A program made the position numbers and the translations under genes. The notes beneath the pieces are model-generated. The model ran no database searches and had not been told where the DNA came from. It worked only from the letters and a program-made list of their open reading frames with translations. Source: Cytophagaceae bacterium (GTDB lineage: Bacteria > Bacteroidota > Bacteroidia > Cytophagales > Flexibacteraceae). From it: a stretch of 64,000 nt of DNA. Where the stretch lies: assembly GCA_947458545.1 (NCBI GenBank), contig CANGYH010000001.1, positions 1,240,001 to 1,304,000 of the forward strand, given 5' to 3'. Positions within the stretch are counted from its first letter, which is position 1; every line of letters begins with the position of its first letter. Shown here piece after piece: positions 1 to 64,000 of the stretch.

Positions 1-3000
1 TCCGTACGGCTGCAACCAAGGCTGGTGGCACGCAGGGTTACCTGCTTGCGGCCTATACCGGCAACGGCCGGATTGAAGGTGCCGCCTGCAACGTATGGCT
101 CATCAAAGCTGACGGTGGTATCTGCCACCGTACCCAAAGCCGGCGTGTAGCGCAAAGCAAAAGGCGCAGAGCTTACGCAGATGCTTGTGTCACTGTTAGC
201 AATAACCGGCCGAGGTACAGGGCGGTTAATCAGCCGCACCGCATTGGAAGTATCCGTACAACCGTTAAGGGTGATGCGGGTAGTGTAGGTGCCGGCTACG
301 TTAACGTTTCGCACCGTAGGCACACCGGCCGAAGGCACGATGGTAGCTCCGTCGAGGTAAAACTCTGGGTTAATGCCTTGGAAGGCATTGCCCACCAGCG
401 TAACCTGTTGGCCAGGGCAGACAACTGTATCGCCAAGAGCCACAAGGCTTGCAGTCGGCGTCTCACGGACGGTTACGCGTATGGGTGTTGCAGTGGCAGA
501 GCAAGCTGCGTTGCGCACTATCACCGTCACCGTGTAGTTGCCAGGCGTAGCAGGGTCAAAAACAAAGTTGCTGTCTGCTACAGCTGTGCCTGGCGTACCG
601 TTTACCTGCCACTCGTAGGTTTGGCCGTCTGTGCCACGGGCCAAGAAGGGCACCCGCTGCCCCTGGCAAATATTAACATCAGCCGCCGGTGTACGAATCA
701 CCGCCAACGGCGTAGGATTAACCGTTATCTGAACACTGCGGGTAGAGTCTTGGCAACCACCAGCCGAGAGTCGGATGTAATACGTACCAGACTGTGTAAT
801 GGAGAACGCATTACCGCCGAGTGGCTGGCCTGGGCCGCCTACCAGGGTAGCCAACGAGCCAGGGTCGGGCGCTGAAAGCGTTACCTGGCCACCTTGGCAG
901 AAAGTGGTCGCACCGGTTATAGACAGGCTCGTATCCGGGCGGGGTTGCGCCTCGAGGTTAAAGGTGGTGTCAGAAGAGCAACGCGACGTCGGGTCAATCA
1001 CCAGTAAGCGATAGGCACCGGCAGTAGCCGTGCTAAACGTCTGGGTTTGAGAAACCGTATCGCCGGCGGCGTTGATCCAGCGGTATGTTACGCCGGCGGC
1101 CGTAGCCGTTAGCGTAGTAGACGTGCCCTCGCATGGGCGCAGGTTGCCTGTGAGGCCCGCACGTGGTACGGGGGCAAAGGTTATCGTTGCTGTAGCCGTA
1201 TCGGCGCAGGTAGCGCGGGTTACCTCTACCGAGTAGGTGCCATCTTGGGTAACGGTCAGGTTCTCGCCCGTCTGGCCAGGGATGGGGCTGCCGTTAAACT
1301 TCCAAACGAGCACGTCGCCGGCCTGGAAACCGTTGGCCGTTAAGAAAATGGTGCTACCCGCACAGCGCGACCCCGTCTCCGTGATACGATAGTCCGGGCC
1401 CGGGCGCGTGTTGAGTGTCAAGGTGCTGGTGCCTTCGCTGCTGCAACCGGCAGAGTCTACCCGCAAGGAGTAGAGGCCAGGCTCTGCAGAAACAAGGTTG
1501 CAGGTACCTTGCCCCGTTACTGTAGGCGGCAAGGTGGTAGAGCCATTGAGCGACCATTGGAAGGTGCTCGACGTGCCACAATTGGCCGCAAGCGTTACAG
1601 GATTGCCCTGGCAGATGGTCGTCTGGCCCGCAGGCGTGAAACGGCTGCTGGGCGCCCGGCGAATCTCGATCTCTGCCGTATCCCGGCCAGAGCATCCGCC
1701 TGAATCTACCGAATAAACCAGGTTATAGATACCCGGTGCAACGGTTGAGGGATCTAGCAGATAAGGTGCAGGCACCGTAATACCACTACCACCGCCTTGC
1801 GGCACCAGCGTAAATGTGCTGGTTGCGTTTTGGGGTTGAGCCGATAGCTGCACTGGTGTAGCATTGCGGCACAAGAAGGCAGCAACACTTGCCAGCGTAG
1901 CCTGGAAATCGCCGGGGGCTACAATTGTAGTTGAGAGAATGGAAGAACAACCTGTCAGGCGATCTACCACCGTTACCGAGTACGACCCACGGATCAGCCC
2001 GGTGATGACGGTATCTTTATTGCCGTCGCCTGGGTTGATGGTGATGGTGTAGCGCGTGGTGTCTCCGGCTAAGCCGCGGACGCGTATCACGCCATCGTCT
2101 GCGGTACAGGTTGATGGTGCCTCTGTTACAAGGCTGAAGACAGGTGCAGGATTCACCGTGGCCGTGCGGGTGGTAGAGTCAGCACAGGCACCGTTGCGCA
2201 CAACGATGGTCAGTACCGAAGTTCCCAACCCTGCGCGTACCGGGTTCCAGCTGTAGCTATTAGGGGCTAGCGTATCAACACCGGGGCCGTACCAGGCAAA
2301 ACTGGTGAATGGCTGCTGAGGGCCCGCCAATGCTTGCGATCCATCGCCTTGGCAAACGTTGATGTTGGTAAGGGTAGGCAACGTGGGCGGTGTACTGATT
2401 TCCACCTCTACTGCTGCAGATGTATCTGGGCAGGCACCGGGCAAGTTGCTGAACACGATTACCTTGTAAGACCCAGAGCGGGTTGCCACAAAAAGCGGTG
2501 CGCTGCCACCGGCGCGTACCACAGTGTCGTTCCGCAAGAAGGTGTACTCGGTGCCGGGGCCCGTTGGTGCGGCTACCAATGTTACCGTGCCTTGGCATAC
2601 ACGAGGGCTGCCTTGGGCAGACAAGCTTGCGGCAAGTGGCTCCAAGATGGTGATGGTGCGGAAGGCAGAGTCTGCACAAGCACCGCGGCGCACCACATAG
2701 CGTACCGTAGCAGAGGCAGTGCCCGCGGGCAGCAGGCCCGCGTTGAATACATTGCCGCCTGGCGTAACGATACCAGGGCCAAAGAAGCCTGCCACAAGGC
2801 TTCCGCCTGCGGGAGGCGTCCCCACCAATGTTACATCGCCTGCGTTGCGGCAGATGCTGGTATCAGCGCCTGCACTTACATTGCCTAGTTGATCAATAAT
2901 GAGCTCGAGCGCGGTGGCGCTGGTATCCGAGCAACCTGCAGAGTCTAGCGCCAGCACACGGTAGCTACCCGCCTCTGTAAGTGTGAACAAACCCGTACGG

Positions 3001-5876
3001 TTGAACTGCGCATTGCTGCCATTGCGCAACAACACAAATGAGATGCCCGGGGCCGGGAGCGGACGGCTATCTACCAACGTCACCGTTAGCGACAGGCTGC
3101 CGCCTTGGCAGATGGTTTGATTGCCAGACGGAGAGAGAATAGGCGTCGGTATCGGGTTGACGAAAATGGTCTTTTGCACAGATGTGCTGCATCCATTGGC
3201 TACAACCGTCTTGGTTAGCACATTAACAGTGCCTGCCACTTGAGGATTGAAAAACTGGGTGGGCGGGGTGCCTACAATAGCGGCAGATCCCGTCCAAACA
3301 CCACCCGCCGAGAGGGCAAACTGGCCGGCATTGGCGCAAACCGTAGTATCACGCTCGGGCGAAACACCAGGCGCTAGGTTGATTTCAGTAGTGTCTATGG
3401 CAGAGCCCGTACAACCAGTTACCGCATCGGTAAAGGTGTAGGTAACGGTGAGGCTACCGGGTGCAAACTGGCCGGGGCAGAAAAGCCCGGTAATGGGGTC
3501 TATACCACCAGAAGGCGTACGGCTGGCTGAGAATGTACCCCCTGCAGGGCTGCCCGTCAGATTCAGGCAAGGCTCGCTGGTGCAATAGGCGCTCGCCAGG
3601 CCAGAAATAGTAACCGTCGGGCGGATGATATCATTGATGGTAAAGCCGAATTCAGACTCGCAACCGGTGCCCTCACGCAGGCGCACCAGGTAAGCACCTG
3701 CCTCAAAACCACCGTAGGTAGGCCCGCTGCCGGTAGGCGTCACAGGCGTGTTGTCTGCCTTAAAGAAGGATACCGTCCAGGTTGCGTCAAACGGGTTCAA
3801 CGTAACCGTTCCGTTGGCCGAGTCGCAACTGGTAGGGCTGGCCGGCGTAACGGTAACCTGCGGGCCAGAGGAGGTCCGCAGCGTGCGCGTGTCAGAGCGC
3901 GAGCAGCTGCCTTCGGTAATGGTGTAGGTAAGCACGTTAGCACCATTGGCAAGCTGGTTAACGGTTACGATACCGTCAGATGATACGCCTACGCCCGTCC
4001 ATACCCCGCCAGGAGGTGTTGCACCCCGCAACTGGAAGTTGAAGGGAGGGCCAGGCTTACAAACGACAGTGTCGGCCGTACCGGCATCAGGACGTGGCAC
4101 TGGGCGGACGACGACCAGCTTCTCGGCAGAATCTCGGCAGCCTATAGGCGATACGTACACGTAGCGGATCGTGTAGGTATCAGCAGGAAGCGAGTCTCCA
4201 GGGCAGAAGGCTGAGCCCGTTACGCCGCGGCCAAAGTATGTACCACCTACAGGGCTACCGCCAACAAGCTGTATGCAGGCGCCGCCTTCGCAAGCCTCTT
4301 GGTTGGGCCCGGCAGATACCGTAATGGGCGCGCCCACCGTAACCGTGACAGGTGTACGCGTGAGGGAACGACAACCATTAGCATTAACCGCCTCTACATA
4401 GAAAGTAGTATCCCGGTTAACAAACAGGGTAAATGTATCCGTCGTAACCAGCGCACCACCCGGGCGGGTTACGCGTATGCCACCAACCTGGGCCGTGTAC
4501 CAGTTGAAGCTAACCGCACCGGCGGCTTGTACCTGAAGGGTAATGTTGCCAGGCCCACAGCGGACAGCAGGCTGCTGAGTAACCACTGCCGGCCGGGGGA
4601 AGACCGTAAGCGGCCCAAAGCTATTGAGGCTGATGCCCTGAGGGGCCGAGCTCGTAATCCGAAGAAGGTAGCCCGTACCTCCTACCAGGCCGGCAGGCAA
4701 AAGCAGCGTGGCAGAGCCACCATTGGTATCGGCTACAGCACCAATATCAGTAGGATTGGCAAAAGAGCCGTTCTGATCAGAGAGTTGGAAGGTAAAGACG
4801 TTGCTGGGGCTAAAGCAGGCAACGGTGCTATAGTCAACGCGCAGCGAGTCTCCGGCGCAGAACTGGGTCGGCACCACGGTTTCAACGCGGACACGGCCAC
4901 ACTCTTGTACCGTCAGGATGTTGGACGATACCGTATCAGGGCAATCTACAGAAATAAGGCGGGCGCGAATCTGATCTCGGCAAGCAGCTACTCCCGGCAA
5001 AAGCACAAAGCGGTTGGTGGTTGCACCAGGGATGGGCACGCCATTGCGCAGCCACTCGATGCGAGAGCCTACACCACCGTTGGCCGTATCGGCCAGGTAA
5101 ACCGTTGTCGAGTCTGCGCAGCCAGAGCCGCCGGTACGGATGCCAATGGTTGGCCGACGTTTGATGTTGAGGCAGATAGGTGCCGAAAAAGCCGTCGCGT
5201 TGACGGCGCAAGGGTTGCCCTTGGTTACGAATGCAACTACGCAATCACCGGGGCGCCAGTCATTATACGTTAATACGGAGCGAATGGCCCCTGGGATAAG
5301 GGTGGTATCACCGTCGTTGACAATAAACCACTGAAAGGTAGGAGGCGGCTCTGGCCGATTCACAATCAGTTGGCTGATGCGGAAGGTGATCGAGTCGTCT
5401 GGACAGTAGAGGGTCTTATTAGGTACAGGAGGCCCCAGCACAATGATCGGCGACGGAGAACGATCAATACTGCGAACAGTGAAGTACTTAACGTTCGAAA
5501 CCAGATTACTGCCCGGGTGGACGATACGATATGGGTAGTTAAGCGTAGTATCCAGCGAGGCCGGGATAGAAACAGTGATACACCGGCTGCCGTCTGGATT
5601 TGTAGTAAAGGCTGCCTGGGTACGCTGGGCCAGCGGTGCCGTAAAGTCATAGAAAGGCGCAACGCCTGTCGGGCGGCCAACCTCTACCCTGTAGGTGGGC
5701 GGTGCCAGGTCGCAAGAGACCGTGAAGCAGACCGAAAGCTCGCCACCTAAACATGCCGTGGGTACGGTAAGGTCAGAAAGGGTAATTCGGCACCCAGGGT
5801 TAGACTGTGCGCTTGCAGAGAAACCTGCGGCCAGTAGGAAGAGTACCGAAAGGCTAAAGCGTAAAATTCGGGTCAT
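1..5876 (-). CDS. Giant secreted repeat protein, 3' end outside window
   Basis: The ATG at 5874-5876 opens a frame that was read in samples at about 1-100, 600-700, 960-1020, 3000-3060 and 5280-5340 and was open each time, so about 1,958 residues lie inside the window and the C-terminus lies beyond base 1. The protein begins with a signal peptide (MTRILRFSLSVLFLLAAG, then SASAQ). After that come repeated Ig/PKD-like modules of roughly 80-100 residues, each with a Cys-x-Gly turn such as ICQGQRVPF and an aromatic strand such as YEWQV. Such proteins are typical exported T9SS cargo of gliding or adhesive Bacteroidota and usually end in a gliding-type CTD, which cannot be checked here. It resembles the 16795-23205 protein in architecture. 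The role (adhesion or surface matrix) is inferred. Confidence 0.85.
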   Translation of the reverse strand, partial: MTRILRFSLSVLFLLAAGFSASAQSNPGCRITLSDLTVPTACLGGELSVCFTVSCDLAPPTYRVEVGRPTGVAPFYDFTAPLAQRTQAAFTTNPDGSRCITVSIPASLDTTLNYPYRIVHPGSNLVSNVKYFTVRSIDRSPSPIIVLGPPVPNKTLYCPDDSITFRISQLIVNRPEPPPTFQWFIVNDGDTTLIPGAIRSVLTYNDWRPGDCVVAFVTKGNPCAVNATAFSAPICLNIKRRPTIGIRTGGSGCADSTTVYLADTANGGVGSRIEWLRNGVPIPGATTNRFVLLPGVAACRDQIRARLISVDCPDTVSSNILTVQECGRVRVETVVPTQFCAGDSLRVDYSTVACFSPSNVFTFQLSDQNGSFANPTDIGAVADTNGGSATLLLPAGLVGGTGYLLRITSSAPQGISLNSFGPLTVFPRPAVVTQQPAVRCGPGNITLQVQAAGAVSFNWYTAQVGGIRVTRPGGALVTTDTFTLFVNRDTTFYVEAVNANGCRSLTRTPVTVTVGAPITVSAGPNQEACEGGACIQLVGGSPVGGTYFGRGVTGSAFCPGDSLPADTYTIRYVYVSPIGCRDSAEKLVVVRPVPRPDAGTADTVVCKPGPPFNFQLRGATPPGGVWTGVGVSSDGIVTVNQLANGANVLTYTITEGSCSRSDTRTLRTSSGPQVTVTPASPTSCDSANGTVTLNPFDATWTVSFFKADNTPVTPTGSGPTYGGFEAGAYLVRLREGTGCESEFGFTINDIIRPTVTISGLASAYCTSEPCLNLTGSPAGGTFSASRTPSGGIDPITGLFCPGQFAPGSLTVTYTFTDAVTGCTGSAIDTTEINLAPGVSPERDTTVCANAGQFALSAGGVWTGSAAIVGTPPTQFFNPQVAGTVNVLTKTVVANGCSTSVQKTIFVNPIPTPILSPSGNQTICQGGSLSLTVTLVDSRPLPAPGISFVLLRNGSNAQFNRTGLFTLTEAGSYRVLALDSAGCSDTSATALELIIDQLGNVSAGADTSICRNAGDVTLVGTPPAGGSLVAGFFGPGIVTPGGNVFNAGLLPAGTASATVRYVVRRGACADSAFRTITILEPLAASLSAQGSPRVCQGTVTLVAAPTGPGTEYTFLRNDTVVRAGGSAPLFVATRSGSYKVIVFSNLPGACPDTSAAVEVEISTPPTLPTLTNINVCQGDGSQALAGPQQPFTSFAWYGPGVDTLAPNSYSWNPVRAGLGTSVLTIVVRNGACADSTTRTATVNPAPVFSLVTEAPSTCTADDGVIRVRGLAGDTTRYTITINPGDGNKDTVITGLIRGSYSVTVVDRLTGCSSILSTTIVAPGDFQATLASVAAFLCRNATPVQLSAQPQNATSTFTLVPQGGGSGITVPAPYLLDPSTVAPGIYNLVYSVDSGGCSGRDTAEIEIRRAPSSRFTPAGQTTICQGNPVTLAANCGTSSTFQWSLNGSTTLPPTVTGQGTCNLVSAEPGLYSLRVDSAGCSSEGTSTLTLNTRPGPDYRITETGSRCAGSTIFLTANGFQAGDVLVWKFNGSPIPGQTGENLTVTQDGTYSVEVTRATCADTATATITFAPVPRAGLTGNLRPCEGTSTTLTATAAGVTYRWINAAGDTVSQTQTFSTATAGAYRLLVIDPTSRCSSDTTFNLEAQPRPDTSLSITGATTFCQGGQVTLSAPDPGSLATLVGGPGQPLGGNAFSITQSGTYYIRLSAGGCQDSTRSVQITVNPTPLAVIRTPAADVNICQGQRVPFLARGTDGQTYEWQVNGTPGTAVADSNFVFDPATPGNYTVTVIVRNAACSATATPIRVTVRETPTASLVALGDTVVCPGQQVTLVGNAFQGINPEFYLDGATIVPSAGVPTVRNVNVAGTYTTRITLNGCTDTSNAVRLINRPVPRPVIANSDTSICVSSAPFALRYTPALGTVADTTVSFDEPYVAGGTFNPAVAGIGRKQVTLRATSLGCSRT

Positions 5877-6378
5877 ATAAGACGGTTTGGCAGCCGTTGT
5901 GAGTTCTGAAAGGCTAGCGACAACGGTAACTTAAGCGAGCTGCCGCCCGGCCCAGTACAGCCATTGTCTTTGCTTTTGGTATCCGAAAAGCGCATTTAGA
6001 TTTCTTTGTCTGCTGCCGAGCGTCCGACACGGCCCCAAAAAGGCACCCGTGGTAAGACTTTAGTACAGCAAACAGAGCCCTCTAAGCCCACTTTACCGAT
6101 TGGGAGCAAAACTTGCATGCAACATACCTTTTTTCAAAACACAGGAGCCACGTCTGTAGAACCGTAGATGTAAGGTGAAGGCCCGTTTTCGGTTAAAGAA
6201 GGTAGAGTATAAAACTATTCTGAGGTCAAGCTGCCATGATTATGCTGGTTTACCTGTAATAATCGACCTTTCGCCGAAACATCCTCAGCCCATCTCCTGC
6301 CCGTGGTTCGAGCACAGGATGTCAGGTACTACCCAATTTCGACCAACTATCCGTGGCACGGTCCAGGCACAGAGCCTT
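5877..6378. other. Intergenic region without a supported gene
   Basis: About 500 bases between the giant secreted protein and fabF. The only sizeable open frame (GTG at 6175, plus strand, 73 codons) runs into the 3' end of fabF on the other strand and resembles no family I know. No hairpin followed by a T-run, no clear TTG-N20-TAnnTTTG promoter and no RNA gene was seen. It probably holds the promoter and leader of the giant gene. Confidence 0.5.
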
Positions 6379-7650
6379 TTACAGGTACCGCTTTAATGCC
6401 AGTATCGCATTGTGCCCCCCAAACCCGAAGGTATTGGATAAAGCAGCACGGATTTGTCTGGCTTTGGGCTGGCCAAGCGTAAGGTCTAAGCGGGTGGGCA
6501 ATGCCGGGTCTAAATTCTGCGTGTTTATCGTAGGGGGCACCGCGCCGTGCCGGAGGGCCAAAACCGTTGCTACAGCTTCTACGGCACCAGCGGCCCCGAG
6601 CAAGTGCCCCGTCTGGCTCTTGGTGCCAGATATGGATAGTCTTGCCAAGCCATCGTCTCCAAATACGGTTTGCAATGCTCTGACCTCTGATAAGTCTCCT
6701 ACGGGCGTGCCCGTGGCATGGGCATTTACGTAGTCTATATCTTCCGGCCCTAGTCTGGCATCCGCCAGCGCCAAACGGATGGCCTTGGCGGCGCCTTGCC
6801 CCTCTGGGTGCGTGGCGGTCATATGGTAGGCGTCGCCGTTCATGGCGCCGCCAGCTACCTCTGCCAGGATGGTTGCACCGCGCCGCAGGGCGTGCTGCAG
6901 CTCCTCGAGCACGAGGGCCCCGGCGCCTTCGCCCATCACAAAGCCATCTCGATCGATATCGAAAGGCCGGCTGGCGGTGGCAGGGTCGTGGTTGCGGGTG
7001 CTGAGGGCCTTGCAGGCATTAAAGCCTCCAATACCCGCAGGGGTAACGGCAGCATCAGATCCACCCGCAATCACAACGTCGGCATAGCCAAATCGGATAT
7101 AATGCAGCGCAGCCACCAGGGCCGAGTTGGAGGTTGCACAGGCCGACACCGGGCAAAAATTGATACCCTGAAAACCATACTTGATAGAGATGAGCCCAGA
7201 TGCCATATCCACCAACGTCTTAGGGATAAAGTAGGGGTTATACCGGGCAGGCCCATCGCCTGTGGCATAGTCTGCAATGCCCTCTTGCAGGGTCTCCATA
7301 CCACCGTTGGCAGAGCCCCAGATTACCCCCACACGGTCTGGATCTACCCCGGCATGGGTAGGGCCTTGTTGCAAGCCAGCCTGTTGCAGTGCCTCAGCCG
7401 CAGCCACCAAGGCGTATTGGCAGGCACGGTCGTAGTGGCGGGCCTCCTTTCTGTCGAAGTAATCTTCTGGATTAAACCCCTTTACCTCTGCGGCAAAGTG
7501 GGTTTTCAGGCGGCTCGGGTCGAACCGGGTGATGGGGGCCGCCCCGCTTTGGCCTGCCAACAAGGCCTGCCAATAAGTATGGACGTCGTTTCCGATGGGG
7601 GTTAAGGCACCAATGCCAGTTACCACCACCCGTCTGAGTTGGGATTGCAA
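6379..7650 (-). CDS. fabF: Beta-ketoacyl-ACP synthase II
   Basis: FabF condenses malonyl-ACP with acyl-ACP in the elongation cycle of fatty-acid synthesis in the cytoplasm. At 423 residues it matches the family length. The N-terminal RRVVVTGIGALTPIG motif is present. The Cys-His-His triad is visible: C171 in SACATSNSA, H311 in VNAHATGTPVGD and H349 in TKSQTGHLLGAAG, and the C-terminal NTFGFGGHNA loop is intact. The start is a TTG at 7648-7650: an in-frame TAG lies only a few codons upstream and no ATG precedes the conserved N-terminus. No acyl-carrier-protein gene or other fab gene is adjacent, so it stands outside the usual acpP-fabF pair. It is divergent from the hydrolase at 7727. Confidence 0.95.
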   Translation of the reverse strand: MQSQLRRVVVTGIGALTPIGNDVHTYWQALLAGQSGAAPITRFDPSRLKTHFAAEVKGFNPEDYFDRKEARHYDRACQYALVAAAEALQQAGLQQGPTHAGVDPDRVGVIWGSANGGMETLQEGIADYATGDGPARYNPYFIPKTLVDMASGLISIKYGFQGINFCPVSACATSNSALVAALHYIRFGYADVVIAGGSDAAVTPAGIGGFNACKALSTRNHDPATASRPFDIDRDGFVMGEGAGALVLEELQHALRRGATILAEVAGGAMNGDAYHMTATHPEGQGAAKAIRLALADARLGPEDIDYVNAHATGTPVGDLSEVRALQTVFGDDGLARLSISGTKSQTGHLLGAAGAVEAVATVLALRHGAVPPTINTQNLDPALPTRLDLTLGQPKARQIRAALSNTFGFGGHNAILALKRYL

Positions 7651-7663
7651 CGATCTGCGGGTC

Positions 7664-7671
7664 TAACTTTG
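7664..7671 (+). promoter_or_regulatory. -7 box TAACTTTG
   Basis: A perfect match to the Bacteroidota -7 consensus TAnnTTTG lies about 55 bases upstream of the hydrolase start. Candidate TTG (-33) elements lie 16 and 22 bases upstream, neither at the 20-base spacing of the better promoters in this window. It would place transcription start near 7678. Confidence 0.45.
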
Positions 7672-7726
7672 AGAGCGCAAATATCTGCACCAAACATTTA
7701 GCTACTGCCTGGCGTTACCCTCCGAT

Positions 7727-8686
7727 ATGTCTCGTGTTCAGTCTTGGTGGCTGGTGCTGCCGCTTTTGGCCCTCGCTCTGGCAGGGTGTATGCGGTGGCG
7801 ATACTCAGACCGAGACCTGGCCCGCGTGTTTAATAAACGTAGGCTGCCGCTGGCCATACACCATGTGCGAGCCGCAGGTGCAGACGTGCGTTATGTAGAA
7901 GTACGCAGTGGCGAGCCAGGCGAACCCGACAAGCCCAACATCCTCTTTATCCATGGGGCGCCAAGCTCGCTGAAGGTCTGGGCGGGCTATCTGACAGATC
8001 CTGCCCTGGCAAAAGTGGCCAACCTCTATGCGCTAGACAGGCCCGGCTACGGCCACAGCGAGTTTGGCCATGCCGATACTAGCCTGCTGCACCAAGCCCA
8101 GGTATGCGAGTCTATCATGCGCAGGCATCCTGGCCGGTGGATTGTATTCGGGTCTAGCTATGGTGGGCCCATCGCCTCGGTGGTTACGGCCCGTAATGTG
8201 GACAAGGTCAAAGCCCTGCTGCTAACCTCGCCCGCCATTGCCCCCGGGCACGAGAAGACCTACGACATCAGCTACATGATTATGAAACCCGCCTTCGGGT
8301 GGATGTTCCCGGTCATCTTCAAGGTAGCCAGTGCAGAGAAATTAAGCCACTATAACCAGCTCTGCTCTATAGAGGCCCTCTATCCGCAGATTACTCAGCC
8401 CGTTACCTACATACACGGAGGGCAAGACGGCCTTATCTACCCCGTCAATGCCACCTACGCCAAAGCCGTTTTCTCTAACGCCCACCTGAAGATGATCACG
8501 CTGCCGCACCGGCCGCACTTCTTCACCTTTACAGAGCAGGGCCTCATTACCCGCGAGCTGGTTGCCCTCTTGGATTACGCCCGCCCTCCCCGCAGCAGGC
8601 TAGAAGAAGCAAGGCGAGAAGAGGCCGCCGACAGCAGCCGCACCGGCGAGCGGCTGCCCTTCAGGCCTCTGCCTCCGCAGAAGTAA
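7727..8686 (+). CDS. Alpha/beta-hydrolase lipoprotein
   Basis: A 319-residue alpha/beta-hydrolase with a lipoprotein signal: hydrophobic segment 7-18, then lipobox LALAGC with the lipidated Cys at 21. This suggests a membrane-anchored enzyme of the cell envelope. The oxyanion strand NILFIHGAPSS is followed by the nucleophile elbow FGSSYGG (Ser144). A late HGGQDGLIYP strand supplies the likely Asp and LPHRPHFF the likely His, so the catalytic set appears complete. The arginine- and glutamate-rich tail after about residue 285 lies outside the fold. Substrate is unknown; esterase or lipase-like activity is an inference from the fold. It appears to be transcribed alone, divergent from fabF. Confidence 0.85.
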   Translation: MSRVQSWWLVLPLLALALAGCMRWRYSDRDLARVFNKRRLPLAIHHVRAAGADVRYVEVRSGEPGEPDKPNILFIHGAPSSLKVWAGYLTDPALAKVANLYALDRPGYGHSEFGHADTSLLHQAQVCESIMRRHPGRWIVFGSSYGGPIASVVTARNVDKVKALLLTSPAIAPGHEKTYDISYMIMKPAFGWMFPVIFKVASAEKLSHYNQLCSIEALYPQITQPVTYIHGGQDGLIYPVNATYAKAVFSNAHLKMITLPHRPHFFTFTEQGLITRELVALLDYARPPRSRLEEARREEAADSSRTGERLPFRPLPPQK

Positions 8687-8735
8687 CTTTCAGCAAAAGA
8701 CTGGACTGTAAAGGCAACCCAAAGGCGCTTCCTTT

Positions 8736-8743
8736 TACCTTTG
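8736..8743 (+). promoter_or_regulatory. -7 box TACCTTTG of dsbD
   Basis: A perfect TAnnTTTG motif. Transcription would start near 8750, which leaves almost no leader before a TTG at 8758 and supports using the later TTG at 8818 as the dsbD start. A well-spaced TTG -33 element is not evident. Confidence 0.45.
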
Positions 8744-8817
8744 GCCTATTCATTTGATTGCCTTTTATTCGATTTCGGACGCGGAATCTCTACAAAGCCC
8801 AATCAAGCAGATACCTA

Positions 8818-11028
8818 TTGGCTGTGTTAAGACTGTTCCTTTATCTATGGGTGGCCGGCCTAAGTCTGGCTACGGGCGCCGCTGCCCAGGTGCTGAACCC
8901 CGTTAGCTGGCGCTACAGTGTAGAGCCCAAAAACCCTAAAGTGGGGCAGACGGCCACGCTCATTTTTAAGGCTACCGTAGAGCCAGGCTGGCATCTGTAT
9001 GCCAACGACTTCTCGCCCGATGTGGGGCCCATCCCCCTGCGGTTCGAGTTTAAGCCCGATGCCAGTTATGCACTGGCCGGTAAAACCGTGCCCATAGACC
9101 CCCACCACGAGATGGACGAGGTCTTCGGCGGCGAGGTGTCGCACTGGAGCGGCCAGGGTGAGCTGCGCCAGAAGGTCACGGTAAAGACCCTACCCCTGCG
9201 CGTGGCCGGTACGCTGGATGGGCAGGCCTGTACAGATGCAGGCAAATGCGTACCCATCTCAGATGATTTCTCCTTTACGGCTGAGGGCAAAGCCGCAACC
9301 GAGCTTGCAAAGCCGGGCGGAGAGCCGATTACAGAGGCAAAGCCGGGCGTATCTGCCAGCCCCAACAACCCCCAGCGAGACGAAGCTTTCGCCCTGGCGG
9401 ATTCCAATAAGCCCCAACCCGGTGAGCCATGCGTTGATCCAATTACAGGCAAGGTGATAGACTGTATCACGGGCGAGATTATAGACTCCCTCAAGCCGAT
9501 GGCCGCTGCTGATACGGCTAAACCTAAACAGAGCACCTTGGCCCCTAGCCTCCCCCCAGCAGGCGGTGGTGCCATGGGCCTATGGTCTTGGTTTTGGGTA
9601 GCCTTTGGCTCGGGGTTGGTAGCCTTGCTTACACCCTGTGTGTACCCCATGGTACCTATGACGGTATCTTTCTTTACCCGCGGCAAGCAAAGCAGAGCCA
9701 AAGGGCTAGGCATGGCCGCACTCTTTGGCCTCTCAATCGTGCTGCTGTATGTACTGATTGGTGTAGTGGTGAGCCGCCTATTTGGGGGCGATGTAGCCAA
9801 CGACATTGCCACGCACTGGGCGCCGAATCTGCTGTTTTTCACGATATTCATGGTTTTCGGCTTCAGCTTTCTGGGCTACTTCGAAATCACACTGCCTGCC
9901 TCATGGTCAACCGCTACGGATGAGCGGGCAGAGAAGGGCGGTGTGCTGGGCATTTTCTTCATGGCGCTTACGCTGGTGGTGGTCAGTTTCAGTTGTACGG
10001 GGCCTATCGCCTCGGGCATCTTGCTCACCAGTGCCCAGGGCGCCTTATTACAGCCCATTGTGGCGATGCTGGGCTTCTCGCTGGCGTTTGCGCTGCCGTT
10101 CAGCTTCTTTGCTGCTTTTCCGCATGCACTCTCTGCCCTACCCCGCTCAGGCGGGTGGATGAACTCAGTGAAGGTGGTGCTCGGCTTCGTAGAGCTGGCT
10201 CTTGCCCTCAAGTTTCTCTCTGTGGCAGATTTGGCCTACCACTGGCACATTTTAGACCGCGAGGTTTATCTATCTCTCTGGATTGTCATCTTCAGCCTTT
10301 TGGGCTTCTACCTGCTGGGCAAGCTGCGCTTTCCGCACGACGATGATGAGGAGAAGCCCATCCACTGGCTGCCGCTTACGTTGGCCATCGGGGTATTCGG
10401 ATTCGTGGTGTACCTGGTGCCAGGCCTGTGGGGTGCCCCGCTCAAAGCCTTGAGCGGCTATCTGCCTCCGCTAGAGACGCAAGATTTCAGGCCAGCGGCA
10501 CAACAAAGCTCCGGCAACCATGGCGCAGCCACCTCGGCGGCACTGCCGTCCGGCTGCCCAGCCCCGCGCTATGCAGACTTTCTGCACCTGCCCCATGGGC
10601 TTCAAGGATACTTCGACCTAGACCAGGCCCTGGCCTGCGCCAAAGCCGCCAACAAGCCCGTATTTATAGATTTTACCGGCCACGGCTGCACCAATTGCAG
10701 AGAGATGGAGGCCCGCGTCTGGAGCGATCAGAAAGTTCTACCCCTGCTGCGCGAGCAGTTTGTGGTCTGTGCGCTATACGTTGACGACCGCACAGCGCTG
10801 CCCCCCGCCGAGCAATACACCAGCCGGGTAGATGGCAAGCTAAAAGCCACCATAGGCAAGCGCAACCTCGACATGGAGGTAGAGCGATTCGGCTCTAACG
10901 CGCAGCCCCAGTATGTGATTTTGGCACCCGACGGCACGTTGCTGGCAGGCCCCAGAGCCTACGATCTGGATGTGCCTGCTTTCGTGGCCTTCTTAGAGCA
11001 AGGTCTTGCAAAGCACAAGAATCTTTAG
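8818..11028 (+). CDS. dsbD: Thiol:disulfide interchange protein DsbD
   Basis: DsbD carries reducing equivalents from cytoplasmic thioredoxin across the inner membrane to periplasmic proteins. All three modules are present. Numbering from an upstream in-frame TTG at 8758, the periplasmic alpha domain has the pair C158/C164 (QACTDAGKC). The membrane domain has C294 in LLTPCVYPMVP and C412 in FSCTGPIASG. The C-terminal thioredoxin domain has C643/C646 (HGCTNCRE). Starting at 8818 gives 736 residues and a clean signal peptide ending near ATGAAAQ; the -7 box at 8736 argues against 8758. The alpha-to-membrane linker contains two extra cysteines and a duplicated ITGK/E motif (residues about 225-243) that I do not recall from standard DsbD. 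A bidirectional terminator follows. Confidence 0.92.
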   Translation: MAVLRLFLYLWVAGLSLATGAAAQVLNPVSWRYSVEPKNPKVGQTATLIFKATVEPGWHLYANDFSPDVGPIPLRFEFKPDASYALAGKTVPIDPHHEMDEVFGGEVSHWSGQGELRQKVTVKTLPLRVAGTLDGQACTDAGKCVPISDDFSFTAEGKAATELAKPGGEPITEAKPGVSASPNNPQRDEAFALADSNKPQPGEPCVDPITGKVIDCITGEIIDSLKPMAAADTAKPKQSTLAPSLPPAGGGAMGLWSWFWVAFGSGLVALLTPCVYPMVPMTVSFFTRGKQSRAKGLGMAALFGLSIVLLYVLIGVVVSRLFGGDVANDIATHWAPNLLFFTIFMVFGFSFLGYFEITLPASWSTATDERAEKGGVLGIFFMALTLVVVSFSCTGPIASGILLTSAQGALLQPIVAMLGFSLAFALPFSFFAAFPHALSALPRSGGWMNSVKVVLGFVELALALKFLSVADLAYHWHILDREVYLSLWIVIFSLLGFYLLGKLRFPHDDDEEKPIHWLPLTLAIGVFGFVVYLVPGLWGAPLKALSGYLPPLETQDFRPAAQQSSGNHGAATSAALPSGCPAPRYADFLHLPHGLQGYFDLDQALACAKAANKPVFIDFTGHGCTNCREMEARVWSDQKVLPLLREQFVVCALYVDDRTALPPAEQYTSRVDGKLKATIGKRNLDMEVERFGSNAQPQYVILAPDGTLLAGPRAYDLDVPAFVAFLEQGLAKHKNL

Positions 11029-11052
11029 CATCGCAATCCTGGCTTCCAATAA

Positions 11053-11084
11053 AAAATGCCCGCCTGTTGCCAGGCGGGCATTTT
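11053..11084. terminator. Bidirectional terminator between dsbD and tsf
   Basis: A perfect hairpin: stem AATGCCCGCCTG and its complement around a TTGC loop, with an A-run on the left and a T-run on the right. The two genes converge here, so it can terminate both. Confidence 0.85.
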
Positions 11085-11104
11085 CATGTCAATCTGCTTA
11101 CAGA

Positions 11105-11929
11105 TTAGCCGATGGCCACACGCTTGAAACCGGTAACCGTCAGGCCGGCAGCGGTACGCTCCAGCAGTTGGCGGATGGTTACGCCGTTATCTTTTACGAA
11201 AGACTGGTTGAGCAACGTGTTCTCTTGATAGAACTTGTTGAGCTTGCCCATGGCAATCTTCTCGAGCATGGCTTCGGGCTTGCCCTCGTTGCGGGCCTGC
11301 TCTTTGCCGATCTCGATTTCGCGCTCTACGATGGTAGCATCCACACCGTCTTTATCAACGGCAACGGGCTTCATAGAAGCAATTTGCAGGGCTACGTCTT
11401 TGCCAACCTCGGTCAGGTCTGCGCCATTGCCACCGGCAAAGGCTACGATTACGCCGATTTTGCCGTTGCTGTGCACATAAGTGGCGGTTTTGTCGCCGTT
11501 TACCTTGTCGAAGGCTACAATCTCGATTTTCTCGCCGATTTTGCCCATCAAGTCGGTGAGGTGGTCGGCTACGGGGCGGCCTTCTACAGAAAGTGCGGCT
11601 ACTTCGTCTGCCGTGCTCACACCTGCGGCAACAGCGGCTTGCAGCACGCGGTCGCCCAGGGCACGGAACTCATCGTTCTTGCCCACGAAGTCAGTCTCGC
11701 AGCCAAGGGCCAGCACGGTGGCTGTGCCACCTTCGGCAGTAATGAAAACGGCACCTTCGGTGGTGTTGCGGTCAGCACGGCTGGCCGACACCTTTTGGCC
11801 TTTTTTGCGGAGGATGTCAACGGCGGCGTCAAAATCTCCGTTGGCCTCGGTGAGGGCCTTTTTGCAGTCCATCATGCCCGCGCCGGTCATTTGGCGGAGC
11901 TTGTTTACTTCAGCAGCAGTAATTGCCAT
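11105..11929 (-). CDS. tsf: Translation elongation factor Ts
   Basis: EF-Ts is the guanine-nucleotide exchange factor of EF-Tu. The 274-residue protein starts at the ATG 11927-11929 with MAITAAEVNKLRQMTGAG; the UBA-like N-terminus and the TGAGMMDCKKAL motif are canonical. The core TDFVGKNDEF segment and a full C-terminal domain follow. An upstream in-frame ATG at 11971 would add 14 non-conserved residues and would fall inside the -7 box, so it is rejected. Unusually, rpsB is not directly upstream. The preceding minus-strand gene is tRNA-Pro with its own terminator, so tsf seems to be transcribed from its own promoter. Confidence 0.96.
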   Translation of the reverse strand: MAITAAEVNKLRQMTGAGMMDCKKALTEANGDFDAAVDILRKKGQKVSASRADRNTTEGAVFITAEGGTATVLALGCETDFVGKNDEFRALGDRVLQAAVAAGVSTADEVAALSVEGRPVADHLTDLMGKIGEKIEIVAFDKVNGDKTATYVHSNGKIGVIVAFAGGNGADLTEVGKDVALQIASMKPVAVDKDGVDATIVEREIEIGKEQARNEGKPEAMLEKIAMGKLNKFYQENTLLNQSFVKDNGVTIRQLLERTAAGLTVTGFKRVAIG

Positions 11930-11968
11930 GGCAATGGGGGTAAGGCGCCAGGGGGCGCTTTGAGGCCG

Positions 11969-11976
11969 CAAAGGTA
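11969..11976 (-). promoter_or_regulatory. -7 box TACCTTTG of tsf
   Basis: A perfect TAnnTTTG motif on the minus strand 39 bases upstream of the tsf ATG, downstream of the tRNA-Pro terminator. No exact TTG is found 20 bases further upstream. Confidence 0.5.
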
Positions 11977-12060
11977 CGGCAAAAACCCGAGATTATTAGC
12001 ACCTGATCAGAAAAGGCCACAACGCCCGCCGCCGCCCCCCTCCGGGGCGGCTCCGTGCCA

Positions 12061-12095
12061 ATAAAAAGGCCCTTCTGCCAGTAGGCAGAAGGGCC
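12061..12095 (-). terminator. Rho-independent terminator of tRNA-Pro
   Basis: A perfect 12-bp stem (GGCCCTTCTGCC and its complement) with a 4-base loop, followed on the minus strand by a run of T. It lies 9 bases past the tRNA 3' end. Confidence 0.85.
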
Positions 12096-12103
12096 AGTTT
12101 CTG

Positions 12104-12177
12104 TCGGGATGGCGGGATTTGAACCCACGACCCCTTGCACCCCATGCAAGTACGCTACCGGACTGCGCCACATCCCG
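12104..12177 (-). tRNA. tRNA-Pro (anticodon GGG)
   Basis: A 74-base cloverleaf on the minus strand. Acceptor arms CGGGATG/CATCCCG pair over 7 bp. The anticodon stem CTTGC/GCAAG encloses the loop ATGGGGT, giving anticodon GGG (proline CCC/CCU). The T arm GTGGGTTCAAATCCCGC is standard. The 3' CCA is not encoded. Confidence 0.95.
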
Positions 12178-12265
12178 AATACGCTCATCAAAAGGTCCGG
12201 TTGTACCTTTACAGAGCCCTTCTGACAATGGGCAGCGGCAATCGCTGCTTTTGTCATTAGGGCTG

Positions 12266-12296
12266 CAAAGGTAGCCTGCGCCATGATTTTTACCAA
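12266..12296 (-). promoter_or_regulatory. Promoter of tRNA-Pro (TTG-N20-TACCTTTG)
   Basis: On the minus strand a TTG (12294-12296) is followed by exactly 20 bases and then TACCTTTG (12266-12273). Transcription start would fall about 80 bases before the tRNA. The promoter overlaps the first codons of the divergent MbnP-like gene at 12283. Confidence 0.7.
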
Positions 12297-13050
12297 ACGA
12301 GATTTAGCCTTGGTTGCCACGCTAGCGCTTGCTGCGCTGCAAGGTTGCAACGGGCCAGAACCCGGGCATGATCCGCCCCAAACGCCAGGCAACTTTAGCG
12401 TAAGCATCAACTTGCACCATGCAGACTCTGCCGGCCAGGCATTTGCCCTTGGAGAGCCCATGAGCACCCCAGCCGGTGAGCGCATTGAGCTCACAGAAGT
12501 AAAATACTACCTGAGCAACCCCGTACTTACAGACTCTGCCGGGCAACGTGTACCGGTCGCTGGCTGGTACAGGCTGGTAAACCTTCGCAACCCGGCTTCA
12601 TGGAAACTGACCGTGCCAAATGTGCCCGTAGGGCGCTACCAAAGCCTGGAGCTCCTGCTGGGCATAGACTCTAGCCAAAGCATGCGGGTAGATCACAGCG
12701 GGCAACTTGCCCCAGACAGCGGCATGTTCTGGACCTGGGACACCGGCTTTCTGCACACCAAGACGGAGGGCTTCGTGGGCCGGGGCAGGCAATACTTTAG
12801 CTGGCATGTGGGGGGCTTTGCCCACCCGTATGCCAACCAACGCCGCATCCAGATTCCGCTTGGGCGGGGCGGCCTGGCCCTGCGCCCGGGGCAAACCCTG
12901 CGCACCTACCTGCGGGTAGACGTGGGCCGGGCATTGGCGGGCGCACTTACGCCAGAGGCTGCCCTTGTGGTACACGATAAACAGCAAGGTCGCACCGTGG
13001 CAAACCAGTGGGCCCGTGCCTTCGTCGTAGACAGCGTATCGGCCCAATAA
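12283..13050 (+). CDS. MbnP-like lipoprotein
   Basis: A 255-residue exported protein. Residues 8-22 form a lipoprotein signal ending LAALQGC. The body has the pattern of the MbnP family (a periplasmic, possibly copper-related group first noted with methanobactin genes): a LTEVKYYLSNP strand, GIDSSQSM, then SGMFWTWDTGF with a following EGF segment. The usual neighbour, a MauG/MbnH-type di-heme peroxidase, is absent here, and so is a TonB receptor, so the metal link is only inherited from the family. A 12-bp hairpin (13072-13114) follows the stop. Confidence 0.75.
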   Translation: MIFTKRDLALVATLALAALQGCNGPEPGHDPPQTPGNFSVSINLHHADSAGQAFALGEPMSTPAGERIELTEVKYYLSNPVLTDSAGQRVPVAGWYRLVNLRNPASWKLTVPNVPVGRYQSLELLLGIDSSQSMRVDHSGQLAPDSGMFWTWDTGFLHTKTEGFVGRGRQYFSWHVGGFAHPYANQRRIQIPLGRGGLALRPGQTLRTYLRVDVGRALAGALTPEAALVVHDKQQGRTVANQWARAFVVDSVSAQ

Positions 13051-13071
13051 GCAGAATTGGCCTAAAATGCA

Positions 13072-13114
13072 AGGCACCCTGGCCCGCATGCAGCGCAAGC
13101 GAGCCAGGGTGCCT
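13072..13114. terminator. Hairpin between convergent genes
   Basis: Stem AGGCACCCTGGC and its perfect complement with a 19-base loop, between the MbnP-like gene and the convergent YtxH gene. No strong T-run follows on either side, so termination is likely but not certain. Confidence 0.5.
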
Positions 13115-13138
13115 CTAGTACTTCGGCTATCTAGCCGC

Positions 13139-13435
13139 CTACTCGGTAGGCATCTCCAGCCTTGGGCGGTGAGGCAGGTCTGCCGGATTGTTGAAATCGG
13201 CATGCACCAGCTCGTCGCGGTGCTGTTCTAGATCCTGCACCGCATCTGCCTTTCGCCCACCGCTTTGCCCACCAACCAGGTGAGCCCATTGCTCGCGCAG
13301 TTGCCCACGCCAGTTATCCGTCTGCGACGAAAGGTCAGCCAGTAACTCTTTACCGGCTTTGGGCGCCAGCACCAGGCCAGCTACGATGCCGGTGCCCAGG
13401 CCTGCCAGCAGGCCCCAGTATACATTGCGATTCAT
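13139..13435 (-). CDS. YtxH-domain membrane-anchored protein
   Basis: A 98-residue protein with one N-terminal membrane helix, about residues 6-24. It is rich in Gly and carries the GTGIVAGLVLAPKAGKEL motif typical of YtxH (Gram-positive general-stress family, also common in Bacteroidota). The rest is a charged, partly helical soluble tail rich in Gln, His and Asp. YtxH proteins have no established biochemical function; a stress link is only by homology. It has no obvious operon partner. Confidence 0.75.
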   Translation of the reverse strand: MNRNVYWGLLAGLGTGIVAGLVLAPKAGKELLADLSSQTDNWRGQLREQWAHLVGGQSGGRKADAVQDLEQHRDELVHADFNNPADLPHRPRLEMPTE

Positions 13436-13593
13436 AAGTTGATTTAAGGGGAGACGTTTCGAGGATTCTTGTTGAAGGGTTCAGGTGGGTTTGGTACGGC
13501 CATAATGTCTGTGGGGTTATGGCCAAAACTGCCCGTTTGTGCACAAGGGCTGCCATCTTCGTCGGCCAGAACCCAAATCACTAGGCCCCTAGC

Positions 13594-15042
13594 ATGCATC
13601 GGCGCGGATACTATGGACATATTGCTCTATTGTGGCTACTGCAGGCCGGTGCCGTTGCATGCGTGCAGACGCAACCGCTCTTCTGGGATAACGTCTTGCT
13701 TTCGGGCAAGATACCCACAGAGCTTTACCAGGGCCAGCTCTCCTCACTATTTGTAAGCGAGCGTCTGGCAGGCTACAGCCCGCTGTGGGGTAGCTACATC
13801 GCCTTGGGTTGGCAATGGTTTGGGCGCAGCCTTGCGGCAACCCATTGGCTCATGTTGCCCCTGCTCTGGCTCATCAGCTACCAGGCCGTCAGGCTAGCCC
13901 AACAGTTTGTGCCCAGGCGGGCGCTGGGGCTCACACTGTTGGCCCTGCTTTCTGTGCCGGTGCTGGCGGCCCTAAGCGTTCAATGCGGGCCAGACCTGGC
14001 GCTGGTGGGCTTTTACCTGGCGGCCGTCAATGCCATACTCTATCGCAACAGGGCTTGGCTGGCTTTTGTACTTGTGATATTGGCGTTGGTCTCGCCTCGG
14101 GGGCTGTGGTGCCTTGTACCGCTCTTCGTAACAGACCAGGCACTGGTAGGCAACAAGCTCTTTGCGCCGCGCTGGCAATGGGCCTTGGGCAAGGCATTTG
14201 CCTTTGCGCCTGCTGGTATGGCTGCAGCCACGTGGTACTACCTGCATTACAACCATTATGGCTGGCTTTTTGCCGACCCAAACGGCGACTTTGCCTCGCT
14301 GGCAGCTTACACCACATGGCCCGAGTATTTACGCCAGTTGGGCATTTGCACCTGGCGCCTGATAGACTTTGGCCAAATAGTCGTCTGGATACCGTTGGTG
14401 GGCCTGGCCACCAGGGCCCTGCGGGGCCGCGCCGAGCATGGGGCTTTGCGTGGCACGCTGGCCCTGCTCACGTTGGTGCCCGCAGTGGCCTTCGGGCTAT
14501 TTTTTGCTGCCTTTCGCAATCCGGTAGGGCATAGGTATATGCTGGTGCCGGTATTGCTGGCCACGCTTTGGCTCTGCTACGAGTGGGCAGAAGGGCTGCG
14601 ATACCCACGGTTCAGGCAGCGGGTATGGTTGGTGGTGCTGTTTTTTTGGACGGGCCACCTCTGGGTAGCGCTTTATCCGCAAACCTGGGCCAAGGGGTGG
14701 GACGCTACCCTGCTGCACCTGCAGGCAGGCGCAGCCAAGCGGGCCATGGCCCCAGAGTTGGTAGGGTTACCTGCCGAAGCCCGGCAAAATGTCGGCGCCC
14801 ACTACCCCGATGCTGACCCATGGCAAGATTGCTTTCTGGCAGACTGGCAATTTACCCCCGCCCCCTACGACCCAACCATGAACGCTTACCTGCTCTACAG
14901 CAACGCCAGCAACGCTTTCGAGGCTGCCGATCATGCATACCTGGCGGCGTACACCCGCCCGGCCGTAGTCTGCAGCTTTTGGCCGGTGCGCATGGAGCTG
15001 CGCCGCAACCCCCGGGTGCCGGTTAAGGGCACCAATCCATAG
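13594..15042 (+). CDS. Polytopic membrane protein, GT-C-like
   Basis: A 482-residue integral membrane protein with about ten hydrophobic segments and a soluble C-terminal region after about residue 395. The layout, including a first extracytoplasmic loop with acidic residues after the first helix (FWDNVL), resembles bacterial GT-C/GT39-type lipid-sugar-dependent glycosyltransferases, but no diagnostic motif is clear. The ATG at 13594 precedes a hydrophobic first helix without a cleavage site. The MORN-type gene follows after 18 bases on the same strand, suggesting co-transcription. A second polytopic protein of similar plan lies at 48572-50089. Confidence 0.7.
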   Translation: MHRRGYYGHIALLWLLQAGAVACVQTQPLFWDNVLLSGKIPTELYQGQLSSLFVSERLAGYSPLWGSYIALGWQWFGRSLAATHWLMLPLLWLISYQAVRLAQQFVPRRALGLTLLALLSVPVLAALSVQCGPDLALVGFYLAAVNAILYRNRAWLAFVLVILALVSPRGLWCLVPLFVTDQALVGNKLFAPRWQWALGKAFAFAPAGMAAATWYYLHYNHYGWLFADPNGDFASLAAYTTWPEYLRQLGICTWRLIDFGQIVVWIPLVGLATRALRGRAEHGALRGTLALLTLVPAVAFGLFFAAFRNPVGHRYMLVPVLLATLWLCYEWAEGLRYPRFRQRVWLVVLFFWTGHLWVALYPQTWAKGWDATLLHLQAGAAKRAMAPELVGLPAEARQNVGAHYPDADPWQDCFLADWQFTPAPYDPTMNAYLLYSNASNAFEAADHAYLAAYTRPAVVCSFWPVRMELRRNPRVPVKGTNP

Positions 15043-15060
15043 AACTTTGCGTTATCAACC

Positions 15061-15945
15061 GTGACCGTGACTCGTTTAGTATTTCTACTTTGTCTGCTGG
15101 CGGGCCTGGCTGAGTCTGGCTGGGCCCAGAAGTTTACGCCGCCCAAGCCCGGCAGCCCTGCTAGCCTAATACGCCGCCCGCTCACCAGCGAGAAACCGGT
15201 GATATGGGAGGATACGCTGGCCTCTGATAAGCGCAAAAAACGAGAGAAAAAAATCCCCAAAAAGACGTTTTGGGGCATCAAGACCAAAAAAGCCTACACC
15301 AAGGTGGTAGCTGGCCGCAAAACCACCTACGAGCTGTTCTACGTCTTAAAAAAACCCAAAGACCCAGATCCCTACGTACGCGAGCTGTGGTGGTATCACC
15401 GCAAAAAACGCAAGGTGTTTAACACTCCTATACCGCCCAAAGAGAAAGAGTATGCCGTGTATCTGCATGGCCCTTACGAAAAACGTATAAACAAGGTAAC
15501 CATAGAGCAAGGGCAGTTCTATGTAGGAGCCAAAACAGGTCGCTGGGAGACCAATGCCGGCACCGAAGACGAGATTCTGCTAGAAAAGCGTAAGTTCTAC
15601 AAGGGCTTTCCCAAAGAGGCCAAGGTTACTTATTACGATGCCAATCAGACACAGGTACAGGAGGTAACCCCCTACGAAAACGGCGAGCTGCATGGCATTT
15701 ACCTGAAGTATTTCCAGAACGGTACCCTCGCAGAGGAAGGCCGCTACGAATTTGGCCAAAAAGTCGGCGTCTGGAAGACTTACTTCGAAAACAAAAAGCG
15801 CGTTAAGCTCGAGATGCAATACCCACCCGACGCCTGGGCAGCAGATACCGTAGAGCCAGCCAAACTGCGCGAGTTTAACGAGCAAGGTCTGGTGCTCTAC
15901 GACAAAAACGTAGAGGACAAAAAGAAGCGCGACGGCAAGAAATAG
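15061..15945 (+). CDS. Exported MORN/YwqK-like repeat protein
   Basis: A 294-residue protein starting at GTG 15061, with a signal peptide MTVTRLVFLLCLLAGLAESGWAQ (split as MTVTRLVFLL and CLLAGLAESGWAQ). A lysine-rich stretch at about 55-130 follows. The C-terminal half carries MORN-like units of the form ENGELHGIYLKYFQNG, GRYEFGQKVGVWKTYFE. YwqK-type proteins are often annotated as antitoxin-like, but no toxin partner is present, so that label carries no functional weight. It is 18 bases downstream of the membrane protein at 13594, a probable operon. Function unknown; an envelope location follows from the signal peptide. Confidence 0.75.
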   Translation: MTVTRLVFLLCLLAGLAESGWAQKFTPPKPGSPASLIRRPLTSEKPVIWEDTLASDKRKKREKKIPKKTFWGIKTKKAYTKVVAGRKTTYELFYVLKKPKDPDPYVRELWWYHRKKRKVFNTPIPPKEKEYAVYLHGPYEKRINKVTIEQGQFYVGAKTGRWETNAGTEDEILLEKRKFYKGFPKEAKVTYYDANQTQVQEVTPYENGELHGIYLKYFQNGTLAEEGRYEFGQKVGVWKTYFENKKRVKLEMQYPPDAWAADTVEPAKLREFNEQGLVLYDKNVEDKKKRDGKK

Positions 15946-15959
15946 CCCCCCAAGCAAGC

Positions 15960-16439
15960 TTACTCCCCTACCTGCAGCACCACCTGGCACACCCAGACAC
16001 GCCGCTGTGGCTCTGCCGCCAGCCGAAACTCTACCACAACCCGATTAGGCTTGCATGGTGCCGTTGTACCGCAGTCTGCCGGCTCCAAGAGATAGGGCGG
16101 TAGCAAAAGCAAATCTTTGGCAGACATCCGCCGGTGCAGCACTTGCAGCGGCCGCAAGCCTTCTGCAGCGGTCAGCTTAACGTCCAACGAATCTGCCCCT
16201 CCCGTGTAGAGCATTAGCCCCAGCGAACCGGCCTGGGCAGATGTTAGCGTAAGGCGATGCTGGCTAACAATGGCGCCGCGTCTGTTTGGATGGGCTTTCC
16301 CTGGCAGGGCCAGGCCGGGGTTGCCGCCAATGCTTGCCAATAGGCTGGTATCTGCCTGCGCCTGGCTGTTGCCAGGCACGGCCAGGCATGCCGCAAAGGC
16401 AACCCAGAGGCAGATTCTGATAAGGCAAAGGCGAAACAT
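15960..16439 (-). CDS. Small secreted protein, unknown
   Basis: A 159-residue protein with a signal peptide (hydrophobic residues 3-20, cleavage near NSQAQA). The mature part looks like a small beta-sandwich and contains a C-x8-C pair in ADCGTTAPCKPN plus one late Cys in RRVWVCQVV. I do not recognise the family. It is convergent with the MORN-type gene, with only 14 bases between the two stops. The coding-quality frame, signal peptide and proper start favour a real gene. Confidence 0.6.
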   Translation of the reverse strand: MFRLCLIRICLWVAFAACLAVPGNSQAQADTSLLASIGGNPGLALPGKAHPNRRGAIVSQHRLTLTSAQAGSLGLMLYTGGADSLDVKLTAAEGLRPLQVLHRRMSAKDLLLLPPYLLEPADCGTTAPCKPNRVVVEFRLAAEPQRRVWVCQVVLQVGE

Positions 16440-16794
16440 GGCAACCTTAAGACCGTGTGGTGCGGCCAGCGGTTGTGAAAGTTACGGCACAACCACCTTG
16501 GCCGATGCAATAGCCGGGCCACCGAGTTGCAAACGCCCCCATTGGCTCCGAAGATTTCTTTTGGCTTCCATTCAACCACCGAATAGAATTTGGTGTCTAT
16601 GGAATAATTAGTCAAGGGTAGAAAGAAAGTGCCCCGATACGCCAATTTCTTGCCAAAGACTGATTTTCTTTGTACCTACCTTTACCATGCCTTTGGCTAG
16701 CCGACTCGCGTTGGCAGGGCCTAAGGCGGGCACCCCCGGCCAAAGGGTACTGGCAGACCTGAAACCGCGCCTTTTCTTGACTAAACCGAACCGT

Positions 16795-19700
16795 ATGCGT
16801 AAAACTGTACACCTATTGGGCTGGGCGCTATTGCTATGCCTGGCCTTCATTGGCCTTCCACACACTGCTGATGCCTCGCACATGCTTGGGGGCGACATCA
16901 CCTACACCTACCTGGGCAACAACGGGCCAGCAAGTGCCCCCTTCCGCTACAGGATCAACCTAAAGGCATACGTGGATGGGGGTACCAGCTCGGCTTTCCC
17001 CAATGGAAATTTTGCGCAGGGCCCGCTTTCTATGGGCTTTTATTCGGCTACAACCAACCAGCTCATCACCTCGGTTTCGGTACCCAACCAAATAACCCCA
17101 CAGATTACCCGTGTGCGCATACCCATCTCCGGCAACTGCGCCGTAGACCCAAGCGACACGGCTGTAATCAGGTTCTGGCTCAACCCCTTCGAGACAGAAA
17201 TCAATCTTCCCTTCTCTTTGCGCGGCTACCGCGTCATGTTCGTCAACGTGGCACGCTCTGGCCTAATCCAAAACCTGTCTCTCACCTTCGGCGGCGGCGG
17301 GAATCCCAGCCCGCAAGAGGGTATTACCTACCTGGCATCCATCCCCTCGCCGCTGACGCCCAACTCGTCACCACAGTTCTTTACCGATGCCAACGTCTTC
17401 ATCTGCCGGGGCGACACGGTAACCCTGGCCAACACCGCCCGAGATCCAGACGGCGACCGCCTCATCTTCCGCTTCGTACGCCCCCTCGATGCCTTCGTAC
17501 GTGGCCAGGGTATAACACCGGCCACCTACCCTACCCCACGCACCATCGGGTTCGACTCTACGCGCGGCTTTTCTTTGGCCCAGCCCTTCGGGCCCAACGG
17601 CTATGCCGAAATCAACTCCGCCTCAGGCTTTACCCGCTATTACAGCCCGAACGTGGGCCAGTATGTCGTAGCCTTCGAGGTGCTGGAGTACAGACAGCTA
17701 TCATCCGGTAGAGACACGCTGCTGTCTAGCACAAGGCGCGAGGTGCAAATCCTGGTCAGAGACTGTCTGCCCAACAACCCACCCACGTCCAACAACGGGT
17801 CGCCCGGTGTGCCCCCAACCACCACCTACAACATCGTAGAGGGCGAGTCGCTAACTTTCAGCTACGGAGCCTCAGACACAGACTCCATGACGATTTCGGC
17901 CGAGGCCGACATCATACAAGGCACCGGCGGATACACGGGGCCCAGGGCTACCTTCCCCACCGCAGTGGGCCAGGGCGAGGTACGTGGCACCTTCAACTGG
18001 CAGACACAGTGCGGGGTGACGGGCACCTTCCCGGTCATTTTCACCGTTATAGATAAAGGATGTCCGCCCAAAACCACCAACGGGGTGGTGCTCATCAACG
18101 TTAGCAAATTCCAAGCCCCGCGCACACTTTCGCTAGGCGAAGATTCGGTCTGCGGCTTGCCAGGCACCTATACCTACACCGTTGCTTCTACCGCACCCGA
18201 CAACCAATTTTTATGGAAGGTAACAGGGGGCACTGTCGTCGGCTCTCCCACAGGTAAAACCGTGCAGATCCGCTGGGACCCTGTCTCATCTATCTCCACC
18301 GCCTTTCTGCGGGTGGTGCAGACCAGCCCGACGGGTCTGCGCTGCAAAGACAGTACGACGTTCAACATCCGTGTCTTCCCGCTGGTGCCCGTCGCCATTG
18401 CGCCCTCTCGGTTCGACCTTTGCCAGGGCGACACCGTGCGCCTGGTGGCCCGCGGCGGCTTTGGCAACTTTAAGTGGACAAACCTGGCAGGCGGGCCTCC
18501 GGTAGCCCTCTCTGGCACTACAGACTCCGCCGTGCGGGCATTCCCCACTGCCTCTGAACAGTACGTGGTCAGCAGCATCAACGTGGCAGGTTGCACCGTG
18601 CGCGACACCATCGCCGTCCGTTGGGTAGCAGATGTGGCCCGGGCTGGCCGAGACTCTGCTTTCTGCGCCCAGCAGACCGTTAGCATCGGTTCAGACTCTG
18701 TGTCTGGCTACAACTATGCTTGGACGCCTACCACCGGTGTAACACTACCCCGCCGGGCGCGCACAACGGTTACGCTTGATAATACGCTGCAGCGCGACTC
18801 TATCATCCGCTTTGTGCAGACGGCTACCGAGCGCCTCTCAGGTTGTGTGAGCACCGATACCGTGCAGCTCCGCGTGCGCCCGCTGCCCATCGTCAACGCC
18901 GGGCCAGACACAGCCACTTTCTGCTCAAGCAGCAGCATTACCCTGCCGGGCACCAGCTCCTTCCCGGCCCGCCTCCTTTGGACCAAGGCCAACACGGCCA
19001 CCAATTACACCCTGACACCACCGACCGATACGACCGCCACGGTAGAGGTGCGCGGCCGTACCAATGGTTTCTTTGATGTTTTCCGCGGACGGGTGCGCCT
19101 GCAGGCTACTGACCGTTTTGGGTGCGTAGGCAGAGACTCCATCAACATCCGCATCAACCCGCTGCCCCAGGTAACGTTCTCTCCCAGAGACTCGGCTTGC
19201 GCAGGTACCAACATTACGGTGGGGGCTAGCCAGCTATCGGGCTACACCTACGGTTGGAAGATTGATGGCGGCCTGGCGTTCTCAGACTCGAACGCCGCAC
19301 AGCCGACGATAAACCTGCCCATCGCCTTGGGCGACACAGCCACCTTCTACACGGCCCAGGTGCGCATCATAAACCAATATGGCTGCCGCAAAGACAGCAG
19401 CCAGCGCCTGCGCCGCAACAACCTGCCGCGTGCCAATGCCGGGGCAGATCAAGCCTTCTGCTCTGCAGACTCTGTGACACTGGGTGCGCCAGCCAACAGC
19501 CGCTATGCCTACGCTTGGCAAAACACGGCCGGCTTTGGCCGCCGCAACGTGGCACAGCCTCGCTTTTCGGCCACCAACACGCCTCCTGGCTCGCCAGACC
19601 GTTTCTTGACGGTGGGCCTGGCTGTAACCAATACCCGCACCACTTGCGCCAATACGGATAGCGTACGCCTGCGCATCTATAGCAGGCCTGTGGTGCAGGC

Positions 19701-22700
19701 TGGCCTGCAAGACACGCTAGCCCTTTGCAACCGCGGCAGCGTTACCCTAGGCACGGCGGCGCGCCCTGGCCAAAGCTATGTGTGGCGCCAGATTGGCACA
19801 CGCGGGCTAGGTTCGGCCCCAGGCTACACGGTTGATACCGTGGCTGCCCAACCTGTGTTTACCTCTACAGGCGGCTGGGCCAACAATGTAAGCCATGCCT
19901 TCAGCTACACATTCCGCCTAACGGCCAAGACAGACAGCACGGGCTGCGCTGCTGCAGATACCGTCTTTGTCAAAATCAACCCGACGCCGTTCTTGTACCC
20001 AGTGCTGGCTACGCAGGCATATCCTTACGTGGATAGCATCTGCTCTGGCGGGCAAGGTACTATTGAGCGGATTGCCTCTCTGGCCACGCCAAACACCCGC
20101 TTTAACGTACGCTGGGCACCCGAGCAAGGGCTGAACCTGGCCGACACGGCCGGCTTCCGCCCCGGCTATACCCTGTCGCTGCCAGCGCCTGGGGCACCCA
20201 GCCAGGCAGTGCGCTACCGCTCACTGGTGACGTACCAGGCTACGGGTTGTGCCGATACGGTATCTGTAAAAGTACAGGTACTGCCGATTCCGGTTGCCCA
20301 GGCTGGGCCTAACCTGCAGGTCTGCTCAGAGAGCAGCATCCAGATTGGCACGCCTGGCACCCCTGGCCGAGCCTATGCCTGGACACCACGCCTCGGTGTG
20401 ACAGATACGGCGCTGGCCCAGCCAAGCTTCTCGCTCAACAACCCTACACAGCGCGACTCTATCCGCACGCTGGTCTTCCGTGTGACAGACCGCACCAACC
20501 GCTTGGGCTGCACCAATACCGATACGATGCAAGTAACGGTTTGGCCGCTGCCTCTGGCAGATGCGGGTGCAGATACGGCTGCCGTATGCTCGGGCAGCAA
20601 CATTACCTTGGGCACGGGCCCCAGCACCAACTACAGCTACGCCTGGACGCCCGCCACGGGCCTGAACGACGCCACAGCCAGCAACCCTGTGCTAAGCCTC
20701 ACAGGCAACAGCATCCAGCGCCTGCGCTACCGGGTACTGGTTACCAATACCACCACCCAATGCCGCAAAGCAGACTCTATCACAGTACGGCTCAACCCGC
20801 TGCCCGTGGTAGCGTTGGGTAGCCTACGGACGGTTTGTGCTGGTTCGCCGGCGTCGCTCGGGGCGTTTGCGGCAGACTCTGCCCGCTTTGCCTACGCCTG
20901 GACGCCACGCCTAGGCTTGTCTGACACGGCACGGCCACGGACGGTATTCTCCTCAAACACGGCAGGCACCTATGTTATACGCCTTGGCGTACGCGAGCTG
21001 GCCACCAACTGCCAGAACGCCGACAGCCTGACCCTGACCGTAAACCCACTGCCAACCGTGGTAACAGGCCCCGATACTGCCTACTGTGCCGATGGCCAGG
21101 TGCAGATTGGCGGCCCCAGCCAACCTGGCCTGACCTATGCTTGGCAAGCCCCTACCCCGGCCGTCCTGGGCACGGCTGGTGCCAGCAGCACCAGCTTTAC
21201 ACTGCCCAACCTGACGCAGCAGCCAATCCAGACATGGGTACGCTTGACGACGACCATAGGCGCCACCAACTGCGCTGCCACCGACAGCGTACGCGTAACC
21301 ACCTGGCCGCGCCCAGAGAACGCGGTATTGGCGTCGTCTCCGAATGTAGTTTGCCCTGGTACGCGCAACCAGCCATACACCATCAACCCCGCGTTGCCTG
21401 GCTTTACCTACACCTGGACGGTGGGCGACTCTGCCACCCTGGTCAGCGGACAAGGGACGCCTACCATATTGGTAAACTATGGCGGCAGCCGCCCCGGTGT
21501 GCCTATCACTATCATTGCCACCAACACGTTTGGTTGTACGCAACGCTCGGCCACCAACTTCAGCGTTACCATCAACCCGCTGCTGCGGCCTGCCACCCCG
21601 GCCCCGGCCTCTGGCCTAACGCAGCTTTGCTTCAATCAGGCACGCGATACGTACGGAACCGTAACCAGCCCCAACTCTACCTACACCTGGCGTTACGCAC
21701 CTGCCGGGCAGCCTTCAGGTACGGTCATTGGCACAGGCAACTCGGTGGCTGTAACCTGGCCTACGCTAGGCCTGGCTAAAATCTGGGTAGACGAGATATC
21801 CGCGCCGCCGCCTCCATTTGGCCAGTGCTTTGGCTCGTCCGACACGTTGCTGGTGCGTATTAACATCTCGCCAGATACCAACCTGAGTGTTACAGGCCCT
21901 GCGGCGCTTTGCCAGTTCACCAGTGGCTCTTTCGCCCTCAACGGTCTGGACAGCAGCACCTTCGCCTGGACAATCCGCCGCCTGCCGCTGGCAGATTCTA
22001 GCCGCCAGGCCGGTTTCCGCCTTAGCACGCTAACCAACCGGTTCGACACCGCCGGCAACTACCAGATTACCGCCTTCGAGACAAGCAACCGGGGCTGCCC
22101 GGGCAAACTGCGGCCGTTTAGCCTGCTGATAAACCCCAAGCCGGTGCCAACCTTCGCAGACACCTCGTTTGTGTGTCCCAACCAGGCCCAGGCGGTGTTC
22201 CGCGTGCAGGGTGGCTTGCAAGGCTCGCTATTCAACTGGTTTACGGCAGCACCCGCCACACTGGTATCTGCACAAGGCACAAATGCCGTAACCATTGCGC
22301 TTAATGGCCAACCCCTGGCAGGGCTGCGCGTAGTAGAGACCAGCACGGCCAACTGCCCGTCTGACACGCTGAACGTGCCCTTTAAGGCCGACAACAGCCG
22401 TGTAGAACTGCTAAGCGTATCTACCCGAGAGGACGACGATAGCCGCGTGCTGGTAAGGCTCCGTGTAAGCAACAACGGCTTCCAGGCCAGCCCAAGCGTG
22501 CTTGAGCGCCAAGACGCTCAAGGTGGTTTTAGCACCGTAGCCAACCAAACGCCCCTGGCCGACGGCCAGATCGTCGAGCTTGAAGACAACGCCCCGGCCA
22601 GTACGGTACAAAGCGTTAACCGCTACCGCATAAGCCTGAACAACCGGTGCAACCTGCCGGTAACCTCTGGCACGCATGCAACCATCCTGCTGACGGCCCG

Positions 22701-23205
22701 GCCCTCAGATGCAGACTCAAAAGCCAACCTCAACTGGACCCCTTACGAGGGCTTTAACGGCCTGCAAGAGTACCAGATCATCCGCCGGTTAGAGAACGAA
22801 ACCAGCTTCAACTTCCTAAAGAACGTTGGGCCTACCGAAAACCGCGACGATGCACAGGTCGGCAAGGATGCCTTCCGCCAGGCCTTCCGCATCAAGGCTA
22901 CGGATGCAGTTACGGGCGAGGTCAGCTACTCTAACATTGCAGAGGCTACATTCCAGAACCCGCTGGGCTTTGGCAACATCATCACCGACAACGGCGATGC
23001 CCTGAACGCTGACTTCCAGATCGAGAACCTAAAGCTCTACCCAACCAACAGCTTCCGCGTGTATAACCGCTGGGGCCGCTTGGTGCACCAAGCCAGCAAC
23101 TACCAAGGCGGCTATAAGCCAGCAGAGCCAGGTGTGTACTTGTTTGAGTTTACAACCCCGGCCGGCTTCACCAAGAAGGGTTGGTTCGAGGTGGTGAAAG
23201 AGTAG
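16795..23205 (+). CDS. Giant T9SS-targeted repeat protein, gliding-type CTD
   Basis: The start is the ATG at 16795 (MRKTVHLLGWALLLCLAFIG signal peptide); an in-frame ATG at 16687 would add 36 residues ahead of the signal and is rejected. The 2,136-residue protein opens with ASHMLGGDITYTYLG, a familiar beginning of Bacteroidota gliding-associated surface proteins. About ten Ig/PKD-like modules of roughly 80-100 residues follow, marked by recurring NAGPDTA/ADTAAVCS and YAWTP motifs and a closing GC..xDT strand. The C-terminal ~90 residues (IITDNGDALNADF, then VYNRWGRLVHQASNY, then GVYLFEF) match the type B sorting/gliding-motility C-terminal domain, so it should be exported by T9SS. An adhesive or matrix role is inferred. 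Confidence 0.92.
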   Translation: MRKTVHLLGWALLLCLAFIGLPHTADASHMLGGDITYTYLGNNGPASAPFRYRINLKAYVDGGTSSAFPNGNFAQGPLSMGFYSATTNQLITSVSVPNQITPQITRVRIPISGNCAVDPSDTAVIRFWLNPFETEINLPFSLRGYRVMFVNVARSGLIQNLSLTFGGGGNPSPQEGITYLASIPSPLTPNSSPQFFTDANVFICRGDTVTLANTARDPDGDRLIFRFVRPLDAFVRGQGITPATYPTPRTIGFDSTRGFSLAQPFGPNGYAEINSASGFTRYYSPNVGQYVVAFEVLEYRQLSSGRDTLLSSTRREVQILVRDCLPNNPPTSNNGSPGVPPTTTYNIVEGESLTFSYGASDTDSMTISAEADIIQGTGGYTGPRATFPTAVGQGEVRGTFNWQTQCGVTGTFPVIFTVIDKGCPPKTTNGVVLINVSKFQAPRTLSLGEDSVCGLPGTYTYTVASTAPDNQFLWKVTGGTVVGSPTGKTVQIRWDPVSSISTAFLRVVQTSPTGLRCKDSTTFNIRVFPLVPVAIAPSRFDLCQGDTVRLVARGGFGNFKWTNLAGGPPVALSGTTDSAVRAFPTASEQYVVSSINVAGCTVRDTIAVRWVADVARAGRDSAFCAQQTVSIGSDSVSGYNYAWTPTTGVTLPRRARTTVTLDNTLQRDSIIRFVQTATERLSGCVSTDTVQLRVRPLPIVNAGPDTATFCSSSSITLPGTSSFPARLLWTKANTATNYTLTPPTDTTATVEVRGRTNGFFDVFRGRVRLQATDRFGCVGRDSINIRINPLPQVTFSPRDSACAGTNITVGASQLSGYTYGWKIDGGLAFSDSNAAQPTINLPIALGDTATFYTAQVRIINQYGCRKDSSQRLRRNNLPRANAGADQAFCSADSVTLGAPANSRYAYAWQNTAGFGRRNVAQPRFSATNTPPGSPDRFLTVGLAVTNTRTTCANTDSVRLRIYSRPVVQAGLQDTLALCNRGSVTLGTAARPGQSYVWRQIGTRGLGSAPGYTVDTVAAQPVFTSTGGWANNVSHAFSYTFRLTAKTDSTGCAAADTVFVKINPTPFLYPVLATQAYPYVDSICSGGQGTIERIASLATPNTRFNVRWAPEQGLNLADTAGFRPGYTLSLPAPGAPSQAVRYRSLVTYQATGCADTVSVKVQVLPIPVAQAGPNLQVCSESSIQIGTPGTPGRAYAWTPRLGVTDTALAQPSFSLNNPTQRDSIRTLVFRVTDRTNRLGCTNTDTMQVTVWPLPLADAGADTAAVCSGSNITLGTGPSTNYSYAWTPATGLNDATASNPVLSLTGNSIQRLRYRVLVTNTTTQCRKADSITVRLNPLPVVALGSLRTVCAGSPASLGAFAADSARFAYAWTPRLGLSDTARPRTVFSSNTAGTYVIRLGVRELATNCQNADSLTLTVNPLPTVVTGPDTAYCADGQVQIGGPSQPGLTYAWQAPTPAVLGTAGASSTSFTLPNLTQQPIQTWVRLTTTIGATNCAATDSVRVTTWPRPENAVLASSPNVVCPGTRNQPYTINPALPGFTYTWTVGDSATLVSGQGTPTILVNYGGSRPGVPITIIATNTFGCTQRSATNFSVTINPLLRPATPAPASGLTQLCFNQARDTYGTVTSPNSTYTWRYAPAGQPSGTVIGTGNSVAVTWPTLGLAKIWVDEISAPPPPFGQCFGSSDTLLVRINISPDTNLSVTGPAALCQFTSGSFALNGLDSSTFAWTIRRLPLADSSRQAGFRLSTLTNRFDTAGNYQITAFETSNRGCPGKLRPFSLLINPKPVPTFADTSFVCPNQAQAVFRVQGGLQGSLFNWFTAAPATLVSAQGTNAVTIALNGQPLAGLRVVETSTANCPSDTLNVPFKADNSRVELLSVSTREDDDSRVLVRLRVSNNGFQASPSVLERQDAQGGFSTVANQTPLADGQIVELEDNAPASTVQSVNRYRISLNNRCNLPVTSGTHATILLTARPSDADSKANLNWTPYEGFNGLQEYQIIRRLENETSFNFLKNVGPTENRDDAQVGKDAFRQAFRIKATDAVTGEVSYSNIAEATFQNPLGFGNIITDNGDALNADFQIENLKLYPTNSFRVYNRWGRLVHQASNYQGGYKPAEPGVYLFEFTTPAGFTKKGWFEVVKE

Positions 23206-23226
23206 TACCTACCGTACGTAAACAGA

Positions 23227-23261
23227 AAAGAGCTCTCTTGCTAACCGCGAGAGAGCTCTTT
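23227..23261. terminator. Bidirectional terminator
   Basis: A 12-bp stem (AAAGAGCTCTCT and complement) with an 11-base loop between the giant protein gene and the convergent DMT-family gene. A-rich and T-rich flanks allow use in both directions. Confidence 0.75.
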
Positions 23262-23274
23262 GTTTGGGTGGCAA

Positions 23275-23646
23275 TTACTTTTTAAAGACCAGATAAACAG
23301 CTCCAAGCAACAGCACAAAGGCGCCGAGGTGGTTCCAGCCCAGCTTATCAGCCTTAAAAAAGTAGACGGCCATGAGGGTAAAAACCAGCAGCGTGATGAC
23401 CTCTTGCAGCATTTTGAGCTGGAAAAGCGAGAAGGGCCCGCCCTGCTCTGCGCTACCAACGCGGTTGGCTGGCACGGCAAAGCAATACTCTACAAAAGCC
23501 CAGGCCCAACTCACCAGGATGATCTTCCACACAGCGTTGTCTTTAAGCCAACCGGTTTTGCTGATGTGTAGATGGCCATACCAGGCCAGCGTCATAAAGA
23601 AGTTGGAGATAAGTAATAATGCAACCGTAGAAAGCGCTTTGGCCAT
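23275..23646 (-). CDS. DMT family protein (DUF486)
   Basis: A 123-residue inner-membrane protein with four hydrophobic helices, matching the small four-helix DUF486/DMT family in length and sequence (LISNFFMTLAWYGHL, VEYCFAVPANRVG, FSLFQLKMLQEVITLLVF). The start at ATG 23644-23646 gives the family N-terminus; a longer in-frame ATG at 23736 adds 30 non-conserved residues. The function of DUF486 is not established; transport is inferred from superfamily membership. It converges on the giant protein gene and is divergent from the putative glycosyltransferase at 23786. Confidence 0.88.
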   Translation of the reverse strand: MAKALSTVALLLISNFFMTLAWYGHLHISKTGWLKDNAVWKIILVSWAWAFVEYCFAVPANRVGSAEQGGPFSLFQLKMLQEVITLLVFTLMAVYFFKADKLGWNHLGAFVLLLGAVYLVFKK

Positions 23647-23785
23647 GCCTAAATATAGACTGACCAGACAACAGGGAAAATGGCTGGCTTCCCGCCCCTT
23701 TGGCGCCATTACAACGGCAATGGCATCTTTGCCCAAGGCATGGCCGCATGCCAGTGCCGCCTAGCCCCAATCCACTACCACAGAC

Positions 23786-24913
23786 ATGGCAGCCCAAGCC
23801 CCCCTACCCTACGCCTATAACATCGTTACCTGCATCTGCATAGACACAGCCCAGGCAGACGACGGAACTGTGTACCCGCTCCTGGGCAACCTAAGCGCAG
23901 AGGAGCGCCGCCTGCAATACTGGAAGCTGGCTTGGGTATTGATGATAACCTCCAAGCTGTGCCAGCCAGAGCAGAGGCACATGGTTTATACCAATGATAC
24001 AGGTGCTGTAATTGCCGACGGGCAAGACCTAAAAGCACTGTTGGCATCGCATGGCATTGAGGTAGTGGTGCTGCCCTTTGCTGACTTTCTGGCCCCCAAG
24101 GGCACGCTGGCGCGGTTTGCTAATGCCTTTTACAAGCTAGAGGTCTTTAAAGCCCTGGCTGCTTTAGATAAGCCGAGTATTTTGCTAGACAACGACGTGG
24201 TGTGGGCCCACCGCAATGCGGAGCTAGAGCAGGCGCTGGCCGATGGCAAAACCTTGTTTTACGACATCTACGAGCGCAGCGCAACGCCAGACTCCAGGCA
24301 GTACCTGGGGGTGAGCATGCGCGATTTTGGCCAGTACTTTAAAGACCTGGATCCTGCCTATCCTCAGGCGCTGCCCGTAACAATCGGTGGCGAGGTAGCT
24401 GCCGGGGCGCCTGCTATGTTTGGCGCCTTGTATGCCTACCTGCACCCCACCTTTTGGGAGATGATACGGCGCATACAGCAAGGGCCGCCATTGCCGGGAG
24501 GCGAGCGCAGCAAGGTATTTATCAACGGCATGGAGACGCTGCTCTCTATGGGGGTGAACCGCCTGCCTGCCGTTGGCTGGATGAACCCTTACATCAAGCG
24601 GATATACAACATCGGCTTTCTCAAGAACCTCAAGCCCGGAGACGAGCAGAAACCCATCTGGCATTTGCCCAGCGAAAAGCACCGGGGGCTGGCCAACCTA
24701 TATGCGTTTATCATGGAGGGTGATACCAGGTTCTGGCACGCCAGCCCCGCGGATCGCGCCAAGTTCATGGGCGACGTGGTTGCCGTGCCCAAGCGACGTA
24801 TAAGGCGCGAGACCGATCCAACCTGGTGGCAAGACCAAGTACGCACGCTACGAGGACGCGCCGGCCTTGCCCGCAACAAAGTGAAGGAGTGGCTGGGTAT
24901 TTACCACAGCTAA
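23786..24913 (+). CDS. Putative glycosyltransferase-like protein
   Basis: A 375-residue soluble protein. The order of elements resembles the GT-A fold of family 8-like transferases. There is an N-terminal beta strand (AYNIVTCICID), a helix-rich middle, then SILLDNDVVWAH at about residues 130-141, where LDND is a plausible metal-binding DxD equivalent. A later GEVAAGAPAMFGA loop suits an acceptor site. The C-terminus is basic (RRIRR, ending in a helical tail). I cannot name the family. It is monocistronic: divergent from the DMT gene and convergent with Uma2. The donor sugar is unknown. Confidence 0.55.
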   Translation: MAAQAPLPYAYNIVTCICIDTAQADDGTVYPLLGNLSAEERRLQYWKLAWVLMITSKLCQPEQRHMVYTNDTGAVIADGQDLKALLASHGIEVVVLPFADFLAPKGTLARFANAFYKLEVFKALAALDKPSILLDNDVVWAHRNAELEQALADGKTLFYDIYERSATPDSRQYLGVSMRDFGQYFKDLDPAYPQALPVTIGGEVAAGAPAMFGALYAYLHPTFWEMIRRIQQGPPLPGGERSKVFINGMETLLSMGVNRLPAVGWMNPYIKRIYNIGFLKNLKPGDEQKPIWHLPSEKHRGLANLYAFIMEGDTRFWHASPADRAKFMGDVVAVPKRRIRRETDPTWWQDQVRTLRGRAGLARNKVKEWLGIYHS

Positions 24914-24928
24914 AACCGGCAGGCTCAT

Positions 24929-25567
24929 TTAGCCTTCAAATACAGCAGCAAGGTCTAGCCTGAAACCCGGCACCACCAGGCTGGCTAAAGCCCCAGTAGG
25001 GCCATAGGTCTTGTGCAGAACAAAGGCCGCATCGGTATTAAAGTACTGCTCTAGTTGATTGCGCTCCGCATCTACGATCCAATACTCTTGTACACCGGCA
25101 AGGGCATACTCCCTAAACTTGATGCCACGGTCTCGGGCCTCGGTAGAGTCTGACAGAATTTCCACGGCCAGTTGAGGTGCCGGAAAAAGCTTTTGATCAG
25201 GCGTAAACTGTGAAGCGACCTCTTTATTGAAGAACACGATGTCGGGTTCAAAATCATGCCGGCCGATGGATACCATGACTTTTTCTACACCCACATCGCC
25301 AAGGCGATTATCCATTACATAAGCAGATAACAATCTAGTTATCCGAGTAGATACACGCCAGTGTGAAGTGCGAACCGGAGAGTGGAAAACAATCTCCCCA
25401 GCAATGAACTCAGCTTTCACATCCTCGTGCACAAGGTTGTAAAACTGCTCTCGCTTAGTCCGCTCTTCAATCAAGCGCGTTCTAACCTCCTCCATAACGT
25501 GAACAGGGTCATGGCTCTCCAACACGCGGTTGATGGTTTCCCTGTCGTAGCGAGCTTGATCGTACAT
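24929..25567 (-). CDS. Uma2 family (DUF820) PD-(D/E)xK nuclease-like
   Basis: A 212-residue protein of the Uma2/DUF820 family, a restriction-endonuclease-like fold very abundant in cyanobacteria and some Bacteroidota. The fold's acidic residues are visible in FEPDIVFF and in LAVEILSDSTEARDRG, with the conserved tail YALAGVQEYWIVD. The biological role is not known for the family. The start codon lies 17 bases after the uvrB stop on the same strand, so it is probably co-transcribed with uvrB, although such genes move often and the linkage need not be functional. Confidence 0.88.
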   Translation of the reverse strand: MYDQARYDRETINRVLESHDPVHVMEEVRTRLIEERTKREQFYNLVHEDVKAEFIAGEIVFHSPVRTSHWRVSTRITRLLSAYVMDNRLGDVGVEKVMVSIGRHDFEPDIVFFNKEVASQFTPDQKLFPAPQLAVEILSDSTEARDRGIKFREYALAGVQEYWIVDAERNQLEQYFNTDAAFVLHKTYGPTGALASLVVPGFRLDLAAVFEG

Positions 25568-25584
25568 ATAGTAAAGTTAAGTAA

Positions 25585-27606
25585 TCAACCTTTCTGCTTC
25601 AGCATGTCTTTGAGCTGCAGCAGGTAGTCTCGCAGGCGGGCGGCTTCTATGAAGTCCAGCTCTTTGGCGGCGGCCTCCATTTGTTTTTGGGTCTCTTTGA
25701 CGAGCTTTTCTAGCTCGGGTTTTGCCATGTATTGTACCACAGGGTCGGCGGCGGCGTTCACCTCCTCGCTGGTGGCGTATTGGCGGGCTTCGCGCTTGCT
25801 GTCGGCCACCTTGGTCTGGCTCATGATGGCCTCGGCAGACTTGAGCACCGTGCGCGGCACGATGCCGTGCGCCTCGTTGTACTCCTCTTGAACGCGGCGG
25901 CGGCGGTTGGTCTCGTCAATGGCCTCTTTCATAGAGCCTGTGATGCTGTCGGCGTACATGATCACCATGCCACCCACATTGCGCGCCGCCCGGCCAATCG
26001 TCTGTATCAGCGAGCGGTTGTCGCGCAAGAAACCCTCCTTATCCGCGTCCATAATAGCCACCAGGCTCACCTCGGGCAGGTCTAGCCCTTCGCGCAGCAG
26101 GTTTACCCCTACCAGCACATCGAACACGCCCAACCGCAGCTCGCGCAGGATCTCGACCCGGTCCAGCGTCTTCACCTCCGAGTGGATGTAGCGGGTGCGG
26201 ATGCCGATGCGGTCCAGGTACTTGGTCAGCTCCTCGGCCATGCGCTTGGTCAGGGTCGTTACCAGCACCCGCTCCTTCCGCTCGGTCCGCAGGCCAATCT
26301 CGTGGATGAGGTCATCTACCTGGTTTATGGTAGGCCGCACCTCGATGCGGGGGTCCAGCAAGCCCGTAGGCCGGATAAGCTGCTCTACCACCACCCCTTC
26401 AGAGCGGCGCAGCTCGTACTCGCCCGGCGTGGCAGAGACGAAGATTACCTGGTTAATCAGCTCCTCAAACTCGTTGAACTTCAGCGGGCGGTTATCCAGT
26501 GCAGAGGGTAGGCGGAAACCATAGTCCACCAGATTCACCTTCCGGCTACGGTCTCCGCCCCACATGGCGCGTATCTGGGGCACGGTAACGTGGCTCTCGT
26601 CTATCACCAGCAGGTAGTCGTCCGGAAAGTAGTCCAACAAACAGAACGGCCTAGCACCCGGGGCGCGTCGGTCAAAGTATCGGCTGTAGTTTTCGATGCC
26701 TGAGCAGTAGCCCAGCTCGCGCATCATCTCCAAGTCAAACTCGGTGCGCTCGCGGATGCGCTGCGCCTCTATCAGGCGCATGTCGTTCTCGAAGTACTGC
26801 ACCTGCTTCACCATGTCGTCCTGGATCTCCCGGATGGCCGTGTTGAGGAGGTCTTTGCCCGTCACAAAGAGGTTGGCCGGGTATATGGTGACGATCTTCT
26901 CCTCACCCAGGCGGGCACCGGTGGCGGGGTCTATGCGCTGGATGGCCTCGATCTCGTCTCCGAAGAAGAACACGCGGAAGGCAAAGTCCGCATAGGCCGG
27001 GTAGATGTCCACCGTGTCGCCCTTAATGCGGAAATTGCCCCGCTTGAAATCAGCCTCCGTGCGAGCGTAGAGGATCTGCACCAGGTTGTAGAGAAACCGG
27101 TTGCGCGGTACGACGTCGCCCACGGCAATGGTAACCTTGTTCTTGCCAAACTCCTCGGGGTTGCCGATGCCGTAGATGCAGCTTACCGAGGCCACCACCA
27201 CCACATCTCGCCGGCCAGAGATGAGCGCCGACGTGGCCGACAGGCGCAGCTTTTCAATCTCTTCGTTGATGGCCAGATCCTTCTCGATGTAGGTGTTCGT
27301 CGTGGGGATGAACGCCTCTGGCTGGTAATAGTCGTAGTAGCTGACGTAGTACTCAACCGCATTGCTCGGAAAGAACTGCTTGAACTCACCATACAGCTGG
27401 GCGGCCAGGGTTTTATTGTGACTCAGCACCAGCGTAGGCTTACGGACTTCTTGTATCAGGTTGGCTACGGTAAACGTTTTGCCCGACCCTGTTACCCCCA
27501 GCAGGGTCTGGGCAAACTCGCCTTGCCGCACCCCGTCGGCCAGTTGGGCAATGGCGGTGGGCTGGTCGCCCTGGGGCGTGTAGTCAGATACGAGTTGGAA
27601 GTCCAT
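25585..27606 (-). CDS. uvrB: Excinuclease ABC subunit B
   Basis: UvrB is the damage-verifying helicase-like subunit of nucleotide excision repair. The start at ATG 27604-27606 ([19 protein letters not shown]) gives 673 residues, the family length; an in-frame ATG at 27681 would add 25 residues. Walker [11 protein letters not shown] lies at residues 37-46 and the damage-inserting beta-hairpin [16 protein letters not shown] follows. Helicase motifs including the late QTIGRAARN are present. The C-terminal UVR motif that contacts UvrC ([12 protein letters not shown]) is complete. Uma2 follows 17 bases downstream. No SOS box can be judged here. Confidence 0.97.
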
Positions 27607-27688
27607 ATAAAACAGCGGGGTAGGCAGGCCCAGCAAAATACAACGCCACAAGGGGGCGGGAGGGTTCGGCCAGTTTAGCAATAAATGT

Positions 27689-27722
27689 AAAGGGCTGCCC
27701 CGCTTGGCCGGGCAGCCCCTTC
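27689..27722 (-). terminator. Terminator downstream of rocD
   Basis: A strong hairpin (AAGGGGCTGCCCGG pairing with CGGGGCAGCCCTT, loop about 4) 31 bases past the rocD stop, followed on the minus strand by a T-rich run. It separates rocD from uvrB. Confidence 0.75.
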
Positions 27723-27752
27723 AGAGGGTGGAGATTCCGGATAAGCTAGACT

Positions 27753-28994
27753 TTAGGCATCATAGGCCCGCACTGCGTCCTCTATGATGGCGCAGCATTC
27801 GTCTAGCTGGGCCTCGGTCATCACCAAGGGCGGGGCCAGGCGGATGATGTGCTCGCGGGTAGGCTTGGCCAGCAGGCCCCTGTCGCGCAGGGCCAGGCAA
27901 AGGTCCCAGGCGGTGCGGCCGTCGGGCTTGGGCGCTATGCCAATGGCGTTGAGCAGCCCCTTGCCGCGCACAAAGCGGATGCAGCTCACGGTCTGGGCCA
28001 AGGCCTCCATGCGCCGGCGGAAGATCTGCCCCAGGCGCTCGGCATTCTCTGGCAGGCGCTCGTCTTGCAGTACCTGGATGCTGGCAATGGCCACGGCACA
28101 GGCCAGCGGGTTGCCACCAAAGGTAGAGCCATGCTCGCCGGGCTGGATACAAAGCATCACCTCGTCGTCTGCCAACACCGCCGAGACCGGCATCACCCCG
28201 CCGCTCAAGGCCTTGCCCAGGATGACGATGTCCGGCCGTACCCCCTCGTGGTGGCTGGCCAGCAGGGTGCCCGTGCGGCCAAAGCCGGTCTGCACCTCAT
28301 CTACCAACAGCAATACGTTGTGCTGCTTGCAGAGGGTAGCCGCACCGGCCAGGTAGCCCGCCTGAGGCACCACCACACCCGCCTCGCCCTGAATGGGCTC
28401 CACCCAAAACGCGCAGACGTGAGGGTCTTGCAGGGCAGCCTCCAGCGCGGGCAGGTCATCGTAGGGAATGATCTCGAACCCAGGCAGGAAGGGCCCAAAC
28501 TCTTTGGTAGAGCTTTCTTCGGTGCTGGCAGAGATCACCCCCAGCGTCCGGCCATGGAAGTTGTCTGTCACAGCAATAATCTTAGCCTGCCCCTCTGGAA
28601 TGCCTTTGGCCTTGTAGGCCCACTTGCGGGCCAGCTTCAGGGCGGTCTCGTTGGCCTCGGCGCCGCTGTTCATCATCAGCACCTTGTCGTAGCCGAAGGT
28701 CTTGGCCATCAGCTCTTCACACTCGCCCAGGCGGTTGTTGTAGAAGGCGCGGCTGGTAAGTGTAAGACGCTGGGCCTGCTCGGTAAGGGCGGCAATGATG
28801 CGCGGATGGCAATGCCCCTGATTGACGGCCGAATAGGCCGAGAGGAAGTCGTAGTACCGCCTGCCCTCCACATCCCACATAAAGACGCCTTGGCCGCGCT
28901 CCAGCACTACATCCAGCGGATGGTAGTTGTGCGCGCCGAAGGTCTCTTCAAGCTCAATAAAGTGGCGGGTAGCAGCGGTGGTGTCAATGTTCAT
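27753..28994 (-). CDS. rocD: Ornithine--oxo-acid transaminase
   Basis: A class III, PLP-dependent aminotransferase that moves the delta-amino group of ornithine to 2-oxoglutarate in arginine/proline metabolism. At 413 residues it fits the family. The PLP lysine is K261 in [10 protein letters not shown], the aspartate that holds the pyridine nitrogen is in [15 protein letters not shown], and [12 protein letters not shown] is present. N-terminal [16 protein letters not shown] is characteristic of ornithine rather than acetylornithine aminotransferase. It is monocistronic with its own terminator, and divergent from the PAS protein at 29158 with about 160 bases between them. Confidence 0.93.
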
Positions 28995-29157
28995 AAAAAG
29001 TTGGTGTGATGGTCGGGGGCCTTCTCTTGCAAAGGTCTGACAATGCCAGGGTTAGTTCCTAGCCTGTGCAGTTTCAATAACTGGCTTAGAGATTGAATCG
29101 TTTGGCCAAACACTGCAACCCGGAGCCATCCGGCTGCGCAGTTGCACAACGTTAATA

Positions 29158-30834
29158 TTGGAATTATTCATTCATCGAATTATTTTAGCGCTTCTAGGCT
29201 TCTCTTCCCTCCTCCCGGGTTGGTCGTCTATCCCTATTCCTAATAAAAACCCTGTGCCATTAGATTTTAAGGAGCCTAAGCCTGCGTGGGCGTTTTGGGC
29301 GGTTTCAGCCATTACCCTTGGGGTGGCGGCATGGGCTTTTTTGCCGGGTAGCTGGCCGCTTGGGGTATGGGTATCCCTGATTGCCATTACTGCGATTTGG
29401 CAAGTTTGGCAAGGCATGGCCGGCCCGCGCCAAGTAGAAGATGGCGATAGTCTCAGGTCGTTCTTTTACGACTCACCCTTTGCCATGTACGTGTACGACA
29501 GGCAGACCAGGCGCTTTTTAGAGGCGAACCCGGCCGCCCTGGCGCACTTCGGCCACAAACGGGAGGCCTTTTTGCAGGCAGGCCTAGACACCATCAGGCC
29601 CAAAAGCGAGCTTGATAAACTTAATAAAAAACTTGCCAAAGTTTACGACCTGGGTGCCGGGCCAGACCAAGGCATCTGGCTCCATCAGGCAGCCGATGGT
29701 GTGGCCTTTTATGACAGAATCTATGTAATCCCCTTTCCGAGCTATGGGCCCAATGCCATGCTTGCCATGGCCATAGACGTGGATAAACAAGTCCGCCAAG
29801 AGCAACAAACCGCCGAGCGTGCCCGAAAAGCAGATGCCCGCCGAGCCTACCTGGAGAGCCTGCTCGAAAACCAGACTGGCGTACTAAGCGCCCGCATCAA
29901 CACAGAGGGCTTGCTTACCTACATCAATCCAAACCTGGCACAGCGGGCAGGCCTGCTGCCCGCCGACATGGTAGGCAAACCCGTGCGGAGCTTTCTTGAC
30001 CCACACAACCGGGCCCCCTTCGACAACGTGTTTGCCCAATGCCTGGCAGAGCCCGGCAGACAAATCCCCATCAGGTTGGCCAAGGCCCCGCAGGCAGGGC
30101 AGCGGCTATTGGCCGAATACACCGCCGTTGCCCTGCAAGAGCCCGATGGCAGCGTAGATGAGATCCAGATCACCGGCCTAGACATCACCGCCAAGGTGGT
30201 AATGATAGAAAAGCTGAATGCCTACAAAGCCCGGCTTGTGGCCATTTTAGAAGCCATACCAGACAATATCTATGCGCTAGACAACAACCTGCGGCTGGTG
30301 TATGCCAATAGCCCAGCCGCCCAGATATTGGGCCACACCGTAGAGAGCCTGCTAGGGGCCGACATGGTAGCCGTGCTTACCCCCATTGCCTCTGCCGAGC
30401 TACTGGAGCGCACCCGCCGCGCCGTGCAAGAGAAGATTCCGCTAGAAGAAACCTTTTACATGCCCAACCCCGGCATCTGGCTGGCCATTCGGGTTTTCCC
30501 GTATCCAGAAGGAGCCGTCGTCTATACCCGAGACATATCTACCCGCAAAGACTACGAGAGCAAGCTCCAGGCACAAAACGACCTGCTACAAGAAATTGCC
30601 TGGCTGCAATCGCACAAAGTGAGGGCCCCGCTAGCCAGCATCCTCGGCCTGATGAAAATCTTTAACCGGCAAGAACCAAGTGACCCTTACAACCTCCGCC
30701 TGATGGACATGCTGCAAGCCTGCTGCGTCCAGCTAGACCAAGTCGTCCACGAAATCGTAGGCAAAACCTACGTTGGCGACGCCACCGGCGACGACTTGCG
30801 CGCCGCCGCACGCAAACATTTGACAGAAGATTAA
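29158..30834 (+). CDS. PAS sensor-like protein without kinase ATPase domain
   Basis: A 558-residue protein starting at TTG 29158. It has hydrophobic segments near residues 5-24 and 43-88 (membrane anchor), then three PAS-like domains at about 105-205, 235-345 and 365-465. The C-terminus is a DHp-like helix pair around WLQSHKVRAPLASILG with a histidine at about 486. The protein ends about 70 residues later with no HATPase_c domain: no N, G1, F or G2 boxes. It therefore resembles a histidine kinase that has lost, or never had, its catalytic half. It may sense and pass signals by dimerisation, or be phosphorylated by another kinase. It leads an apparent operon with the PagL-like gene, 20 bases downstream. 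Confidence 0.8.
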   Translation: MELFIHRIILALLGFSSLLPGWSSIPIPNKNPVPLDFKEPKPAWAFWAVSAITLGVAAWAFLPGSWPLGVWVSLIAITAIWQVWQGMAGPRQVEDGDSLRSFFYDSPFAMYVYDRQTRRFLEANPAALAHFGHKREAFLQAGLDTIRPKSELDKLNKKLAKVYDLGAGPDQGIWLHQAADGVAFYDRIYVIPFPSYGPNAMLAMAIDVDKQVRQEQQTAERARKADARRAYLESLLENQTGVLSARINTEGLLTYINPNLAQRAGLLPADMVGKPVRSFLDPHNRAPFDNVFAQCLAEPGRQIPIRLAKAPQAGQRLLAEYTAVALQEPDGSVDEIQITGLDITAKVVMIEKLNAYKARLVAILEAIPDNIYALDNNLRLVYANSPAAQILGHTVESLLGADMVAVLTPIASAELLERTRRAVQEKIPLEETFYMPNPGIWLAIRVFPYPEGAVVYTRDISTRKDYESKLQAQNDLLQEIAWLQSHKVRAPLASILGLMKIFNRQEPSDPYNLRLMDMLQACCVQLDQVVHEIVGKTYVGDATGDDLRAAARKHLTED

Positions 30835-30854
30835 GCCGGGCTCAACTTTACAAC

Positions 30855-31943
30855 ATGGTGGGGCGGGTGCTTGGCTTTGCTTGGCTGGCTTTTTGGCTTT
30901 GGGCAAGGGCTACCCAGGGCCAGGTGCCCCTGCGCACACAGGTGGCGCTGGCACCCCAGGCAGGCTTTTTATGGCAGCACAACGATGAAATCAAGCACCT
31001 TGGCTGCCATCCGGTAGGGCTGTGGGCCTCCGTGGCTCCTGCCCGCTGGGCGGCAGCACCAGGATTGGGCGCTTATGCCAACGGCAGGTTCGGCTTATCT
31101 GTCGGTTGGCTCAACTTCAGGCGTGCCGAGCTAGGGCATGCACTGCCCGTACTGGTTTACTTCGAAAATGCCGCCCCTGCTACCCGCACATGGAGCCTTT
31201 TCTATCGGATTTCCGCCGGCGTTACCTGGCTGTCTGCGCCCTTCGAGCTGGACCGCAATCCCCTCAATACGGCCTACTCAGCACCCCTTACCTGGGCCAT
31301 GCAAGGCCGTATTGGTTTCGAGCGCCGCACGTCCGGTGGGTTTTGGCAAGTCGGAGCCAACCTTACCCACTTCTCTAACGGCGGCTTTAGGCTACCCAAC
31401 CTTGGTCTAAACCTGCCAGCCGCTTTTGTGGCCTACGGGCTGGGGATACCCACCCAGCGCCCCTACTATGCCGTTGCAGACACAGCCCCCCTGCCCAGCC
31501 GCCACCATCTCGATGTTACCGCTGGCTTCGGAGGCCACTCTGTACAGACCTGGCCCGCCAGGCTGTATGCCAGCGGCCTCGGCAGGCTGGCATACCGCTA
31601 TGGCTATGCCCGCAATGCAGACCTTGCCCTGGGGTTAGACGTCATACACCAAGGCTCGCTGGCAGAGGCCAGGCAGGTGCTAGGCAGGCCCGGCGCCCCT
31701 ATCGCGCGGCTAGCCATAACCGCCGGCCACGAGTGGTATCTCAGCCGGCAGGTAGCGCTCAGCACCCACCTGGGCTACTACCTCTACAACCAACTGCCCG
31801 TGGATAAGCCCTTCTACCAGCGGTACGGCTTTCGGTTTGCAGCCCGGCGTAAGCTTAGCCCAGCCGTTTGGCTGCGTGCCCATGCAGGCAAGGCAGACCT
31901 TATCGAGTACGCCCTTACCTACACCTTGCCCCTAAAGCCATGA
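30855..31943 (+). CDS. Acyloxyacyl hydrolase / PagL-like lipid A deacylase
   Basis: A 362-residue outer-membrane beta-barrel candidate with a signal peptide (hydrophobic 5-20, cleavage near ATQGQ). The diagnostic NLTHFSNGG motif puts H172 and S174 at the positions of the PagL catalytic His and Ser, and the TWLSAPFELDRNPLNTA segment recurs in Bacteroidota acyloxyacyl hydrolases. The enzyme would remove acyl chains from lipid A in the outer leaflet. The downstream GIN-domain gene overlaps its stop in an ATGA arrangement, and the PAS protein lies 20 bases upstream, so the three probably form an operon in which sensing could be tied to envelope remodelling (inference). Confidence 0.85.
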   Translation: MVGRVLGFAWLAFWLWARATQGQVPLRTQVALAPQAGFLWQHNDEIKHLGCHPVGLWASVAPARWAAAPGLGAYANGRFGLSVGWLNFRRAELGHALPVLVYFENAAPATRTWSLFYRISAGVTWLSAPFELDRNPLNTAYSAPLTWAMQGRIGFERRTSGGFWQVGANLTHFSNGGFRLPNLGLNLPAAFVAYGLGIPTQRPYYAVADTAPLPSRHHLDVTAGFGGHSVQTWPARLYASGLGRLAYRYGYARNADLALGLDVIHQGSLAEARQVLGRPGAPIARLAITAGHEWYLSRQVALSTHLGYYLYNQLPVDKPFYQRYGFRFAARRKLSPAVWLRAHAGKADLIEYALTYTLPLKP

Positions 31944-32665
31944 GCGCCGCCCAAATGGCCTGCCTGGCCCTTCTTGCACTCTGGGGCTGCAACACGCCCG
32001 ATGCGCCCGATTTCATAAAATCTACCGGGCCAGACCAAACCACAGAGCGCCCCCTGCCCGGCCCCATCCGAGAGCTTATCATAGAAGACGACATCGCCGT
32101 ATTGCTAACGCCAGACACCGCAGGCCCCCTCAGCCTGACGGCCGGTGCCAATCTCCTACCCAAAATTGCCACAGACTACCACCAGGGCAGGCTTACGCTA
32201 AGCAACAACAACAGATTTACCTGGGTCCGCACTTACCATCGGCAACCTGCCATCCGCATACCCGCCGGGCAGCTAAGGCTGCTGGAGCATAGGGGCTACG
32301 CCTACCTTCGTTGCAGCGATACCCTGCGCCTAAACTACCTGGCCCTGCGGTGGTATGGCGCCGCAGATGGGCAGCTATCGCTGCGCACCAACGCCGTAGA
32401 GATTGATGCCAACGGCATAGGATCCCTCACGCTTGCGGGCCAGAGCCAGTACACCTATCTGTTTACGCTGAAAACAGCCCAGGTAAACGCCCGAAGCCTA
32501 AATACCCATATAGCCGACGTGGCCGTGGGCAGCCTGCGCACCGCCAGCCTCGCCGTGCAAGACACCCTCCGCGTAAACATGCTTGGCCAGGCAGACCTGT
32601 GGATTTATGGTAGGCCACATAGCACGCAAAAGGGTGCAGGCAGCGGTAAACTCATATTCCGTTGA
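31940..32665 (+). CDS. GIN-domain (DUF2807) lipoprotein
   Basis: A 241-residue protein whose ATG at 31940 overlaps the PagL-like TGA (ATGA), indicating translational coupling. An in-frame start at 31868 lies within the upstream gene and is rejected. The signal ends in LLALWGC, a lipobox, so it is likely membrane-anchored. The body is a right-handed beta-helix of the GIN/DUF2807 type: IRELIIEDDIAVLLT opening, then SLTLAGQSQ-like rungs to a GSGKLIFR-like end. Such domains are annotated as putative adhesins; function is unproven. Confidence 0.82.
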   Translation: MSAAQMACLALLALWGCNTPDAPDFIKSTGPDQTTERPLPGPIRELIIEDDIAVLLTPDTAGPLSLTAGANLLPKIATDYHQGRLTLSNNNRFTWVRTYHRQPAIRIPAGQLRLLEHRGYAYLRCSDTLRLNYLALRWYGAADGQLSLRTNAVEIDANGIGSLTLAGQSQYTYLFTLKTAQVNARSLNTHIADVAVGSLRTASLAVQDTLRVNMLGQADLWIYGRPHSTQKGAGSGKLIFR

Positions 32666-32735
32666 GGACAAGCCTGCATTGCCTAAACAATGCCTTTCTT
32701 TGCAGCGTTTAACAGGCTTAGAGGAGGTTGGAATC

Positions 32736-32921
32736 GTGAAGGAAAACGCAAAAGGCAATGGCATTGCGCCCAAGCCTCGCCATATCTCCTTAGAGGTAGG
32801 CGACTATTATCTGGACGGCCTACGCATGGTTTTCACCGAGCGGTATCATATACGCAGGGGGTATTGCTGTAAGTCGGGTTGCAGGCATTGCCCCTACGGC
32901 AATGGACCCGGCAAAAAGTAA
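32736..32921 (+). CDS. DUF5522 small Cys-rich protein
   Basis: A 61-residue protein. The GTG at 32736 is chosen because GAGGAGG (32721-32727) sits 8 bases upstream as a strong ribosome-binding site, and because earlier in-frame starts overlap the GIN-domain gene. It carries the DUF5522 signature: [20 protein letters not shown], then [13 protein letters not shown] with four cysteines that could bind metal. Function unknown. It ends 103 bases before rpmB, whose promoter lies in the gap. Confidence 0.82.
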
Positions 32922-32931
32922 GCCGAAAGGC

Positions 32932-32962
32932 TTGCCAAAAACAGCAGGCACATCTATATTTG
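32932..32962 (+). promoter_or_regulatory. Promoter of rpmB (TTG-N20-TATATTTG)
   Basis: TTG at 32932-32934, then exactly 20 bases, then TATATTTG at 32955-32962, a perfect -7 box. It gives a leader of about 55 bases before rpmB. Confidence 0.75.
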
Positions 32963-33024
32963 CACTCCGTTTCGGAATTGGCAGGCGCTCAGGCCAGCCA
33001 GCCCCAGGGCGGACATCTACGACT

Positions 33025-33267
33025 ATGGCAAGGGTTTGTCAAATATCTGGGAAAAAGACGCGTGTCGGTAACAACGTATCGCACGCCAACAACAAAACCA
33101 AGCGCAAGTTCTTCCCGAACTTGAAGGTGAAAACTTTCTACCTACCTGAGGAAGACCGCTACATCACCCTCAAGATTGCCACCAGCACCCTGCGTACCAT
33201 CAACAAAAACGGCATCTCTGCCGTATTGAAGGAGGCCCGTGCCAAAGGCACAACCGTAGGCATCTAA
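33025..33267 (+). CDS. rpmB: 50S ribosomal protein L28
   Basis: An 80-residue protein beginning [20 protein letters not shown], the L28 signature, with [13 protein letters not shown] in the middle and a basic C-terminal half. An in-frame ATG at 32902 would fuse 41 unrelated residues and overlap DUF5522, so 33025 is used. In many Bacteroidota rpmB is followed at once by rpmG and a DUF4295 gene; here a terminator follows and neither partner is present. Zinc-type cysteines are not fully kept (one Cys at residue 5). Confidence 0.95.
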
Positions 33268-33290
33268 AAAGCCCACATTCATCGGCTTTG

Positions 33291-33329
33291 CAAAGCCCGT
33301 GCTGCCACTACATGGCGACACGGGCTTTG
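33291..33329 (+). terminator. Terminator after rpmB
   Basis: An 11-bp stem CAAAGCCCGTG/CACGGGCTTTG with a 17-base loop followed by TCTTT, 23 bases past the rpmB stop. A shorter AAAGCC/GGCTTT stem precedes it. Confidence 0.65.
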
Positions 33330-33456
33330 TCTTTGGCAGGCAGCCCACCCACGCAGCCCTTGCTCGGCAAGCACCATCTTGCCTATACATGGCCTATGTA
33401 AGAATTGCGTGCCTCAATGTTAAGAAGCAAAGTACGCCGGGGGCTATTCTTGCAAC

Positions 33457-35652
33457 GTGTGGTATCGGGTACTCATCCTAGTGTTGCTGCTTTGCCTTGG
33501 TAGGTGGGGGCAGCTATGGGCACAGCAAACCGGCAAGGCTAAAGACCAGGTGCTGGTAACCTTGGCAGACGAGGTGTATCGCAACTCAGGAGCCAGGCGG
33601 CAGGCGCTAGAGCAATACAAGCTCGCGCTAGAGGCAAACCCTGACAACCTGAAGGCCAACTACATGGCCGGTATCTGCTACCTGCAAACCATCCAGAAAG
33701 AGCGGGCCCTACCCCACTTGCTGCGCGTGCAAGACCTGGACCCCGCCTACGAGTCGGGCATGAACATCGGCCGCGATCTGTACCCAGACTTGGACTACTT
33801 GATCGGCATGGCCTATCACCTGGGCGAGAACTTTGAGCGGGCCCGCGTCTTTTACACCCGCTTTGCCGCCAATGTGCGAGACGGCAAAGGCAGCCGCATG
33901 GCCCGAGAAAACAAGGCCCTGGCCATAAAAACGATAGAGAGGCGCCTGTTTGAGTGCGAAACCGGGCGGCAGCTCACAAACTACCCCGTTGCTGTGCGGA
34001 TCTTGCCGCTGAAAGGCCCCAATACTGATTACCCCGAGTACGCCCCCTGCCTGGCCCGAGACGAAGGCCAGATCATCTTCACCAGCCGCAGGCCCGGCGG
34101 CATGGCCCAAAACGTTGACAACGACCTTTTCTATTTTGAAGACGTTTATGTAAGCACCCGTCAGGGAGACACGGCATGGGGCACAGCCGCCTTGCTAGAT
34201 GGCGTCAATACCGAAAACCACGAGGCCTCTGTAACGTTGGCAGCCGACGGACAAACTCTAATCCTGTACAGAGATGCCAATGGAGGCGATTTATACCTTT
34301 CGAAGCGCAGAGACGGCAAATGGAGCAAACCACGGCCCATAGGCGGGGCGGTCAACACAACCTTCCGCGAATCTTCTGCCTTCATCTCGGCCGACGGAAA
34401 GCGGCTCTACTTTAGCTCCGACCGCCCCGGCGGCTACGGCGGCACAGACCTGTACGTGGCCGAGGCACTCGATGGCGAAAATCGCTGGGGCACGCCCTCT
34501 AACCTCGGGCCTGTCATCAATACAGAATACGATGAAGAGAGCGCTGTATTCAGCTTCGACGGGCAATACCTGTTTTTCAGCTCCCGCGGGCACCGGGGCA
34601 TGGGCGGGTACGACATCTTCCGCACCCGGTTCGACTCAGCTACCAAAGCCTGGGCCAAGCCCGAAAACATGGGCTACCCCATCAACACAGCCGACAACGA
34701 CCTGTATTATGTGCAAGGCAACGACATTGGCCACGCCTACTTTGCCAGCAGCCGCGAAAGCGGCGCCGGAGACCTGGACCTATACCTGATCACTCCCGTC
34801 AACAAAGAAGACTCCCTACTTATCCGCGGGCCTAAGCTGGACGAACTGGCAAAACAGGCCCGGAGTCTCTCTGACGACAAGACCAATACCCTGACCGAGG
34901 CCGACATCCTGCGCGATGCCAGCAACCGGTACGCAGACACCAGCCAGGGAGACCTGGCCAGCGAGTTCACAAACCAGCTAGGCGACAAAGCCTCAAGCGG
35001 TAAAGCGGCGGCCACACATGTAAACCTGCGCCTGTCTCTGGTCGATAAAGGCAACAAACGGCTGATGGATGCCCGCGTCAGCTTTACGGATGCAGAAACC
35101 GGCGAGGTATTTACGGCACAGCGCATCAAAACGGGCACCTACATGCTACGCCTGCCCACAGACCGAGACCGCACCTTTACCATTGCCGCCGAGCGCGAGG
35201 GCTTCCAGTTCAGAAACGCCAGCCTGAAGGTGAAAGCCGGCGATAAAGGCACCCGCGTGTACGACCGTCTGCTAGAGATGGAGCGCATCGCCCTCAACCG
35301 CCCACGGGTACTCAAAAACCTGTACTTCGACTTCGACAAGGTGGACCTGCGCCCCGCCAGCAAGCTAGAACTGCAATTGCTCGAGAACCTCCTGCGAGAG
35401 AACCCAAAATTGATTATCGAGGTAGCCGGCCACACCGACGACATCGGCACAGATGCCTACAACCAGCGATTGTCTGAGCGGCGCGCCAAGGCCGTTGTCA
35501 ACTACCTGGTAGGCCGGGGCATAGAGCGCAGCCGCCTGCGTGCCAAAGGATACGGCAAACGCATCCCCATCGCCACCAACGACGACGAAGCCGAAGGCCG
35601 AGAGCTTAACCGCCGCACCGAGTTCGAGATCATCGGCGGGCGGGCCCGGTAA
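33457..35652 (+). CDS. porE: PorE-like OmpA-family T9SS component
   Basis: A 731-residue exported protein starting at GTG 33457, with a signal peptide ending near LWAQQ. The domain order matches PorE, a peptidoglycan-binding T9SS protein. TPR-like helices cover about 25-160 (QALEQYKLALEANPDNLKANY). PD40/WD40-like propeller blades cover about 190-450, with repeated FSSDRPGGYGGTDLYV-type strands. A carboxypeptidase-regulatory-like domain lies at about 535-610, and an OmpA C-terminal domain at about 620-728 has NLYFDFDKVDLRPAS and the VAGHTDDIGTDAYNQRLSERR motif. It would tie the T9SS outer-membrane complex to peptidoglycan, which fits the T9SS cargo encoded in this window. Other OmpA/PD40 paralogues exist in these bacteria, so the exact orthology is less certain than the architecture. 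Confidence 0.82.
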   Translation: MWYRVLILVLLLCLGRWGQLWAQQTGKAKDQVLVTLADEVYRNSGARRQALEQYKLALEANPDNLKANYMAGICYLQTIQKERALPHLLRVQDLDPAYESGMNIGRDLYPDLDYLIGMAYHLGENFERARVFYTRFAANVRDGKGSRMARENKALAIKTIERRLFECETGRQLTNYPVAVRILPLKGPNTDYPEYAPCLARDEGQIIFTSRRPGGMAQNVDNDLFYFEDVYVSTRQGDTAWGTAALLDGVNTENHEASVTLAADGQTLILYRDANGGDLYLSKRRDGKWSKPRPIGGAVNTTFRESSAFISADGKRLYFSSDRPGGYGGTDLYVAEALDGENRWGTPSNLGPVINTEYDEESAVFSFDGQYLFFSSRGHRGMGGYDIFRTRFDSATKAWAKPENMGYPINTADNDLYYVQGNDIGHAYFASSRESGAGDLDLYLITPVNKEDSLLIRGPKLDELAKQARSLSDDKTNTLTEADILRDASNRYADTSQGDLASEFTNQLGDKASSGKAAATHVNLRLSLVDKGNKRLMDARVSFTDAETGEVFTAQRIKTGTYMLRLPTDRDRTFTIAAEREGFQFRNASLKVKAGDKGTRVYDRLLEMERIALNRPRVLKNLYFDFDKVDLRPASKLELQLLENLLRENPKLIIEVAGHTDDIGTDAYNQRLSERRAKAVVNYLVGRGIERSRLRAKGYGKRIPIATNDDEAEGRELNRRTEFEIIGGRAR

Positions 35653-35657
35653 ATGCC

Positions 35658-36566
35658 TTACGCAATAAGCATGCCCAGCACCCCGATGGCCATCATACCC
35701 TTGGCCAGGCTAGACAACCGCCTGAACTGCAACCGGGTATCGGCCGTGCGCAACTGCAGGGCAAAAAACGTAATGGGCAACACCAGCACCAGATTGTAAA
35801 GGGCAGCCGGCGATTGGTGGTATGCCGGCAGGCCCAGCGCCACCACAGCAAACAGAGCCAGCAATGCGTAAACCACCTTGCGCGTCCACGGCAGGCCATA
35901 CACGATGGGCAAGGTGCGGCAGCCAAAGGTGGCATCGCCCCGCATATCCTCGGCATCTTTCACCACCTCGCGGATGAGCGATACCAGAAAGCAAAATGCC
36001 AGATAACCCCATAGCATGGGCTTAGCCTGGCCAAAAAGCAGCCAAGGCACCAGCAACCCGGCCGAGGTGAGCAAGGCCACCAAAACGTTGCCCCAACCAG
36101 GCGACCGCTTCAGCACGGCCGAGTAAAGGTAGAGGCAGCCCGCCGCCAACACCTGCAAGGCCGCCACCTTGGGGCTGGCCAGTAAACCTAGCAAAACACC
36201 GGCGGCGGTAAGCACCCCATGCAGCAACAGCGCCTTGCGCCGGTGCACCTTGCGCCCTATAATGAGCGTGCCCGGGCGGTTGATACGATCTATCTGAACA
36301 TCAAAGTAATCGTTGATGATATACCCTCCGGCCGTAATACAGGCCGTTGCCGTTACGGCCACCAGCAGCCGCCAACTGCCCAGCCGAGCCAGCAGGGCAG
36401 CCTCAGGCTCCAGCAAAAACAGCGCGGCCATGTATAAAGCCGCCGACAGCAACACCAGGTTGCTCCACCGGCTGATGCGGAAAAACCACACGCCATGGCG
36501 GACCCGCCTGCGCCAGGCCGGAGGCAAGGCATGCAGCAATCTGTGGTTCGTAGCAGCCGATAGCAT
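35658..36566 (-). CDS. UbiA-family prenyltransferase
   Basis: A 302-residue integral membrane prenyltransferase with about eight hydrophobic helices. Both metal-binding motifs are present: NDYFDVQIDRINRP (N85, D86, D89, D93) and REVVKDAEDMRGD (D204, D207). The sequence is closest in pattern to the geranylgeranylglycerol-phosphate geranylgeranyltransferase-like UbiA group often found in Bacteroidota, but the acceptor cannot be fixed from sequence. It starts 26 bases after the lptB stop on the same strand, so the two are probably co-transcribed. Confidence 0.85.
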   Translation of the reverse strand: MLSAATNHRLLHALPPAWRRRVRHGVWFFRISRWSNLVLLSAALYMAALFLLEPEAALLARLGSWRLLVAVTATACITAGGYIINDYFDVQIDRINRPGTLIIGRKVHRRKALLLHGVLTAAGVLLGLLASPKVAALQVLAAGCLYLYSAVLKRSPGWGNVLVALLTSAGLLVPWLLFGQAKPMLWGYLAFCFLVSLIREVVKDAEDMRGDATFGCRTLPIVYGLPWTRKVVYALLALFAVVALGLPAYHQSPAALYNLVLVLPITFFALQLRTADTRLQFRRLSSLAKGMMAIGVLGMLIA

Positions 36567-36592
36567 GGCCTGGCCAAGATAGCAGGTACGCC

Positions 36593-37345
36593 TTACCCTT
36601 CTGCCTTGTTGCTGGGGCGCACGGTCTTCAGCTCAAAGTTCTGGCCCAGGTAGAGGCGGCGCACGGTCTCGTCTTCGGCCAGCTCTTTGGGGGTGCCACC
36701 ACGTAGAATCTTGCCTTCAAAAAGCAGGTAAGCCCGGTCTGTGATAGAGAGCGTCTCGTCCACGTTATGGTCGGTAATCAGCACGCCGATGTTGCGCTCT
36801 TTCAGCTTGGCCACGATGCCCTGAATCTCCTCTACGGCAATAGGATCCACGCCTGCAAAGGGCTCGTCCAGCAGCACAAACTTGGGGTCTACAGCCAGGG
36901 CGCGGGCAATCTCCGTCCGCCGCCGCTCTCCGCCAGACAGCACCCGGCCCTGGTTGTTGCGCACGTGCGTCAGGCTGAACTCTTCCAGCAGTTGCTCGGC
37001 CTTTTCGCGCTGCTGGGCCTTGGTCAGGTCAGTCATCTCCAACACGGCCAGGATATTGTCTTGCACCGACAGCGTCCTGAAAACGCTGGCCTCTTGCGCC
37101 AGATACCCCAGGCCCAGCCTTGCCCGCTTGTACATGGGCAGGTCGGTTATCTCCTTATCGTCCAGGTAGATGCTGCCGCCGTTGGGCTGTATGAGCCCGA
37201 CGATCATGTAGAAGCTCGTAGTCTTGCCCGCCCCATTGGGCCCCAGCAGGCCGACAATTTCGCCCTGCGCCACCTGCACCGACACATCGTTGACGACGGT
37301 CCGCTTCTTGTATGTCTTAAAGAGGTGATCAGCGCGCAGCAACAT
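36593..37345 (-). CDS. lptB: LPS export ABC transporter ATP-binding protein
   Basis: LptB powers extraction of lipopolysaccharide from the inner membrane with LptF/LptG. The 250-residue protein has Walker A GPNGAGKT (35-42), a Q-loop at [17 protein letters not shown] signature LSGGERRR (136-143), Walker B VLLDEP (157-162) and the H-loop H193. The AQEASVFR and [13 protein letters not shown] details are typical of LptB rather than other ABC ATPases. No lptA, lptC or kdsC is next to it. Its start codon lies only a few bases from the left repeat array of the element at 37352-37846, so that element occupies its upstream region. Confidence 0.95.
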
Positions 37346-37351
37346 GAATAA

Positions 37352-37386
37352 AGTTGAGAGTTGAAAGTTGAGAGTTGAAAGTTGAG
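37352..37386. repeat. Left heptamer array (AGTTGAR x5)
   Basis: Five contiguous 7-base units alternating AGTTGAG and AGTTGAA, immediately upstream of the lptB start. It is the inverted counterpart of the array at 37805-37846 (same unit, opposite strand). Confidence 0.9.
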
Positions 37387-37405
37387 GGCTGCAACTGTGG
37401 TTTGA

Positions 37406-37777
37406 CTACCTATTACTATTATTTTTCTTAGTGGCAAGAATAATGGACGTGAGCAAAGCAAAGACTTCCATTGTAATGGATTCCAATTCAACAAATTGTT
37501 CTTGAGTAATTAAACCTTCATCGAATAATAAATTAAGCCAGAGTTGGGTTTCGTCGGCTTCCTTGAGGGCAATGGATAGTTTATGAATAAAATCTGATTT
37601 TGACTCTGCGGATTGCGCCTCCCGCACCAATGCTCCTGGCGCTGTAGCTGAACGAATTAGTTGACGGGATACAGAATATTCATGCTTTTCCTTTTCTAGC
37701 CACCGGCCCAGGCGCAATGCCATTCGCGCCAATTGATATGACTTCTGCCCCAACGGACCCTTATGAACCAGTGGCAT
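37406..37777 (-). CDS. Four-helix-bundle protein (S23/IVS family)
   Basis: A 123-residue all-helical protein of the 23S-rRNA intervening-sequence/four-helix-bundle family. The pattern is clear: LGQKSYQLARMALRLGRW helix 1, YSVSRQLIRSATAPGALVRE at helix 2, AESKSDFIHKLSIALKEADE helix 3, then WLNLLFDEGLI and a last helix. The fold is shared with Avd proteins of diversity-generating retroelements, but no reverse transcriptase or variable repeat is near. The gene is more AT-rich than its neighbours and lies inside inverted heptamer arrays, which points to acquisition as a cassette. Its biochemical role is unknown. Confidence 0.85.
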   Translation of the reverse strand: MPLVHKGPLGQKSYQLARMALRLGRWLEKEKHEYSVSRQLIRSATAPGALVREAQSAESKSDFIHKLSIALKEADETQLWLNLLFDEGLITQEQFVELESITMEVFALLTSIILATKKNNSNR

Positions 37778-37804
37778 TTTTATTTATCAGTCAAGCAGGG
37801 CCGA

Positions 37805-37846
37805 CTTTCAACTTTCAACTTTCAACTTTCAACTTTCAACTTTCAA
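37805..37846. repeat. Right heptamer array (CTTTCAA x6)
   Basis: Six perfect, contiguous CTTTCAA units ending at the ychF stop codon. On the other strand the unit reads TTGAAAG, a rotation of the AGTTGAA unit of the left array. Confidence 0.95.
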
Positions 37847-38944
37847 CTATACATTAAATCTAAAGTGCATAATGTCCCCATCCTGCACGACGTACTCTTT
37901 GCCTTCCAGGCCGATTTTGCCGGCTTCTCGGCATGCGGCTTCGGTTTTGAACTTCTGGTAGTCTTCTAGCTTGATGACTTCGGCTTTGATGAAACCGCGC
38001 TCAAAGTCGGAGTGGATGACACCGGCCGCAGCAGGGGCCTTGTCGCCGCGGTGTATCGTCCAGGCGCGGACCTCTTGCACCCCGGCGGTGAAATACGTAA
38101 TCAGATTCAGAAGGGTATAAGCCGCCCGGATAAGCTTGGAGAGTCCAGACTCGGTCAAGCCGTACTCCGAGAGAAACAGGGCGCGCTCGTCTTCCGTCTC
38201 CAGCTCGGCAATCTGGCTCTCGATGGCGGCAGAGATTAGGATAACCTGGGCGTTCTCGCTTTTGACGGCCTCTTGTAGCGTTTCAGAGAACCTATTGCCG
38301 GTATTCACGCTGCCTTCATCTACGTTGGCCACGTAGAGCACGGGCTTGGCCGTCAGCAAGAAGATGTCTGCAATGGCAGCCTTCTCTTCGTCTGACTGGG
38401 CCAGGGCGCGGGCGTTCTGGCCGCCCTCCAGGCCGGTTTTGATTTGCTTGAGGATCTCCACCTCGGCGCGGGCCTTGGCGTCTCCGGCCTTGGCGGCGCG
38501 TTCCAGGCGGGCCAGCTTCTTATCTACAGACTCGATGTCTTTGAGCTGAAGCTCGGTATCAATCACCTCCTTATCGAAGAGTGGATCTACCCCACCTGCC
38601 ACGTGCACCACGTTATCGTCCTGAAAGCAGCGGATGACGTGGATGATCGCATCTACCTCGCGGATGTTGGCCAGAAACTGGTTGCCCAGGCCCTCGCCCT
38701 TGCTGGCCCCCTTCACCAGGCCGGCAATGTCCACAAACTCGATCACGGCAGGCACCACCTTTTGCGGGCTCACCAGGCCCTCCAGAATCTGCAGCCGGCC
38801 GTCGGGTACGGTAACCACCCCCACGTTGGGCTCTATGGTGCAAAAAGGATAGTTGGCCGCTTCGGCCTTGGCGTTAGAGAGGGCGTTAAACAGGGTAGAC
38901 TTGCCCACGTTGGGCAGGCCTACGATACCACATTGCAGGGCCAT
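37847..38944 (-). CDS. ychF: Redox-regulated ATPase YchF
   Basis: YchF is a universally conserved Obg-family P-loop protein that hydrolyses ATP rather than GTP and associates with ribosomes. The start at ATG 38942-38944 ([17 protein letters not shown]) gives 365 residues, the family length; an in-frame ATG at 39100 adds 52 unrelated residues. The P-loop is GLPNVGKST at 9-17. The altered G4 motif NVDE (in YVANVDEGS) explains ATP preference. The C-terminal TGS domain is intact to MHFRFNV. The stop codon abuts the heptamer array of the downstream cassette. A -7 box lies at 39012-39019. Confidence 0.96.
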
Positions 38945-39011
38945 GAGCGCGTATTGAGGGTAGGGCTTTGCCTGCGGCAGGCATCGTTGCCCGGCCACGC
39001 AAAACCGGCCG

Positions 39012-39019
39012 CAAAGATA
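39012..39019 (-). promoter_or_regulatory. -7 box TATCTTTG of ychF
   Basis: A perfect TAnnTTTG on the minus strand 67 bases upstream of the ychF ATG. No exact TTG at the expected 20-base distance. Confidence 0.45.
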
Positions 39020-39035
39020 CGGCCTGCGCAGGGGC

Positions 39036-39551
39036 CTAAAAGTCGCGGATATCGACCCAGGTGCGCACCTGCCAGGGGCTGTTGGTATCGGGCCGCACAA
39101 GCGTCAGGCGGGCTGTGCCTGTGCCTGTATAGCTAGAGGCATCGTCTAGCTGCACGCTCAGGTTAAAATACCGCTCCACGCTGGCCAGCGTATCTGCCCC
39201 GACGGTGTCTGCCACCTTAAACCAGGTCCAGACCAGGTTCGTACTGCGGATCTGCCTGAACATGTTGGTGGTGATCCGCATCTCGGTGTCACGGTCCCAC
39301 TGGTTGTTGTTGCCGGTGGCAAAGTCTCGGCTGGTAAAGACGAAGTCCCGCGCCAGAATCTGCCCATACAGGCTGGTATCCCGCATCTCGTAACTGTTGC
39401 GGAACCATTCAAAAAAACCCTTCACCGTCCGGCGGTCTCCGAGCAGGCCGACGCGGTCGGGCCGTATCTGCTCCAGGCCGGGGGCAAACGGATTGCAGCC
39501 CCACCAGCCCAGTAGGGCCATCACCAAAGCAAGTAGAGCGTATTTGCGCAT
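39036..39551 (-). CDS. Hypothetical lipoprotein
   Basis: A 171-residue protein starting at ATG 39549-39551 with a short signal MRKYALLALVMALLGWWGC, whose final Cys is a plausible lipidation site. The mature part (VKGFFEWFRNSYEMRDTSLY, WTWFKVADTVGAD, ending RTWVDIRDF) has the length and alternating helix/strand pattern of NTF2-like domains, but I cannot assign a family. An ATG 5 codons upstream is possible but adds MVCCR before the signal. Divergent from the YdeI-like gene at 39655. The -7 box of ychF lies just beyond its stop codon. Confidence 0.65.
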   Translation of the reverse strand: MRKYALLALVMALLGWWGCNPFAPGLEQIRPDRVGLLGDRRTVKGFFEWFRNSYEMRDTSLYGQILARDFVFTSRDFATGNNNQWDRDTEMRITTNMFRQIRSTNLVWTWFKVADTVGADTLASVERYFNLSVQLDDASSYTGTGTARLTLVRPDTNSPWQVRTWVDIRDF

Positions 39552-39654
39552 ACGGCAGCAGACCAACTTGGCTGAAAGTTACACATTTAACTCAGTACAG
39601 CAGGTAAACGGCTACCTATACGTACAACTGTGCCTGCAGGCTGATATTTGACCT

Positions 39655-40299
39655 ATGCCCGCTTTGCCCGCCAACGAAGCCAACAGCTACTACCCCCCTA
39701 CCCGCGCCGACTGGCGGGGCTGGCTGGAGGCCCACCATGCCACCCGGCAAAATGTGTGGGTGATCCTCTACCGCAAAGGGAGCGGCAAACCCAGCTGCAC
39801 CTACGACGACATCGCCGAAGAGGCCCTTTGCTTCGGCTGGATAGACGCAACCCCCAACAAGCGCGATGCCGAGAGCAGCTACCTGCTCGTAGCCCGCCGC
39901 AAACCCACCAGCAACTGGAGCGCCCTCAACAAAACCCGGGTAGCAAAGCTGGAGGCCGCAGGGATGATCACCGAAGCCGGCCAGGCTGCCATTGCCGCCG
40001 CCAAAGCCAACGGCCGCTGGACGGCGCTGGACAACATCAATCAAGAGCCCGACGACCTATTGGCTGCCCTGGCCTCCGTGCCCGACGCGGCGCGGTATTG
40101 GGATGCCTTCCCGCCATCTACCCGGCGGGGCATTCTGGAGTGGATATCCCTGGCCAAAACCACTGCCACCCGCACCAAGCGTATAGATGATACAGCACGG
40201 CTGGCGGGCCAAAACCTGCGCGCCAACCAATACCGGCAGCCCAAATCTGCCGGGGTCTCTGGTGCCTTGGGCTCCAAAGAAAAACCCACTACCGGGTGA
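39655..40299 (+). CDS. YdeI/OmpD-associated family protein
   Basis: A 214-residue cytoplasmic protein of the YdeI/OmdA family (bacteriocin-protection group). Visible family segments are the N-terminal WRGWLEAHHATRQNVWVILY, then EEALCFGWIDATPNKRD, and the C-terminal helical part AARYWDAFPPSTRRGILEWI followed by AKTTATRTKRIDD. Family members have been linked to peptide-antibiotic and stress resistance, but the biochemical activity is unknown. It appears monocistronic. The last ~20 residues are low-complexity and polar. Confidence 0.85.
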   Translation: MPALPANEANSYYPPTRADWRGWLEAHHATRQNVWVILYRKGSGKPSCTYDDIAEEALCFGWIDATPNKRDAESSYLLVARRKPTSNWSALNKTRVAKLEAAGMITEAGQAAIAAAKANGRWTALDNINQEPDDLLAALASVPDAARYWDAFPPSTRRGILEWISLAKTTATRTKRIDDTARLAGQNLRANQYRQPKSAGVSGALGSKEKPTTG

Positions 40300-40560
40300 G
40301 CGATAGCGGGCCTTGGTATAGGTGTATGTAGAGGCAGTTTGAAGTCTGAAAGCTTGGGCCCTTACAGCAGGCCAGCATCATCTTGCAGACACAACAAAGG
40401 TAGAACCCGACATTTATTCGGCAGGCAAGGCCAAAGCCCTACAGAAAAATTTAGTAGAACGGCAGCAAATGCAGCTAAATTTTATCAATCCCATCGTAAC
40501 CCAAATAATATTTTAGAAAGATGGCATCAAAAAGCTCCTTTCGTTGAAGACCACTTGGGC
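40300..40560. other. Intergenic stretch with AT-rich coding-like segment
   Basis: About 260 bases between the convergent YdeI-like and M28 peptidase genes. A plus-strand open frame from TTG 40339 crosses it and continues antisense into the peptidase gene to 40644. The part at 40440-40550 is clearly more AT-rich than its surroundings and reads SRTAANAAKFYQSHRNPNN in that frame. It could be a gene remnant; no hairpin terminator was seen. Confidence 0.3.
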
Positions 40561-41799
40561 TTAGCGGTGCGCTGGTTGGCCTGCCATACGCTGCAAAAAG
40601 GCCATACAAAGGTGGAAGGTCCCCTCAAAGCCGGCCAGGGTTAGCTCGGGCCGGGGCTTGTCTTGGGGGCTGTGGTAGTATTTGTAGGGCCCTTGCAGAT
40701 AGAGAAAAAGCGCTGGCACCCCAGCCTGGGTAAAGGGGTAATGGTCGCTGTTGGGGGCGTTGCGGCGGGGGCGGATGGATGGCAAAGCCTGCAACCTGGC
40801 ATTGAGGGCTTGCAGTTGGTCAAAGTCCCACTGCACGGCAGGGGCGTTCACGGCGGTGGCGCCGTCCTCACCAGAGCCCATCAGGTCTAGGTTGAGCATA
40901 AACCGCACCCGCGGCAGCGAGTCTGCCCACTGCCGCACAAAGGCCTGGCTGCCCACCAGCCCGGCCTCTTCGGCCGAGAAGCCGACCACATACACCGTAT
41001 AGCGCAGCGGATGGCGGGCCAGGTAGGTGGCCAGCTCAAGCAATAGGGTAGTCCCTGTGGCATTGTCGTTGGCGCCGGGGAAGTACACCCGCTTGCCCAG
41101 GCCACCCAGGTGGTCGTAGTGCGCCCCGACGATAAGCATACTGTCAGGCCGCGCCGTGCCGGGTATCCGTGCCACCACGTTATGCGCCTGGCCTTGCCAG
41201 GGCTTTGGCTGGGCCTTAAACCTAACCCGCTGCCCCGCTGCGGGGGTATGCGGCTGGGTAGCATACACCACGGGGACAACATCTGCCTGCCGGGCTACCG
41301 AGAAGGCAGGCAAAGCCCCGCCAGACTCTATCCACGCCAAACCCGGCAAAGGCAGTTGCTGCCTCCGAAAACGCTGCCAGGCCGCCGCCGAGCTAAACAC
41401 CAGCGCCGCCTTTGCCTGCATCGCTGCAGGGAGACGGGGCCAGGCCAGGCTATCGTAGCGCAAGGCTTTGCCGCAAAATCGCACGGGCGGGCAACCGGCT
41501 TCAGGCTGCCAGGCCTCGCCCAGGGCAGGCCGCCGACGCCCTACGGTTAGCGTTGGGCTGGCAGGCCAAACCTGGGCTTCCATTTCGAACGCCTGAATGG
41601 ATACCGAGGCACCAGCGCCTTGCAGCCTTCGGCGCAGATAGTCTGCTGCTTTGTTGTGGCCGTTGCGCGAGTATCCCCTGCCCCAGAGGCCAGGGCTGCA
41701 TAGCGTATCTATAACGGGCCGAGGCGCAAAAGGCAGCTTAGGGGCGCTGTCTGGCGGGGTTAATAGGGGAGCGAGGTACACTAGTGCAGCGGCGAGCAT
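40561..41799 (-). CDS. M28 family metallopeptidase
   Basis: A 412-residue exported zinc peptidase (aminopeptidase or glutaminyl-cyclase-like M28 group). The start at ATG 41797-41799 gives a short hydrophobic N-terminus (MLAAALVYLAPLL); an in-frame ATG at 41976 would overlap the divergent gene. Metal ligands are in order: H227 in GAHYDHLG, D245 in GANDNATG, the E277-E278 pair in SAEEAG, D305 in NLDLMG and H353 in NSDHYPF. A PA-like insertion appears to occupy about 100-210. It would act in the periplasm or on the surface. It is divergent from the BadF-type kinase at 41836 with 36 bases between starts. Confidence 0.9.
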   Translation of the reverse strand: MLAAALVYLAPLLTPPDSAPKLPFAPRPVIDTLCSPGLWGRGYSRNGHNKAADYLRRRLQGAGASVSIQAFEMEAQVWPASPTLTVGRRRPALGEAWQPEAGCPPVRFCGKALRYDSLAWPRLPAAMQAKAALVFSSAAAWQRFRRQQLPLPGLAWIESGGALPAFSVARQADVVPVVYATQPHTPAAGQRVRFKAQPKPWQGQAHNVVARIPGTARPDSMLIVGAHYDHLGGLGKRVYFPGANDNATGTTLLLELATYLARHPLRYTVYVVGFSAEEAGLVGSQAFVRQWADSLPRVRFMLNLDLMGSGEDGATAVNAPAVQWDFDQLQALNARLQALPSIRPRRNAPNSDHYPFTQAGVPALFLYLQGPYKYYHSPQDKPRPELTLAGFEGTFHLCMAFLQRMAGQPAHR

Positions 41800-41835
41800 A
41801 GGTTCAAAGTTGGGCCACCGGGGTAGTTTTACGGC

Positions 41836-42720
41836 ATGTACGCAGCAGCGCAAGCCCAAAACCATTGGCTGGCAGAGTCTGGCTCTACCAAATCCGTTTG
41901 GCTCTGCTTTGCAGGCCCGGCAGAAGGCACCCGGTTTACCACAGAAGGCTTTAACCCAAGCTACCTGCCCCACCACACCCTGCCCGAGGCCTTAGCTCAG
42001 ATAGCAGCCCCACACAGGCAGGCGCTTGCCGGGGCTGCCAGCATGGTCTGGTACGGCGCAGGATGTGCAGGCCAGGCGCCTCGCCGGGCCATGGAGGCTG
42101 CCGTTGCAGCCTTGCTGCCCGGGGCGGGCATTACCATTGAGCACGACCTGCTAGCCGCTGCGCACGCCCTGCATGGCAACGCCCCCGGCCTGGTGGCCAT
42201 CCTGGGCACGGGCAGCCACGCCGCCTGCTACGACGGGCAAACCCTCTCTGCCGAGGCCGTAAACCTGGGCTATGTGCTGGGCGACGAGGGCAGCGGGGCC
42301 GATATGGGCAAGCGCCTCTTGCAGGGCTACTTCTACCGCCGCCTACCTGCCCAAGAGCTGGCCTACCTAGACCAGGCCCTGGGCCTGGTACGCGACGAGG
42401 CCATTGACCGCATCTACCGGCAACCTTGGCCCAACCGTTGGATGGCCTCGCTGGCACCGGTAGTGGCCGGACGGCCGGCCCTCCGCGCATGCATCGCCGG
42501 CCCTGCCCTTGCGGCCTTTGCCCAAACCCACCTAGAGCCCCTGGCGCAACGGTCTGGCATAGACAAGGTGGGGGCCGTAGGCAGTATTGCCGCCCATTTT
42601 GCGCCAGAGCTGGAGGCAGCCTTGCAACCCCTGGGGCTCGCCCTGCAACGCACCCTGGCAGACCCGGTAGAGGCGCTGGCTGCCTTCCATAAACGGCAGT
42701 TGGCCAAGGGCAGGGCGTAG
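41836..42720 (+). CDS. BadF/BcrA-type ATPase, GlcNAc kinase-like
   Basis: A 294-residue ASKHA-fold kinase. Motifs: phosphate-1 ESGSTKSVW near residue 14, a VAILGTGSHAACYDG segment (phosphate-2), and GYVLGDEGSGADMGKRLL (adenosine region). The family includes N-acetylglucosamine kinases and many Bacteroidota members act in amino-sugar recycling. In this copy the usual Asp of the first motif (DSGST/DGGST) is Glu, a change that may matter for catalysis. GT9 follows after 13 bases, so the pair probably forms an operon. Confidence 0.82.
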   Translation: MYAAAQAQNHWLAESGSTKSVWLCFAGPAEGTRFTTEGFNPSYLPHHTLPEALAQIAAPHRQALAGAASMVWYGAGCAGQAPRRAMEAAVAALLPGAGITIEHDLLAAAHALHGNAPGLVAILGTGSHAACYDGQTLSAEAVNLGYVLGDEGSGADMGKRLLQGYFYRRLPAQELAYLDQALGLVRDEAIDRIYRQPWPNRWMASLAPVVAGRPALRACIAGPALAAFAQTHLEPLAQRSGIDKVGAVGSIAAHFAPELEAALQPLGLALQRTLADPVEALAAFHKRQLAKGRA

Positions 42721-42733
42721 CTTTGCGGCCAGC

Positions 42734-43732
42734 GTGCGTGTTCTAATTGTCCAAACGGCCTTTCTGGGAGATGTGGTGCTGGCTACCGCTTTGGTAGAGA
42801 GCCTCGCTGCGGCTTACCCCGAGGCCGAGTTGCACATGCTCGTGCGCCAAGGCAACCAGGGTGTGATAGAGGGCCACCCACGCCTGGCCCAGGTCTGGGT
42901 ATGGGACAAGCGCCACAAGTATGCCGACCTCTGGCGGCTTGTTAAAGAAGTGCGCCGCCAGCGGTTCGAGGCCGTGGTCTGCGTGCAGCGCTTTGCGACC
43001 ATGGGGTTACTAACAGCCCTCTCTGGAGCCAAGATTCGGAGCGGCTTTGGCAAAAACCCGCTGGCGGCGTTTTTTACGCACCGGGCCAAGCATCTACTGC
43101 CAGACCCCAAAGGCCACCACGAGGTGGAACGCAACCATGCCTTACTGGCCCCCTTTGCGGCAGCAAGGCCTGCCTTGCCCCGCCTCTACCCTACCCCTGC
43201 CGCCCAGGCAGAGGCAGCACCCTACCAAGCTACCGGGCCTTATGTATGCATAGCTCCGGCCTCGGTTTGGGCTACCAAACAATGGCCGGCAACGCATTGG
43301 GCCCAGCTCATCGGCCTGTTGGCGCGGCAAGCCCCTGCCCGCGCCATCTACCTTCTCGGCGGCCCAGGCGATGTTGACCTGTGTGCCCAAATCGTAACCC
43401 AGGCAGAGGTAACGGCCACGCCCGTCTATAACCTGGCAGGCAAGCTAGGCCTGATGGGCTCAACGGCACTGCTGGCCCATGCGCAACGGTTGTATGCCAA
43501 CGACAGCGGGCCCATCCACCTGGCCACGGCGGTTGGTTGCCCTACCACGGCTGTCTTTTGCAGTACGGTGCCCGCCTTTGGTTTTGGCCCCTTGGCCCCT
43601 GGCAGCGTTGTGGTACAAGAGCAGGCAGGGCTACCCTGCCGGCCTTGTGGTTTGCATGGGCATAAGGCTTGCCCCCAAGGCCACTTTTTATGCGGCCGGA
43701 CCGTGGCGGCCCAGGCCGTTTTGGCATCTTAA
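42734..43732 (+). CDS. Glycosyltransferase family 9 (heptosyltransferase-like)
   Basis: A 332-residue GT-B fold enzyme starting at GTG 42734 (MRVLIVQTAFLGDVVLATAL). The N-terminal phosphate-binding turn FLGDVV, the APASVWATKQWPATHWAQL segment and the C-terminal sugar-nucleotide site YANDSGPIHLATAVGCPTTAVFC are all typical of GT9. Such enzymes add heptose or similar sugars to the LPS core at the cytoplasmic face of the inner membrane. It closes the short operon begun by the BadF-type kinase. The C-terminal CRPCGLHGHKACPQG cysteines are common in the family. Confidence 0.9.
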   Translation: MRVLIVQTAFLGDVVLATALVESLAAAYPEAELHMLVRQGNQGVIEGHPRLAQVWVWDKRHKYADLWRLVKEVRRQRFEAVVCVQRFATMGLLTALSGAKIRSGFGKNPLAAFFTHRAKHLLPDPKGHHEVERNHALLAPFAAARPALPRLYPTPAAQAEAAPYQATGPYVCIAPASVWATKQWPATHWAQLIGLLARQAPARAIYLLGGPGDVDLCAQIVTQAEVTATPVYNLAGKLGLMGSTALLAHAQRLYANDSGPIHLATAVGCPTTAVFCSTVPAFGFGPLAPGSVVVQEQAGLPCRPCGLHGHKACPQGHFLCGRTVAAQAVLAS

Positions 43733-44333
43733 GCACCGCCAGATGGCCACAATTTTTCGGCGAGTGGTGGCAGATGGGGCAAAGGCCTTGCGAATGGGAG
43801 GAGTGTTACCGGAAATTTTCCTAAAAACACACCACAGCGCGGCTAAATAGGTAGATGTAAGCCATGGCCCCTTAGCGACGCTATTACCCGCCTATTACCC
43901 GCAATAACCAATTTGAACGGTAGAAACATCCAATACTTGGCCATAACCTTGACTACACGCCCATGTAAGCCAAGGCCGCAAACGGTTTGTTAGCACCTGG
44001 TGTGGCATACGTTGGCTGCATAGCTAACCCCTGCGCATCATATAGAGGTTTTGCCTTTTTGCGCGCATTGTAGCCCGGTACTTTTGAATCAGCTACTTGA
44101 CCCGCATAAAGGAGACTTCATACGAGGCAAGAGCATTTTTTAAGCATGATGCGGCGGCGTACGCCCCGCCTCGGGCACCGATGATGGCGGCATGGCCGGC
44201 AACGTAGTCTTTTGGGGAGACTGCCTGCCATACAAAGCCTGCCAACCTACACGGGGCACCACCGAGGGTCAGGGTCGCACACCGCCGCGCTGCTTTAGTA
44301 GGCCTGGGCGGCCATTATTGTAGGGCTCTTAAT
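43733..44333. other. 600-base region without an intact gene
   Basis: Between GT9 and panC, both of which end facing it. The plus strand has only a 35-codon frame (43743-43850) with no family match. The minus strand shows broken coding-like stretches (see the separate pseudogene entry). No terminator with a clear T-run and no RNA gene was recognised. Confidence 0.4.
43953..44314 (-). pseudogene. Possible decayed gene, unidentified
   Basis: On the minus strand two overlapping open stretches read like protein but lack start codons. The first, 44096-44314, contains DYVAGHAAIIGARGGAYAAA and ends in SYEVSFMRVK. The second, 43956-44117, is in another frame and contains VPGYNARKKAKPLYDAQGLA, then PFAALAYMGV before a TAG at 43953-43955. 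A third short stretch beyond (GYGQVLDVSTVQIGYCG) is in yet another frame. Successive frames on one strand are what frameshift decay would leave. I cannot identify the family, and chance open frames are not excluded. Confidence 0.3.
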
Positions 44334-45173
44334 CTAGGCCCAGCGCACCAGGTTATCAATAAGGCGGATGTCTTCTAGCCAGGCTGCGGTGCAGAGGGCA
44401 AAGGGCCCAGCCGCAATGCCAGGCCGGGCAGAGAGCACCTCAAACGTGGCTGGGTTTACGGCCTCTAGATACTCGGGCGTAAATCCCTCTGCATCGGCCA
44501 GGGCCTGGCGGCCGCGCGACAGGGCCTGGGCAATGCCTAGCTGATGCGCCTCTGCCCAGGTACGCTGCAAGATTTGGTGCAAATGCGGGGCCAGCCGCCT
44601 GCCCTGGGGGCTTAGGCGTAGGTTGCGGCTGCTGCGGGCCAGGCCGTCGGGCTCTCGGTCAGTAGGGCAGGGCACGATCTCTACCTCGTGGCCAAGGTCT
44701 TGCACGAGGCGGCGGATAACGGCCAGTTGTTGCAGGTCTTTCTCGCCAAAGTAGGCCTTTTGGGGCTGCACCAGGTGCAAGAGCCTGCTTACCACCACCC
44801 CTACCCCGCTGAAGTGCCCCGGGCGCATGGCTCCCTCCAGCACCTCTTCTAGCGGCCCGAAGTGGAGCTTAATCTGTACCGGCTGGGGGTACATCTCTGC
44901 TGCGTTGGGTATAAAGACGGCTGCCGCGCCGGCAGCCTCCAGCATGCCGAGGTCCTCTTCTGTACGGATGGGATAGGCGGCCAGGTCTGCTGCCTGGTTA
45001 AACTGAATCGGGTTTACGAAGATGCTGGCCACCACAGGCAGGCCATCAGCCTGGGCCCTATGCACCAGGCTTATGTGGCCGGGGTGCAAGGCCCCCATGG
45101 TGGGCACAAAACCCACCGGGCCCCAAGTGGCACGTACCTTCCGAAGCTCGGCCTGGGTGCGGATAATCTGCAT
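44334..45173 (-). CDS. panC: Pantothenate synthetase
   Basis: PanC joins pantoate and beta-alanine using ATP in the cytoplasmic coenzyme A pathway. The start at ATG 45171-45173 (MQIIRTQAELRK) gives 279 residues, the usual length. The ATP-binding HIGH-like motif PTMGALHPGH lies at 24-33, followed by ASIFVNPIQF, RPGHFSGVGVVVSRLL, YFGEKDLQQLAVIRRLV and the KMSKS-equivalent LARSSRNLRLS. panB is not adjacent. It is divergent from radA, with 135 bases between starts. Confidence 0.95.
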   Translation of the reverse strand: MQIIRTQAELRKVRATWGPVGFVPTMGALHPGHISLVHRAQADGLPVVASIFVNPIQFNQAADLAAYPIRTEEDLGMLEAAGAAAVFIPNAAEMYPQPVQIKLHFGPLEEVLEGAMRPGHFSGVGVVVSRLLHLVQPQKAYFGEKDLQQLAVIRRLVQDLGHEVEIVPCPTDREPDGLARSSRNLRLSPQGRRLAPHLHQILQRTWAEAHQLGIAQALSRGRQALADAEGFTPEYLEAVNPATFEVLSARPGIAAGPFALCTAAWLEDIRLIDNLVRWA

Positions 45174-45308
45174 ATTACTTTCGTCGAGGGCCGAAAAATA
45201 GCGGATGGCGCCTTGCCCACACCACCTTGCCAAACATCGGCGTGCCAGGCTGGCCCTGCCGTCTGCACCTTTCGGCGCTGTAGTGGGTTATTCTTGCAGG
45301 GTTATACC

Positions 45309-46688
45309 ATGAAAGTAAAGACCGCCTACGTCTGCCAAAACTGCGGCAGCTCTAGCCCCAAGTGGCTGGGCAAATGCCCCAACTGCGGCACCTGGAACAG
45401 CCTGGTAGAAGAGGTAACCGTGGCCCAGCCCAGCACCAGCCGCACCAGCGGCCGGGGCCTGCTCTCGCATGGCGCACGCTTGGCCAGCGTAAAGCCGCTG
45501 GGCCAAGTAGAAGCCAAGCGCCAGCCCCGCCTCCAAACGCCCGATGGTGAGCTGAACCGGGTGCTGGGCGGCGGCATCGTGCCTGGCTCTGTGGTGCTGG
45601 TGGGGGGTGAGCCCGGCATCGGCAAATCTACCCTGATGCTGCAACTGGCGCTCTCTATGCCAGACAAGAAGGTTCTGTACGTATCGGGCGAGGAGTCTGC
45701 CGAGCAGATCAAGATGCGGGCCGACCGCATCAGCCCCGGGGCCGGGCAAGAGGTCTATCTGCTGACCGAGACGCAGGTGGATTCTATCGTGGTGCAGGCG
45801 GCCCAAATCAAGCCCGATCTGGTGGTGATAGACTCCATCCAGACGCTGGAGCTGGCTGCGCTGGAGTCTGCCCCCGGCTCGGTCTCGCAGGTGCGGGAGT
45901 CTGCCGCGGCGCTGGTGCGCTTTGCCAAAGAGCAGGCCGTGCCCGTTTTTCTGATTGGCCACATCACCAAAGAGGGCGCACTGGCGGGCCCCAAGGTGCT
46001 GGAGCATATGGTAGATACCGTGATCCAGTTTGAGGGCGACCGGCACTTGAGCTACCGCCTGCTGCGTACCGTCAAAAACCGGTTCGGCGCTTCGGCCGAG
46101 CTGGGCATGTACGAGATGGTGGGCGAGGGACTGCGCCAGGTAACCAACCCCAGTGAGGTGCTCATCAGCCAGCGAGACCTGGACCTGTCTGGCTTTACGG
46201 TGGGCGTCATGCTCGAAGGGGCACGGCCGCTGCTCATCGAGAGCCAGGCACTGGTATCGGCAGCCGCGTATGGCACGCCGCAGCGCACCGCCAACGGCAT
46301 GGACGGCCGCCGGCTGCAAATGCTGCTGGCCGTGCTAGAGAAGCGCGGGGGCTTCCGCCTCGGCACGCAAGACGTCTTTTTGAACATTGCAGGCGGCCTG
46401 CGTATCGAGGACCCCGGCCTGGACCTAGCCATCTGCGCCGCCCTGGTGAGTAGCTATGCCGACCAGCCCGTGCACCCCAGCATCTGCTTTGCCGGCGAGG
46501 TGGGCCTCGGCGGGGAGATACGGGCCGTCCACCGGGTGGAGCAGCGCATTGCAGAGGCCGCGCGGCTGGGCTACAAGCAGATTATCGTCTCTGGCTACCA
46601 GAAAGAAGCCATCAAGAAGGCGAAGGGCATCACCGTCCGCACCGCTACGCGGCTGGCCGATGTGTTTCCGATGCTGTTTGCCGGTTAG
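45309..46688 (+). CDS. radA: DNA repair protein RadA
   Basis: RadA (Sms) is a RecA-related ATPase and helicase that helps branch migration in recombinational repair. The ATG at 45309 (MKVKTAYVCQNCG) gives 459 residues. An in-frame start at 44862 lies inside panC and is rejected. The N-terminal zinc finger uses C9, C12, C23 and C26. Walker A GGEPGIGKST is at 99-108 and the RadA-specific KNRFG motif at 256-260. The C-terminal Lon-like domain has VFLNIAGGLRIEDPGLDLAI. Its TAG overlaps the stop codon of the convergent outer-membrane gene by two bases. Confidence 0.96.
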   Translation: MKVKTAYVCQNCGSSSPKWLGKCPNCGTWNSLVEEVTVAQPSTSRTSGRGLLSHGARLASVKPLGQVEAKRQPRLQTPDGELNRVLGGGIVPGSVVLVGGEPGIGKSTLMLQLALSMPDKKVLYVSGEESAEQIKMRADRISPGAGQEVYLLTETQVDSIVVQAAQIKPDLVVIDSIQTLELAALESAPGSVSQVRESAAALVRFAKEQAVPVFLIGHITKEGALAGPKVLEHMVDTVIQFEGDRHLSYRLLRTVKNRFGASAELGMYEMVGEGLRQVTNPSEVLISQRDLDLSGFTVGVMLEGARPLLIESQALVSAAAYGTPQRTANGMDGRRLQMLLAVLEKRGGFRLGTQDVFLNIAGGLRIEDPGLDLAICAALVSSYADQPVHPSICFAGEVGLGGEIRAVHRVEQRIAEAARLGYKQIIVSGYQKEAIKKAKGITVRTATRLADVFPMLFAG

Positions 46689-47269
46689 GGTAGGTGGATA
46701 TTCACCCCCACAAACAAGGGGGTGCCATCCCAGGTGGCGCTCCCTAAGACAAGCAAGGGCACATCTCCGACCCGAAAATCTAGCGAGGCCCGGCGGCTGA
46801 GCCGAATCGTTGTGCCCACGGCTGCCGAAGCGTATGGGAAGACGTCGGTGCGGGCTGGTCGCTGGGCATCGGCTTGCTCCCACTGATGGTAGTACCCCAT
46901 GTAGAGCCCGCTTTCAACATAAAAGGCAAAGCGATGCCGGTTGATGTAAAATCGGTTGAACACCCCAGCGCTTTGGCTAAGGCTTACCGGGCCGTTCTTG
47001 ATATGGGTATAGTTGCGCAAGGCAACGCCTACCAGGTTGCGGTTGTGCCAGAAGTATCCCCCATACAAACGGCCACCCGCAATTACCCCGACCCTAGAGC
47101 CAAACCCTACCGTCGGGGCAAGCCCGACCATGTATTTGCCCTTGGCAATAAAATCTGCCGAGCGGGGCGCCGTTGTCGCCTCTGAGGCTACCTGTGCAAC
47201 GCCAGGCACGGCACCCAGGCCGATGGATAGGACTAAACTAGCTACGGTTTTTGAAAGGATGTTTGGCAT
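46685..47269 (-). CDS. Small outer-membrane beta-barrel protein
   Basis: A 194-residue exported protein. The start at ATG 47267-47269 gives a clean signal peptide (LSKTVASLVLSIGLGAVPGVAQ); an in-frame ATG at 47500 adds 77 non-conserved residues. The mature part has alternating aromatic/hydrophobic strands (YMVGLAPTVGFGSRVGVIAG, RFAFYVESGLYMGYYHQWEQ) and ends LFVGVNIHLP, as expected of an 8-stranded barrel. No enzymatic motif was seen. The stop codon overlaps that of radA. Confidence 0.75.
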   Translation of the reverse strand: MPNILSKTVASLVLSIGLGAVPGVAQVASEATTAPRSADFIAKGKYMVGLAPTVGFGSRVGVIAGGRLYGGYFWHNRNLVGVALRNYTHIKNGPVSLSQSAGVFNRFYINRHRFAFYVESGLYMGYYHQWEQADAQRPARTDVFPYASAAVGTTIRLSRRASLDFRVGDVPLLVLGSATWDGTPLFVGVNIHLP

Positions 47270-47462
47270 AAGGTGCAAGATTGGTAGTGGATAAGGCGCG
47301 CAGGGTGTGTCGATCTTTTTGCAAACGCTGTGCCACAACGCTTGTTGCACCAGTGCAATGCAAGTGGGGCCCACTGCATAAGTCGCCTGGTTTTTCTTCA
47401 GTGCCTTTGACAGAACAGAGCTAGGCCATAAAAGCGAGGCGTAGCCTCGCCAGAGCACGTGA

Positions 47463-47546
47463 CAATGGCAAAGCCATTGCACAGTTGAGGGGGAGGGCAA
47501 AGCTATTCCACAGTTGAGGGGGGGGCAAAGCTATTGCACAGTTGAG
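47463..47546. repeat. Three imperfect ~27-base tandem repeats
   Basis: Three consecutive copies built on GGCAAAGCTATTGCACAG followed by TTGAGGGG with small changes (GCCATT or GCTATT, one copy CCACAG). The first copy contains the palindrome AATGGCAAAGCCATT. They lie between the small outer-membrane gene and the terminase-like gene. Confidence 0.85.
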
Positions 47547-47594
47547 GCGGGGGCCTGGGTCGGGTGGGTTTGGTGGCGCGGGGACTGGGTGGGG

Positions 47595-48338
47595 TCAGGC
47601 GGCGTTGGCCAGCATTTGGTGTCCGCGCTTGGCTATGGCGGCAAGGTTGGCTGCGTGTTCCAGGTCTAGCCTGGCCATTTCTTTGTTGTGGTAGTCTTTG
47701 CTCCAATAGTTGAAGACCTGGCGTAGCTCGTCTGAGGAGAGTGCGTCTAGGTCGAGGTCTTCTGGAGGAGGGGTTTGGGCAGAGTAGCGTGGTGTGGGAT
47801 GAGTTGAGGGCTCCTTGTCTTTATGAACCCTTTGGACCTGCTGCGTTTGGGCCTGGTGGGCTGCCTGGTCTTGCTGATGGGCCGTTTCTGTTAGCTCTTC
47901 TTGACAGGTAATCTCTAGGAGCGAATCGTTTAGTTCTGACTCATTTTCAGCAGGTTGCAGGCCAAAAATGTCGGGCGATGTCGGAAGTCTGTTGACCGCG
48001 TTTGGGGCGAAGGCTTCGGGCGGCATTTTCTGGCAGGCACGGGCGACAGCCCTAAGCTCGGCAGCGGCGCGGAGCCACTCTTTGGGCGGGGCTGATGGGT
48101 CTTGCAGCAACTGGCGGCAGCGGTGCGCGATAAGGAGCATCTCGGGGCCGGAGACGATGAGGGTGGCCATGCGCTGACGCTCTAGCCAGGCCTGGACTGC
48201 GGGGCTGGACAAGATGCGGGCTGCGTTGGTGTCGGCTACGGAGCGGGTGTAACCTGCCTGGCGGGCGGCGCGGATGGCGTCGTTGCAGATAAGGTAGTGG
48301 CGGCAGAAGGCGCGTTGGCGGGGGCTCATGGCGGGCAT
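47595..48338 (-). CDS. Terminase small-subunit-like protein, orphan
   Basis: A 247-residue protein. Its N-terminal ~55 residues (SPRQRAFCRHYLICNDAIRA, ARQAGYTRSVADTNAARILS, SPAVQAWLER) match the DNA-binding helix-turn-helix of phage terminase small subunits. The middle is Gln/Glu-rich and disordered-looking, and the C-terminus is helical. No terminase large subunit, portal or capsid gene is near, so this is either a phage remnant or a domesticated DNA-binding protein. It lies between the 27-base repeats and the inverted heptamer element at 48344, whose left array begins six bases upstream of its start. Starts at residues 1 and 4 are both possible. Confidence 0.7.
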   Translation of the reverse strand: MPAMSPRQRAFCRHYLICNDAIRAARQAGYTRSVADTNAARILSSPAVQAWLERQRMATLIVSGPEMLLIAHRCRQLLQDPSAPPKEWLRAAAELRAVARACQKMPPEAFAPNAVNRLPTSPDIFGLQPAENESELNDSLLEITCQEELTETAHQQDQAAHQAQTQQVQRVHKDKEPSTHPTPRYSAQTPPPEDLDLDALSSDELRQVFNYWSKDYHNKEMARLDLEHAANLAAIAKRGHQMLANAA

Positions 48339-48343
48339 TAGAA

Positions 48344-48582
48344 ATTAAGGATTAAAAATTAAAAATTGGGATGAGGATCCGTGGGTTTGTGCCAAAAGCG
48401 TTCGGCTTTGGCCGTGGCCATAGCAGTAGCCCTAAGTTTCTAGCTTGGGGTGCACTGTGCAGGGGTATTGCCCTTGTCACCGGGTTAGGCATGCGGGCTA
48501 CAGGCCCGCGCTACAACGCCCTTAGCTTTACCCTACGCCCCACCCATTTTTAATTTTTAATTTTTTAATTTTTAATTCTTAA
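48344..48582. mobile_element. Second element with inverted heptamer arrays
   Basis: A 239-base segment bounded by inverted 7-base arrays. On the left are ATTAAGG, ATTAAAA, ATTAAAA and a partial unit (48344-48367). On the right are TTTTTAA units with one 8-base variant (48547-48582). The right array reads into the 3' end of the membrane-protein gene and supplies its last two codons and the TAA at 48572-48574. The interior has no convincing gene but holds a GCGGGC/GCCCGC hairpin near 48494. The unit AATTAAA differs from AGTTGAA of the 37352 element only by G-to-A at two positions. Confidence 0.5.
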
Positions 48583-50089
48583 CCCCCTGATTCGGCAGCC
48601 GGGGGTCTCCTACCCGCAAGATATAAGCGGGTAGGCGGCCTTGTTGCACAGGTACCAGCCACCACTGCTCGGTGCCCTGGCGGGTGTAGAAGGGGGCTGG
48701 GCGGGGCTGGCCGGGGGGCAGCATGGCCCAGGTCTCTTCGATGGCCTCGTGGTAGAAGTCGGCGTAGGCCGATCGGTGGATCAGGAAGTACGTTGGCAGG
48801 TTGTGGCCGAAGATGGGCAGCACATGCAGGATGCGGCCGGTGTCTGCCGGTTGCAGCCACATGCCTTCGCCCTCGGGCACGCAGTAGAGCTTGTGGCGCC
48901 GGCCGGCGGGCAAAGTCTTGTAGAGATGCTTCAGCACGGCTTGCCGGTCGGCATCGGTCAGGTAGGGTTTTTCTGGCGGCTGTATGACCATGCCCATCCA
49001 GAAATAGGGCTCTCGGCCATAGAGGGGCAGGTTGTAGATCTTCCCTATTATGAGCAGACCCATCAGCCCCAGCGCCGCAGCCGCCGTGGCCCAAGGGTGC
49101 AGCGCGGGGCGGCGGGCCAGCAACCGGGGCCAAACTTCGGCCTGGGCCCAGGCCAGCAGGCAGCCCAGCACCAGGGTAAGGGCCACCACATTGTAGATGC
49201 CATACGCCCAGCCCTGGCCCAGCACACGCATGGCCCAGAACACCACCGCCGCCACCAAGGCAAAGCCGATGGCCCTGCGGCCGGTGCGCCAGGCCCAGTA
49301 GGCCAGGCCTGCCAGGGCCGTGGCAAAGACGGCCTGGTCTGGCCGCCAGAGCAGCACCCGCAGGCCCTCGGCACTGCGAGAGGAGAGCTGGTAGCTCCAG
49401 TCGTGCCAGAAATCTGCCCAGTGGGCCAGCACATAGAAGCCGTAGCCTCCCACCACCAACAAAGCGAGCAAACCTACCGCCAGGTTGGCACGGCCTCGGT
49501 AGCTACGCCGAGGGGCCAAGGCCGCCAGCCCAGGCAGGGCAAGTACCATATATATGGCATTGGGGTGTACCGTCAGGCCCAGCAGGGCAAGCGCGGCACC
49601 GGCCAGCGTTCGGCCCTGCCAGAGTTGGTGCAATGCCAACAGCAGGAGGCAAAGCAGCAGAGCCTCCATGCGAACGAAGTTGCCCATCACCACCCAGTGG
49701 CGGCTGCAAAAAGCTACCGCCAGCAGCATCAGGCCCTGCACCTGCAAGCCCAGCCGCAGCCACAGCCGCGTCAGGCCCAAGAGCGCACAGGCTCCCAGCA
49801 CAAAACTGAGCCAACGCGCTTGGGCCAGCCCCTCCCCTACGCCCCGCAGCCAGAGGGCCAGGGTGGCCATGTAGCCCGGTGGCATCCAGTGCAGCGTCCG
49901 GCCTGGATAGAGGTGGTCTGAGGCCAGGCTACCGTGCAGACCCAGAGCCTGCGCCGGATAGTAGAACACAACCTCGTCTCCGCACGGATAGGGCAGGCTC
50001 AACCCCGCCCGGAGGTGCAGCCAAGCCCCGCCTGCCAAGGCAGCAGCCAGAACAGCCCACCAAACGAGCGGCAATCTGCAGACTTGCAT
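48572..50089 (-). CDS. GT39/ArnT-like polytopic membrane protein
   Basis: A 505-residue integral membrane protein (ATG 50087-50089) with about ten helices and a C-terminal periplasmic domain after about residue 375. The first periplasmic loop has SLPYPCGDEVVFYYPAQALG, where the acidic pair resembles the catalytic Asp-Glu region of lipid-phosphate-sugar-dependent glycosyltransferases of the GT-C type (GT39, ArnT). A WMPPGYMATLALWLR segment follows, as is common in that group. Substrates are unknown. Its final residues Lys-Asn and the stop lie in the right repeat array of the element at 48344, so the original 3' end may have been replaced. Confidence 0.72.
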   Translation of the reverse strand: MQVCRLPLVWWAVLAAALAGGAWLHLRAGLSLPYPCGDEVVFYYPAQALGLHGSLASDHLYPGRTLHWMPPGYMATLALWLRGVGEGLAQARWLSFVLGACALLGLTRLWLRLGLQVQGLMLLAVAFCSRHWVVMGNFVRMEALLLCLLLLALHQLWQGRTLAGAALALLGLTVHPNAIYMVLALPGLAALAPRRSYRGRANLAVGLLALLVVGGYGFYVLAHWADFWHDWSYQLSSRSAEGLRVLLWRPDQAVFATALAGLAYWAWRTGRRAIGFALVAAVVFWAMRVLGQGWAYGIYNVVALTLVLGCLLAWAQAEVWPRLLARRPALHPWATAAAALGLMGLLIIGKIYNLPLYGREPYFWMGMVIQPPEKPYLTDADRQAVLKHLYKTLPAGRRHKLYCVPEGEGMWLQPADTGRILHVLPIFGHNLPTYFLIHRSAYADFYHEAIEETWAMLPPGQPRPAPFYTRQGTEQWWLVPVQQGRLPAYILRVGDPRLPNQGVKN

Positions 50090-50172
50090 AGGGCACAAAG
50101 GTGCAAAGGCCGGAGGCCACCGGCTACCTTCGCAGCTAAGGGTACCGGCAGAGGTGAGGTACCTGCTTCTAC

Positions 50173-51231
50173 ATGTTGACGTTTTTTCCGGGCCCCAGCA
50201 AACTGCCCGAATACTTGCCTGCCCTATACGCCGAGGCCTTGGCCGAAGGGCTAGGCTCCATCTCGCACCGCAGCGCGGCCTTTGAGGCGGCTTACGGCCA
50301 TACGGTGGCCCAGCTTACCGAAAAGCTCGACATTCCGCCGGGCTACCGGGTGCTCTTTGCTGGCTCTGCCACGGAGTGTTGGGAGATTCTGGCTCAAAGC
50401 CTCATAGCGCGTAGTGCCCTGCATTTGCACAGCGGAGCCTTCGGGGCCAAGTGGTTTGAGTATGCCCGCCTGCTGCGGCCCGAGGTAGAGGGCGCTGCCT
50501 TCAGCCTGCAAACAGACCCTACCCCACTGCTGGCCCGCCTCCAACCCCACCACGAGGCCGTCTGCCTGACCCACAACGAAACCAGCAACGGCACCCTGCT
50601 GCCCACTACGGTGCTGGAGCGGGCACGCCAGGCCTTGGGCCCTGATCGGTTGTTGCTGCTAGACTGCACCAGCTCTATGGCAGGGGTGGCTCTGCCCTGG
50701 CACTTGGGCGACGTTTGGTTTGCCAGCGTGCAAAAGTGCCTGGCCCAGCCCGCCGGCCTGGCCGTGCTGGTGTTGAGCCCCCGCGCCATCGCCAGAGCCG
50801 AGGCCCTGGGCGATACCCGCCATTACAACAGCCTGCTGACGCTGCTGCACCATGCCAGGAAAAACCAAACCAGCTACACGCCCAACGTGCTGGCCATAGC
50901 CGTGCTGGGCCGCCACCTGGAGCGCTGCCCCGGCATTGCCGAGACGGAGGCCAGCATCCGGGCCCGGGCAGAGGTGTATTACAACTGGTTGGCTCAGCAC
51001 CCGGCCCTGGCGCCGTTGGTAGCCTCTACTGCACTACAAAGCCCAACGGTGGTGGCCGTAGCTGCATCGCCCGCCACCCTGGCAAGCCACAAAGAAGCCG
51101 CGTTGGCCCAAGGCATGCGCCTGGGCAACGGTTATGGCCCCTGGAAGGAGAGCACCTACCGCATTGCCAACTTTCCGGCTTACACCGCTAACGACCAGGC
51201 CCGCTTGCTGGCGGCCTTGCCGGCAACCTGA
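50173..51231 (+). CDS. Class V aminotransferase, SerC-like
   Basis: A 352-residue PLP enzyme. The N-terminus FFPGPSKLPEYLP and the ISHRS motif (SISHRSAAFEAAY) are those of phosphoserine aminotransferase-like class V enzymes. TASATE-equivalent FAGSATECWE, aspartate in LLLLDCTSSMAG, and the PLP lysine in FASVQKCLAQPAG follow in order. It would belong to serine synthesis if SerC; the low conservation outside motifs and lack of serA next door leave alanine-glyoxylate-type activity possible. Divergent from the GT39-like gene; tRNA-Glu lies 100 bases downstream with its own promoter. Confidence 0.82.
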   Translation: MLTFFPGPSKLPEYLPALYAEALAEGLGSISHRSAAFEAAYGHTVAQLTEKLDIPPGYRVLFAGSATECWEILAQSLIARSALHLHSGAFGAKWFEYARLLRPEVEGAAFSLQTDPTPLLARLQPHHEAVCLTHNETSNGTLLPTTVLERARQALGPDRLLLLDCTSSMAGVALPWHLGDVWFASVQKCLAQPAGLAVLVLSPRAIARAEALGDTRHYNSLLTLLHHARKNQTSYTPNVLAIAVLGRHLERCPGIAETEASIRARAEVYYNWLAQHPALAPLVASTALQSPTVVAVAASPATLASHKEAALAQGMRLGNGYGPWKESTYRIANFPAYTANDQARLLAALPAT

Positions 51232-51249
51232 TTTTTTTGACGCTGGCTT

Positions 51250-51280
51250 TTGGAACCTGGCATTGCCGCCGCTATCTTTG
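51250..51280 (+). promoter_or_regulatory. Promoter of tRNA-Glu (TTG-N20-TATCTTTG)
   Basis: TTG at 51250-51252, exactly 20 bases, then TATCTTTG at 51273-51280. Transcription would start about 44 bases before the tRNA. Confidence 0.75.
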
Positions 51281-51330
51281 CAGTCCCATTCGAGACCGGT
51301 GCCTTGTAGGCAGTGGTTGCAGATTAGGAT

Positions 51331-51402
51331 GGCCCGTTCGTCTAGGGGTTAGGACGTATCCCTTTCACGGATAAAACACGGGTTCGATTCCCGTACGGGC
51401 TA
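51331..51402 (+). tRNA. tRNA-Glu (anticodon TTC)
   Basis: A 72-base cloverleaf. Acceptor arms GGCCCGT/ACGGGCT pair over 7 bp including a G-U at the end. The anticodon loop CTTTCAC in the stem TATCC/GGATA gives TTC (glutamate). The T arm CGGGTTCGATTCCCG is standard. CCA is not encoded. Confidence 0.95.
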
Positions 51403-51409
51403 CTGGATT

Positions 51410-51453
51410 AACGGCGTAAGTCTCTGATATGATGAGGCTTGCGCCGTTTTCGT
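51410..51453 (+). terminator. Terminator of tRNA-Glu
   Basis: A 14-bp stem with two G-U pairs (AACGGCGTAAGTCT with AGGCTTGCGCCGTT), an 11-base loop, then TTCGTTT, 8 bases past the tRNA. Confidence 0.8.
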
Positions 51454-51580
51454 TTAGGGGGCTTACGTGCGCGTTGCGTGTGATTTATGGTGGGGGCTAC
51501 AGCCTGGAGGCAGTTTTGTAGTGCGGTTTATGTAATCGTCTGTTGGAAGAGATTTGCATTGGGGAATGAGGCTTATACAA

Positions 51581-51608
51581 TTGAGAATAAAATTCTTGCA
51601 TAGCTTTC
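51581..51608 (+). promoter_or_regulatory. Weak candidate promoter of S24 repressor
   Basis: TTG at 51581-51583, 17 bases, then TAGCTTTC at 51601-51608, one mismatch from TAnnTTTG. The spacing is shorter than the 20 bases of the clearer promoters here. Confidence 0.35.
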
Positions 51609-51622
51609 AAGTTACCAGGAAT

Positions 51623-51640
51623 TGTAATTAATAAATTACA
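51623..51640. promoter_or_regulatory. Palindromic candidate operator
   Basis: A perfect inverted repeat TGTAATT-AATA-AATTACA, 15 bases downstream of the candidate -7 box and 33 bases upstream of the S24 repressor start. This is a position where a self-regulating repressor would bind. Confidence 0.5.
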
Positions 51641-51673
51641 TTAGTATTCGCCTAAAAAGACATCAAAGTCACA

Positions 51674-52441
51674 ATGGAGCAAGAACCTGGACATAAGACA
51701 CTCGATAGCCTGCCCGATTTAAGCAGCCCTCTGGTGCGGCTGCAGTATATAATTGGCCAGCTTTCAGCAACTTACGGCATTAAGAAAAACACCATTGCCG
51801 CAGCCATGAACCGGGAAGCCGTCTTCCTCTGGCGCGCGCAAAAGGGGCTATCTGTCAATCCGCTGGCTACTGACGTTACCAATGGCCTTCATACCCTTGG
51901 CGTTAACATGGACTGGTACATTAACGGTGGGCCAGCCAACCTGGCTTTTATTAAACCGCCTACATCTGTCGATCTTTCCCAGACAGCTTTGCACCCCTCC
52001 AACCGGCAAGTGTTGGGGGTGCAAACTGTAATGCTTCCCTTTGTATCTGTGGGTGATCGGATGGGCTTTGCTCAAAACTACTCTGATCAAATAGGCAAGG
52101 GTTATCAGCTATGCCCGTACCCCAACTTTTCGGGTCAAGACCTATCGGAGTGTTACCTGGTCGAGGTTGATGCGGATTCGATGGAGCCGACCTTTACCCG
52201 GGGCTCTATCCTGGTGGCGCGCCCCATGCCAGGGGATAAACGTTTCTTGTTGCCCGGCCTTTATGTGGTAACGATTGGCGCATACCTGGTGGTGAAGCGT
52301 ATCAAAGAAAACCGCATTGGCCAGGCTGGCGTGTTAGAACTACTGAGCGACAATCCGCTAAGCGGCCCCATTACCCTACAAGGTGAGATGCTGGACAATG
52401 CGCGGTTCTTCCGCGTATTGGAGGCACGCGTGGCTTACTAG
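51674..52441 (+). CDS. S24-family LexA/CI-like repressor
   Basis: A 255-residue transcriptional regulator. The N-terminal helix-turn-helix lies at about 20-85 (LSATYGIKKNTIAAAMN, then a recognition-helix region). The C-terminal S24 peptidase domain has nucleophile S169 in VDADSMEPTFTRGS and lysine K208 in AYLVVKRIKE. In this Bacteroidota family the hinge usually reads like PFVPVKAQAGY with an Ala-Gly cleavage bond; here it is PFVSVGDRMGF, so Met130-Gly131 replaces Ala-Gly. Self-cleavage may be altered or lost. It may serve as a stress or phage-type repressor; no recA, umuD or phage gene adjoins it. A palindrome lies in its promoter region. Confidence 0.85.
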   Translation: MEQEPGHKTLDSLPDLSSPLVRLQYIIGQLSATYGIKKNTIAAAMNREAVFLWRAQKGLSVNPLATDVTNGLHTLGVNMDWYINGGPANLAFIKPPTSVDLSQTALHPSNRQVLGVQTVMLPFVSVGDRMGFAQNYSDQIGKGYQLCPYPNFSGQDLSECYLVEVDADSMEPTFTRGSILVARPMPGDKRFLLPGLYVVTIGAYLVVKRIKENRIGQAGVLELLSDNPLSGPITLQGEMLDNARFFRVLEARVAY

Positions 52442-52473
52442 GCATGCTGCCTAGCGGTATTAAAAGAGCGGCA

Positions 52474-52728
52474 TTAAAAGCCCAGCCCATACCCAACGGT
52501 GGCCAGCAGGGTCTGCCTGGGGCCAGCAAAGGTGCCAGTGCGGTTCTGCAGTAAAAAGGTGCTGTTGAGGTTTTGTAGCGAGCCCAGCTTGTAGCTTATG
52601 CCGCAGCGTAGGTTAAATACCCCAGAGGTGGCGTCGCTGCCGGCAGTGGCGTTGTAGCTCATCACTATCTGGGGCGTTAAGGTTCGCTTAAAGAACTGGC
52701 CTCTGAGCAGCGCGCGTACTACAACAGG
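52474..52728 (-). pseudogene. C-terminal remnant of an outer-membrane barrel protein
   Basis: The minus-strand frame is open only from just after a TAG (52729-52731) down to the stop at 52474. It reads LLRGQFFKRTLTPQIVMSYN, then GVFNLRCGISYKLG and LATVGYGLGF at the end, the pattern of the last four or five strands of a beta-barrel with an aromatic C-terminus. No signal peptide or N-terminal half is present upstream. An internal ATG (52663-52665) would give only 63 residues. It is best explained as a truncated gene. Confidence 0.5.
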
Positions 52729-52890
52729 CTATGGAGGAGGGGTAATCCTATAAACTGCTCCCTCCGTTTGCAGTGGCGCCCGGTGGATAGCCGGCTATTG
52801 GCTAAGGTATTTTAGTAACAATACGGCAGCAAATACAACATATCTGCGTTACATTGAGCTATTTCTTTTGGCAAAACCTGGCCAGTAGCC
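52729..52890. other. Intergenic stretch upstream of LpxH-like gene
   Basis: About 160 bases between the barrel remnant and the metallophosphoesterase gene. No further coding match to the barrel family was seen. A T-rich motif ATTTCTTTTGG near 52860 could be part of a promoter, but no good TAnnTTTG with a spaced TTG is present. Confidence 0.3.
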
Positions 52891-53763
52891 TTGAGCAAGA
52901 CGCATCACAAAACCATTGTCCTCTCTGATATACACCTGGGCTCGGCAGGGTCTAAGGCGCAAGAGGTCGTCCAGTTCCTCAAACAGAATACCTGCGATAC
53001 GTTGCTGCTTAACGGTGACATCATCGACGGTTGGCAATTGCGCAAATCTGGCGCATGGAAAAAGAAGCACACGCGGTTTTTACGGCAGGTGCTCAAGATG
53101 ATGGAAAACCAGAAGACGACAGTGGTTTACCTGCGGGGCAACCATGATGATTTTCTGGATTCGGTACTACCCCTCCGCATAGGCAAGCGCTTTTACATTC
53201 AGCGCGAGTTTATTTATGAGTCTTGCGGCAAACGCTACCTTGTGACGCATGGAGACGTTTTTGACTCGATAACCTCTACCATGCGGTGGCTGGCCTTGCT
53301 GGGCGACACGGGCTATACCTTTTTGCTTTGGGTGAACAAGGTGTACAACCGCTGGCGTACCTACAGGGGCCTCCCCTACTACTCGCTATCGCAGCGGATT
53401 AAGGCGTCTGTCAAGCGTGCGGTGAGCTTTATTTCAGACTATGAGCAGGAGTTGGTGGGCCTGGCGCGTGCCCGCCGGTGCGATGGTGTGATCTGCGGAC
53501 ACATCCACCAGCCGGCCATCAGCGTGATGGATGGGCTGCTTTACCTCAACTCGGGCGACTGGGTGGAGAGCCTCACTGCCCTTACCGAAGATTATGAAGG
53601 CCGGTGGCAACTGGCTTACTATGTAGATGCCGCCGCGCGGCAAGGCCATCTGCTACCAGAAGAAGACGACCCAGACACCGATACGGCCTTTGCCGAAGAG
53701 GCCGACACCCGCCAGCTCTTGGTGAGCCTGGCCGCCCAAATGGCCGAGCGGGCAACCCTTTAA
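52891..53763 (+). CDS. UDP-2,3-diacylglucosamine diphosphatase-like (LpxH-type)
   Basis: A 290-residue calcineurin-fold metallophosphoesterase starting at TTG 52891 (MSKTHHKTIVLSDIHLGS). Metal ligands are in the standard order: D13 and H15 (SDIHLGS), D43 (NGDIIDGW), N84-H85 (RGNHDD), H120 (THGDVFD), H204 and H206 (CGHIHQP). The NGDIIDGWQL and RGNHDDF contexts are those of the lipid A pathway phosphatase LpxH and its Bacteroidota paralogues. It is somewhat longer than E. coli LpxH, with an acidic C-terminal tail (about 255-275). A glycosyltransferase and GH1 gene follow on the same strand. Confidence 0.87.
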   Translation: MSKTHHKTIVLSDIHLGSAGSKAQEVVQFLKQNTCDTLLLNGDIIDGWQLRKSGAWKKKHTRFLRQVLKMMENQKTTVVYLRGNHDDFLDSVLPLRIGKRFYIQREFIYESCGKRYLVTHGDVFDSITSTMRWLALLGDTGYTFLLWVNKVYNRWRTYRGLPYYSLSQRIKASVKRAVSFISDYEQELVGLARARRCDGVICGHIHQPAISVMDGLLYLNSGDWVESLTALTEDYEGRWQLAYYVDAAARQGHLLPEEDDPDTDTAFAEEADTRQLLVSLAAQMAERATL

Positions 53764-53810
53764 ATTAAGCTAAACAGCAAACCCACCAACACCCTGCCCC
53801 CATCCTCGCT

Positions 53811-53879
53811 ATGCTAAGCCTTTTGTTAGAGCGCTTTCTGATCCGGCTGCTGCGCCGGCAGTGGATGCACCAGCGCTAA
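53811..53879 (+). CDS. Possible 22-residue ORF
   Basis: An ATG-to-TAA frame of 22 codons between the LpxH-like and glycosyltransferase genes, encoding a Leu/Arg-rich amphipathic helix (LLLERFLIRLLRRQWMHQR). It fits neatly between its neighbours and ends 9 bases before the next ATG, so it may be a translated leader or coupling peptide. No homology is claimed and it may be chance. Confidence 0.25.
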   Translation: MLSLLLERFLIRLLRRQWMHQR

Positions 53880-53888
53880 GCCCCCATC

Positions 53889-54884
53889 ATGCGGATTCTA
53901 TATGCGGTACAAGGTACCGGCAACGGCCACCTTGCCCGAGCGCGTGAGGTGGTGCCACACCTGCAGCATCACGGCGAGGTTGAGGTGCTCATCAGCGGGC
54001 AACATGCTGAAGTTGATTGCGGGCAACGGCCTGCCTACCGGCTTAAAGGGCTGGGTTTCATCTTCGGCAGGTCTGGGGGGGTAGATATGCTCAAGACATG
54101 GTCTCGCAACCATGTGCGGCAGCTTCTGCGAGATGTACGGGCAGTACCTGTGCAAGACTACGACATTGTTATCAACGATTTTGAGCCTGTTACGGCATGG
54201 GCATGCCGTAAGGCCGGCATCCAATGCTGGGGGCTGTCGCATCAGGCGGCGGTGTTGCACCCTGCCGCCCCACAGCCTGCCAGGTCTGACCTTATGGGTC
54301 GTTTCATTCTGCGGCAGTATGCACCGGTGTCGGAGCAGTGGGGTTTTCATTTTAAGCCTTATGCGCCGGGCATTTTCTCGCCTGTGATCCGGGCAGAGGT
54401 ACGGGCGCTGCAACCCTCGGCCGGTGGGCGCTTTGTAGTCTATCTGCCTGCCTACAGCGACGAGAAGATCATCAAGGTGCTGTCGGAGGTACGGGCAGAC
54501 TTCCACGTTTTCTCTAAACATACTGACAAGCGCTACCGGGTGCGTAATCTGGAAATAGAGCCGATCCGCAATGAGGCCTTTCTGCAAGCTATGGCTACGG
54601 CAGAAGGTCTGTTGTGCGGTGCCGGGTTTGAGGCACCGGCCGAGGCGCTGTATCTGGGCAAAAAGGTGCTGGCCATCCCCATGAAAAACCAGTTTGAGCA
54701 GCAGTGCAACGCGGCAGCCTTGCAAGATCTGGGCGTACCTATCCTCAAAAATCTGAAGCGCAAACGCTTAGAAGCGCTGCGCGCCTGGGTTGATGAGCCT
54801 CAACATATTGATGGCTTGGCCTTCCCGGACGAAACGGCAGCAATTGTGGCCCAGGTGCTGGCCGCCGCACAAGCCAGACGCTAG
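53889..54884 (+). CDS. GT-B glycosyltransferase family protein (MurG-like fold)
   Basis: A 331-residue protein with an N-terminal MRILYAVQGTGNGHLARARE motif, as in MurG/UGT-like enzymes. The C-terminal donor half has LCGAGFEAPAEALYLGKKVL, where GFE-PAEA occupies the nucleotide-sugar site, then PMKNQFEQQCNAAAL. The fold is clear but the acceptor is not. It follows the LpxH-like phosphatase and precedes a GH1 glycosidase on the same strand, which suggests glycolipid or glycan metabolism without proving it. Confidence 0.82.
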   Translation: MRILYAVQGTGNGHLARAREVVPHLQHHGEVEVLISGQHAEVDCGQRPAYRLKGLGFIFGRSGGVDMLKTWSRNHVRQLLRDVRAVPVQDYDIVINDFEPVTAWACRKAGIQCWGLSHQAAVLHPAAPQPARSDLMGRFILRQYAPVSEQWGFHFKPYAPGIFSPVIRAEVRALQPSAGGRFVVYLPAYSDEKIIKVLSEVRADFHVFSKHTDKRYRVRNLEIEPIRNEAFLQAMATAEGLLCGAGFEAPAEALYLGKKVLAIPMKNQFEQQCNAAALQDLGVPILKNLKRKRLEALRAWVDEPQHIDGLAFPDETAAIVAQVLAAAQARR

Positions 54885-54941
54885 GCCATCTGAGCTTCAA
54901 TAATCGAGTTATCCTGCTACGCACAAGCCACTTACCGCACG

Positions 54942-56282
54942 TTGGTTTATCGCACACAGTTTCCGCCGGAATTTGCCTTCGGCGTATCGGCAGCCGCATA
55001 TCAGACAGAGGGGGCCTACAACCAGGATGGCAAAGGCCCCTCTATTTGGGATGATTTCTGCCACCGCAACCGCCGGCGCTGGCGGGGCGAGAGCGGGGCC
55101 ACGGCATGTGATTTCTACAACCGCTACCCGCAAGACCTGGCGTTGATGGCCCAGATGGGCATCGGCAATTTTCGCACCTCGGTAGCTTGGAGCCGGGTGC
55201 TGCCTGAGGGTAGCGGCCCTGTAAACCAGGCTGGGCTGGATTATTACGACCGGCTTGTAGATACATGCCTGGCACGGGGCATTACCCCCTGGCTCACGCT
55301 TTACCACTGGGACCTGCCCCTGGCCCTGGAGCGCAAAGGTGGTTGGGCCAACCGGGCCGTTTTGCCGGCCTTTGAGCGCTTTGCCGAGGTTGTGGCCCGC
55401 CGCCTGGGCGACCGTGTCAGGCATTGGATGGTGCTGAACGAGCCGATGGTTTTTGCGGGGGCTGGTTACTTTTTGGGCTTCCATGCGCCTGGGCGGCGGG
55501 GGTTTGGTTCATTTTTGCCGGCGGCGCACCATGCTACAATGGCAATGGGGGTTGGTGGCCGTGTGCTGCGGGCTTGCCTGCCTGCTGGGGCTCGCATTGG
55601 CACCACCTTCTCGCAAGCCTGGGTAGAGCCGTATGGCACTGATGACCGACATAACCAGGCAGCCATGCGGGCGGAGGTTATTCTTAACCGTTTCTTTCTA
55701 GAGCCTGTGCTGGGCCTGGGCTACCCGCTGGAGCATACGCCAGTGCTGCAGAAAATCTACAAGTACCACCTGGCAGGCGACGAAGGGCTGCTGCCTTTCG
55801 ACTTTGACTTTCTAGGTATGCAGCTTTACACGCGGGAGGTGGTACGGCACTCTTTCTGGACGCCGTATGCCAAGGCTAAAATTGTGCACCCTGCCAAGCG
55901 CGGTGTACCCCATACGGTGATGGGCTGGGAGGTTTACCCAGAGGCGCTGTACCAAATGCTGCACCGCTGGCATGCGCACTACGGCATAAAACGCATTGTG
56001 GTAACGGAAAACGGGGCTGCCTTTCCTGACCAGCTGCAGGCAGGGCGTGTAAACGACCCGGAGCGGACGGCTTACCTGCAAAGCCATTTGGCACAGCTAC
56101 AACGGGCCGTTGCCGCAGGTGCACCGGTGGAGGGATATTTTGTCTGGACGTTTACCGACAACTTTGAGTGGGCACATCGGTTTGCGCCGCGGTTTGGCTT
56201 GGTTTATACGGACTATGCTACGCAAGAGCGTATCGTGAAAGACTCTGGCCATTGGTATGCGGGCTTTCTGGCAGGGGCTTAA
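54942..56282 (+). CDS. GH1 beta-glucosidase family protein
   Basis: A 446-residue (beta/alpha)8 glycosidase of family GH1, starting at TTG 54942 (MVYRTQFPPEFAFGVSAAAY). The acid/base glutamate is E167 in VLNEPMVF and the nucleophile E356 in VVTENGAAF. The aglycone/glycone residues are recognisable in AAAYQTEGAY, TLYHWDLP and VWTFTDNFEWAHRF. There is no signal peptide, so it is cytoplasmic and would act on imported beta-glycosides. It may be co-transcribed with the glycosyltransferase 57 bases upstream. A terminator follows. Confidence 0.93.
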   Translation: MVYRTQFPPEFAFGVSAAAYQTEGAYNQDGKGPSIWDDFCHRNRRRWRGESGATACDFYNRYPQDLALMAQMGIGNFRTSVAWSRVLPEGSGPVNQAGLDYYDRLVDTCLARGITPWLTLYHWDLPLALERKGGWANRAVLPAFERFAEVVARRLGDRVRHWMVLNEPMVFAGAGYFLGFHAPGRRGFGSFLPAAHHATMAMGVGGRVLRACLPAGARIGTTFSQAWVEPYGTDDRHNQAAMRAEVILNRFFLEPVLGLGYPLEHTPVLQKIYKYHLAGDEGLLPFDFDFLGMQLYTREVVRHSFWTPYAKAKIVHPAKRGVPHTVMGWEVYPEALYQMLHRWHAHYGIKRIVVTENGAAFPDQLQAGRVNDPERTAYLQSHLAQLQRAVAAGAPVEGYFVWTFTDNFEWAHRFAPRFGLVYTDYATQERIVKDSGHWYAGFLAGA

Positions 56283-56286
56283 AAGG

Positions 56287-56317
56287 ACAAAGCCAGGCTC
56301 GGGGAGCCTGGCTTTGT
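56287..56317. terminator. Bidirectional terminator
   Basis: A perfect 14-bp stem ACAAAGCCAGGCTC/GAGCCTGGCTTTGT with loop GGG between the convergent GH1 and T9SS-cargo genes. An A-run precedes it on the left. Confidence 0.8.
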
Positions 56318-56337
56318 GACTTTGGGTATGTATCTAC

Positions 56338-57396
56338 CTACTGTACTACCACACGCTGTACAAACACGCGCTGAGGGGTAACCAGCTCTAGCACATAGGT
56401 GCCTGCGGCTACCTGGCTCACGTCGGCTTGGTTGCCAGTTGATGCCAGGCCTATGCGTTGGCCTTGGAGGTTTAGCAGGCGCGCCTCTTGCACGGCACCG
56501 GCGCCCGCAGGCAACTGCCAGCGTATGGTGCCTTGGGCAGGCTGAGGGTAAACGCGTACCGCACCATAGTTGCGGGCCAACACACTCACTACCTGGGCTA
56601 GCACGGGTACGTCGTGGCCGGTAGAGGTTGACGATGCCGTATTGGGCAGTGAGGTAAGTGTGGGGCGGATGCGGTAGCGCAGTGCGGGGCGCAAGCCCAG
56701 GGGCAGGCGGAAGGTTACCTGCAGGCTGTCTCCGACAAAGGCGGGGGCCACGGAATCGATAACGGTGGTTACTACGCCTGCGCCGCGGAAGATGCCGTTG
56801 CTGTCAGACAGTACGACGCGGAGTTGATCTCCGGGGGAGATAATAAGCTCTGGCCCGCGGAAGACCGTCATGGAGACCTGCTCGCCGGGGGTGTAGGCGC
56901 GCTTTAGCGGGCGCAAGGCACTGCTGTACAGATCGGGCACGCGGGGACGGCACAACTGAATGGCCGAAAAGCCAGTGATTGGGGCTGACACAAAAGCCGG
57001 AGCGGTGGTACGTACGCGTATGGCGACGTTGGTAGATGCAAAACCAGGGATGGTGGCATCGAAGCCGGGGTTCCAGGGCATGTTGTCTGGGATGCGGATG
57101 CCCTTGATGGTATCGGCAGAGGCCGACTTCTGAACGGTGCCTACGAAGCGACCGCCAAAGCGGGTATCGAAGTTGCCGTTTATGTCAGAAAACTCGACCA
57201 TAAACCGGTTGGTATCGGCGAAGGTGACGCCCGCCGCCGCACGATAGCGGATGCTGATGGTGGAGGGCCTGTCGCCGGTGCACCATGGGAAGAAGGCGTT
57301 GGGGATGGGATTGACGACCAGGCTGTCGAATTGGGCCATAGCCGGCATGGCTACGAATGCAGCAGCCACAAGCAATAATGAGCGCATGAAACGCAT
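56338..57396 (-). CDS. T9SS type A sorting-domain protein
   Basis: A 352-residue secreted protein. The start at ATG 57394-57396 gives a signal peptide MRFMRSLLLVAAAFVAMPAM ending at AQ; an in-frame ATG at 57414 is also possible. A beta-sandwich body of about 250 residues follows (PNAFFPWCTGDRP, IRIPDNMPWNPGFD). The last ~75 residues form a type A sorting domain: VRVYPQPAQGTIRWQLP, ARLLNLQGQRI, VAAGTYVLELVTP, VQRVVVQ. It should therefore cross the outer membrane by T9SS and be anchored or released. Function of the body is unknown. The exosortase gene lies 120 bases upstream on the same strand. Confidence 0.88.
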   Translation of the reverse strand: MRFMRSLLLVAAAFVAMPAMAQFDSLVVNPIPNAFFPWCTGDRPSTISIRYRAAAGVTFADTNRFMVEFSDINGNFDTRFGGRFVGTVQKSASADTIKGIRIPDNMPWNPGFDATIPGFASTNVAIRVRTTAPAFVSAPITGFSAIQLCRPRVPDLYSSALRPLKRAYTPGEQVSMTVFRGPELIISPGDQLRVVLSDSNGIFRGAGVVTTVIDSVAPAFVGDSLQVTFRLPLGLRPALRYRIRPTLTSLPNTASSTSTGHDVPVLAQVVSVLARNYGAVRVYPQPAQGTIRWQLPAGAGAVQEARLLNLQGQRIGLASTGNQADVSQVAAGTYVLELVTPQRVFVQRVVVQ

Positions 57397-57518
57397 GGTA
57401 GAGGTTGACAACAATTGGGGATTTAACCCAGAGTGAGAAATAAAAAAATTTAATTGAAGAGCGAAGACAAAACTGAAAATTGCAGAGGCATAGCCAAATT
57501 AAACAACCAAAAAAATGG

Positions 57519-58097
57519 CTAAGCCTCTGCAACAGGCGCCTTTGCAAGGCGCAAATGCCAGATTAAAAACAAACCGATAACCAGGCTATAAACAATGCCT
57601 GCGTACACGTATTTGTGGTTAACCTCAAAAAACTCGCGGTAGTAAAGGGCACAAAAACCGAGGGCCATCACCCTGACCAGGTTGCTGGCATGTATTATCA
57701 GCAAACCTAGCGGGATAAACCAAGCCTTTGCCTTTAGGGGGCCTGGGTGGGCCACAATAAAGGCGGCAAAAAGGTATAGCATAGGCAACCCGTTGCAGGG
57801 GGTGCCTACGTTTACGCCGGGCAGGCCATTGATTACAATGAGCTCTGGATATGGAGCAATAATCTCTACTTGTGCGGCATGCCCCAGCAGCCTGATGCAC
57901 CAAGCGGCTTGCTCTGCCACTACGTGGGCGAACCATGGGTCTACCGTCCAAGAGAGGTATGGCTCATAAACCAGAGTCCAAAAACCATAGAAAAAACCGG
58001 CCAGCCCTAAAAATACCAAAGCCTCTCGGCCAGCCAGAGAGGTAGGGGTAAATGTTGTACGCGGAGAGTGTTTAGGCGCTTGCGTAAGGGTTGGCAT
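57519..58097 (-). CDS. Exosortase/archaeosortase family protein
   Basis: A 192-residue membrane protein with about five helices. The catalytic set of exosortases is present: Cys101 in NVGTPCNGLPMLYLF, Arg142 in IHASNLVRVMALG and His161 in FEVNHKYVYAGIVYS. Exosortases are transpeptidase-like enzymes that process proteins with a C-terminal signal made of a short motif, a membrane helix and a basic tail. The next upstream gene on the strand (58198-58479) encodes just such a protein. The exact Xrt subtype cannot be fixed from sequence; this short Bacteroidota form lacks the extra domains of EpsI-type exosortases. Confidence 0.9.
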   Translation of the reverse strand: MPTLTQAPKHSPRTTFTPTSLAGREALVFLGLAGFFYGFWTLVYEPYLSWTVDPWFAHVVAEQAAWCIRLLGHAAQVEIIAPYPELIVINGLPGVNVGTPCNGLPMLYLFAAFIVAHPGPLKAKAWFIPLGLLIIHASNLVRVMALGFCALYYREFFEVNHKYVYAGIVYSLVIGLFLIWHLRLAKAPVAEA

Positions 58098-58197
58098 TCA
58101 ACTATGGGGATTGCAGTCAGCAGGTATGGCGGCTTGTGGCCTATAAAAGCCAATACCCGGCCGCCGAAAGGCAGCCGGGCTTGGCTTGCGAGATGCA

Positions 58198-58479
58198 CTA
58201 GGCGGTTTGAGCCTTGCGCTTGTTTTGCCACACGCGGCGGGCACCCATGGCGCCACCAGCAGCTAGCAGGATAGACAGGCCGCCGTCGATGGGAACGTTG
58301 GCAGGAGAGGGGCCACCTGGAGAGCCAGGGCCACCAGCCTGGCCGATAGGCGTGCCTACCGTACCACCGGCAGCTGCACAGTCGGCAGCGTCAAAGTCAG
58401 GATCCGTAGGGATGCAGATGTCTGCATGTGCGGCCGAGAAGGTCAGCGTGAAAGCGACCAGGGTCAAAAGCTTCTTCAT
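58198..58479 (-). CDS. PID-CTERM sorting-domain protein
   Basis: A 93-residue protein with a signal peptide (MKKLLTLVAFTLTFSAAHA), a Gly/Pro-rich spacer with two acidic Cys-containing segments, and a C-terminal tripartite signal. That signal is NVPIDGGLS at 61-69 (PIDGG motif at 63-67), a short hydrophobic helix to about 80, and a basic tail RRVWQNKRK. This matches the PID-CTERM type recognised in Bacteroidota, predicted substrates of a dedicated exosortase. It sits directly upstream of the exosortase gene, which ends the search for a partner. The mature part is tiny, so it is more likely a structural or signalling peptide than an enzyme. Confidence 0.85.
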   Translation of the reverse strand: MKKLLTLVAFTLTFSAAHADICIPTDPDFDAADCAAAGGTVGTPIGQAGGPGSPGGPSPANVPIDGGLSILLAAGGAMGARRVWQNKRKAQTA

Positions 58480-58574
58480 GGTTGTTTATTGAGCTTTGAA
58501 GGTTTGCTCCTGCAGGGTGGCAGGCATGGGGTTGAGTCCACATCTGCCACCGCAGCAGGGGCTTGTTGGTTGAA

Positions 58575-61500
58575 TTATTGAGCGTTGGCTACGCGGGTTA
58601 CACCATTTACTGAGCCTGACACGCGGATCTGGTAGACACCAGCAGCGGCAGGGGCAGGTACGGTAGCTTCTGCAGCGCCACCGGCAACCGCAGAGCGGCT
58701 AACCAGTTTGCCGGCAGCATCTACCACCTCTACTACAGCGCCGTTTTGGTTACCAGCCAGGATTACGCGGATACCATCGGTAGCGCGGAAGGCTTGTACA
58801 GGCGTGGTAGCCTCTGACAGACCCTGGCGGAAGATGATGGCCATACGGTCGCGCTCGCCGGCGGCGAAGGCGGTACCGTTGTTAAGCTCGATGGTGCGGC
58901 CGGTAGCGGCATTCACGGCGTAAGCTTTGATACCGGCAGGCAGGTTGATGCCTTCTACGGTAGCCTGGCCTTGGCCTACGAAGCCCAGCTCGATGCGGCT
59001 GTTGGCGTCGATGGCAACGGGAGCCATGGTCAGAGGCTCAGCGGCGTCTTTTACGAACAAGGCAGGCGCGCCTTTTACGTTAGAGAACATCTTCTCCACA
59101 CGCTCGCCACGGGTGTTTACCAGGATTTCGTCGGCACCACCTTCGGTACGGAAGGCAACGCGGATGGCTTCGCCCTCGGCTGCACCCTCGCGGATGAAGG
59201 TATTAGGCGTAGACTGTACTACACGCACGGTGTTGTTGAGCGTGAAGGTTACAGGTGAAGCACCTACGGTGCTACGACGCACGAGGAAGCCTTGGCCAGG
59301 AGCGATTACGTTGTTGGCACCACCGGTAGTAACACCCGTAGAAGAGATGGTACCGTAGTTGTTGGTGGCAGAGTTCCATACCCAGGCAGCCAGGGTAGAG
59401 GCAGCAGAGTTACCGGCGATGGCAGATACCAGGCTCCAGCGGATGGGAGAAGGGTAAGGGTTGCCGAGGCTGTTCCAGCCGCGAGATACGCCAGGCGTGG
59501 TGGTAGGACGCACCAGGCTAGCCGTACGTGTGCCGGTAGCGAGGGTACCCCGGAAGTTGAAGGTTTTGGCGCCCGTCGTCAGGACGGTGAAACCGGCCAT
59601 CTGAGGCATAGACTCGCCAGCGCAAGGATCGATGATGTTGATCCAGCTGTTGGTAGGCTCGGCAAACTCTTTGATGTCTGCACAAGTGATGCCGGCAACC
59701 TCAGGAGCGGTGGCGTTGTCGAAGGTGGCACCAGCGAGAGGAGCGGCGATGTGGCGAACGTTGCCCGTGGTGAAGCGAGCGAAACGGATCTGGCCTGAGA
59801 TGGTACCGCTGTTGCCAGCAGAGAAGTCATCAATCATGCCCTGGCGGGTAGAAGATGAGCCGATCGTCAGGTTGTTGCCGGTGGTGAGGATGCCGCTGGT
59901 GAGGTCTAGGACACCGTTTACTATCATGGCTGTGTTAACCGTTACACCGGCGGCGTTGGCGATTTCGAGGTCGCGGCAGGCGGTGAGGAAGTTACCTGTT
60001 ACCTGAGGCGTAGTGCCGTTGAATACGAAGCTAGCGTCGGCGCTGATGGTGCGGGCACCGGTGCTGAACACACCGCCGTTGGCACCTGAGCCGAAGCCGC
60101 CCCCGTTAGATACACGTACGATGGCACCGGCAGCGATGTTGATGGCGCCAGGACCTACGATGGCAAAGCCGTTCAGGTTCAGGACACCGCCAGACTGTAC
60201 CGTCAGAGTGCCAGACACGTTCAGGTCGCGAGAGAGGTTGGCAACACCTGTACCGGTGATGGTTACGTTGTTGTAAGCACCTACTGCGGGAGCCTGCGTG
60301 TTGTTGATGGTCAGGTCACCGGCAGAGAGGAAGTTGGTGAGGCGGGCATCGGTGAAAGAAGCCCCGGTGAGCAGGGGTGAGCCAGCCGTCAAGGTTGGGT
60401 CGATACCGCTGAAGTTAGAGGTACCTACTGCGCCGAAAGTGGTGGCAGCGATGGTGCCCGTGTAGTAAGGAGCAGCCATGCCCAGGGCGGCAGCCGTTTG
60501 AGAGGCAGAACCGTCAACAGTGTTGTTGCGGGTGCCGTCTGTCAACAAGGTGAGGTAGTTGGCCGCGTTGTTGGGGTTGGTACCAGGGCAGGTGATGAGC
60601 GTAGACTGGAAACCGCCCGTGGTGATGAGCGCGTTGGCGTTGCCAACGTCTTGCAACAGCAGCGAGTTTTTAACGGTGGCAGAGTCTGTGCAGAACTTGG
60701 TGTTGTTAGAAGGGCCGTTGGCAACACCTGTGAGCGTAGGCTGCTGGCTGCGGAACAATGACTGCCAGCCTACTACTACTGAGTTGAAGATGGCGGCGGC
60801 AGGACCGGTACGGAAGTTTACACCCCAGCCGTGTGCGTTGCTTACGCTTGTAGCAGCCTCACCTGGACGCAGGGGTCCAATCATGGTGAAGTTGCTGATT
60901 GTTGGAGAGGTGAGCGGGCTTGGAGAGTACTGCGTCTGCGAAGACGTACCGTTTCCACCAGAGTTGGTGTTGTTGTCCAGCTCGAAACCGTTTGAGTTGT
61001 CGTTACCTGAGCCTGAAGGATCGAAGAATGAAGGGTGCTTTACAGACAGACCGAACTGCAGGCGGCCATTGTAGCCTTCGTCGATGTCGAAGTCGTCGTC
61101 AGAACCGGCGAAAGCGATGAGGTATTTGCCGTTTACAGAGCCACCGAACCACTCGAAGCTGTCGTCGTTGGCGTAAGAGACCTGTACGTACTCGCAAGTA
61201 GTGCCAGAGCCAACACCGGCCAGCATGAGGCCGTTGAGCTCTTGGTCTGCAGAGCGGGCGTCACCGGCGAACTCGATACGTACATAGCGGAGGGTGCCGC
61301 TGTTGTCGGTAGCGTCTGTGCCGCCGTAGAACGTCTCGGGGTAGCCAGGCGTAGCCTCGAAACGACGGCCACCGATGTTGGGGGCTTTGTTGAGGTTGGT
61401 GAGGGCACGGCCGCAGATCATCACACCACCCCAGTCGCCTGTGGCGCGAGATGCCGGAGCGTTGTTAGAGGTAAATACGATGGGGTTGGTAGAGGTTCCG

Positions 61501-61901
61501 TTTGCGTTGATGCGGCCGCCTTGGGCTACAACGAGGAAGCTGGGGTTCTGACCGGCACCGGCAGATACACCACGGATAATCGTACCGGGTTGAATGTTTA
61601 GTACACCGCCGGCTTTAACAAACACCTGGCCTTGCAGCACATAGTAGTTGTTGCTCGTCCAAGTTACTGAAGAGGTGATAACGGTAGAGTCTGGTACGTT
61701 GACCAGGGTCTGAGAACCCACAAAGCCAGGGTCGCCGGGATACAGGGTGCTGAGGGGAGAAAAGTTAGCCCAACCAGATGTCCAGTTGGCACCAGCTCCT
61801 TGTCCGAATGCACCGCGGTACGCAGTCTGCGTGAAGAAGGCCTGTGCGTTCACCGCCAGGGCCACCATGCAGAGAGCTACGGTAGTAAAGATTTTTTTCA
61901 T
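58575..61901 (-). CDS. Secreted beta-helix protein, T9SS-type
   Basis: A 1,108-residue exported protein with signal peptide MKKIFTTVALCMVALAVNAQ. Residues about 60-560 carry parallel beta-helix features: VFVKAGGVLNIQPGTIIRG, GGRINANGTSTNPIVFTSN, DWGGVMICGRALTNLN and repeated Asp/Gly-rich turns. A Gly/Asn-rich second region with DLNVSGTLTVQSGGVLNLNG follows. The C-terminal ~150 residues (VRVAFRTEGGADEILVNT, then VVEVVDAAGKLVSRSAVAGG and PAAAGVYQIRVSG) look like a T9SS type A sorting domain. It lies just downstream of a TonB-dependent receptor on the same strand, the common receptor-plus-cargo arrangement of Bacteroidota. Ligand unknown. Confidence 0.85.
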   Translation of the reverse strand: MKKIFTTVALCMVALAVNAQAFFTQTAYRGAFGQGAGANWTSGWANFSPLSTLYPGDPGFVGSQTLVNVPDSTVITSSVTWTSNNYYVLQGQVFVKAGGVLNIQPGTIIRGVSAGAGQNPSFLVVAQGGRINANGTSTNPIVFTSNNAPASRATGDWGGVMICGRALTNLNKAPNIGGRRFEATPGYPETFYGGTDATDNSGTLRYVRIEFAGDARSADQELNGLMLAGVGSGTTCEYVQVSYANDDSFEWFGGSVNGKYLIAFAGSDDDFDIDEGYNGRLQFGLSVKHPSFFDPSGSGNDNSNGFELDNNTNSGGNGTSSQTQYSPSPLTSPTISNFTMIGPLRPGEAATSVSNAHGWGVNFRTGPAAAIFNSVVVGWQSLFRSQQPTLTGVANGPSNNTKFCTDSATVKNSLLLQDVGNANALITTGGFQSTLITCPGTNPNNAANYLTLLTDGTRNNTVDGSASQTAAALGMAAPYYTGTIAATTFGAVGTSNFSGIDPTLTAGSPLLTGASFTDARLTNFLSAGDLTINNTQAPAVGAYNNVTITGTGVANLSRDLNVSGTLTVQSGGVLNLNGFAIVGPGAINIAAGAIVRVSNGGGFGSGANGGVFSTGARTISADASFVFNGTTPQVTGNFLTACRDLEIANAAGVTVNTAMIVNGVLDLTSGILTTGNNLTIGSSSTRQGMIDDFSAGNSGTISGQIRFARFTTGNVRHIAAPLAGATFDNATAPEVAGITCADIKEFAEPTNSWINIIDPCAGESMPQMAGFTVLTTGAKTFNFRGTLATGTRTASLVRPTTTPGVSRGWNSLGNPYPSPIRWSLVSAIAGNSAASTLAAWVWNSATNNYGTISSTGVTTGGANNVIAPGQGFLVRRSTVGASPVTFTLNNTVRVVQSTPNTFIREGAAEGEAIRVAFRTEGGADEILVNTRGERVEKMFSNVKGAPALFVKDAAEPLTMAPVAIDANSRIELGFVGQGQATVEGINLPAGIKAYAVNAATGRTIELNNGTAFAAGERDRMAIIFRQGLSEATTPVQAFRATDGIRVILAGNQNGAVVEVVDAAGKLVSRSAVAGGAAEATVPAPAAAGVYQIRVSGSVNGVTRVANAQ

Positions 61902-61982
61902 GATTTGCGCCTAAATCGCAGCACAAATCACGTAGCCGATTTTTTCCTTATGTTAATCTCTGGAATAAACAAATAGGTACTA

Positions 61983-62021
61983 AAAGATTACGCCAGCGTT
62001 CAGGCAGAAACGCTGGCGTAA
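61983..62021 (-). terminator. Terminator of TonB-dependent receptor
   Basis: A perfect 13-bp stem (TTACGCCAGCGTT and complement) with an 8-base loop, then ATCTTTTAG on the minus strand, 36 bases past the receptor stop. Confidence 0.75.
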
Positions 62022-62056
62022 CAAAAGGTATGCTATGGTAAAGAGGCTGTTAACAA

Positions 62057-64000
62057 CTAAAGGCTGTAGGTAACGGTAAGCCTGATTGTACGACCGTAAG
62101 TTGTACGGAAAAAGGGTATATCGGTACCTTTTCTATACATAGGTGTTCCTAAGAAATCGCGACGGATGGTTTGGTCTATGACGCTGAGGTCGTCGCCGTA
62201 AATCTGGAAGATGGTGAGAGGCTGGGCCAGCAGATCGCCCAGGGTGCCTTTGATGGCCCAGCGGTCTTTGCGGTAGCTGATGCTGGCATCTATTACAGTA
62301 CGGGGGGCCTCCCAGAGGCTGCTCAGGTAATTGTCGCCTACAAAGGCCAGGCGGGTGCCTGTTCTGTTGAGGGTAACGGTGCCCTCTAGGTTGGTGGGTT
62401 TGTGGACGTAGGTGGCCCCGGTGTTGAGCGTATAAGGAGATTGGCCCTGCAAGGGCCGTAAGGGTGCCTCGCCATTGGGCAGCAGCTCGCGCACGCGGAC
62501 CAGCGATTGGATCAGGGCGGCGTTGGCGAAAACCGTCAGGTTGTTGACGAAGGCGTTGGGGTTGGTGGGCTCGGTGGCAGAGAAGCGACGCAAGAGCTGA
62601 CCCGGGGTGAGGCGGATTTCGCCCTCGATGCCGGCCACTGTTGCATCCTGCGCATTGCGGAAGGTGAAGGTGGGGAAAGAGGCTATGTTCTCGCGGGCAT
62701 ACTCGATGGCCTGGTTGATGCGCTTGTAGTAGGGATTGAGCGAAAAGACGGCCCCCTCTTGTGGGTACCACTCAAGCTTGGCGTCGAAGTTGTGGATTTT
62801 AGCGCGGACGATATCTGGGTTGCCGAATACGAGGTTGTTCTGGGTTGGGTCGTAATAGGCTGAGGGCGAGAGCTCGCGGAACTCGGGGCGGTTTACGCTG
62901 GCAAAGTAGGCTCCGCGCAGGTAGAGGTTTTTGCGGATGGCGTATTGCAGGTTGAGGCTAGGCAGCCAATCTACCACGGTAGAGGTGGGGTTTACGGGTA
63001 CGCCGTCTAGCGTGGCGGAGCGGACGTTTTGCCAGTATCTCTCTACGCGAACGCCGTACACGAGGCGGAGGCGGTCGTCGGCGCCCACCTTCGTTTCTGA
63101 CATCAGGTAGCCAGCCCAAAGCCGGGCGGCAGCCTTGTAGAAATCAGAAGCGGCCGTCGTCTCGCGCAGGTAGATGAGGCCACCGCCCATGTTTTGGGGG
63201 CGGAAGATGCTGTCGGGCCCTTGCGTCAGGAGGGGGGCTACGGCTTCGGCGCTGCGCAGGTCGTAGCTGTAGTTGAAGTTGCGGCCGTCGTAGCTGCGTA
63301 AGCGGTCTTGAAAGTAGCCGCCGGTCTTAACCATGTTTTTGACCTTGCCGAAGTTGGCGGGATAGGCCAGATTGACGGCTCCGTTGAAAGACTCGTCGTA
63401 TAATGTAGAGAAGAACTTACCGGCGAAGTTGGGGTTGAACTCTCGGGTTACTGTGAGCAGGTTGACGCGGTACGGCTGGAGGGGGCCTTGGTCTGTTGCC
63501 TGGCGGCTGGTTACATACACAAGGCGGCGCTGGTCTGGCGTTGAGCGGTTGAGCAGGCTGATGCCCGTCAGCACTTCTATACGTCCGCCGTCTGTGCCGA
63601 GGACACGCTCGTAGGCAAGCTGGTGGGTATTTAGGCGGTTTTCGTCGTAAAAGTCGATAAAGGTTTTCCGGAAGTTGATGGCCGTTGCCTGGCCTTCTAC
63701 CTGTTTGCCATCGCCCTGGACGTAGAAGCTGTTGCCTGTTTGGCTAACCATGTTGCGGAAGCTGATTTTGCTGGCCGCATCGGGCCTGAAGGAGAAGTTG
63801 GCTACGCCAGACAAGGAGGCAACTACCCTGAAGCGGCGCTGGGCCAAGCTGTCGAAATCTACGATTTTGCGTTGGCCGGTTACGGAGTCTCGCTTGTCTG
63901 CAAGCAGGTTGAAGTTGAGAAAGTCGGAGAACTGCACCGTGCGATAGTAGTTGGCGCCCAGCACCATGCCGACTTGCTTGCCCCATAGGGTGCCCCTACG
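62057..64000 (-). CDS. TonB-dependent receptor, 5' end outside window
   Basis: The minus-strand frame is open from the stop at 62057 to the right edge (648 codons), and reads through the last in-frame ATG at 63967 as GTLWGKQVGMVLGANYYRTV, so the true start is beyond 64000. The visible part is the beta-barrel of an outer-membrane receptor: alternating strands such as RLRLVYGVRVERYWQNVRSA and NLYLRGAYFASVNRPEFREL, and a C-terminal TTYGRTIRLTVTYSL ending in the aromatic-rich strand expected for Omp85-dependent insertion. The plug and any carboxypeptidase-like N-terminal domain are outside. Substrate unknown. A beta-helix T9SS-type protein is encoded just downstream. Confidence 0.92.
   Translation of the reverse strand, partial: RRGTLWGKQVGMVLGANYYRTVQFSDFLNFNLLADKRDSVTGQRKIVDFDSLAQRRFRVVASLSGVANFSFRPDAASKISFRNMVSQTGNSFYVQGDGKQVEGQATAINFRKTFIDFYDENRLNTHQLAYERVLGTDGGRIEVLTGISLLNRSTPDQRRLVYVTSRQATDQGPLQPYRVNLLTVTREFNPNFAGKFFSTLYDESFNGAVNLAYPANFGKVKNMVKTGGYFQDRLRSYDGRNFNYSYDLRSAEAVAPLLTQGPDSIFRPQNMGGGLIYLRETTAASDFYKAAARLWAGYLMSETKVGADDRLRLVYGVRVERYWQNVRSATLDGVPVNPTSTVVDWLPSLNLQYAIRKNLYLRGAYFASVNRPEFRELSPSAYYDPTQNNLVFGNPDIVRAKIHNFDAKLEWYPQEGAVFSLNPYYKRINQAIEYARENIASFPTFTFRNAQDATVAGIEGEIRLTPGQLLRRFSATEPTNPNAFVNNLTVFANAALIQSLVRVRELLPNGEAPLRPLQGQSPYTLNTGATYVHKPTNLEGTVTLNRTGTRLAFVGDNYLSSLWEAPRTVIDASISYRKDRWAIKGTLGDLLAQPLTIFQIYGDDLSVIDQTIRRDFLGTPMYRKGTDIPFFRTTYGRTIRLTVTYSL

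Follow-up and report, generated by a model that had tools for sequence, protein, structure and literature searches.

Intervening sequences (IVS) with an S23/IVP open reading frame, described in the 23S rRNA of Leptospira and Coxiella, are about 430 nt long, have complementary ends that form a stem and are regarded as selfish, according to the available part of the source (PMC4990558). The elements described here resemble them in the protein family (PF05635), in the complementary, stem-forming ends and in lying within transcribed DNA, but they sit in the junctions of protein-coding operons, have arms made of tandem heptads and also exist in gene-less forms. Long terminal inverted repeats that are internally repetitive are likewise known from the Foldback and Galileo transposons; according to the accessible part of that account (PMC3573991), those are eukaryotic and far larger, and Galileo has a P-type transposase, whereas the elements here have no transposase. 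Heptamer direct repeats, such as TAACTGA of Beggiatoaceae and the STRR of cyanobacteria, are 7-base intergenic tandem units at gene boundaries in Cyanobacteria and Bacteroidetes, as are the arms described here, but they are direct, nearly always one-sided and located upstream of start codons, and the accessible text of the source mentions neither an inverted pair nor PF05635 (PMC4679880). The likeness to REP/BIME sequences with RAYT lies in palindromic modules inside the element studied, which match those beside Y1 transposase genes; the heptad arms themselves, in contrast, are not REPs. The Avd protein of diversity-generating retroelements is a four-helix bundle and a structural homologue of PF05635 proteins (PMC10053308, in its available part), and one PF05635 member matches the Avd model weakly, below the model's cut-off. 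Genes of the family have also been reported within cas operons, in the accessible portions of two further papers (PMC3936711, PMC10910872). No paper joining heptad inverted arms to PF05635 was found in the accessible text of the open-access literature. Structures of PF05635 proteins have been solved, and to our knowledge no function has been established for them in the decades since IVS were first reported.

The window, meaning the whole stretch of 64,000 nt that was analysed, contains at 48.3 kb a segment of 239 bases, measured from array to array (48344-48582). The sequence-only reading had described this segment as bounded by inverted heptamer arrays, and both arrays were confirmed at their positions (Table 1). 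Their unit is AATTAAA, an A-rich variant of the family consensus A-G-W-N-N-T-N derived below. The left array is a weak repeat (TRF score 41, 79% matches), and one unit of the right array is 8 bases long, not 7. As the same reading had proposed, the right array supplies the last two codons of a minus-strand gene, AAG AAT TAA, which is read as K, N and stop at the end of the gene at 48572-50098. The other end, which it left unmentioned, also lies at a gene: the ATG of the gene at 47595-48338 lies at 48336-48338, directly at the left array. The element thus occupies the whole junction of two co-directional minus-strand genes. The gene at 47595-48338 is terminase small subunit-like (PF03592), and just downstream of that gene, at 47467-47554, a 28-bp unit similar to a REP module is repeated three times (GGCAAAGCTATTGCACAGTTGAGGGGGG).

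Table 1. Features of the 48.3-kb element and of its companion at 37.3 kb (positions within the window).
Feature	Position	Strand	Description
Left array, about 5 units	48337..48370	+	inward ATTAGAA ATTAAGG ATTAAAA ATTAAAA ATTGGG; read to 48371, the last unit is ATTGGGA
Interior	48371..48542		without cargo gene; decayed REP/BIME modules
REP-like module	48395..48455		AGCGTTCGGCTTT..GTAGCCC hairpin; one of about 39 matches genome-wide
Right array	48543..48583	-	inward from 48583: GTTAAGA ATTAAAA ATTAAAAA ATTAAAA ATTAAAA ATGGG
Gene upstream of element	48572..50098	-	508 aa, no Pfam match; 3' end within right array
Next gene	47595..48338	-	247 aa, terminase small subunit-like PF03592; start codon abuts left array
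Companion left array	37352..37386	+	AGTTGAG/AGTTGAA x5
Companion cargo gene	37406..37777	-	PF05635 / TIGR02436 four-helix bundle, 123 aa
Companion right array	37804..37848	-	AGTTGAA x6

The companion element at 37.3 kb has a PF05635 open reading frame between its complementary ends, which the 48.3-kb segment does not, and the first AG of its array at 37804-37848 belongs to the TAG with which the next minus-strand gene ends. Of PF05635 genes the genome contains two, each tightly enclosed by inverted heptad arrays, the one in the companion by AGTTGAA and the one on contig 9 by AATTAAA, as in the 48.3-kb element. The suggestion that the two elements of the window belong to one family is supported: the family is genome-wide, and both PF05635 genes fall within it, one with each kind of arm. 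Neither window element is inserted in a 23S rRNA gene; both lie between protein-coding genes. Having the ends but no PF05635 reading frame, the 48.3-kb segment is classed only as a gene-less relative of PF05635 or IVS-type elements.

Arrays of at least three units of the pattern A[AG][TA]T[AG]A[N] occur 82 times in 477 kb of this genome, a figure that refers to stretches fetched around pattern hits, which are enriched for arrays, and is not a whole-genome count. Five Markov simulations of the window gave 0.0 such arrays per 64 kb. The pattern proposed from the two window elements, A[G/A]TT[G/A]A(N), thus recurs well beyond them. A search for inverted pairs found 18 array pairs facing inward and one facing outward, the latter lying between two neighbouring elements, so that pairing is oriented. 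When arms were assigned to four unit classes (AGTTGA, AATTAA, AGTTAA and AGATAA), both arms were of the same class in 13 of the 18 pairs, against 5.7 expected by permutation (p=0.0001). Five units is the commonest array size, and most paired elements have their neighbour genes within a few bases. Four pairs are located between convergent genes and two between divergent ones. Each arm taken alone fits the class of 7-base intergenic tandem direct repeats (TAACTGA/STRR/LSSR); the inverted pairing and the placement at stop codons exceed that class.

The interior of the 48.3-kb element contains no PF05635 reading frame or remnant recognisable by similarity, and we rejected a decayed PF05635 gene as its origin. 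Its modules have what defines REP/BIME sequences with RAYT (a GTAG-type tetranucleotide with a hairpin, genome-wide occurrence, and copies beside a Y1 transposase gene), and the arms do not. Matches to the REP-like module often form inverted pairs 300-450 bp apart, and matching palindromic modules are found beside Y1 (RAYT-type) transposase genes at other places in the genome. The modules are nested in palindromic islands of about 0.9 kb, many of which are bounded by AGTTGAA arrays; heptad arms are also found on elements without any REP module. The short gene-less elements elsewhere in the genome each have a unique interior, except those containing REP modules, and no PF05635 remnant was found in the interiors of this genome's gene-less elements. 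They are therefore not simple deletion copies of each other, and the possibility that they are copies of one another was rejected on the same grounds.

The islands have a concentric, onion-like layout (L068 3467-4330; L073 3060-3967; L091 3201-4118; L094 3189-4090; 39 partial copies genome-wide), with REP/BIME modules flanking several different RAYT-like genes in inverted layers around a common centre. AGTTGAA arrays are often the outermost layer, and several assembly contigs end inside islands. Eight Y1_Tnp (RAYT-like) genes were located (L107-L114), at least six of which have short palindromic modules on their flanks. The same modules occur again in the islands, and several of them are inverted on the two sides of the gene.

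Of the 198 genomes sampled from the window's phylum, 157 have PF05635 proteins. Loci were drawn from family relatives, from a draw across the phylum and from named genomes of many phyla, and 129 of them could be tested for inverted arms against Markov sequence. Significant arms were present at 67% of 52 loci and at about 67-68% of a further 77, whereas none of 30 ParE control loci had them; about one third of the PF05635 loci have no significant arms. Autocorrelation at lags 7 and 14 was raised in the near flanks of PF05635 genes only. Members of the family have inverted arms of about five 7-base units, and 162 arms aligned in phase gave the consensus A(0.71) G(0.77) W N N T(0.51) N with 9% C, with an EM score of 986 against 230 for shuffled arms. 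The cargo of gene-bearing members is the PF05635 ('23S rRNA intervening sequence', 23S_rRNA_IVP) four-helix bundle protein. Individual arms have other units, such as AGATTTG, AGTATCA, AGAATCA, TTAGCGA and CAAAGATT, and in cyanobacterial plasmids most PF05635 copies examined have heptad arms (GGGAACA, ACAGGTG, TGTAGGG). The earlier view that period and pattern are kept as the bases drift agrees with these 7-periodic units in Bacteroidota and cyanobacterial plasmids.

AG-heptad arrays are many where PF05635 genes are many and almost absent from the sampled genomes without the gene: the median number of matches was 39 in 20 genomes with at least 11 PF05635 genes and 0 in 20 genomes without any (p=4e-8, not corrected for phylogeny). 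The comparison was made between genomes with and without the gene because in tandem heptads GA, like AG, recurs every 7 bases, which deprives a reversed-pattern control of its independence. PF05635 paralogues inside one genome are 34-68% identical, too diverged for recent transposition within a genome, which we rejected.

Members fill gene-gene junctions, usually between co-directional genes; one arm lies at the stop codon of the upstream gene and its partner shortly ahead of the following start codon. The PF05635 gene is co-directional with both neighbours in 111 of 132 loci; the same crude way of calling ORFs gave 34% co-directional gene triples in the loci fetched from the window's own genome. 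Measured from its outer end, the 5' arm is a median of 2 nt from the upstream stop, with 81% within -10..+15, and the 3' arm, measured likewise, is a median of 5 nt before the next start codon. TAG is over-represented among the upstream stops (47/112 vs 58/229, p=0.003), as expected if the first AG of the array is often part of the stop. The siting at stop codons that had been suggested for the two window elements therefore holds across PF05635 loci, but in this genome's unit family it is partly automatic, since repeats of a 7-base unit containing TAA or TGA put a stop into each of the three frames within 20 nt; here stop codons are often at -6, -13 or -20, positions at which the frame is closed by the array.

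A single operon junction in a Flavobacterium-like genus shows the element in gene-bearing form, as a gene-less hairpin and absent. Many species have a PF05635 element of 450-540 nt there, six of the species examined have a gene-less hairpin of 88-95 nt (AGAATCA AGAGCCA AGATCAA AGAC-loop-GTCTTT...), one has a 31-nt spacer, and others have an unrelated palindromic element. The junction is an insertion hot spot for unrelated elements. The proposal of forms with and without cargo is supported by this site, where both occur; the interior of the 48.3-kb element consists of decayed REP/BIME modules with no recognisable deleted gene. The two arms of one copy are more alike than arms of different copies: at this orthologous site, over 21 loci of which one is possibly wrongly delimited, the mean score of own pairs was 36.2, against 23.8 for permuted pairs with a maximum of 30.5 in 5000 permutations. 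That own-pair arms are more alike than arms across species indicates that the arms change together in place. No target-site duplication was found, the sole empty site compared being strongly diverged; nor did this junction, which is polymorphic but too diverged, yield a clean empty site with a target duplication. At L304 and L307 a palindromic element (TCCTC..CCAACCCTCTCC..AAAGGAGAGGG...) occupies the junction where sister species have the PF05635 element, and the PF05635 protein of L314 at this junction resembles another subfamily by sequence inspection.

Several explanations of the arms were weighed. The arms may be host RNA hairpins that process, stabilise or attenuate operon transcripts from within and evolve by slippage and palindrome correction, with PF05635 genes merely accumulating there. 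The predicted fold of the segment as single-strand RNA, in which the arms form the foot of the stem, is indeed strong, beating 200 of 200 shuffles (z -3.4 and -3.9); the pairs lie mostly at co-directional junctions, and the interiors of the short elements are each unique. Mismatches between arms, however, show no wobble asymmetry (75 G-U compatible vs 88 incompatible), so that maintenance of the arms as RNA stems finds no support and their likeness is better explained by template switching at the DNA level than by selection on an RNA stem. Pairs at convergent or divergent junctions, the way array numbers track PF05635 and the presence and absence of the element at one orthologous junction also argue against a host hairpin, which we consider unlikely. 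An Rfam scan of the window found two tRNAs only, with no structured-RNA match at the element.

Inverted termini and gene-less derivatives would also be expected of ordinary MITEs or transposons that an unlinked transposase mobilises, among the candidates being the RAYT (Y1) enzymes of the genome, with PF05635 as a passenger; the eight Y1 genes, several of them beside the same palindromic modules that fill some elements, could be read in this way. But RAYT modules are GTAG-plus-hairpin REPs and lie inside the arms, they are not heptads, and no target duplication was seen. A MITE family has a common terminal sequence, whereas each copy here has its own unit. The arms of the 48.3-kb element have the period, polarity and consensus of gene-bearing elements and the AATTAAA unit of the contig 9 copy, but no fixed sequence in common with them. 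We hold this explanation to be quite improbable. Very improbable indeed is simple A+T-rich slippage producing chance heptamer microsatellites, an alternative that the sequence-only reading had itself raised. Among long simple repeats, those with a heptanucleotide unit are the most frequent in many prokaryotes (Mrazek et al., cited in the available text of PMC4679880), and array lengths vary, but 18 inward pairs stand against one outward, no arrays of three or more units are expected by chance, the arms go with a single protein family and with stop codons, and most genomes without PF05635 have no arrays. Chance or plain slippage was therefore rejected as a full account; slippage is likely to be the source of changes in unit number.

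We consider it rather probable that the segment 48337-48583 belongs, as a copy without a gene, to a family of small, heptad-armed, selfish IVS-like elements on whose arms the PF05635 protein acts. We infer mobility, a role for the arms and an action of the pentameric protein on them. The elements would be selfish in the same way as 23S rRNA intervening sequences, and gene-less copies may persist as non-autonomous derivatives that are served in trans. The inverted repeats of a copy would correct each other by template switching and so stay alike, while slippage would gain or lose whole units. Heptads of this genome's unit family could make landing at a stop codon harmless, because every frame is closed within 20 nt, and the interior of the 48.3-kb copy may later have become a landing place for REP/BIME modules.

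How the protein would read the arms is suggested by an analogy. The structures of two PF05635 homologues, 2RLD and 2GSC, each contain five chains. The TRAP ring is known to read (G/U)AG repeats. A PF05635 protein of Xanthomonas is described as a pentameric ring (Lin et al. 2006, as cited in the available part of PMC4990558). Five subunits in the ring and about five AG-heptads in each arm together suggest one heptad per subunit, like TRAP, the target probably being single-stranded RNA or DNA. The strong sense-strand bias leaves room for an RNA route, as with IVS elements in rRNA. Our further proposal is that tandem AG-heptads would be a new class of element end, and that such TRAP-like reading would give an element programmed by protein and RNA, able to home to operon stop-codon junctions without a transposase and to seed gene-less copies genome-wide; it is tentative, and we rate it as rather unlikely.

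These findings connect PF05635, an old protein family, with DNA ends of a new kind. The inverted AG-heptads beside stop codons offer a testable substrate for PF05635 proteins, this fixed end structure also makes the origin of IVS elements testable, and heptad-armed elements offer a common account of scattered heptamer repeats in Bacteroidota and cyanobacteria. PF05635 genes within cas and secretion operons are probably selfish insertions and not functional partners (PMC3936711, PMC10910872, in their available parts).

Two cyanobacterial plasmids have PF05635 between cas6 and cas4 (L279 1501-1860; L283 1486-1854; type I-D operon in Anabaena sp. 90). L279 has no heptad arms; L283 has clear ones, with the unit ACAGGTG.

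Follow-up and report, generated by a model that had tools for sequence, protein, structure and literature searches.

Genes for PID-CTERM mini-proteins, which are putative exosortase substrates, are usually found directly behind genes for adhesins of the type IX secretion system (T9SS), and this placement suggests that two export routes work together. The reading that we prefer, at about even confidence, is a coupling between a T9SS adhesin gene and a processing module made up of the PID-CTERM protein and its exosortase. The arrangement was encountered in the window, the whole 64,000-nucleotide stretch of a Cytophagaceae genome that was analyzed, in which a T9SS cargo gene, a PID-CTERM gene, an exosortase gene and a second T9SS cargo gene follow one another on the minus strand, an order that is identical in G002 and G006. 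The linkage joins T9SS and exosortases, which have been studied apart, and offers a reason for the biofilm defect that is common to xrtF and T9SS mutants. Our literature search returned no paper with the term PID-CTERM and no published description of the cargo linkage or of the tiny mature peptide; NCBIfam curators may have noted parts of this. The available portions of two papers from the literature on exosortases and type IX secretion (PMC7468200 and PMC10936215) do not describe the linkage.

The exosortase and PID-CTERM genes of the window

The exosortase gene (positions 57519 to 58097, minus strand) encodes a protein of 192 amino acids. The protein scores 48.1 bits against the exosortase/archaeosortase signature TIGR04178, above the cut-off of 23, and falls slightly under the cut-off of Pfam Exosortase_EpsH (24.2 against 25.7 bits). 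Its best-matching family is exosortase X (NF046081), at 143.1 bits and below the cut-off of 170. In the columns of a 49-exosortase alignment, the Cys/Arg/His triad corresponds to Cys101, the putative nucleophile (codon 57795 to 57797, conserved in 49 of 49), Arg142 (57672 to 57674, 49 of 49) and His161 (57615 to 57617, 48 of 49), all on the minus strand. On the triad and the TIGR04178 match, the enzyme is a predicted member of the exosortase/archaeosortase superfamily, and the complete set of residues reported in the earlier note is borne out. Searches with the window exosortase found no match among PDB sequences and none among plasmid sequences, and thus no sign of plasmid carriage.

Immediately upstream, separated by 100 bp (gene end at 58198, exosortase start at 58097, both on the minus strand), is the gene for a PID-CTERM mini-protein of 93 amino acids (58198 to 58479, minus strand), the putative exosortase substrate. 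A signal peptide was predicted by eye at residues 1 to 19 (58423 to 58479), with cleavage after AHA19. It is followed by a predicted mature peptide of 46 residues that ends at Asp65 and contains two cysteines (58285 to 58422). The PIDGG motif at residues 63 to 67 leads into a hydrophobic transmembrane helix and a basic tail (residues 63 to 93, 58201 to 58293), for which the NCBIfam name is PID-CTERM (NF046080; 31.9 bits, cut-off 26, match over residues 62 to 82). The exported PIDGG protein of the earlier note, with its tiny mature product, is therefore as had been described. A PID gene followed by an exosortase gene is also seen elsewhere (G002, G006, G014, G021, G024, G025, G045, G324, G103, G169 and G091, among others), so the adjacency is not a matter of chance. 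Window-type mature peptides retain the two cysteines, as Cys...DPDFD...Cys, in six family genomes, and these may possibly form a disulfide. A pattern scan, which is not evidence of function, also placed a strong terminator-like hairpin of 11 pairs between the two genes (58155 to 58180, minus strand); its effect may be a lower expression of the enzyme than of the cargo and the mini-protein.

The flanking genes encode T9SS cargo downstream and probable T9SS cargo upstream, in line with what had been claimed. Directly upstream of the PID-CTERM gene, with a gap of 95 bp, is a probable cargo of 1108 amino acids (58575 to 61901, minus strand), which against TIGR04183 (cut-off 23) scores 21.1 bits by hmmscan of the whole protein, below the cut-off, and 24.7 bits by genome search, above it. 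Its residues from about 730 to 1020 (58842 to 59714, minus strand) make up a region related to the adhesins RemA and RemZ, delineated by blastp to the upstream cargos of other genomes and by profile A2. Downstream of the exosortase is the second cargo, of 358 amino acids (56338 to 57414, minus strand; TIGR04183 33.9 bits, cut-off 23).

NCBIfam already names the signal PID-CTERM and the enzyme family exosortase X, both shared with the window, as well as an XrtX-associated membrane protein (NF046082). The window enzyme differs from exosortase X in falling under the cut-off and in belonging to a separate paralogous clade. PEP-CTERM/EpsH systems likewise display a motif, a helix, a basic tail and a Cys/Arg/His triad, and the partnership of signal and enzyme was inferred from co-occurrence, according to the accessible part of PMC1569441. 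In the window, however, the motif is PIDGG rather than PEP, the substrates are very small and the neighbors are T9SS cargo. In the GlyGly-CTERM/rhombosortase system, as the available section of PMC3237569 has it, the target gene tends to adjoin the protease gene when the genome has one target. Rhombosortase, in contrast, comes from an unrelated protease family, and the window genome has several targets.

These further targets are found across the source assembly, which spans 3.23 Mb in 9 contigs. It encodes four PID-CTERM proteins, three above the cut-off and one below it, at 22.9 bits, that is clearly of the same kind. A second exosortase elsewhere in the genome is a canonical exosortase X (181.9 bits, exceeding the cut-off of 170), and behind it lies a gene that matches the XrtX-associated membrane protein only weakly (32.7 bits; cut-off 75). 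The single substrate of the earlier note thus stands for the locus and fails for the genome, with its four PID-CTERM proteins and two exosortases. The three other paralogues have in common an 18-residue mature peptide, DDPPPIGGSPDPIP(V/A)DGG, for which the codons differ at many synonymous positions, and the DDPPPIGGSPDPIP peptide therefore appears to be kept by selection. The genome also has 90 T9SS C-terminal domains (CTDs), and three of its four PID genes lie just behind a T9SS-CTD gene on the same strand; the chance of this is around 7e-7, a figure calculated post hoc after the pattern had been seen. Two observations count against coupling of the module: no cargo lies upstream of the fourth PID gene, and only three of the eight region-bearing cargos in the genome have a PID-CTERM gene behind them.

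Distribution of PID-CTERM proteins and exosortases

Co-occurrence was counted in 392 genomes of the phylum, with an exosortase called where the exosortase X profile matched at E up to 0.001. PID-CTERM is present in 65 of these genomes and an exosortase in 121; all 65 with PID-CTERM also have an exosortase. The absence of PID-CTERM from all 271 exosortase-negative genomes gives a Fisher p of 8.6e-41, in which, as in the counts, kinship is ignored. Among 59 relatives, all 21 PID-positive genomes have an exosortase, and in genus g17 both components are found in G021 and G038 and neither in G053. A strong exosortase X-like protein (>130 bits) occurs in 57 genomes of the phylum, 52 of which have PID-CTERM. 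The precursors have a median length of 68 amino acids, and in the 153 of 160 with a recognizable site the predicted mature peptide has a median of 18 (5th to 95th percentile, 8 to 54). Peptides of this median length, or of the roughly 46 residues in the window, are too small to be an enzyme or a structural protein alone.

In a tree of the 49 exosortases, the window enzyme groups with a copy from G002 and another from G006 (support 99/96), and the canonical copies of the family form a separate group (96/93). Like the window enzyme, its clade relatives remain under the NF046081 cut-off of 170, at 145.9 and 155.3 bits. By score and clade placement the window enzyme is related to exosortase X but diverged from it, a putative second paralogue; it can best be viewed as a duplicate of exosortase X that came to serve its neighbor. 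Across the 11 genomes of the family (G000 to G010), this second enzyme is present in three, six have the canonical type only, and two have none.

These distributions bear on the dedicated enzyme and substrate pair that the earlier note had put forward. A PID-CTERM gene lies directly upstream in all three genomes of the window-enzyme clade (G000, G002 and G006), and in genus g3 the window-type enzyme and window-type PID protein are both present (G002 and G006) or both absent (G008, G009 and G010), so that a dedicated relationship is plausible. A minimal pair nevertheless holds only at the locus, given four substrates and two enzymes in the genome. PID-CTERM proteins of the Cys...DPDFD...Cys type (DADFD in one genome) are also encoded by G003, G004 and G007, where the canonical exosortase is the sole one, and the window-type substrate hence does not need the window-type enzyme. 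Relatives of the window cargo lie upstream of PID genes in G002, G003, G004, G006 and G007. Cargo and PID-CTERM look like the older unit, as G003, G004 and G007 have both without the second enzyme, and on this gene content the two are the more conserved unit.

Linkage to T9SS adhesins

The surroundings of PID genes were surveyed at 175 loci in 75 genomes among the matches listed, made up of an initial 60, a further 114 retrieved by position and a single addition, and leaving out a few listed matches. One locus is a weak match in a 995-residue protein (L284, in G038), which is probably of another C-terminal type and was kept as a locus without an upstream ORF. An upstream ORF had to be on the same strand, to encode at least 100 amino acids and to end within 400 bp upstream of the PID gene. 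Among the matches listed, such an ORF is present at 156 of the 175 loci, and 133 of the 156 carry a T9SS CTD by an HMM built from the other CTDs of the window genome; the other 23 do not, which counts against module coupling. NCBIfam TIGR04183 recognizes 131 of the 150 distinct upstream C-termini submitted, of 152, again among the matches listed, and the tie to T9SS cargo is in this respect stronger than had been noted. By the same limit, one or more T9SS-linked PID genes occur in 58 of the 75 genomes.

Two controls accompany these counts. None of 54 complete ORFs downstream of PID genes carries a T9SS CTD, and only 5 of 38 genes upstream of exosortases do, four of which (L019, L023, L034 and L035) come from loci in which exosortase and PID-CTERM genes are neighbors. 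The linkage between cargo and PID gene recurs across distant classes, with a median gap of 76 bp. Fusion or read-through from cargo into mini-protein was considered and rejected, on account of this gap and the signal peptides that the mini-proteins have of their own.

The linked cargos also share more than the CTD. In the 126 of 133 that were long enough for the part before the CTD to be tested, a region of about 300 amino acids is common to 124, and a seed of 14 members found 109 of the other 112. Pfam has no family for this region, with one weak match among 30 members. Profile A2, built from 30 members with the window cargo as its first row, matches the T9SS adhesins of Flavobacterium johnsoniae in the PDB, namely RemZ residues 717 to 1028 (9.3e-43) and RemA (7e-42). 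The window cargo by itself has no PDB match, and the likeness is seen via the profile. AlphaFold2 applied to three sequences of the region gave a mean pLDDT of 36.6, which is unusable.

The region is found in 63 of the 65 PID-positive genomes and in 166 of the 392 overall, of which 102 have an exosortase and 64 do not; the latter count against coupling of the cargo region to the exosortase module. A small set (7 of 7 against 0 of 7) had made the region look exclusive to exosortase genomes, an idea rejected once these 64 appeared in the larger set.

XrtF and the GLPID mini-proteins

XrtF (TIGR04128) of the Flavobacteriia is a related enzyme of a different subfamily, and its targets are not yet known, according to the accessible text of a 2025 paper with D. 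Haft as a co-author (PMC12188702). In the part available, a study of F. johnsoniae likewise leaves exosortase substrates to future research (PMC10936215). We assembled 43 genomes of the phylum with XrtF at 90 bits or more and no strong exosortase X. NF046080 finds PID-CTERM in eight of them. With a four-row model and a limit of E 0.1, further mini-proteins are found in 25; one of these matches is a false positive, in a genome that contains a second match. A model of 24 rows (E up to 0.01) detects candidate XrtF substrates in 37 of the 43 and in none of 25 genomes of that class that are exosortase-negative. Of the 21 XrtF-only genomes not represented in the model, 15 were matched (Fisher p 1e-7), the weakest being G328 at E 0.006. 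These GLPID mini-proteins are related to the PID-CTERM proteins and have a signal peptide, a helix and a basic tail; a proline-rich stretch is present in most and GLPI(D/N) in many. The A3 match L354 (G125), which has CxxCH motifs and looks like a heme protein, was judged a false positive; A5 left out L354, L328, L336, L339, L342 and L353. Against the PDB, the GLPID profile returned only erbB-4 and a phage coat protein, which were rejected as chance single-helix membrane look-alikes.

In contrast to the window, most GLPID genes do not follow cargo. Only 4 of the 30 top loci place the gene directly behind cargo with the RemA/RemZ-related region, which counts against coupling, and in the XrtF genomes looked at the gene lies near mce and ribE/pdxA. 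In three of these genomes it adjoins ribE and pdxA, and porZ lies 31 to 70 kb away: some 56 kb and 50 ORFs in G258 (porZ by NF052228, 888.5 bits), about 31 kb in G385 and about 70 kb in G365. In G223, porZ is not within the stretch examined around the GLPID gene. In F. johnsoniae, 56 locus tags separate Fjoh_0651 from porZ (Fjoh_0707). As given in the available part of PMC10936215, Fjoh_0651 is a hypothetical protein without a COG, complemented by a 434-bp fragment that includes the presumed promoter, and on that account it is small. Table 2 of the same source puts deletions of xrtF, Fjoh_1449, porU, porZ, Fjoh_0334 and Fjoh_0651 in the same row. The row common to xrtF, porU and porZ speaks for module coupling; against it, such identical rows are coarse and shared by further genes (Fjoh_0334 and Fjoh_0651). 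That Fjoh_0651 is a GLPID gene is our guess from its size, place and phenotype.

Proposed mechanism and alternatives

By analogy with exosortase/PEP-CTERM systems (PMC1569441), the 93-residue precursor would cross the inner membrane via Sec and lose its signal peptide, after which the C-terminal helix would keep it anchored in the membrane, PIDGG facing the periplasm. The exosortase, through Cys101, Arg142 and His161, would then cut near PID-GG and pass the short peptide, of about 46 residues here and about 18 typically, to an acceptor in the envelope that is probably a glycan or a glycolipid. In a final step that is our own addition, RemA/RemZ-type T9SS adhesins would need the displayed peptide to assemble, be anchored or function at the surface, and the PID gene would lie behind the adhesin gene because the peptide serves the adhesin. 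A wider version, which we put forward tentatively and regard as rather unlikely, is that XrtX, the window paralogue and XrtF are all peptide-display machines. They would conjugate PID or GLPID peptides of 10 to 50 residues to an envelope glycan or lipid, and RemA/RemZ-type T9SS adhesins would use the conjugates for docking or assembly. The targets still missing for XrtF would then be the GLPID mini-proteins, one of which may be encoded by Fjoh_0651.

Another account, possible though doubtful in our estimation, is shared regulation: the exosortase would process the mini-protein, and the cargo would be nearby as a co-expressed surface product, with peptide and adhesin never meeting. Gene order is linkage and not contact, and both the 64 genomes that have the cargo region without an exosortase and the five of eight region-bearing cargos in this genome that lack a PID gene behind them fit such a view. 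Plain co-regulation would, however, permit many kinds of neighbor, whereas the observed linkage is to one type of cargo, with the RemA/RemZ-related region in 124 of 126, and it recurs across distant classes.

The notion that one enzyme and one substrate form a minimal dedicated pair beside incidental T9SS neighbors draws on the adjacency throughout the clade of the enzyme and on the joint presence or absence in g3. We think it improbable, as the genome encodes not one but four PID-CTERM proteins, with two exosortases, G003, G004 and G007 combine the same mature type with the canonical exosortase alone, and T9SS linkage is the rule. Less probable still is that the mini-proteins remain uncut as two-helix membrane proteins, acting as adhesin assembly factors or regulators, with co-occurrence reflecting a shared pathway. 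The loop between signal peptide and helix, with a median of about 18 residues, is indeed unusually short for a sorted protein, but the tripartite C-terminus, the signal peptide and the 65 of 65 co-occurrence are the usual marks of an exosortase substrate. Coupling of the processing module to the adhesin gene is the reading that we retain, at the even confidence given above.

Additional features of the loci

In the window, a TonB-dependent receptor is found at 62057 to 64000, upstream of the 1108-residue cargo, and a TonB receptor is likewise placed in the relative L359. The two relatives with the second exosortase have, as the next gene, a T9SS cargo of 972 amino acids (L359, 6563 to 9481; L360, 6573 to 9491), which overlaps or nearly touches the exosortase gene and in both cases gives partial matches to arabinosidase models. 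At L326 and L327 (G430 and G087), the GLPID gene follows a polyprenyl synthase-like gene instead of mce, with the family assigned partly by eye. Tandem PID-CTERM genes are found behind a single cargo in G126 and G341 (L225 with L281, and L084 with L234).
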